Shown here: positions 1 through 23,794 of the stretch, piece by piece
Layout: each line of letters starts with the position of its first letter
How positions within the stretch are numbered: the stretch's first letter is position 1
From: a virus
IMG/VR virus record: IMGVR_UViG_3300024357_000031
Location: 1 to 23,794 of that record
Length of the DNA: 23,794 bases
Strand: one strand, 5' to 3'
Translations under genes and position numbers: made by a program
Notes under the pieces: generated by a model
What the model was told of the DNA's origin: nothing
Seen by the model: only the letters and a program-made list of their open reading frames with translations
Database searches by the model: none

Positions 1-957
1 TGATTGGAGTTCCAGCCATTACCGATTCTGCAGTTGCTAATCCAAACCCTTCGTTATTAGCTATGTTAATTGTTACATCTGCTATATTATAGTTCCAATT
101 TAATTCATGCTGTAATCTTCTCTTTTCTGAAAATATGATATTACAGTTGGGTGCTACTGCTTCAATTACTGCAGGCAAATCAGTACCATTTTCATCAACA
201 GGTTGTGTGTGCATTACTAATACACATTTATCTGCCTTTTCTTTACCAATCTTATCACAAAACTTTTGGAAAGCTACAATAACGTCTGCTGGTTGCTTTC
301 TTCTGATATTACGATTGCTCCAATAAAGAACAAAATCGTATTCCTTACCACCTAAAATTTCTTTACGATATTCAGTTGGTACATCTTCTGGTTTGTAGAT
401 ATCAGTATTAATACCATGTGGTACATAACTTACTTGCCATGGAGCTTTTGTTTTCCAAGTTGGTTTATCGTTTCTTTGACCTATTCTACTAATGATACCA
501 TATGTTTGTCTTGAAATACATCCAATCCAATCACAACTTTCATAGTAATTACGATTGTACATTGGGTCTGGTAAATCATCCCAAATTGCGTAGAATAAAA
601 GTGGAATATTTTGTCTTATTTCATGTTCGATATCATACAACCATGTCCAATAACGAGGGTCAGTAAAGTGTAAGATAGCATCAGGTTGTTCTGCGTTAAT
701 TAGTTGTCTAATTAAATCAGCGTTACCATATCCATTCCAAGGTAAAATCTTTACACTAGCATCTGCGATTCCATAATTCTTTTGAATATCTTCGCTTACA
801 TCTAATACTCTACCTTGCTCTGGGTGGTTAATTGCTGCACCTACCTGAAACCAATCGTATTTGTGAACTGTCCCTAATACTAATTCTTTGGACATTGTAG
901 CGATACCACTCGCCATTCTTAAATCATCTGAAAGTAACAATATTTTTTTCTTTGCCA
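1..957 (-). CDS. GT-B (GT4-like) glycosyltransferase, 3' end outside window
   Basis: An open frame of 319 codons starts at ATG 957 and runs off the left edge, so the C-terminus is missing. The N-terminus (MAKKKILLLSDDLRMASGIA) is a typical first strand and glycine loop of a GT-B fold. The last visible residues, about 303-319, read EGFGLATAESVMAGTPI, which is the GT4-type donor-site motif (E-x7-E followed by a GTP turn). The enzyme would transfer a sugar from an activated donor, but the acceptor cannot be told: modified phage DNA bases, virion proteins and host glycans are all possible. It begins 9 bases after the stop of the ribbon-helix-helix gene and is probably co-transcribed with it and the Fe-S nuclease from the promoter at 2114-2145. 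A second GT-B gene lies at 9182-10330. The family call is firm; the role is unknown. Confidence 0.85.
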
Positions 958-966
958 TAACTAATT

Positions 967-1167
967 TTAAAATTGTGAACCTGAAATTTGTAATTGTAAA
1001 TACTCATTCATTTCTTTACGGAATTCTTCATCTTTAACATATCTTTCAACAGTTCTATTTACCAACTTTTGAAGGGTAACATCGGAATCAAAAGATACTT
1101 TTTTAAATGATGAGTAAACATCTTTCAAGATTTTCACAGTAGTAAGTTTTGTGTTTTCTTGATTCAT
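967..1167 (-). CDS. Small ribbon-helix-helix DNA-binding protein
   Basis: This 66-residue protein starts at ATG 1167. Residues 8-45 fit a MetJ/Arc ribbon-helix-helix: a short strand (LTTVKIL), a first helix (KDVYSSFKKVSFDSD), a turn, and a second helix (TLQKLVNRTVERYV). Such proteins bind DNA as dimers and usually act as repressors, or as antitoxins when paired with a toxin. No toxin-like partner is adjacent; the neighbours are a nuclease upstream and a glycosyltransferase downstream. A transcriptional regulator of phage genes is the simplest reading. The 75 bases upstream are very AT-rich with short alternating TA tracts, and I see no clean promoter on the coding strand there. Confidence 0.6.
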   Translation of the reverse strand: MNQENTKLTTVKILKDVYSSFKKVSFDSDVTLQKLVNRTVERYVKDEEFRKEMNEYLQLQISGSQF

Positions 1168-1242
1168 TGTAATTTTGTTTATATATTTGTATATATAAGT
1201 ATATTACAAAAAGAAAAAACAATAAATTTTAAAGAACTTTTT

Positions 1243-2109
1243 TTAAGAAGCTTTTCCATCACAATGCTTTCCTAAAAATTCGCACCATTTACAATTCTTT
1301 TTATTCTGACCAGGTACTTTTGGAAATTGAATATCTTTGAATGTACCATCATCATTAAACACAGTATTTATAAATTCCATAAATTCATCATGTGCTTTGG
1401 TAACAGATGGTGCACCATGCGATGGAGCGTGCTTTGATATATAAGGAACTGGAAATGCTGAATCTTCAGGCAACTTCCTTCTCATAATTTGATATTCTAC
1501 TCTAATTTTAGAAAGTGGAATATTAAATAATTCTGAATAATATTTTTTATACAAAAGGATTTGTGCGTTTTTGAACTTATCCGCCTTTTGATATTGATTC
1601 CAACCCATTGTTGATGTTTTAAGGTCAATAATGATAATTGAATTCTCTGCCAAATCTCTAAGTACAATATCAATGAATCCAATAAAATGGACACCTTCTT
1701 TTATTTTAGCATTCAATGGAATTTCAATACCAACTAATTCAAATCCTGATTTAGAATAAAACTTATTAAGATTCTTTTTTAACCACTCTAATATTCTTCT
1801 ACCATCACCATAGAATTCTTCTAATTCAATTTGCTCACAAGGAACACCTTCACTAAGAGCTTCTTTTTCTTTTTTGAAGTTTTCTTTTAATCTATCTAAT
1901 AATAATTTATCCAAATCAATCTCATCGGCTTGCTTTTTGGATACACCATACATTACTGAAAGATAGTGTTGGATAGTTTCGTGCATTGAACTACCAAAGA
2001 TAGTGTGAATGTTACCAGAACTTTCACCTAATTTATCTATATAATTTAACTTATATTGTTGCGGGCAGCTACTCCACATTGAGTACTGCGAAAATGATAC
2101 TTTTGCCAT
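1243..2109 (-). CDS. Cas4/AddB-like PD-(D/E)XK nuclease with Fe-S cluster cysteines
   Basis: This 288-residue protein fits the RecB-like PD-(D/E)XK superfamily. The candidate active site is His43 in the FGSSMHE helix, Glu129, Asp147 (GFIDIVL), then Asp162 and Lys164 (IIDLKTS), with Gln183 in the following helix. Cys15 (SSCPQQYKL) plus Cys273, Cys276 and Cys283 (CKWCEFLGKHC) match the four cysteines that hold a 4Fe-4S cluster in Cas4 and AddB. Members of this family are DNA exonucleases. In a T4-like phage it may process DNA ends during recombination or degrade host DNA. A promoter at 2114-2145 ends only 4 bases before the ATG, so the message may be leaderless. The family call is strong; the exact substrate is not known. 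Confidence 0.85.
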   Translation of the reverse strand: MAKVSFSQYSMWSSCPQQYKLNYIDKLGESSGNIHTIFGSSMHETIQHYLSVMYGVSKKQADEIDLDKLLLDRLKENFKKEKEALSEGVPCEQIELEEFYGDGRRILEWLKKNLNKFYSKSGFELVGIEIPLNAKIKEGVHFIGFIDIVLRDLAENSIIIIDLKTSTMGWNQYQKADKFKNAQILLYKKYYSELFNIPLSKIRVEYQIMRRKLPEDSAFPVPYISKHAPSHGAPSVTKAHDEFMEFINTVFNDDGTFKDIQFPKVPGQNKKNCKWCEFLGKHCDGKAS

Positions 2110-2113
2110 AATG

Positions 2114-2145
2114 TAAAGATACGAAAAATAGTTGATAATACCAAA
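2114..2145 (-). promoter_or_regulatory. Bacteroidota-type promoter for the Fe-S nuclease gene
   Basis: On the minus strand TTTG (2145-2142) is followed by 20 bases and then TATCTTTA (2121-2114), one mismatch from TAnnTTTG. The -7 element lies almost against the ATG at 2109, leaving no room for a normal leader. Confidence 0.6.
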
Positions 2146-2146
2146 A

Positions 2147-2596
2147 CTAAATCTTCAATTTTAGCTTTGTAATTTGTTTAGGGTCAGTACCATACATCTC
2201 ACATATTTCTTTAATATGTTGTTTACCATTGTTTGTCTGATATAATATATGTACATATTCTTCTGCCTCACCCAAAGATACTTCATATTTTCTAGCTACC
2301 AATTCAATAACCCAACCTTCATACTTATCAGCTGAAGCTGGTTTCATATATTTCAAAAATGCTCTTTGTTTTGGAATCAATCCTATTAAAGCAAGATACA
2401 TTGCTTTTGGTGGAGCTTCTTGTAAATATGGTTGTATATCTGCAATTGTAGTTATCCAATCAGGATTCATAGAAAGAAAACGGAGTATCATATAGTTACT
2501 CCATGTCTTTTTATCACTCTCATCAAGCTTATCCCAATACTTTGGGTCTTTGTGTTGAGTTATTGCGTTAAGATGGTCAAATAAACTTTTAGCCAT
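2147..2596 (-). CDS. 62: Clamp loader small subunit, T4 gp62-like
   Basis: This 149-residue protein resembles T4 gp62. The stretch around residues 70-118 (LIGLIPKQRAFLKYMKP, then WVIELVARKYEVSLGEAEEY) parallels the gp62 segment with a proline-arginine/lysine turn, the LLAKRYQV-like helix and the asparagine/glutamate-rich helix after it. In T4, gp62 is the single non-ATPase subunit that joins four gp44 subunits to load the gp45 clamp. It is shorter than T4 gp62 (187 residues). Its start (ATG 2596) overlaps the stop of the Zn-ribbon gene by 8 bases, and gp44 lies just beyond that, so subunit production is probably coupled as in T4. Sequence similarity is modest; gene order adds weight. Confidence 0.75.
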   Translation of the reverse strand: MAKSLFDHLNAITQHKDPKYWDKLDESDKKTWSNYMILRFLSMNPDWITTIADIQPYLQEAPPKAMYLALIGLIPKQRAFLKYMKPASADKYEGWVIELVARKYEVSLGEAEEYVHILYQTNNGKQHIKEICEMYGTDPKQITKLKLKI

Positions 2597-2900
2597 TTGT
2601 AATATCTAAATCTAATGAGCGAGTTTCCGCTGCGGTTAATTTATCTTTTTGTTCTAATGCTCTTAATTGCACAGGTTTCATAAGTTCTTGCTCTGCTCCA
2701 CAATCACCACAAAGATATACCTCAAAAGGTATCATCATATCCTGGTCACCACCATAAGCTAACTTAGATAATTTTCTCATCTTTATAGCTGGTAAAAATG
2801 TTTTACCACCACATTCACAAAATACAGGAACTGATGCTGATATATCTACCTTTGGTTGTGGTTGTTGTGGAAGTTCTCCTTGCCCAATAATGTTTGCCAT
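2589..2900 (-). CDS. Small zinc-ribbon protein of unknown function
   Basis: This 103-residue protein has two cysteine pairs, Cys28-x-Cys30 (FCECGGKTF) and Cys64-x2-Cys67 (YLCGDCGAEQ), about 34 residues apart, which suggests a zinc ribbon. The N-terminus is Gln/Pro-rich (GELPQQPQPKV) and probably disordered. The gene sits exactly between the gp44-like and gp62-like clamp-loader genes, with 1 base to gp44 and an 8-base overlap with gp62. In T4 these two genes are adjacent. Expression at the level of the clamp loader is likely. A role in replication or late-transcription coupling is possible by position, but nothing in the sequence shows it. I do not recognise a named family. Confidence 0.7.
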   Translation of the reverse strand: MANIIGQGELPQQPQPKVDISASVPVFCECGGKTFLPAIKMRKLSKLAYGGDQDMMIPFEVYLCGDCGAEQELMKPVQLRALEQKDKLTAAETRSLDLDITNG

Positions 2901-2901
2901 A

Positions 2902-3840
2902 TTATATTAATTTTAAAATTTCTATTAAGGTTGCAGCTGCAATAATTTCTTTATCAATTGCTACCGCAGATTTTGTTACACCATCACCCAATAATAAGAT
3001 AACACCAGAAGTATTATCTCCAGCATATTCTTCTACCTTATCATAAAGGACTGTATATAATTCTGAAAAATCCGTTGCTTTACTATCAATCAAAGCTTGT
3101 CTAACTTTCATATATTTGTTTCGGTTATCATCTTTAGATTTTAATATATCAACAATTTTTAATTTATAATCATTTTCTAATAGATTTTGAACATCTACTT
3201 TCAATTTACCTTTATGTGAATTTAATTGACAAGTATTGATAACTTTACGAATATCAGGATAAGATGAATCAATGATTGGAACTAAATCCTTCACATCAAA
3301 TTCAATACTTTCCGATTTCAAAATTTTACTAATTTGAATTGCTACGTCTTTTTTAGTTGGCGGTATAATCTGAAATGATTGGCATCTACTTTGAATTGGT
3401 TCGATTACTTTCTCTACATAGTTACAAGTCAAAATGAATCGGCAATGCTTACTAAATGTTTCCATTAAGTTACGAAGAATGGCCTGAGCGTTTTGTGACA
3501 TATAATCAAACTCATCCATTATAATAATCTTATATGGTTTGAATCCCATCGAAGAAGCAAAATTCTTTACTTTAGTTCTAACGGTATCAACGTTGTTTTC
3601 ATCTGATGCGTTGATGATAATATAATCACAATCTAATGAATTTACAATTAACTTTGCCAATGTAGTTTTACCAGTACCCGCTCTACCATATAGTAATAAA
3701 TGTGGTACATCTCCACTTTCTAAATACCCAGCAACCTTTTCTTTTAGGTGCTCATTACCTACATAATCTTCTAATTTATTAGGTCTATATTTTTCCACCC
3801 ATAAAGAGTGATTGTTTTCTTCTTGCTGATATTCAAACAT
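2902..3840 (-). CDS. 44: Clamp loader large (ATPase) subunit, T4 gp44/RFC-like
   Basis: This 312-residue AAA+ protein has the RFC-type N-terminus (LWVEKYRPNKLEDYVGNEHL). It has Walker A GRAGTGKT (52-59), Walker B IIIMDEFD (105-112), a sensor-1 segment LTCNYV (137-142) and the SRC motif (151-153) that supplies the arginine finger between subunits. Length matches T4 gp44 (319 residues). The complex opens and loads the sliding clamp at primer ends using ATP. Walker B reads DEFD rather than the commoner DEAD or DECD. The gene lies between dUTPase and the Zn-ribbon/gp62 pair, downstream of the clamp gene in the same unit. Confidence 0.95.
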   Translation of the reverse strand: MFEYQQEENNHSLWVEKYRPNKLEDYVGNEHLKEKVAGYLESGDVPHLLLYGRAGTGKTTLAKLIVNSLDCDYIIINASDENNVDTVRTKVKNFASSMGFKPYKIIIMDEFDYMSQNAQAILRNLMETFSKHCRFILTCNYVEKVIEPIQSRCQSFQIIPPTKKDVAIQISKILKSESIEFDVKDLVPIIDSSYPDIRKVINTCQLNSHKGKLKVDVQNLLENDYKLKIVDILKSKDDNRNKYMKVRQALIDSKATDFSELYTVLYDKVEEYAGDNTSGVILLLGDGVTKSAVAIDKEIIAAATLIEILKLI

Positions 3841-3849
3841 AATTTTATT

Positions 3850-4314
3850 TTATTTTCCAGTTGAACCAAATCCACCTTCACCTCTTTCGGTATTTGATAA
3901 TTCATCTGCCTCTACAAATTCAATTGGTGGGTAAGGTATAATCATAATTTGTGCAATTCTATCACCTACTTTGTAAAAATCATTTGGTTGGATTTCTTTA
4001 ACTTTCATCTCATCATACATTCTTTCTCCACCAAATATTTTATTAAATGTAGCTTGTAATTCACCTCTATATCCGCTATCACATACTCCAACTGAATTAC
4101 TCAATTGTAAACCAGTCTTTCTAACTGATGAACGAGGAAATATCAATCCCACAAATCCTTCAGGTATTTCTAATGCAATACCCATACCATATGTAATTTG
4201 TTCAGGCGTATCTGATATAATTGATGTTGCTACTAAATCCATTCCACCATCACCAGGTTTGGCGTATGTTGGAATTATTGCATTAGGATTGAGTTTCTTT
4301 ATTTTCACTTCCAT
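3850..4314 (-). CDS. dut: dUTP diphosphatase (trimeric dUTPase)
   Basis: All five motifs of the trimeric dUTPase family are present in 154 residues: motif 1 KPGDGGMDL (19-27), motif 2 PRSS (60-63), motif 3 with the uracil-binding loop GVCDSGYRGEL (76-86), motif 4 YKVGDRIAQIM (114-124) and the C-terminal glycine-rich motif 5 RGEGGFGSTG (144-153). The enzyme hydrolyses dUTP to dUMP and pyrophosphate, keeping uracil out of DNA and supplying dUMP for dTMP synthesis. The start (ATG 4314) lies 32 bases inside the preceding gene, implying translational coupling. It complements the ribonucleotide reductase at 14590-16446. Confidence 0.97.
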   Translation of the reverse strand: MEVKIKKLNPNAIIPTYAKPGDGGMDLVATSIISDTPEQITYGMGIALEIPEGFVGLIFPRSSVRKTGLQLSNSVGVCDSGYRGELQATFNKIFGGERMYDEMKVKEIQPNDFYKVGDRIAQIMIIPYPPIEFVEADELSNTERGEGGFGSTGK

Positions 4315-4669
4315 TTTGTAAGTTTTTAATTGCTTCTCTTTGTTTTTCTCTCATTTCTCTACCTTCATTGGTAAGTTCTCTAGCAAATATTTTAAATAAT
4401 TTACCACTTTGTCCATTTTGAAAAGTAATGTATGAATTTTCAACATTAGTAATTGTAAAAATTACTTTTGGGTCTTCATTTTTATTCATTTCATCATCTG
4501 TCCACGCAAATATTTGTGGTTCATCTTCATCGAACTGAAAACACCATTCGCATTCTTCATACTTCTTTTGTGTTAGTACGATTGGTTCAGATTGTTTTGT
4601 TAAAGAACCATCTCTATTTGTATCAATAGTTAATACAGTTTCTTTTTTTGTTTTTTTGCTTTTTGCCAT
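4283..4669 (-). CDS. Hypothetical protein, 128 residues
   Basis: I place the start at ATG 4669 (MAKSKKTKKETVL). The upstream extension to 4726 would run into the 3' end of the DUF4338 gene and looks non-coding. The N-terminus is strongly basic (KSKKTKKE), the middle is acidic with a CEWC pair (about residues 40-43), followed by mixed strands (KVIFTITNVENSYITFQNG), and the C-terminal helix is charged and Glu/Arg/Lys-rich. No known family is recognised. It overlaps the dUTPase start by 32 bases and follows the DUF4338 gene by 11 bases, so it belongs to the clamp-dUTPase-clamp loader unit. Confidence 0.6.
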   Translation of the reverse strand: MAKSKKTKKETVLTIDTNRDGSLTKQSEPIVLTQKKYEECEWCFQFDEDEPQIFAWTDDEMNKNEDPKVIFTITNVENSYITFQNGQSGKLFKIFARELTNEGREMREKQREAIKNLQNGSENKETQS

Positions 4670-4680
4670 ATTGTTTGTTT

Positions 4681-5892
4681 TTATCTTCCTACTTCTCCTA
4701 AATACTTTTGCTTCATTTCTTCCCAACTCATACCAATAGCATCTATGTAAAATAAGTGTTCAGGTTTTAATCTGCCTTCTTCATGCAGTTTTGTATATCT
4801 ACTTATAGCGTGTTTCTTCCACCATTTGTTAATGTAATCCACACCTTGCTTAAATTTATCTTTAAGGATTAATTGGTCTTCACTAATTCTATCACAAAGG
4901 AAATCCGTACCATTCTCATACATCATAGCCATATAAACCCCTCTTTTAAATCCGTGGTGATATTCAGTTGCCTTAATACCACACTCTTTAAAGATTTGCC
5001 CTAATATCTTTTGTTTGATACCACTAACAGGTCCGTTAGCTTCATATCCCATATTAGCACCATTACGAGCCCTTTCTTCGGTGATGTTATCTCTATACCA
5101 ATCTGCACGATTTTCTTTTAACCATTGATGCCAAGGGTCATAATACTTATCATCCGGCTTAATACTAATCTTACCAGCTGATTCACCTAAAGTTTTGAAT
5201 AAAGGAATACCATTGTATTGGGAATGTATTCCGTAAAGAGAAGTTGTACCTACTGCTATAAGTACATTATCATATTTTGTTTTCCAATAATTTCTAACTT
5301 CAGGAACAGTAGTCATCATAGCGATTAACTTACCACCTAAGAAGTTATACCCCAATGGTTGAGTACATACAATAGTGGAAGCAATTGTTGTACAATTCAA
5401 TTTACCTTTTTGAAATTTATCTTCTTTTGTCCAACCAATATAATTATCTCTTACACCCAATGCGGTTACATCCGATGCTAATGATATTTGTCCTAATAGT
5501 TTACCACTGGTTCTATCCTTTACATTAATCTTCACATTACGACCAGGGTTTGCTGTAAAATCCATTGTGTGAATCATACGTCTTACCGCTGCCCACTTAG
5601 TAGATTCTTTGGCATCTTCCACAATCTCAACGTAAGGGTCTAACGATTCAATTTCTTTTATCGTTAGCTCCTTATCATTGATATTAGTTGGTTTCCATTG
5701 AGAGTCATAATAAGATGCTATTTGGGCTTTAGCCTGAATCATTGACGGTTCTTGCAACTCCACCCACTTTTTGTATAGTGTTTGTTCTTGCACAGACATC
5801 GTCATTAGATAGTCCATATTTTCTTTTAACTTTACCTTTTCGGTTTCAAAGTCAAAGACAGGTTTTTGTGGTTCAGTATCCCAAAAGCTCAT
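4681..5892 (-). CDS. DUF4338 (Druantia DruA-like) protein
   Basis: This 403-residue protein carries the pattern I associate with DUF4338, the domain of DruA in the Druantia anti-phage system: GQISLASD (134-141), RDNYIGW (148-154), a conserved core CTTIASTIVC (167-176), NFLGGKLIA (183-191), and TTSLYG followed by a YNG..LFKTLGESAGK segment (216-241). The first about 100 residues are helical and extra to the domain core. DUF4338 function is unresolved, so I assign none. The gene lies directly between the clamp (5 bases upstream) and the dUTPase group, so it is probably expressed as a core replication-time gene and not as a late or moron gene. The family call rests on remembered motifs and should be treated as likely, not certain. 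Confidence 0.62.
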   Translation of the reverse strand: MSFWDTEPQKPVFDFETEKVKLKENMDYLMTMSVQEQTLYKKWVELQEPSMIQAKAQIASYYDSQWKPTNINDKELTIKEIESLDPYVEIVEDAKESTKWAAVRRMIHTMDFTANPGRNVKINVKDRTSGKLLGQISLASDVTALGVRDNYIGWTKEDKFQKGKLNCTTIASTIVCTQPLGYNFLGGKLIAMMTTVPEVRNYWKTKYDNVLIAVGTTSLYGIHSQYNGIPLFKTLGESAGKISIKPDDKYYDPWHQWLKENRADWYRDNITEERARNGANMGYEANGPVSGIKQKILGQIFKECGIKATEYHHGFKRGVYMAMMYENGTDFLCDRISEDQLILKDKFKQGVDYINKWWKKHAISRYTKLHEEGRLKPEHLFYIDAIGMSWEEMKQKYLGEVGR

Positions 5893-5897
5893 AATGA

Positions 5898-6593
5898 TTA
5901 TTTAATTTCTACTAAGTAATAGTTTGAAGTGTAATCACCATCGGTAAAAGATGCGTGTGCTAATCCTTTAGATGAGATTTTTAATGAAGATGATTTAGAA
6001 CCTTTATTAGCAGTTAAAATTGCTTTCAAATATTTTGCTGAGAAAGCGATTGGTTCAATATCTTCTTTTGCTGTTGTTTCTACAGCGATTGAAATTCGGT
6101 TTGAGTTGATTGAAGAATAACCCAAAATGATTTCTGCTTTTTTATCTTTTACAGTAAATGTAAAAGTATCGGCATCAGCCAATGCACCTTTTGATTTGAT
6201 GAACTTATTTATAAAGTCATCATTCAAAGTTACTTCTGCATTAAATGGTGGAAGTTGTTTTAAATCAGGTACTGCAGGAATCACCGATGGTGCTGCCAAC
6301 ATATATTGTACCTTAGTTCCTTTATCAGAGAACTTAACTGCTCCAGTTACTTCTTCAACTGAAATAGCTTCATCCAATACACTCAACAATCCTTTTAATT
6401 GTGATGTAGTATAGATACCAAATTCACCATTTGGAAAATCTTTCTCTGCTACAGTAACATCACCCAATAAGGTTTTGTCATCTGAAATCATTCTTACCGA
6501 AAGGTTTTTATCATCAGCTTTAATCATAACTGATTCAATCTCACCACCGAGGTTGTAACGATTGATAAAACCATCAAATTTACTTTTGTTCAT
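5898..6593 (-). CDS. 45: Sliding clamp, T4 gp45-like
   Basis: This 231-residue protein is close to T4 gp45 (228 residues) in length and layout. It begins with a short basic N-terminal helix (SKFDGFINRYNLGGEIESVMI). The two-domain repeat of strands has the conserved segment GEFGIYTTSQLKGLLSVLD (56-74), and the protein ends in strands with ASFTDGDYTSNYYLVEIK. gp45 trimers encircle DNA, tether the polymerase and in T4 also activate late transcription. Its own promoter (6627-6658) sits in the gap after the polymerase gene, so clamp output can exceed that of polymerase. Confidence 0.88.
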   Translation of the reverse strand: MNKSKFDGFINRYNLGGEIESVMIKADDKNLSVRMISDDKTLLGDVTVAEKDFPNGEFGIYTTSQLKGLLSVLDEAISVEEVTGAVKFSDKGTKVQYMLAAPSVIPAVPDLKQLPPFNAEVTLNDDFINKFIKSKGALADADTFTFTVKDKKAEIILGYSSINSNRISIAVETTAKEDIEPIAFSAKYLKAILTANKGSKSSSLKISSKGLAHASFTDGDYTSNYYLVEIK

Positions 6594-6626
6594 AATATAC
6601 TTTTTATAGTTTAATGTTTAGAAATA

Positions 6627-6658
6627 CAAATATACGAATTTATTTTGAATATACCAAA
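6627..6658 (-). promoter_or_regulatory. Bacteroidota-type promoter for the sliding clamp operon
   Basis: The minus strand has TTTG (6658-6655), a 20-base spacer and TATATTTG (6634-6627), a perfect fit to TTTG/TAnnTTTG. The -33 box abuts the stop codon of the polymerase gene. Including the spacer, the site is nearly identical to the one at 13146-13177 (two differences in about 34 bases). It leaves a leader of roughly 25-30 bases before ATG 6593. Confidence 0.85.
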
Positions 6659-9181
6659 TTAAAATGCAAAGAATTTCTCAGCTGTTTTTGCAGCGGATAA
6701 TACCTCACCCCATCCCAATGCTCCATAGAAGTCCTCTAACTTCTTCAATAACTCCCTTTCAAAGATTTTATCATAATCAATATATTGATTTACCAATTCC
6801 ATAATTTCAGGTGCATCGTTATATCCTTTAAATCCAAGTCCTTCCAATCCATATGGGTTTTGTTTTAGATATACCCACTTAATCTTATCACCATCTTTCA
6901 TTGGTTCGTATTTAGATGGACATTTAAAGTGTACCAATAATTGATTATGTGCAATTGCTGCCTTAACATGCGCAGGAGTTGCTGATGCAAATTGGAACAT
7001 CGCTGTTTGGTCTTTCTTTTTTGGTAGGTATTTAGATAATTCCTTTACAGCGGAGTTTTTAGCTATTGAAGTAACATCCATCGTTACTAATGCTTTTTTG
7101 AAAGCCTGTATTTTATCTGTTAATATTTCTTCATTATCACCTTTTAGAATTTGAATGAGTACCTCACCCATAAACTTACGAAACTCAGCCGGATATGATG
7201 AACGTACTACGTCCAATCCCTTAACATCTAATCTATCCATTGGAATACCATTCTCTGCAATAATCCATTGAGCGTATCTTTTCTTAGCAATCCATATACC
7301 ACTTCGAGATACAAACTCTTTTTTAATTTGGAATCGGTGTTTTTCTTTCGCTACATTGAATATCTTTTCAGCTAATACATCATAAAAATTATTTAAGAAA
7401 TCTTGCGTTTCACCGGCAATACTATCTACTAATAGTGCAATTTCTTTATCTTCTTTTGTTTTCCAATCAGGGAATCTATGGTCTAAAATAGGAACTGCTG
7501 AAAAGAATACCGAATCAGTATCAATGTAGATGTTGTAATCACCGCCTTTTGTTCCTAATTCTTTGTTGTATTTAATATTAGCCATATCCGCAGTTGATTT
7601 AATTACGGTCTGACCTGTTAGTGTTACAGCCTCAGCGTTATCCACATCATAGAATCGGAAAGCAGGTAATCCCAATACTCCATATAAAGAGTTCAATAAG
7701 ATTTTTTGTACAAGCTGTCTTTTCTTATAGAAAGCATACTTGTCTTTATCACCTTCCTCACCATACTTTTTTTCTAACTTACGGAATTCCACACGCTGAT
7801 TGAACCATAAATCCAAAATATCAGGGATACAACCGGGCTTATCAGTTTTATATAATACACCATTTGATGCTACCGAACATTTAGCTTCTTCAAATAGTTT
7901 CTTTAAGTTTTCTTTTGTAATTTGTCTATCACCGATTGTGTACATATCCACCTCACCCTTCATAAATTTTTGTGCATCCCAATCATTAATCTTACCAATC
8001 TTAGTTTCAGGACTGATGTTTACAGTCATAATGATTGATGGATATAGTGATGTCAAATCCAAGTCATAAATCCAATCGTACTTACCAACAATAGGTGCCT
8101 TCACATAAGCTCCAATGAACTTTTCTTCATTGTTCTCTCTAATGGCTTCCATACGTTCTTGTCTATCCGCAGGTTTGTTTGGTGCTACAATATTTTTACG
8201 TTTAAGGTAAGTAAGCATTGCACCCTCTAAGTATTTAGATGAGTAAACAAAATCTTCATAAGGAACGTGACCGGCATGGCATATACCTCTACACAAATCA
8301 ATAAATTGTAATTTTCTATCTAACGAAACTACCAGGTCAACGTCAATTAAGTTATACTCAATAAACTTTTCAATATCTTCTTTGAATAGAATATCTAAAC
8401 TACCTTTATATTCAATTTTACCACGTCCCAATTCTTTCATTGAGATATTATCCAATCGGTAGTTATCTAATTCTGAGTATGTGTATGTACGATACAATTG
8501 TAGGTAGTCCAAATAAGATACCCCTGCCATAAAAAATCTCTTACGATATGGTGACCAAAAACATTCACCAATTGGAGATAATCTATTAGCGTGCTTAGCA
8601 CCCAATAATCTTTTAATGCGATTGTATAAGTAAGGAGTATCAAAGTAATCAATGTTCCATCCCGTAACAATTGTTGGATTGATATACTCATATAATTCCA
8701 AATACTTTAGAATCATATCTCTCTCATCACTAAATGGAATTACAGTACGATTACCCGTCTTTCTTTCACTTAACTTACCAGCCTTATCCATAATTAAAAC
8801 CCAATAATGGTCAGTTGCCCCATCATGTAAACCTATCGCTGTAAGTTCATTCTCTGCTTTCTCAACATCAGGCAGACCTGTTTCCATTTCAACCTCAATA
8901 TCATATGTTAAGGTAATATGTCCTTCTGATGGTATATCCGAATCGGTATATGTATCAACTAATACTCTAGTTGTTTCAGGCACATCACTTTCAAATAATT
9001 CAGGATCATCTTTTTTGAATTTCCATATCTTAGTAAGTCTATCACCATAAAGGGATACATACTCACCTCTATCAGCTTTCTCATAAGCATATCTACTATA
9101 TGGGAATGTGCGGTATCCCAATTTGTCATCCCAAATGTGCACTAAATTCTTTTCTCTTTGATAATAGCAGTTTTGATACAT
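6659..9181 (-). CDS. 43: Family B DNA polymerase, T4 gp43-like
   Basis: This 840-residue polymerase has both activities intact. The 3'-5' exonuclease shows Exo I LTYDIEVE (Asp94, Glu96), Exo II WNIDYFDTPYL (175-185) and Exo III YNLIDVDLV (276-284). The polymerase shows motif A DLTSLYPSI (375-383), motif B KILLNSLYG (493-501) and motif C YIDTDSV (552-558). T4 gp43 is slightly longer (898 residues). It replicates the phage genome with the gp45 clamp encoded just downstream. The stop of the upstream glycosyltransferase abuts its ATG (9182/9181), so the two are probably translated from one message starting at the promoter at 11990-12020. Confidence 0.97.
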   Translation of the reverse strand: MYQNCYYQREKNLVHIWDDKLGYRTFPYSRYAYEKADRGEYVSLYGDRLTKIWKFKKDDPELFESDVPETTRVLVDTYTDSDIPSEGHITLTYDIEVEMETGLPDVEKAENELTAIGLHDGATDHYWVLIMDKAGKLSERKTGNRTVIPFSDERDMILKYLELYEYINPTIVTGWNIDYFDTPYLYNRIKRLLGAKHANRLSPIGECFWSPYRKRFFMAGVSYLDYLQLYRTYTYSELDNYRLDNISMKELGRGKIEYKGSLDILFKEDIEKFIEYNLIDVDLVVSLDRKLQFIDLCRGICHAGHVPYEDFVYSSKYLEGAMLTYLKRKNIVAPNKPADRQERMEAIRENNEEKFIGAYVKAPIVGKYDWIYDLDLTSLYPSIIMTVNISPETKIGKINDWDAQKFMKGEVDMYTIGDRQITKENLKKLFEEAKCSVASNGVLYKTDKPGCIPDILDLWFNQRVEFRKLEKKYGEEGDKDKYAFYKKRQLVQKILLNSLYGVLGLPAFRFYDVDNAEAVTLTGQTVIKSTADMANIKYNKELGTKGGDYNIYIDTDSVFFSAVPILDHRFPDWKTKEDKEIALLVDSIAGETQDFLNNFYDVLAEKIFNVAKEKHRFQIKKEFVSRSGIWIAKKRYAQWIIAENGIPMDRLDVKGLDVVRSSYPAEFRKFMGEVLIQILKGDNEEILTDKIQAFKKALVTMDVTSIAKNSAVKELSKYLPKKKDQTAMFQFASATPAHVKAAIAHNQLLVHFKCPSKYEPMKDGDKIKWVYLKQNPYGLEGLGFKGYNDAPEIMELVNQYIDYDKIFERELLKKLEDFYGALGWGEVLSAAKTAEKFFAF

Positions 9182-10330
9182 CTATTCACTTAATTTTTTA
9201 TGTAATACAGAAAACATTTTTGTATCGTTTTCTGATAATTCATTTGCTCTTTTTAATGCTGCCAATTCTCTCTCACTTCTATAAGTATCGTCATCCAATA
9301 TCTTATCAAGCAATTCAAACAATTCTTTTTGGTTATTAAAAAACATACCATTTGGGTCTATTTCTCTATAACAATCGGAATTATGAAATATCATAGGCGT
9401 TCCATTCATCATACAATCCGTTGCCGATACGCTCCATCCATAATTTGTTTGTAATGGTTGTATTCCTACCTTACACAATTGTAGCTTTTCATAATATTCT
9501 TGCTTTGATGCCAATTTTGTTATATCAAACCAAGGTAGCATTTTATCTTTCTTTTGATATTGCGGCACCCACACTTTGAAATCTTGCCTATGTTTTTTGT
9601 AAGCTTCCATATAACCAACAAACTTATTATAATTCTTATATCCAGCCGTTCTATGATTGAATACAATTATGTTATGCTTATTTGGATTTGGTTCTGATAT
9701 GATTTTATCTTTGATTACTCCCAAATTCCAAACACATAACTTTTGGTCTAATTGCTTTAGTACATCATCGCCAAACCATTTTTTTGCTTCTTCAATAACT
9801 TTGTTCTTTTGGTCTTGTGTATTAATAAAGCAAGTATCCATTTGTAGTACACCCAATATTTCATTTGGTAGCCAAAGTTCTTTTGCTTTACCAGGTCTAT
9901 TATCAATTCCGTTACAATGACTCATTTCCCACCAATGACAATACCCAATTATTTTTGTATCAACAGTTTTCTTATATCTACCAACCACATTCCAATCAGG
10001 CAAATGTGAATAGATAATATCATAATCTGTATTCTTTAATACCCCAACTAATTCTTCAGATGGAAAACATCTTTGGTTCATCATATCACCTGGTATAGGA
10101 ACTTCAATTTGCTTAATGTTATCTAACATATTAAGCTTTGCACATACATTACCCTTTGGCATTATCACATACCAAAAATATTCACCATAATTGTTTAAGG
10201 CATTAACGTGATTGAAAAGGACATCCACAAAGGAGTCCTTTTCAATATTTGAGTAGTTAGTAATATTTGGTATTACTAATACTTTTCTTGCGTTATGGTA
10301 GTTTACAGTTGTTTCCCAGAATGTACTCAT
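9182..10330 (-). CDS. GT-B glycosyltransferase (GT4-like)
   Basis: This 382-residue protein has two Rossmann-like halves. The start of the C-terminal half is NIIVFNHRTAGYKNY (about 220-234), with the GT-B basic-residue loop. The donor-site region is YGWSVSATDCMMNGTP (297-312), where the usual E-x7-E is replaced by a Ser/Asp version. An acceptor-side segment CHWWEMSHCNG (131-141) is rich in aromatics and His. The protein is similar in length to T4 DNA glucosyltransferases, but I do not see their specific signatures. It lies tightly between the DUF262-HNH nuclease (1 base upstream) and the polymerase (0 bases). That position makes a DNA-directed role plausible, though protein or lipid acceptors cannot be excluded. 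Confidence 0.75.
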   Translation of the reverse strand: MSTFWETTVNYHNARKVLVIPNITNYSNIEKDSFVDVLFNHVNALNNYGEYFWYVIMPKGNVCAKLNMLDNIKQIEVPIPGDMMNQRCFPSEELVGVLKNTDYDIIYSHLPDWNVVGRYKKTVDTKIIGYCHWWEMSHCNGIDNRPGKAKELWLPNEILGVLQMDTCFINTQDQKNKVIEEAKKWFGDDVLKQLDQKLCVWNLGVIKDKIISEPNPNKHNIIVFNHRTAGYKNYNKFVGYMEAYKKHRQDFKVWVPQYQKKDKMLPWFDITKLASKQEYYEKLQLCKVGIQPLQTNYGWSVSATDCMMNGTPMIFHNSDCYREIDPNGMFFNNQKELFELLDKILDDDTYRSERELAALKRANELSENDTKMFSVLHKKLSE

Positions 10331-10331
10331 A

Positions 10332-11891
10332 TTAGATTGATAACAATTTTCCTATTTTTTTAATTTGCTCAGCATTTAATCTACCAGATTTATTTTGCAA
10401 AGCCTTAACTAAATCATCATAATCCATACCAGATGATTTATCTCCATTACAATCAGAACATAGAATTTGTAAATTATCCTTATCGGTTTTACCATTACCC
10501 TTAACAGGTAAAATATGGTCAGCTTCAATTTCACCTCTAGTAATTTCTTTACCACAACCAGCACATTTATAATCTTGCTCAGCCCAAGCGGTAAGTACAT
10601 CATCCTCATCAAATTTAGTTCTCACTTCACCAATAGTAATTCCAAAAGAATCTAAATTGAATTTGGATTCTATATGTTTGAGTATGAATTCATAGTCATC
10701 AATACGAGTACCACCACCAAATACCTTATTTGCTGAGTATTCTAATGCATCTACATCAGTAGATTCCGTTCCTTTACGAATAACTACTTTTCCGTTTTTG
10801 ATTTCATATCGTTGGTATGGTTTATGTTTTACTTTAATACCACTAACAATCTTGTCAAATTCATTTACTAACTTTTTGTAATCTATTACAATTTCTTTTT
10901 TAGGGTATTGAGATTCTAACCATCTGAAGAACATACAATACTTTAACATTCTGTGTGCTGTCCAATATCCTTTACCTTTTCCTTTTACTCCAATTAATGA
11001 AACAATCATTTCATTAAGTTTCTTTAAGTCAGATTTAACTTTCTTTGAAATAGAAGAATTCAATCCGAATGTTGATAAACCAGCTTCAGTTGAAACTTCA
11101 TCTTGCTTATATAAGTTGTTCCACGCATCATTACTACCTTCTTCCCATGCAGAATCTAAATGGATTTGGTAAGTTAATGCGGTAACAAACGCATCGGTTT
11201 CTCTCTTTATTCCTTTTAATGAAATTAAACTCATTTTACCACCACTATATTGGTTGAATATTCTATATGGAGAACAATCAACAGAACCATAAGCTCTACA
11301 TAGTTTTGCAATTTCTGCATTGTATGCATTTCTACGTTCAGCTGCTGTTACTATATTAAGGTTGTTCAATGTTATGAATAGATTTCTAGCTTCCTTATCA
11401 GTTAAGTTATAATGTCTTACGACAAAGAAGTAATTGTTTTCCGAAAGGAATTTTGCTACAATTGGTTCATCGAACTGAATATCAGTCCAAGTTTTATTAC
11501 CTAAATTATAACTCTTACCTTCAAACTCAAAGGTAAATCCTTTTGGGGTTTTTAATAAACCTTTGAAGAAGTTAAGGATTGTTCTTGTTCGGTGTCCACC
11601 ATCAACAATTTCCCATTTTTTCTTTGCTGGGTTATATCTATGATGGATTGGTTGGATGAATTTACCGGTCAAGAAAGCAACGATTAATGCCTTTTGCCAA
11701 TCATCACCAGTGTAACCTTTAGTACCATCTAATTTGGTATAAGGTCTTTGATATTCAGGAGACTTATCCAAAGTTCCTGCATTTTCTAAAGCCAACATAT
11801 CAGCTCCAGAAATAAGTTGTGGTTCAGTATTAGAATCCACGCGATTTTGTGACAGTGTTTCATTCACTGCTTTCAGTTTTGATGTTTCCAT
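10332..11891 (-). CDS. DUF262 (GmrSD-like) domain protein with C-terminal HNH nuclease
   Basis: I take ATG 11891 as the start (519 residues). A TTG at 11903, preceded by an AGAGAGG purine tract, would add four residues. The N-terminal half is a DUF262/ParB-like domain with a PEYQRPY segment (45-51) and the hallmark IVDGGHRTRT (95-104). It is followed by a helical region with NLNIVTAAERRNAY. The C-terminus is an HNH nuclease: CAGC (443-446), EADHILP (His459) and CSDCN (478-482), with four Zn-binding cysteines. DUF262 fused to a nuclease domain defines GmrS/GmrD-type modification-dependent restriction enzymes, where DUF262 uses NTP. Whether this phage version cuts modified or unmodified DNA cannot be read from sequence. 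It has its own promoter and leads the operon that includes the polymerase. Confidence 0.82.
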   Translation of the reverse strand: METSKLKAVNETLSQNRVDSNTEPQLISGADMLALENAGTLDKSPEYQRPYTKLDGTKGYTGDDWQKALIVAFLTGKFIQPIHHRYNPAKKKWEIVDGGHRTRTILNFFKGLLKTPKGFTFEFEGKSYNLGNKTWTDIQFDEPIVAKFLSENNYFFVVRHYNLTDKEARNLFITLNNLNIVTAAERRNAYNAEIAKLCRAYGSVDCSPYRIFNQYSGGKMSLISLKGIKRETDAFVTALTYQIHLDSAWEEGSNDAWNNLYKQDEVSTEAGLSTFGLNSSISKKVKSDLKKLNEMIVSLIGVKGKGKGYWTAHRMLKYCMFFRWLESQYPKKEIVIDYKKLVNEFDKIVSGIKVKHKPYQRYEIKNGKVVIRKGTESTDVDALEYSANKVFGGGTRIDDYEFILKHIESKFNLDSFGITIGEVRTKFDEDDVLTAWAEQDYKCAGCGKEITRGEIEADHILPVKGNGKTDKDNLQILCSDCNGDKSSGMDYDDLVKALQNKSGRLNAEQIKKIGKLLSI

Positions 11892-11989
11892 CTTTTGATG
11901 CAATTTTATCCTCTCTGCTTGAGTTTTTTATTAAATTTATCCGCCTCTTTTTAGGGGCTACAGCGGTACTTCCCTCTATTTTGTTAAAA

Positions 11990-12020
11990 CAAATATACGA
12001 ATATTTTTCGATATTGCAAA
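11990..12020 (-). promoter_or_regulatory. Bacteroidota-type promoter for DUF262-HNH/GT/polymerase
   Basis: The minus strand has TTTG (12020-12017), a 19-base spacer and TATATTTG (11997-11990). The transcript would carry a leader of about 80-90 bases (to 11892). That leader contains a possible CCGC...GCGG stem around 11941-11966. No known riboswitch is recognised. Confidence 0.8.
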
Positions 12021-12028
12021 ACTTTTTT

Positions 12029-12055
12029 ATAACTTATTGATTATCAACACGTTAT
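12029..12055. promoter_or_regulatory. Dyad upstream of the DUF262-HNH promoter, possible operator
   Basis: An 11-base palindrome TTGATTATCAA (12037-12047) is flanked by an outer inverted pair ATAAC (12029-12033) and GTTAT (12051-12055). It sits just upstream of the -33 box at 12017-12020, where a regulator could act. AT-rich dyads arise easily by chance, so this is a weak call. Confidence 0.3.
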
Positions 12056-12058
12056 GTA

Positions 12059-12859
12059 TTACCAAAAATTGGTAGCACCTTCAGGTGCTTCGTATGTAGT
12101 TAAATGATGAACTATTTCAGTATTGAAAGATGCCGTATCTTTTGGATATGGTTTAATTTCATGCTTCAATCGTTTCATCAAATCCTTTTTTTCTTTTTTA
12201 TCTTGAGCAAGTATCTGAACATATCTATGCTTTGGTGGTTCTTCCCTTCTCCAAAACTCTTTATATCCTTGCTTACCAATTTCTAATTTCAAATGGTCTA
12301 AGTTGCCACTACCCCACATTGAGAATACTGTCCTACTATGAATCCAATCGTATGGGTCTTTTTGTAATGATATACCCCAATTAGGCATCAATGCAATATC
12401 GGTTGATAATCCCTGATAAATCCAATTGGTAGCTTGATAAATTCCGCCTAAATGAGCTTGTCCATTATCAGCATATGAAAGTAATACTTTAATATTCTTA
12501 TCATTTTCTTTTAACCATTTGAAAGATTGTCCTAATGCATAAGATTCAATATTAGAACCATAACCATCATCACAATATAAACGAGTTAATTCTAAAATGT
12601 TATCTTTGGTTAATCCTTCACAAATAGAAGTTGATGCCTTTGCTCCAACAGGAAAACCATAGATTAAACAACCTATAAGTTTATCACCATCAAAAGTACT
12701 AGAATCTTCAGCTTTATAGTAAATTCCAATTGCGTATCTACAAGCTGTCCAAGCATGAGTATAGTGTTTCTTTACAATCATATCTTTAGCGATACTCTTT
12801 GCTATTGGAGCAACATATACTTTAGATACATCACAATATTGTTTACCTTCTACTTTCAT
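12059..12859 (-). CDS. mom: Mom-like DNA adenine modification protein (second copy)
   Basis: I start at ATG 12859, giving 266 residues. An upstream TTG at 12868 is unlikely because the other copy also begins MKVEGKQYCD. It shares with the phage Mu Mom family: a KKHYTHAW segment (His32), YAIGIYY, a central LELTRLYCDDG (89-99), SNIESYALGQSFKWLK, and the signature LSYADNGQAHLGGIYQATNWIYQG (127-150), followed by a PPKHRYV basic segment. Mu Mom has a GNAT-like fold and converts adenine to N6-(methylcarbamoyl)adenine, which protects DNA from restriction. The gene follows the Lys-rich protein by 2 bases and is driven by the promoter at 13146-13177. The chemistry in this phage is inferred. Confidence 0.75.
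   Translation of the reverse strand: MKVEGKQYCDVSKVYVAPIAKSIAKDMIVKKHYTHAWTACRYAIGIYYKAEDSSTFDGDKLIGCLIYGFPVGAKASTSICEGLTKDNILELTRLYCDDGYGSNIESYALGQSFKWLKENDKNIKVLLSYADNGQAHLGGIYQATNWIYQGLSTDIALMPNWGISLQKDPYDWIHSRTVFSMWGSGNLDHLKLEIGKQGYKEFWRREEPPKHRYVQILAQDKKEKKDLMKRLKHEIKPYPKDTASFNTEIVHHLTTYEAPEGATNFW
12060..12089 (-). terminator. Tandem hairpins at the end of the second Mom-like gene, possible terminator
   Basis: On the minus strand AGCACC-TGAA-GGTGCT (12089-12074) is followed by TACCAATTTTTGGTA (12074-12060), a second palindrome containing a T5 run. Both lie in the last codons of the gene. This could end the Mom unit before the promoter at 11990-12020. The T-tract is short, so the call is tentative. 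Confidence 0.35.
12831..12859 (-). repeat. Direct repeat, copy 1: 5' end of second Mom-like gene
   Basis: These 29 bases, the start codon plus codons 2-9 and part of codon 10, are identical to 13904-13932. The rest of the two genes has diverged much more, so either a recent exchange or selection on the initiation region has kept them identical. Confidence 0.9.
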
Positions 12860-12861
12860 TA

Positions 12862-13131
12862 TTACCAATACTTTTTACCATCTTTTTTAGCATCCTTCTT
12901 AGCATCAGCTGCTTTTTCTAAGATTGATTTTTTCTTTTCTAACTTTGCTTCCTTTTGCTGCTTCTTCATCATTTTATCGTAACCTGCTGGAAATTTGTTT
13001 ATGACTTCTATTGGTCCATTTGGAAATTTCTTTAAATCATATTTCCAAATAGATTCAGTTCCATCATCATCTTTATAGGTTACTTCAAACTTTACAGGTT
13101 TATCAGGAGTTTTTTCAGGCCACCTTCCCAT
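12862..13131 (-). CDS. Small protein with Lys-rich C-terminal tail
   Basis: This 89-residue protein starts at ATG 13131. The first half (KFEVTYKDDDGTESIWKYDL, then FPNGPIEVINKFPAGY) looks like a small beta-rich unit. Residues from about 54 onward are dominated by Lys with Ala, Asp, Glu and Gln (KKQQKEAKLEKKKS, AKKDAKKDGKKYW), which would form a charged helix or disordered nucleic-acid-binding tail. I recognise no named family. It is first in the unit driven by the promoter at 13146-13177 and ends 2 bases before the second Mom-like gene, so a DNA-binding or accessory role for that protein is possible but unproven. Confidence 0.65.
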   Translation of the reverse strand: MGRWPEKTPDKPVKFEVTYKDDDGTESIWKYDLKKFPNGPIEVINKFPAGYDKMMKKQQKEAKLEKKKSILEKAADAKKDAKKDGKKYW

Positions 13132-13145
13132 ATATTAATTTTATA

Positions 13146-13177
13146 CAAATATACGAAATTATTTTGAATCTACCAAA
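13146..13177 (-). promoter_or_regulatory. Bacteroidota-type promoter for Lys-rich protein/second Mom-like gene
   Basis: The minus strand has TTTG (13177-13174), 20 bases and TATATTTG (13153-13146), a perfect match. The -33 box lies inside the last codons of the first Mom-like gene (stop at 13159). Only 14 bases separate the -7 element from ATG 13131, giving a very short leader. Confidence 0.85.
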
Positions 13178-13932
13178 TCTATCGGGTCCATCTTATATAC
13201 CTCATCAATAATATCCAACTCTACTTTTGGATAGGGTAAGACCTCATGTTTAAGCGATTTTAAGAGTGCTTTTTTCTCCTTTTTATCTTTGGTTAGAATA
13301 TACACATATCGGTGCTTACGTGGTTCTCTTTTAATCCAGAATGGGCTTGTAACCATTGTCTGAATTATCTTCGGGTCATTCGTTCCGTACTTTACATAAG
13401 AAGTCCGAGAATGATGCCATTCATCATCTTCACTCCATTTGAAAGACCAACTATCTGACCATCTGATTTTATTACCCTGATATATCCAATTCGTAGCTTG
13501 ATATACCGTTCCTAAGTGCCCAGCGTTTGGGTCTGAATAAGATATTAGGGCTTTGATACGAGGTACATTAGTTCTTAACCACTCGAAAGTTTGTCCAACA
13601 AACCAACTCTCAATGTTACTACCATATCCATCGAATACGAATAGTCTTGTCAATTCTAATACACCATCTCTAGGAAGTAATTCGGAAATTGATGCGCCGG
13701 CATTTCTACCAACCGGGTCACCATAACAGGCTACTCCAACTAATTGTTCATTCACTCCACTAAAGAAAGAATGTTCTTCATCAGAAAGATAAAATAAGCC
13801 TATGGCATAGGATACCTTTGTCCATATCCCACTGTAATGGTTATTGACAATAATATCCTTTGCAATACTTTTATTTATTTCTCTTATTGAGAATTTAGAT
13901 ATGTCACAATATTGTTTACCTTCTACTTTCAT
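13159..13932 (-). CDS. mom: Mom-like DNA adenine modification protein (first copy)
   Basis: This 257-residue protein has the Mom-family landmarks: NNHYSG (30-35), YAIGLFYL, LVGVACYGDPVGR, LELTRLFVFDG (92-102), SNIESWFVGQTFEWLR (105-120), the signature SYSDPNAGHLGTVYQATNWI (131-150) then YQG, and PRKHRYVYIL (204-213). Its N-terminus nearly equals that of the second copy (MKVEGKQYCD), while the body is clearly diverged, so the two are old paralogues. Mu Mom adds a methylcarbamoyl group to adenine N6 and blocks many restriction enzymes. The ATG shares bases with the TGA of the HTH gene (ATGA overlap, 13929-13932), implying translational coupling. Which adenines are targeted cannot be seen. Confidence 0.75.
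   Translation of the reverse strand: MKVEGKQYCDISKFSIREINKSIAKDIIVNNHYSGIWTKVSYAIGLFYLSDEEHSFFSGVNEQLVGVACYGDPVGRNAGASISELLPRDGVLELTRLFVFDGYGSNIESWFVGQTFEWLRTNVPRIKALISYSDPNAGHLGTVYQATNWIYQGNKIRWSDSWSFKWSEDDEWHHSRTSYVKYGTNDPKIIQTMVTSPFWIKREPRKHRYVYILTKDKKEKKALLKSLKHEVLPYPKVELDIIDEVYKMDPIDLVDSK
13904..13932 (-). repeat. Direct repeat, copy 2: 5' end of first Mom-like gene
   Basis: These 29 bases are identical to 12831-12859, covering the start codon and first codons of both Mom-like genes. Confidence 0.9.
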
Positions 13933-14132
13933 AAGCTACCAGACCAAAATTCATTTAGATGCGCCCAAGTTTTTCTTTGGACAATCTTTATTACATTGGC
14001 TGGGGAAACTTTATTGTTCCTTGCAATCACCTTTACGTTTCGGTGACCCATATTCCATAATCTTCTGATGTTTAGAACTTGCTCATCTGTAAGTTTAGCT
14101 GCAGGATGAGTTTGTCCTCTTAAAATAGCCAT
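13929..14132 (-). CDS. Small HTH protein coupled to the first Mom-like gene
   Basis: This 67-residue protein starts at ATG 14132. HPAAKLTDEQVLNIRRLW (9-26), then IARNNKVSPANVIKIVQRKTW (36-56), reads as a helix-turn-helix of the type found at the C-terminus of phage HNH homing endonucleases and in small stand-alone relatives (AKLTxEQVxxIR ... VSxxxVxxIxxxKTW). No HNH catalytic motif is present, so it is only a DNA-binding module. Its TGA overlaps the ATG of the Mom-like gene. In phage Mu the small Com protein is encoded just before Mom in an overlapping arrangement and activates mom translation. A similar partner role here is inferred, since Com is a zinc-finger protein and this is not. Alternatively it is a remnant of a homing endonuclease. 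Confidence 0.65.
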   Translation of the reverse strand: MAILRGQTHPAAKLTDEQVLNIRRLWNMGHRNVKVIARNNKVSPANVIKIVQRKTWAHLNEFWSGSL

Positions 14133-14152
14133 GTAACCTTTATTAATTAATT

Positions 14153-14422
14153 TTATTTTAAACCTTCGTTAATAGCATTTGTATATGCAATTTTAGAAGA
14201 AAGGCCAGTAAATCTTTCTATTAACTGTCCATCTTTTTCAATAATTACAACTGGAATTGATGTAATATTATATTGTTGAGTTTCTTCTGGGGAATTATCA
14301 ACATTATATTCCATATATGTTATTTTTCCTTCAAACTCTTTTACGATACTCTCTAATACAGGCTTTAGTGCTCTACAAGGACCACACCATTCTGCTCCAA
14401 ATTTTTTAACTACTACGCTCAT
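14153..14422 (-). CDS. trxA: Thioredoxin
   Basis: This 89-residue thioredoxin fold has the classical active site AEWCGPCRALKP (10-21), the conserved Asp in YNVDNSPE (39-46) and the cis-proline in NITSIPVVII (52-61). It is shorter than E. coli thioredoxin (109 residues), lacking the N-terminal strand and helix, like other phage thioredoxins or glutaredoxin-sized forms. It probably reduces the disulfide of the class II ribonucleotide reductase two genes upstream. Its ATG lies 17 bases inside the DUF5522-like gene, so the three genes are tightly linked. Confidence 0.92.
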   Translation of the reverse strand: MSVVVKKFGAEWCGPCRALKPVLESIVKEFEGKITYMEYNVDNSPEETQQYNITSIPVVIIEKDGQLIERFTGLSSKIAYTNAINEGLK

Positions 14423-14603
14423 TTTTTAAATGTTTAAATTGTTCTTCTATCTTTATGTTTCCAGCTTCATGCTTTGGTTCGTAAGGACAGTGTCTACATC
14501 CACTCCCACAACAGTAGCCACGCTCTATGTGGTATTGTGGTGTAAACACTATCTTACTACCTTCAAAGTAATACAGCTCCTCTCTTTGTTTATTTAACTT
14601 CAC
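14406..14603 (-). CDS. DUF5522-like Cys-rich small protein
   Basis: The core FTPQYHIERGYCCGSGCRHC, followed by PY, matches the short DUF5522 family (consensus around RGYCCGxGCRHCPY), which carries four cysteines and a His likely to bind a metal. No function is established. No ATG is available. I choose GTG 14603 (VKLNKQREELYYF, 65 residues), which overlaps the reductase stop by 14 bases. A GTG at 14633 would give 75 residues, but the added segment only re-reads the reductase 3' end in another frame. It sits between the reductase and thioredoxin, overlapping both, so a redox or metal role linked to dNTP synthesis is a guess from context. Confidence 0.75.
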   Translation of the reverse strand: MKLNKQREELYYFEGSKIVFTPQYHIERGYCCGSGCRHCPYEPKHEAGNIKIEEQFKHLKNERSS

Positions 14604-16446
14604 AAGCTCCCCCTGCACATGCCAACTCACCACTTAAGTCAGTTGTATCTTCCAACTCTATAACTTTACTTAAATCAACATCATGCAATGTCTTCATAAG
14701 TTCTTCATACTTTTCTTTAGTACAATCTTCAAATGGTGCTTGAATGTAAGTTCCACCATCGTAAGGTAATACTGAAAGTCCGTTGTAGTATTCTTTATTT
14801 TCCCACATCCATTCACCAACTGCTTTCCACTCATGCTCTCTAATAGAAATAGTTGCTGATACATTATGTGTATTGTTACCGCTTCTATGACCAGGCTTAA
14901 CCCACTCACTATGTACCTTCTTAACTCTTTCCAATAATTGAATTGGAGATTCAGTACGGAAGATTGAACCTTCTGGTGCTTTTTGTGGAATACCAATCAC
15001 TGCCGTATCATGTGGTCTGAAATATTCATCTTCTACTAATTCAGGATGATGTAATAATAAGTGAGAATAAATTGATTCATTCTTACCAACTCTTACTCTA
15101 CGAATATAATAATCATTGTGCCAAGCGTGAATACCAGATGATGTACCTAAAGTTAATGATGTTGTTCCAGCAGGCTTTACAGTTGTACATCTAGCTGAAG
15201 CGTTAATACCAATTAAATCTGCAACTCTTTTGTTTTCTTCTTTCACAACTTTAGCTGCTGCTTTCATATCATGCTTTAAAATAGCACCACTTCCAATACC
15301 TGTCATAGATACTCCAATTAGGGCATCCTTTTCAGTTGTTCTTTGCCAAATTGGTCTTAGGTAATGGAAATCAGTATATCCAGCCTGAAGTGTTCCAATA
15401 AATGCTGCTGCTTTAACTCTTGCTTCCAAATCAGCTTGGTCTGTAATATCACTTACGTTTACTTCACATAAGTTACAGAACTGATAAGGTCTTAATGCAA
15501 TCTCACAACAAGGGTTAGTTCCCCAATCTTTATCATTTGATAAGTAGATACCAGGTTCACCAGCTCCACTTGCTTCAATTCTTTTCCAAAGGTCTAAGAA
15601 ATACTCTTTAGTAATTTTATGTCTCATTAGGACTGCTGAGTTATTTGCTCTACCTCTTTGTGGGTTTGTTTCCCACCATGCACCACTCTTACAACTAATC
15701 ATCTTCTCATCGGTTGCTGAGAATAATGAAATAAGTGCTGCTCTACGAATACCACCTGCTAATACTGCATCAGCGATATGGCAAATTATATCATGTACTT
15801 CAATTGGCTCTAATTTGTCACCATCGTTCTTTGAATCTAAGATACCTTCTACTTTAATCAAGCACTCTTTAAGTGGTTGAGGACCAGGTGCTTTACCGCC
15901 AGATGTAATCAAACGGGCTCCTTTTGGTCTAATATCTCTAAAATCAAATACAGGTTTACTTCCACCAAAAAAGTATGCTTTCATTAATACTAATACTGCA
16001 TCTGCCCAACCTTCAATAGAATCACCAATAAGAAATCTTCTTGTCTTATCTGCATTTGGTTTTCTAATTTCAGGCAATTGGTCAACGTGATGCTTTTGTA
16101 CAGAGTAACCTACACCCGTTCCACCTAATAGTAAGAACATAATTTCTGAGAATACTCTCCAATCATCTGCTGGAGCGAATGCGCAGTTATAAATTCTATT
16201 TGGTGAAATTTCAATTGGTTTACCAGCAAATTGCATTGAACGCATAGATGGTAATACCTTTTTATCATACACGAATTTATAGTTCTCTTTAATTTCTTTT
16301 TTTAAGTTTGGAAACTTCTTAATATGCATATCCATATTACGAGTAACCAATTCTTCCCATGTTTCTCTCCTTTGTAATTCCGGTTGGTACTTTGCGTACT
16401 TCATATACACCGTAATGTCTGATAAAATTCGTGTTGAAATGTCCAT
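14590..16446 (-). CDS. rtpR: Adenosylcobalamin-dependent ribonucleoside-triphosphate reductase (class II)
   Basis: I start at ATG 16446 (MDISTRILSDITVYMKYAKY), giving 618 residues. The frame is open to 16563, but that extension contains the promoter at 16512-16542. The active site matches monomeric class II enzymes such as that of Lactobacillus leichmannii. NPCCE (311-315) gives the thiyl Cys313 and Glu315. Cys88 (YNCAF) and Cys324 (YQFCNL) form the reducing pair. The C-terminal CAGGAC (Cys610, Cys615) is the shuttle pair that is re-reduced by thioredoxin. It makes dNTPs from NTPs without oxygen or iron but needs host or scavenged vitamin B12. It is shorter than the Lactobacillus enzyme (739 residues). 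Thioredoxin lies downstream in the same unit. Confidence 0.93.
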   Translation of the reverse strand: MDISTRILSDITVYMKYAKYQPELQRRETWEELVTRNMDMHIKKFPNLKKEIKENYKFVYDKKVLPSMRSMQFAGKPIEISPNRIYNCAFAPADDWRVFSEIMFLLLGGTGVGYSVQKHHVDQLPEIRKPNADKTRRFLIGDSIEGWADAVLVLMKAYFFGGSKPVFDFRDIRPKGARLITSGGKAPGPQPLKECLIKVEGILDSKNDGDKLEPIEVHDIICHIADAVLAGGIRRAALISLFSATDEKMISCKSGAWWETNPQRGRANNSAVLMRHKITKEYFLDLWKRIEASGAGEPGIYLSNDKDWGTNPCCEIALRPYQFCNLCEVNVSDITDQADLEARVKAAAFIGTLQAGYTDFHYLRPIWQRTTEKDALIGVSMTGIGSGAILKHDMKAAAKVVKEENKRVADLIGINASARCTTVKPAGTTSLTLGTSSGIHAWHNDYYIRRVRVGKNESIYSHLLLHHPELVEDEYFRPHDTAVIGIPQKAPEGSIFRTESPIQLLERVKKVHSEWVKPGHRSGNNTHNVSATISIREHEWKAVGEWMWENKEYYNGLSVLPYDGGTYIQAPFEDCTKEKYEELMKTLHDVDLSKVIELEDTTDLSGELACAGGACEVK

Positions 16447-16511
16447 TGTTTTGTAAAAATTTAAATGTTTGTGAGTTTGATTTTTTTCAAGAAAACCTGA
16501 AAATAAAAAAA

Positions 16512-16542
16512 TAAATATAAGGTCTCTCACCAAACGATTCAA
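16512..16542 (-). promoter_or_regulatory. Probable promoter for the ribonucleotide reductase operon
   Basis: The minus strand has TTG (16542-16540), 20 bases and TATATTTA (16519-16512), one mismatch from TAnnTTTG. It follows a terminator at 16613-16633, marking a new transcription unit, and lies about 65 bases before ATG 16446. The 16447-16612 stretch otherwise holds only AT-rich leader sequence. Confidence 0.6.
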
Positions 16543-16612
16543 TTTTGTGGATAAAAAATCCACTTTTCTTTAATTTTTTTGGTGTCAAAATTCTAACCTA
16601 TTAAAACATATG

Positions 16613-16633
16613 AAAAGGGGAGATGTACTCCCC
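16613..16633 (-). terminator. Intrinsic terminator after the H1-like gene
   Basis: The minus strand reads GGGGAG-TACAT-CTCCCC then TTTTC: a perfect 6-bp GC-rich stem (16633-16628 with 16622-16617), 5-base loop and T4 run. It begins 7 bases after the stop at 16641 and ends the SSB-to-helicase transcription unit. Confidence 0.8.
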
Positions 16634-16640
16634 TATCATA

Positions 16641-16814
16641 TTAAGCTGCTTTTTGCTCTTCTGTTGAAGCTTTCTTATAAGCAGTTACTAATTTCTTCAA
16701 CTCACCAATAGCTTTTCTAGCTCTTGATTTGTTTACTTTCTTAGTTCCATTGTGCTCTGCTTCAAATGTTGTAAACAAAGCCTTCATCTTTTCAAATAAT
16801 TCTTGACTGTTCAT
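16641..16814 (-). CDS. Histone H1-like (Hc1-type) small basic protein
   Basis: This is a 57-residue protein (ATG 16814). Its sequence starts MNSQELFEKMKALFTTFEAE and ends RARKAIGELKKLVTAYKKAS then TEEQKAA. The RARKA...ELKKLV..YKKAS pattern closely resembles the about 58-residue Hc1-like proteins that are common in Bacteroidota, which are basic, helical and thought to compact DNA. It has 11 Lys and 2 Arg, concentrated in the second half. It follows the helicase by 19 bases and is ended by its own terminator, so it is the last gene of the replication unit. Roles may be nucleoid remodelling, phage genome condensation or host takeover. It is likely acquired from a host-type gene. Confidence 0.75.
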   Translation of the reverse strand: MNSQELFEKMKALFTTFEAEHNGTKKVNKSRARKAIGELKKLVTAYKKASTEEQKAA

Positions 16815-16833
16815 AGTTTTTGTTTTTTAAAGT

Positions 16834-18228
16834 TTAACCTAACCCCGTATTGGTATTTGGTTTATTACCAACCGGCATTGCTTCCATATATTTTTTATGT
16901 AACAATTGTCTTTCCATTTCGGCACCATTTGCACTTTCTTTAGTTGCTATCATTCCATCTGCTGATGTTGCTGTATAAACATCCAAAGTACCATGCGTTG
17001 TATCCATCTTTGCTGGGAATGTGATACCATCCTGTCCGAATCTATTTTTCATAACATGCACCCTAGCGGTGTTGTTCAATTTATCTTTTGCTTTTCTACT
17101 CAAACTCATAATGAAATCGGCGTTCATTACTTTAGCGTAAGAATCTGCAATCTTATCTGCTTCAATAACTTCCGAATCAATTGCTGAACGATTTGTTTGT
17201 GATGCTGTCCAAACCGGCAATCCTAACTCACCACCCAATCCTCTTAAATCAATATACACACCACCTTGCTCAGCGTATGTACTATCGGTTTTGTTTGAAT
17301 GTGATAATAACAAATCAGCGTAATCCACAATAACTAAATCGGGCTTATTACCGGCTGCTATCATCTTTTCTAAGTGAGCCTGAATTGTTTTTGAACTCGC
17401 TGCTTTCGGTGGGAAGTATTTGATTTTAAGTTTACCTCTTAGTTTTTTCAAAGATGATAATACTTCTTCTTTCTTATCAGCCAATTCATGCGATGCTATA
17501 TGTGAGAATACTGTATCGTATCTTAATCCCACATATTCTTGCGATAATTCTAATGAGTAATGTACTACAGTCTTTCCAGCTCTTACAGCTGCTGCTCCTA
17601 AAGCACATAATACCCAAGTCTTACCAACACCAGAAGGTGCTACCACAACTCCCAATTCACCAGGTCCCAATCCACCATTCATCAATTCGTTAATACATTC
17701 CCAATCAGTAGCAACAGTATCTCTTTTTGTTTCATCATATCTTCTTTCAAAGTCTATGAGATAATCCATACCTAAATCAGAATCAACACCAACCTTCATT
17801 GCCTTATCAACCAACTCTTTGATTTTATCATAGTTGCCTGATTTTAGTAAATCAATTGATTGTACGATTACATTCTTTAAGTTTTGATTAATACAAAAAG
17901 ATGTGAACTCATCTTTAATATAGTCTAAATCAGTATTACCAATTTGTCCATATACTTCTTTAAGTTGCCCTACGATTGTTTTTTGTAGAGATTGATTTTC
18001 AAGCTTAGATACTTGAACTTTGAATACATCCAACGAAGGTACTTTATTGTACTCTTTATGATGGGAAGTAATTTCTTCAACTATCCATTTATTAGCTTCC
18101 GATTCAAAGAACTTTTTATGGATGACATCAGAAAGTGTATCCATCATTCTTTCATCGGAAAGTAATGCTGCAATAGTTTTTGTTTGAAATGATTGCCCGT
18201 ATTTTTGTAATGTATCTTCGCTGTGCAT
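16834..18228 (-). CDS. 41: Replicative DNA helicase, DnaB/T4 gp41-like
   Basis: This 464-residue protein is near T4 gp41 in length (475). It has an N-terminal helical domain (about 1-165) with DTLQKYGQSFQTKTIAALL, then the RecA-like core: Walker A VVAPSGVGKT (195-204), a catalytic-Glu segment VVHYSLELSQ (221-230), Walker B LVIVDYADLL (298-307), and a WTASQTNR sensor segment. The C-terminal tail (MEAMPVGNKPNTNTGLG) is low complexity. It unwinds the lagging-strand template at the fork as a hexamer. No primase (gp61) or loader (gp59) gene is in the window. It has its own promoter at 18245-18276, which leaves a leader of about 10-17 bases. Confidence 0.93.
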   Translation of the reverse strand: MHSEDTLQKYGQSFQTKTIAALLSDERMMDTLSDVIHKKFFESEANKWIVEEITSHHKEYNKVPSLDVFKVQVSKLENQSLQKTIVGQLKEVYGQIGNTDLDYIKDEFTSFCINQNLKNVIVQSIDLLKSGNYDKIKELVDKAMKVGVDSDLGMDYLIDFERRYDETKRDTVATDWECINELMNGGLGPGELGVVVAPSGVGKTWVLCALGAAAVRAGKTVVHYSLELSQEYVGLRYDTVFSHIASHELADKKEEVLSSLKKLRGKLKIKYFPPKAASSKTIQAHLEKMIAAGNKPDLVIVDYADLLLSHSNKTDSTYAEQGGVYIDLRGLGGELGLPVWTASQTNRSAIDSEVIEADKIADSYAKVMNADFIMSLSRKAKDKLNNTARVHVMKNRFGQDGITFPAKMDTTHGTLDVYTATSADGMIATKESANGAEMERQLLHKKYMEAMPVGNKPNTNTGLG

Positions 18229-18244
18229 TTATATTAATGATTTA

Positions 18245-18276
18245 CAAATATACAATAAAATAATTGTTTTACCAAA
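18245..18276 (-). promoter_or_regulatory. Bacteroidota-type promoter for the helicase/H1-like unit
   Basis: The minus strand has TTTG (18276-18273), 20 bases and TATATTTG (18252-18245), a perfect match. The -33 box directly abuts the stop codon of the 5' nuclease gene at 18277. Confidence 0.85.
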
Positions 18277-19320
18277 TTATTTTACTATAATGTTTGTATA
18301 TGTTGATTTTAACCAGTCATTAATATCCTTCCAATTTTGTAGAATCTTATACTTCATAGCTGCTTTTATGAAATCCATTTTGTCAAACTTTTTGTTTGGT
18401 TCATCAAAACGGTCATTAATCTTCAGCTTTGTGTTTGTATTTATATGTGGTTCTTGCAATTGCATGATTTGTCTATTTCTTAACACATCATTTTTAGCTG
18501 CAAGTATATCTTCATAGATTTTAGCTTCTCCCTTCTTATTTTCACATAGTTGAAAGAACTCATCAAAAGTAATTTCTCTATCTTCTGATAGTTCAGGAAA
18601 TCTTTTAAGAACAGTCTTTAATCCACATCCTTTAACGCCAGGCACATTATCTGAATTATCTCCATCTAATGTTCTGAATAGTAAAAGATTTTGTGGATAC
18701 ATTCCCCATTCTTCTTTAACCATTTCTCTATTGTATAATTTCTTTTTTGTTGGTGAATAAACAAAAGTCTTTTCATCAACTAATTGTAAGAAATCTTTAT
18801 CGGTAGAAACAATATAACATTCTTCATCTTCTGCTAAAACGTGCTTAGCTATGTGTCCGATTACGTCATCTGCTTCTATACCATCATATATCATTGTTGT
18901 AATAGGTAATGAATCTAACAGGTCATTCAACCAAACGAATTGACGTTTCATTGAAAGTTGTTCATCTTCTTGAGTCATCATATCAGGGTACTGACGATTA
19001 ACTCTGAATCTATTCTTACCTCTATCAGCTTTGTAGCCTTCAAATAATTCTTTTCTTCCTTTAGCTCCACCCTTACCATCAAAAGCAAGGATAACTCTAG
19101 TAGGATTAAATTGGCGGATTTGACTTCCGATTGAATTTAATGAACCAATAACTCCACCCGTATGCTCACCATTCTCATTCATTGTAGGATTGGTAGTCCA
19201 GCTACGGATGAAGGTATTGAGTCCATCTATGATAAGAACTCTACCATTCCTTACCCTTTGGGCATTAGATTCATGTTCAGATTCTACTTCATTGAGTAAT
19301 TTTTTGTATAATTCTTTCAT
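18277..19320 (-). CDS. rnh: 5'-3' exonuclease/flap endonuclease, T4 RNase H-like
   Basis: This 347-residue PIN/FEN-type nuclease has metal-binding acidic residues in LIIDGLN (Asp32), VILAFDGKGG (Asp81), GIEADDVIGH (Glu149, Asp151, Asp152), STDKDFLQLV (Asp174, Asp176) and LDGDNSDNVPGVKGCG (218-233), the last forming the helix-hairpin-helix DNA-binding turn. T4 RNase H (305 residues) uses this fold to remove RNA primers from Okazaki fragments. A short N-terminal helix (residues 1-25) precedes the first strand. The gene follows UvsX/RecA by 17 bases and precedes the helicase, in keeping with a lagging-strand role. Confidence 0.92.
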   Translation of the reverse strand: MKELYKKLLNEVESEHESNAQRVRNGRVLIIDGLNTFIRSWTTNPTMNENGEHTGGVIGSLNSIGSQIRQFNPTRVILAFDGKGGAKGRKELFEGYKADRGKNRFRVNRQYPDMMTQEDEQLSMKRQFVWLNDLLDSLPITTMIYDGIEADDVIGHIAKHVLAEDEECYIVSTDKDFLQLVDEKTFVYSPTKKKLYNREMVKEEWGMYPQNLLLFRTLDGDNSDNVPGVKGCGLKTVLKRFPELSEDREITFDEFFQLCENKKGEAKIYEDILAAKNDVLRNRQIMQLQEPHINTNTKLKINDRFDEPNKKFDKMDFIKAAMKYKILQNWKDINDWLKSTYTNIIVK

Positions 19321-19337
19321 ATTGTTTGTAACATTTA

Positions 19338-20459
19338 TTAATCACCGATTACTTCTGAGTCTGTCACCAAACTATCAGTATCTAATGAATCTTTTTTGTA
19401 TTGTGAAATAGTTGCTTCGCAAATCCTTTTATAGATTTGTTCTTTTACTTCCTGATTAGCTTCTAATGTAGAAGGAAAATCTTTGGATTGAAATTTAATA
19501 ACTTCACCTGAATCAATATCAATATATTCATACCAAGCTCCGCTTTGTTTTACAATACCATTTTCTTTCATAATTGCTAACCAAGCACCGTAGTTATCAA
19601 TACCTCTATCAAAGAAGATATCGAAATCGGCAGAACGTAATGGTGGTCCCATTCTATTCTTTACAACCTGACATCTTACTTTAATACCTACGATTCTTTC
19701 ATTACCATTCTCCTTCGCTTTGATTGTACCCATACTCTTTAATCTCAAACGAACCGAAGCGTGGAAAGCGATTGCTTTACCACCACTTGTTGTCCAAGGG
19801 TCAGAGAATGGCATTGCGTTCATCTTCTGTCTTAATTGGTTAGTGAATACTAATGTAATCTTTTGTCTTCCAATTAAGTTAGTAATTTTACGCATTGCTT
19901 TGGAAATGATAATAGCCTTATCAGTAGCGTAACCATCTTTTCCGTAATCAGCTTCCATTTCTTTTTCAGTAGATGCAGCGGCAACGGAATCCACTACAAT
20001 CGTTACATACTTATCTTTGGAATTTGTTCTTACTTTTTCGATGATTGTTTCGGTGTACTCAAAACATTGTTCAACAGTCTCAGCTGCTACATACAATAGT
20101 TTCTTAGTATCAACTCCGATAGCTTCTAAGAACTCTCTACTTACGGCGTTTTCAGTATCAATCAACACAGCAATACCACCTAACTTTTGTGTTTCGGCAA
20201 GTAAGTGTGCTGAAAGAAGTGATTTACCACTTTGTTCAAGTCCTGTCACTTCGGTAATTCTACCAACAGGCAAACCCCCATAAGGTCTATTAGAGATAGC
20301 CACATCTAACATTGATGCTCCGGTTGAAATCCAACCATCTACATTTGTTGGTGCACCATCTTCATCTAAGAAGAATGCTACTCTCTGGTCTTTTGATTGT
20401 TTGTTTAGGGATTCAGCAAGTACTTCCGCTAAATCTACCTCTTTGGTAATTTTTGCCAT
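19338..20459 (-). CDS. uvsX: RecA/UvsX recombinase
   Basis: This 373-residue RecA-fold protein has Walker A GLEQSGKS (73-80), catalytic Glu103 in DTENA, Walker B VTIVVDS (152-158) and an L2 region FTNQLRQKMN...TTSGGKAI (205-230), where the GGKAIAFHASVRLRL segment is closer to bacterial RecA than to T4 UvsX. It polymerises on single-stranded DNA and drives strand exchange for recombination-dependent replication and repair. The C-terminal tail is acidic and Ser/Thr-rich (KDSLDTDSLVTDSEVIGD), as in RecA. It lies between SSB (18 bases) and the 5' nuclease, and belongs to the unit driven by the tandem promoters at 21402-21502. Confidence 0.93.
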   Translation of the reverse strand: MAKITKEVDLAEVLAESLNKQSKDQRVAFFLDEDGAPTNVDGWISTGASMLDVAISNRPYGGLPVGRITEVTGLEQSGKSLLSAHLLAETQKLGGIAVLIDTENAVSREFLEAIGVDTKKLLYVAAETVEQCFEYTETIIEKVRTNSKDKYVTIVVDSVAAASTEKEMEADYGKDGYATDKAIIISKAMRKITNLIGRQKITLVFTNQLRQKMNAMPFSDPWTTSGGKAIAFHASVRLRLKSMGTIKAKENGNERIVGIKVRCQVVKNRMGPPLRSADFDIFFDRGIDNYGAWLAIMKENGIVKQSGAWYEYIDIDSGEVIKFQSKDFPSTLEANQEVKEQIYKRICEATISQYKKDSLDTDSLVTDSEVIGD

Positions 20460-20477
20460 ATTCTATTAACTTATTTA

Positions 20478-21296
20478 TTATGAATTGAAAAGGTCATCAA
20501 ATGCTGCTGCCACATCATCTAATTTTTTAGCTGGTGCTGCTGCCGGCTTTGATGGAGTTGTATCGAATGGTGCTTCATCATCATCGTTAGCAGTTGATGA
20601 AAGTGTTTCAGCTGATACTGATTTTTCATCTTCTGATTGTGCTGATGGATTTAACCAACCTTCTAATACATTTTTCAATTCTGCATAAGTTAATTCTGAA
20701 TAAAGTTCAGTAATTTCTTTTTGAGAATTTAAGTACTTATCCGTTTCTTCTTTAGATGTTGCTAAAGGAGTTTCTTTTGGTTTAACACGGATTGTTGTTA
20801 CAGGGTAAGAAGTACCACTGTCTTCAGCAGATACTACTTCAACAGTAATATCTCTACCTTCATTTGGGTCAGTAATATCACCATAATCAGGGTCTGCCAT
20901 ATAACCAAGAATTTCTTGATATACAGTTTTACCAAAGCCCCAAAAACGAACACCTTCACCTTCTTCACCTCTTACCAATACTGGTACGAAAGTTCTAAGT
21001 TTCGGCTCCATCTTTTTTGCTGCTTTCCAATCTTCCTTATCACCCATTCTTTTAAGTTTATCAGCAAACTCAACGATAGGGTCAGGTCTGCCAAAACTCA
21101 TCGGAGATAAGTAAGTTTTGTTGTTGATGTTGTAGTGAAAATAAAGTTCAATAAAAGGATTTTCTTTATTGAATTTGTAAGGCACCAATCTGATTGTGTG
21201 TTTGCCTGGTGCTGGCTTCCAAAGTTCTACAGTTGTTCTTTGGGTGTTTTGCAGTTTGTTAAGTCTGCTCTTAATAGCATCTAAATTAATTGCCAT
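20478..21296 (-). CDS. 32: Single-stranded DNA-binding protein, T4 gp32-like
   Basis: This 272-residue protein fits gp32-type SSBs. The N-terminal basic helix (LDAIKSRLNKLQNTQR) corresponds to the gp32 cooperativity region. A core OB-fold region has LYFHYNINNKTYLSP, SFGRPDPIVEF and VRFWGFGKTVYQEI. A Ser/Asp/Ala/Pro-rich linker ends in an acidic tail DDVAAAFDDLFNS, used to bind partner proteins. T4 gp32 (301 residues) has a zinc site; the cysteines for it are missing here, as this protein contains no Cys. It coats single-stranded DNA for UvsX, helicase and polymerase. It has two tandem promoters and a repeat-bearing leader (21297-21345) that may allow self-regulation. Confidence 0.85.
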   Translation of the reverse strand: MAINLDAIKSRLNKLQNTQRTTVELWKPAPGKHTIRLVPYKFNKENPFIELYFHYNINNKTYLSPMSFGRPDPIVEFADKLKRMGDKEDWKAAKKMEPKLRTFVPVLVRGEEGEGVRFWGFGKTVYQEILGYMADPDYGDITDPNEGRDITVEVVSAEDSGTSYPVTTIRVKPKETPLATSKEETDKYLNSQKEITELYSELTYAELKNVLEGWLNPSAQSEDEKSVSAETLSSTANDDDEAPFDTTPSKPAAAPAKKLDDVAAAFDDLFNS

Positions 21297-21345
21297 GTCT
21301 TTTAAGTTTTAAGAGTTTAAGTTTTAAAACGTTTATGTTTTAAGG
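21297..21345 (-). promoter_or_regulatory. AT-rich leader repeats of the SSB gene, possible translational operator
   Basis: The mRNA strand carries three copies of TTAAAAC (plus-strand GTTTTAA at 21306, 21321 and 21337), spaced 15 and 16 bases apart, plus related TTAAA units, running up to the ATG. T4 gp32 represses its own translation by binding an unstructured A/U-rich leader with TTAAA-type repeats. The resemblance suggests the same control here. Confidence 0.45.
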
Positions 21346-21401
21346 TTGGATTATAGTGTCTTTCCTACACTTCCGTTACATATATAAATATAAAGGAGAT
21401 A

Positions 21402-21433
21402 CAAATATACAACAAGTTTTTGATATTTCCAAA
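21402..21433 (-). promoter_or_regulatory. Bacteroidota-type promoter, proximal, for the SSB/RecA unit
   Basis: The minus strand has TTTG (21433-21430; preceded by AAATA), 20 bases and TATATTTG (21409-21402). The leader to ATG 21296 is about 100 bases. Confidence 0.78.
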
Positions 21434-21470
21434 TATTTTTTTGAGTATATTTTTAAGGAAAATTATGTAA

Positions 21471-21502
21471 CAAATATAGTAAAAATTTGTGACAAAACCA
21501 AA
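21471..21502 (-). promoter_or_regulatory. Bacteroidota-type promoter, distal, for the SSB/RecA unit
   Basis: The minus strand has TTTG (21502-21499), 20 bases and TATATTTG (21478-21471). It starts right after the terminator at 21504-21527 and lies 69 bases upstream of the proximal promoter. Tandem promoters suit a protein needed in large amounts. Confidence 0.78.
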
Positions 21503-21503
21503 T

Positions 21504-21527
21504 AAAAAAGGGGAATTAATTTTCCCC
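21504..21527 (-). terminator. Intrinsic terminator after the ADP-ribosyltransferase gene
   Basis: The minus strand reads GGGGAA-AATTAA-TTCCCC then TTTTTTA. The stem is 21527-21522 with 21515-21510, and the hairpin includes the stop codon at 21516-21518. It separates this gene from the SSB promoters. Confidence 0.8.
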
Positions 21528-23378
21528 TTCTTTTGTGTATAATAATGATGTTCTATTTGGATATTGTAGATGCTTCTTTAAAATATCAGTTTCATTGTCA
21601 TCTATAAACTCTCTTAGTTTAATTTCGTTTTTAGTACCAATTTGTTCTAATGTTATAATAGTAAAATTACGCCCGCCTTCCATTTTTTTAGTTTCTGTTT
21701 TCACAACTTTGTATTTATTATTAGATGGTAAAAGTACTTCATGTTGACCAGACCAACTTCCAAAATCATCACCAACCATACTATTTTTATTTTTAGCAGA
21801 TACATTATCCACATTTGCATTCATACAAAATCCATTGAATGTATTTTTTGAATTTACCACTTTTATTATTATAGATTGGTTATTTGATTTATTTACCAAT
21901 GCGTTTGCGTTACCAACATTATTAGCAAATTCAGTAGCTGTTGTTACATCAAATGAAAATGAAGATATTGGTAAATCAATAGTACTACCTTCTTTAAAAG
22001 ATTTCATAAATTTAGAATAATCAGAAGAATTCATAGCCATACCTCTATACAACGCATTTGTATGAACTGCAGGTGGTGGGTCTGATTTTAACATTTCATC
22101 AATTCTATTTAATGCATCTTTATTTATCATTGATTGATATGAGAACATATCATTTATATAATTCTTATTTTTCTTAGCTTGCGCTTTAACCCATTTAGCT
22201 TGATTTTTATCATTAGCTTGTGAAATATCTACAAAAGAATTATCCTTATCATCACCCTTTTCTTTTTTAATAAAATTACGAAGTCCACCATCTACAGTTG
22301 TTGGATTTTCTAATTCACTCTGCATTGTTTTATTCCAATCATCATCCGAAAGGTTTTTGTATTTTAATGGATATGCTAATTGTAAACTTGATAATTCATC
22401 CATACTATCAAGTTCATTATCCCTTCCAAAAAGAATAGTATTTCCTAATCTAGACAATACAAACTCTGTTAAATTTTTAAAACCCCACTCTTTTAAATCT
22501 TCCTCATTTGGAGTAAATCCAGATATATCAAGAAACATTTCAGGATGTGATAATACTCTGTTTACATCTATCTTAAATTTGTTTGCCACCTTTGCTACTT
22601 GTGCCGGAGTAAATGTTTCACTACCTATAATTTTATGCTTTATTTTTGTAAGTGCATTTGTTATATCTTTAGTAGTATCTTTATTATATAATTTGGTTTT
22701 ATCCGTTTCAGCTTTAGCTACTTTTTTATCTGCTTGCGTTTGAATTTCATTCGGGTCAATTCCTTTCTTAATTACATTTGCTTGTTTGTTTGAACTATCG
22801 GAATATACTTTGTAATAATAATCATCTGGAGTAACTCCATCAGGTGCATATTGTTTTGTTTCTAAATCTGATAAAATTAAATTAGCCATTAATTCTGATA
22901 CAGATTGCTTTCTACCATCTTTATCTTTTATTTTAGTAGTTGCTCCTAATTTATTTATAAGATTTAAATCGATACCATATTCGTCAGCAGTTGTTTTTAT
23001 TATTTCTGGAGTTATATTTGATTGATAGAATCTAACATCCCTTACAATCTTACCATTTTTATTTTTTCTACTAAGAGTAATTAATGTATCACCATATTCT
23101 GCAGTACTGATTGCTTTTGCCGTTTCATCCGATGGTTCATTTTTTTTATCAATTGTACCACCTCTTTCCTTTTCGTAATCACCTTTAAATAAGTCAGAGG
23201 ATTTTGGCGTTTCTACATCCTTTCCCTTTATTTGAGGGTTTTCATGTGTACCATTTTTAACTGCTGTATCTAAATTATCTTTGGTATCAAAATATACCAA
23301 TTTACCCGTTTTTTTGGATATTGCAGAAAAATCCGTTGTTTTTGGTTTAGCTTCAAATAATTCCCTAAGTAAAATCAT
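21516..23378 (-). CDS. Large protein with C-terminal mono-ADP-ribosyltransferase domain, possibly virion-packaged
   Basis: This 620-residue protein has a C-terminal domain (about 435-580) with the R-S-E layout of ADP-ribosyltransferases: LYRGM (Arg445), ISSFSFD (Ser473, Ser475; the S-T-S position) and GQHEVLLP (Gln545, Glu547). The pair reads Q-x-E rather than E-x-E. In known toxins E-x-E enzymes modify Arg, while Q-x-E enzymes such as C3 modify Asn or other residues. The N-terminus MILLRELFEA resembles that of T4 Alt and contains L-F-E before Ala, fitting the T4 prohead protease site L/I-x-E. Residues 20-400 are Lys/Asp/Asn-rich and unrecognised. A capsid-packaged, injected toxin-like enzyme acting on host proteins early in infection, like Alt, is inferred. 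It is flanked by terminators on both sides. Confidence 0.72.
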   Translation of the reverse strand: MILLRELFEAKPKTTDFSAISKKTGKLVYFDTKDNLDTAVKNGTHENPQIKGKDVETPKSSDLFKGDYEKERGGTIDKKNEPSDETAKAISTAEYGDTLITLSRKNKNGKIVRDVRFYQSNITPEIIKTTADEYGIDLNLINKLGATTKIKDKDGRKQSVSELMANLILSDLETKQYAPDGVTPDDYYYKVYSDSSNKQANVIKKGIDPNEIQTQADKKVAKAETDKTKLYNKDTTKDITNALTKIKHKIIGSETFTPAQVAKVANKFKIDVNRVLSHPEMFLDISGFTPNEEDLKEWGFKNLTEFVLSRLGNTILFGRDNELDSMDELSSLQLAYPLKYKNLSDDDWNKTMQSELENPTTVDGGLRNFIKKEKGDDKDNSFVDISQANDKNQAKWVKAQAKKNKNYINDMFSYQSMINKDALNRIDEMLKSDPPPAVHTNALYRGMAMNSSDYSKFMKSFKEGSTIDLPISSFSFDVTTATEFANNVGNANALVNKSNNQSIIIKVVNSKNTFNGFCMNANVDNVSAKNKNSMVGDDFGSWSGQHEVLLPSNNKYKVVKTETKKMEGGRNFTIITLEQIGTKNEIKLREFIDDNETDILKKHLQYPNRTSLLYTKEGEN

Positions 23379-23398
23379 ACATATAAATATAAAGCAAT

Positions 23399-23421
23399 AA
23401 AAAAGGGAGTATTTAACTCCC
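23399..23421 (-). terminator. Intrinsic terminator after the GH19 gene
   Basis: The minus strand reads GGGAGT-TAAAT-ACTCCC then TTTTTTA. The stem is 23421-23416 with 23410-23405, with a 5-base loop and a T6 run. It lies 6 bases past the stop at 23428. Confidence 0.85.
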
Positions 23422-23427
23422 TTTCTT

Positions 23428-23794
23428 TTATGCTAATAAAGAGTAATACTCCTTAAAGTGTTTAATTCTATCAGGCAATCCAATAGTACCGCCATTTACT
23501 CTTTTAGTAATAGATGTTACAACTGCATCAGTTGCACCACCATCAGCCATTATATGTAGTTTATTCTTATTGAAGAACCAAGCTGCTGATAATAATGCGT
23601 ATTTCTCAGCTACCACCTGTGGGTTTGCTGTTACATCTTCTCCGATTGATTTACCAAATGCAGTGTAGTTATCTCTTCCTGTTAATTGAATAAATCCACG
23701 GCCACAAAACTTTGCACCATCTCCAGAAGATTCAGGTCCGTTACCCATTCTACCACCATATACTAAGTTTGCAATCTTTTCAGGCTTTCTAGCA
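23428..23794 (-). CDS. Glycoside hydrolase family 19 (chitinase/endolysin-type), 5' end outside window
   Basis: The frame is open to the right edge (first full codon at 23793), so the N-terminal part with the first catalytic Glu is missing. What is visible reads ARKPEKIANLVYGGRMGNGP, then SSGDGAKFCGRGFIQLTGRDNY, the core of GH19 enzymes (GDG..RGRG.IQLTGR.NY). It is followed by the typical AAWFFNKN and VTSITKRVNGGTIGLPDR helices. Phage GH19 proteins cut peptidoglycan glycan strands for lysis or entry. An internal Met at 23748 is not the start, because conserved sequence continues upstream of it. It is terminated by the hairpin at 23399-23421. Confidence 0.9.
   Translation of the reverse strand, partial: ARKPEKIANLVYGGRMGNGPESSGDGAKFCGRGFIQLTGRDNYTAFGKSIGEDVTANPQVVAEKYALLSAAWFFNKNKLHIMADGGATDAVVTSITKRVNGGTIGLPDRIKHFKEYYSLLA

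Follow-up and report, generated by a model that had tools for sequence, protein, structure and literature searches.

The window analysed here is the entire 23,794-base linear virus record IMGVR_UViG_3300024357_000031 of IMG/VR. It carries two Mom-family GNAT genes, momA and momB, each with a small gene directly upstream (Table 1). The first-pass annotation had placed two Mom-like ORFs of 257 and 266 residues and two small ORFs here, and all four lie where it put them, on the minus strand. The stop of the HTH leader gene overlaps the start of momA by 4 nt, and 2 nt separate the stop of the Lys-rich ORF from the start of momB, whose coordinates are counted from an ATG; a TTG start at 12868 would make it 269 aa long. 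In sequence the HTH leader is similar to the C-terminal portion of HNH endonucleases from phages (phrog_20467).

Table 1. Genes and promoter elements of the Mom cassette and its borders, in window coordinates.
Feature	Position	Strand	Basis
momA, Mom-family GNAT, 257 aa, S109 = Mu S124	13159..13932	-	Pfam, PHROG 1384, 8bv8
momB, Mom-family GNAT, 266 aa, S106 = Mu S124	12059..12859	-	Pfam, PHROG 1384, 8bv8
HTH leader gene, 67 aa	13929..14132	-	phrog_20467, E 4e-7
Lys-rich ORF, 89 aa, between momA and momB	12862..13131	-	no curated Pfam match
Thioredoxin gene, left border of cassette, conserved	14153..14422	-	Pfam Thioredoxin, 66 bits; synteny
DUF262 (GmrSD_N)-HNH nuclease gene, in variable slot	10332..11903	-	Pfam
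GTATATTTG, Bacteroidota-type -7 element for Lys-rich gene and momB	13146..13154	-	motif search
GTATATTTG upstream of DUF262-HNH gene	11990..11998	-	motif search

PHROG matches elsewhere in the window comprised a DNA polymerase, clamp, clamp loader, replicative helicase, UvsX and SSB, a T4-type replication module, and the closest annotated relative of the polymerase was that of Microcystis phage Mel-JY01 (52.6%). Both results bear out the earlier description of the source as a T4-like phage. As such a module sits here in a linear record of this length, the window is probably a piece of a larger phage. Scanning the window for Rfam families and tRNAs gave no matches. An ADP-ribosyltransferase pattern of the R-S-E type (YRG, SSFSFD, SGQHEVLL), reminiscent of T4 Alt, can be made out by eye in the C-terminal part of a 620-aa protein encoded at 21516-23378, which matched nothing in Pfam or PHROG.

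Both Mom proteins matched the Pfam Mom profile PF25680 far above its cut-off of 27.1 bits (150.3 bits for momA, 152 bits for momB), over profile positions 2-202 of 202, and both matched PHROG 1384. By sequence, the Mu Mom structure 8bv8 was the sole solved relative of momA (E 7.5e-11) and clearly the best solved structure for momB. Searches of the PDB with AlphaFold models (pLDDT 84.7 for momA; 76.2 for momB, a weaker model with weak stretches) also ranked 8bv8 first, with E 1e-12 and TM 0.76 to the target for momA and E 5e-10 for momB, in both cases with ordinary GNAT acetyltransferases far behind. The profile search and structure prediction proposed in the first-pass annotation as checks thus placed both proteins in the Mom family, not in a non-Mom one, with a GNAT fold nearest to Mu Mom. 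We regard this membership as very nearly certain.

The catalytic features of Mu Mom were retained in both sets of orthologues, which keep H58, Y59, E108, L109, R111, D116, N121, E123, S124, S146, Y159, N163 and H183 (Mu numbering, here and below). S124, whose replacement by Ala gave the Mu mutant described as inactive in 8bv8, was invariant in all 117 full-length orthologues (69 momA and 48 momB), and H58, R111, Y159, N163 and H183 were invariant in the same sets. D149 was found in 69/69 momA and 43/48 momB. It is replaced by Asn in a momB sublineage (L135, L141, L146, L150 and L155), of which L146 has lost momA.

The two proteins of the window share 51% identity over 243 aa (E 7e-81), and both contain the signature SY[SA]D....HLG..YQATNWIYQG that had been read from the sequence at the outset. 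Across the wider family the two copies are 40-50% identical. When 65 distinct pairs from environmental phage contigs were compared, the upstream copies formed one clade and the downstream copies another, with the sole exception of L156, whose second Mom is of a distant type. Support values (SH-aLRT/UFBoot), taken from an IQ-TREE analysis of a subset of the 122 sequences, were 91/98 for the A core and 84/94 for the B core; the deepest nodes are not resolved by this tree, which does not place the duplication exactly relative to some single-copy lineages. The divergences of A and B were correlated over the 65 pairs (Mantel r 0.76, 0/2000 permutations), as expected of genes inherited together, and median dN/dS values of 0.04-0.14 indicated purifying selection on both. 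More than 20 alignment columns have one residue fixed in A and another in B, some of them beside conserved residues (S/T60, D/F87, F/Y113, F/D115 and S/A148). Gene conversion does not explain the near-identical N-termini remarked on earlier: A and B from one genome are no more identical than A and B from different genomes, which rules out conversion and a recent duplication alike, and synonymous conservation in the N-terminal region is also unremarkable. On these comparisons the duplication is ancient, not recent.

Relatives of the locus were collected by two overlapping IMG/VR scans queried with momA and momB; nearly all of the records are incomplete, and several loci come from the same contig. 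A search of GTDB genomes found no relatives. Two Moms were present in 139 of the 162 loci, a figure favoured towards two-copy loci by the choice of queries. With few exceptions the two stood in tandem and in one constant order; a contig end cuts most of the remaining loci. The conserved arrangement is thioredoxin-HTH-momA-momB-(variable slot)-glycosyltransferase-polymerase, so that the core cassette, from thioredoxin to momB, adjoins the polymerase of T4-like phages. Nearly all relatives have an HTH orthologue ahead of momA, and where momA has been lost this gene is still found before momB. The Lys-rich gene, in contrast, is restricted to the subclade of the window. The first-pass annotation had given each Mom its own preceding nucleic-acid-binding gene, and this is half right: the HTH gene accompanies the cassette throughout, but the Lys-rich one was inserted in this clade only. 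There is no promoter between momA and momB in 46 loci, where the two frames overlap at stop and start by about 1-19 nt.

The motif GTATATTTG occurs five times in the window, always intergenic and on the coding strand, a number reached in none of 100 shuffles. Preceded by TTTG at about -33, it matches the Bacteroidota promoter consensus. For the copy at 13146-13154 this TTTG lies inside the 3' end of momA. Its position between momA and the Lys-rich gene supports, for the clade of the window, the earlier proposal of separate promoter input: a promoter was present in all 77 loci with a Lys-rich gene and absent from the 46 loci with overlapping frames. Three elements of the window are later insertions specific to clades: the Lys-rich gene, the promoter that goes with it, and the DUF262-HNH gene. 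The promoters, together with a nearest annotated Mom from a Polaribacter phage, suggest that the hosts of this large T4-like lineage are probably Bacteroidota. Mel-JY01 (L166, PP395634.1) has a few TTTG-spaced GTATATTTG promoter-like sites, which are unexpected in a cyanophage, and the host given for it may merit checking.

The slot between momB and the glycosyltransferase gene is hypervariable, with 53 distinct contexts and about 34 different proteins of 100-680 aa. Most of these had no match in Pfam or PHROG; a few loci have DUF262 proteins, and some have ParB-like (weak) or GIY-YIG-like (by eye) proteins. In the window the slot holds the DUF262-HNH protein (HNH, 42.2 bits; GmrSD_N, 33.3 bits against a cut-off of 33.2). 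With a clear HNH match but an N-terminal DUF262 match right at the cut-off, this protein is a borderline candidate for a GmrSD type IV restriction enzyme. As one of about 34 proteins found there, it is ruled out as a fixed restriction partner of the cassette. The conserved gene at 9182-10330 in the window, which has the Mom cassette on one side and the DNA polymerase on the other, is glycosyltransferase-like, with a weak Glycos_transf_1 match, and could possibly have a role in DNA glycosylation.

We searched 46 relatives in full for Mom and found two copies in most. momB was the only copy in G011 (266 kb) and G026 (238 kb) and in two fragments, G013 and G014; G016 had momB and a distant Mom but no momA. 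On several occasions momA has been lost and momB retained. G011 (L123, 2673-4656) still has the HTH gene and momB, but in place of momA there lie an ORF that looks HNH-like by eye and a gene for an N6_N4 DNA methyltransferase (122 bits), as if one DNA modifier had replaced another. Of the observations made here this argues most strongly that momA acts on DNA, although it comes from one case, in an assembly that is unverified. Among 21 large records, N6_N4 methyltransferases exceeded the cut-off twice in G011 and, as partial matches, in two of the 20 others; D12 methyltransferases were absent from all 21, and the momB-only G026 had no N6_N4 methyltransferase. Three Moms in tandem were seen in L235, L241, L254 (record G029) and L239 (record G033). 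In all four the middle copy is very diverged but keeps the conserved Ser, and in the first three it lies between A and B. Some further relatives with three Moms have the cassette and a distant Mom.

Why would a phage keep two Moms? Long divergence and co-retention in the same order suggest different jobs for them, and taken with the fixed differences they make a division of function likely, without indicating of what kind. We infer that both enzymes modify adenine in phage DNA by methylcarbamoylation, as Mu Mom does with the use of acetyl-CoA and iron; that their target is DNA adenine is quite likely. Such a modification would shield the phage DNA from host nucleases, the second copy may be kept through a different specificity, most simply for different sequence contexts or strands, and the HTH protein may regulate or target the cassette. 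Our preferred reading, to which we give about an even chance, is that momA and momB, Mom-family GNATs that go back to an ancient duplication, have separate functions and divide specificity between them. Counting against it, momA is dispensable in several lineages, one momB sublineage has D149N, and the methyltransferase replacement is one case that G026 does not repeat. The fixed A/B differences, moreover, could instead reflect stability or partner contacts, not target choice. A more tentative proposal is that these phages combine two, and in some relatives three, Moms for different adenine modifications or contexts with a dedicated HTH partner by which the enzymes are regulated or targeted.

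The overlapping frames would also suit a heteromeric Mom of which momA and momB are subunits, balanced by translational coupling. The fixed order and correlated divergence of the two genes agree with this, as do the two chains in the Mu Mom crystal structure. Such an enzyme is nevertheless unlikely, since momB occurs without momA in G011, G013/G014, G016 and G026, the clade of the window runs momB from its own promoter, and the active-site residues are conserved in both proteins, which a non-catalytic subunit would not need. Somewhat less probable is a difference in chemistry, with one Mom making the methylcarbamoyl adenine of Mu and the other adding another acyl group or acting on another base. 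Here the fixed differences that adjoin conserved residues (S/A148 by D149, D/F87, F/D115) and the Asn of the momB sublineage are suggestive, but differences near the active site can equally set DNA context, and the catalytic core is unchanged from Mu through both copies. If both copies instead carried out the same reaction in the same contexts, providing more enzyme or two times of expression, the separate momB promoter in the clade of the window would be accounted for; we consider this improbable given an ancient split, 40-50% identity and more than 20 differently fixed columns, and given that many other loci have one overlapping expression unit. Finally, GNAT folds are versatile and the DNA activity here is predicted, yet action of one or both proteins on RNA or protein is highly improbable with Mu Mom the best match well ahead of other GNATs, the inactivating Ser conserved, and a DNA methyltransferase at the momA position in G011.

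Mom is among the oddest of DNA modifiers, and its choice of sites is poorly understood. An ancient, diverged pair with a common catalytic core and known fixed differences offers a direct route to mapping site choice or chemistry, and the keeping of two, occasionally three, Moms by some phages points to layered genome protection.

Each of three different Mom queries matched a single place in every record that it found, over 254 to 298 annotated phage records, and there was no two-Mom phage among the annotated or cultured phage records searched. Nor did we find a two-Mom system in the literature searched, many subscription papers being beyond reach, in agreement with the first-pass statement that no described one was known. 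What that literature describes is Mu Mom, Mom-like genes that occur singly, and, in jumbo phages, fusions of Mom to an endonuclease domain, with unmodified DNA as the proposed target of the nucleases (Iyer et al. 2021, PMC7824862). The present phages share with these the presence of Mom in a large phage, but their Moms are stand-alone and duplicated, and the variable slot beside them holds a nuclease only now and then.

The closest annotated phage Mom, gp53 of Polaribacter phage P12002L (42-45% identical), comes from a phage with a Bacteroidota host. It is a single Mom that adjoins a D12 adenine methyltransferase and lacks a leader of the HTH family of the cassette. Genes 64-63 of Microbacterium phage BarnCat (HTH-Mom) resemble the cassette in having a small HTH gene that overlaps the Mom start, but there is one Mom only and the HTH protein does not match the family found here. 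A general HTH-Mom partnership was ruled out, as the BarnCat HTH protein and a small Listeria ORF fall outside this family and further phages have unrelated Mom neighbours.

In Mu, mom is preceded by com, the gene for a zinc-finger translational activator. Neither the HTH nor the Lys-rich ORF translation contains a cysteine, and the HTH leader, being HTH-like and cysteine-free, is not a Com-type zinc finger. Even so, in the Mu com-mom pair as in the cassette, a small gene lies upstream of mom and runs up to or into its start, and Mu Mom (gp55) shares with momA and momB the Mom profile, the predicted fold, the inactivating Ser and other conserved residues. Where Mu has one Mom, the cassette described here has two diverged ones, set among T4-like replication genes.
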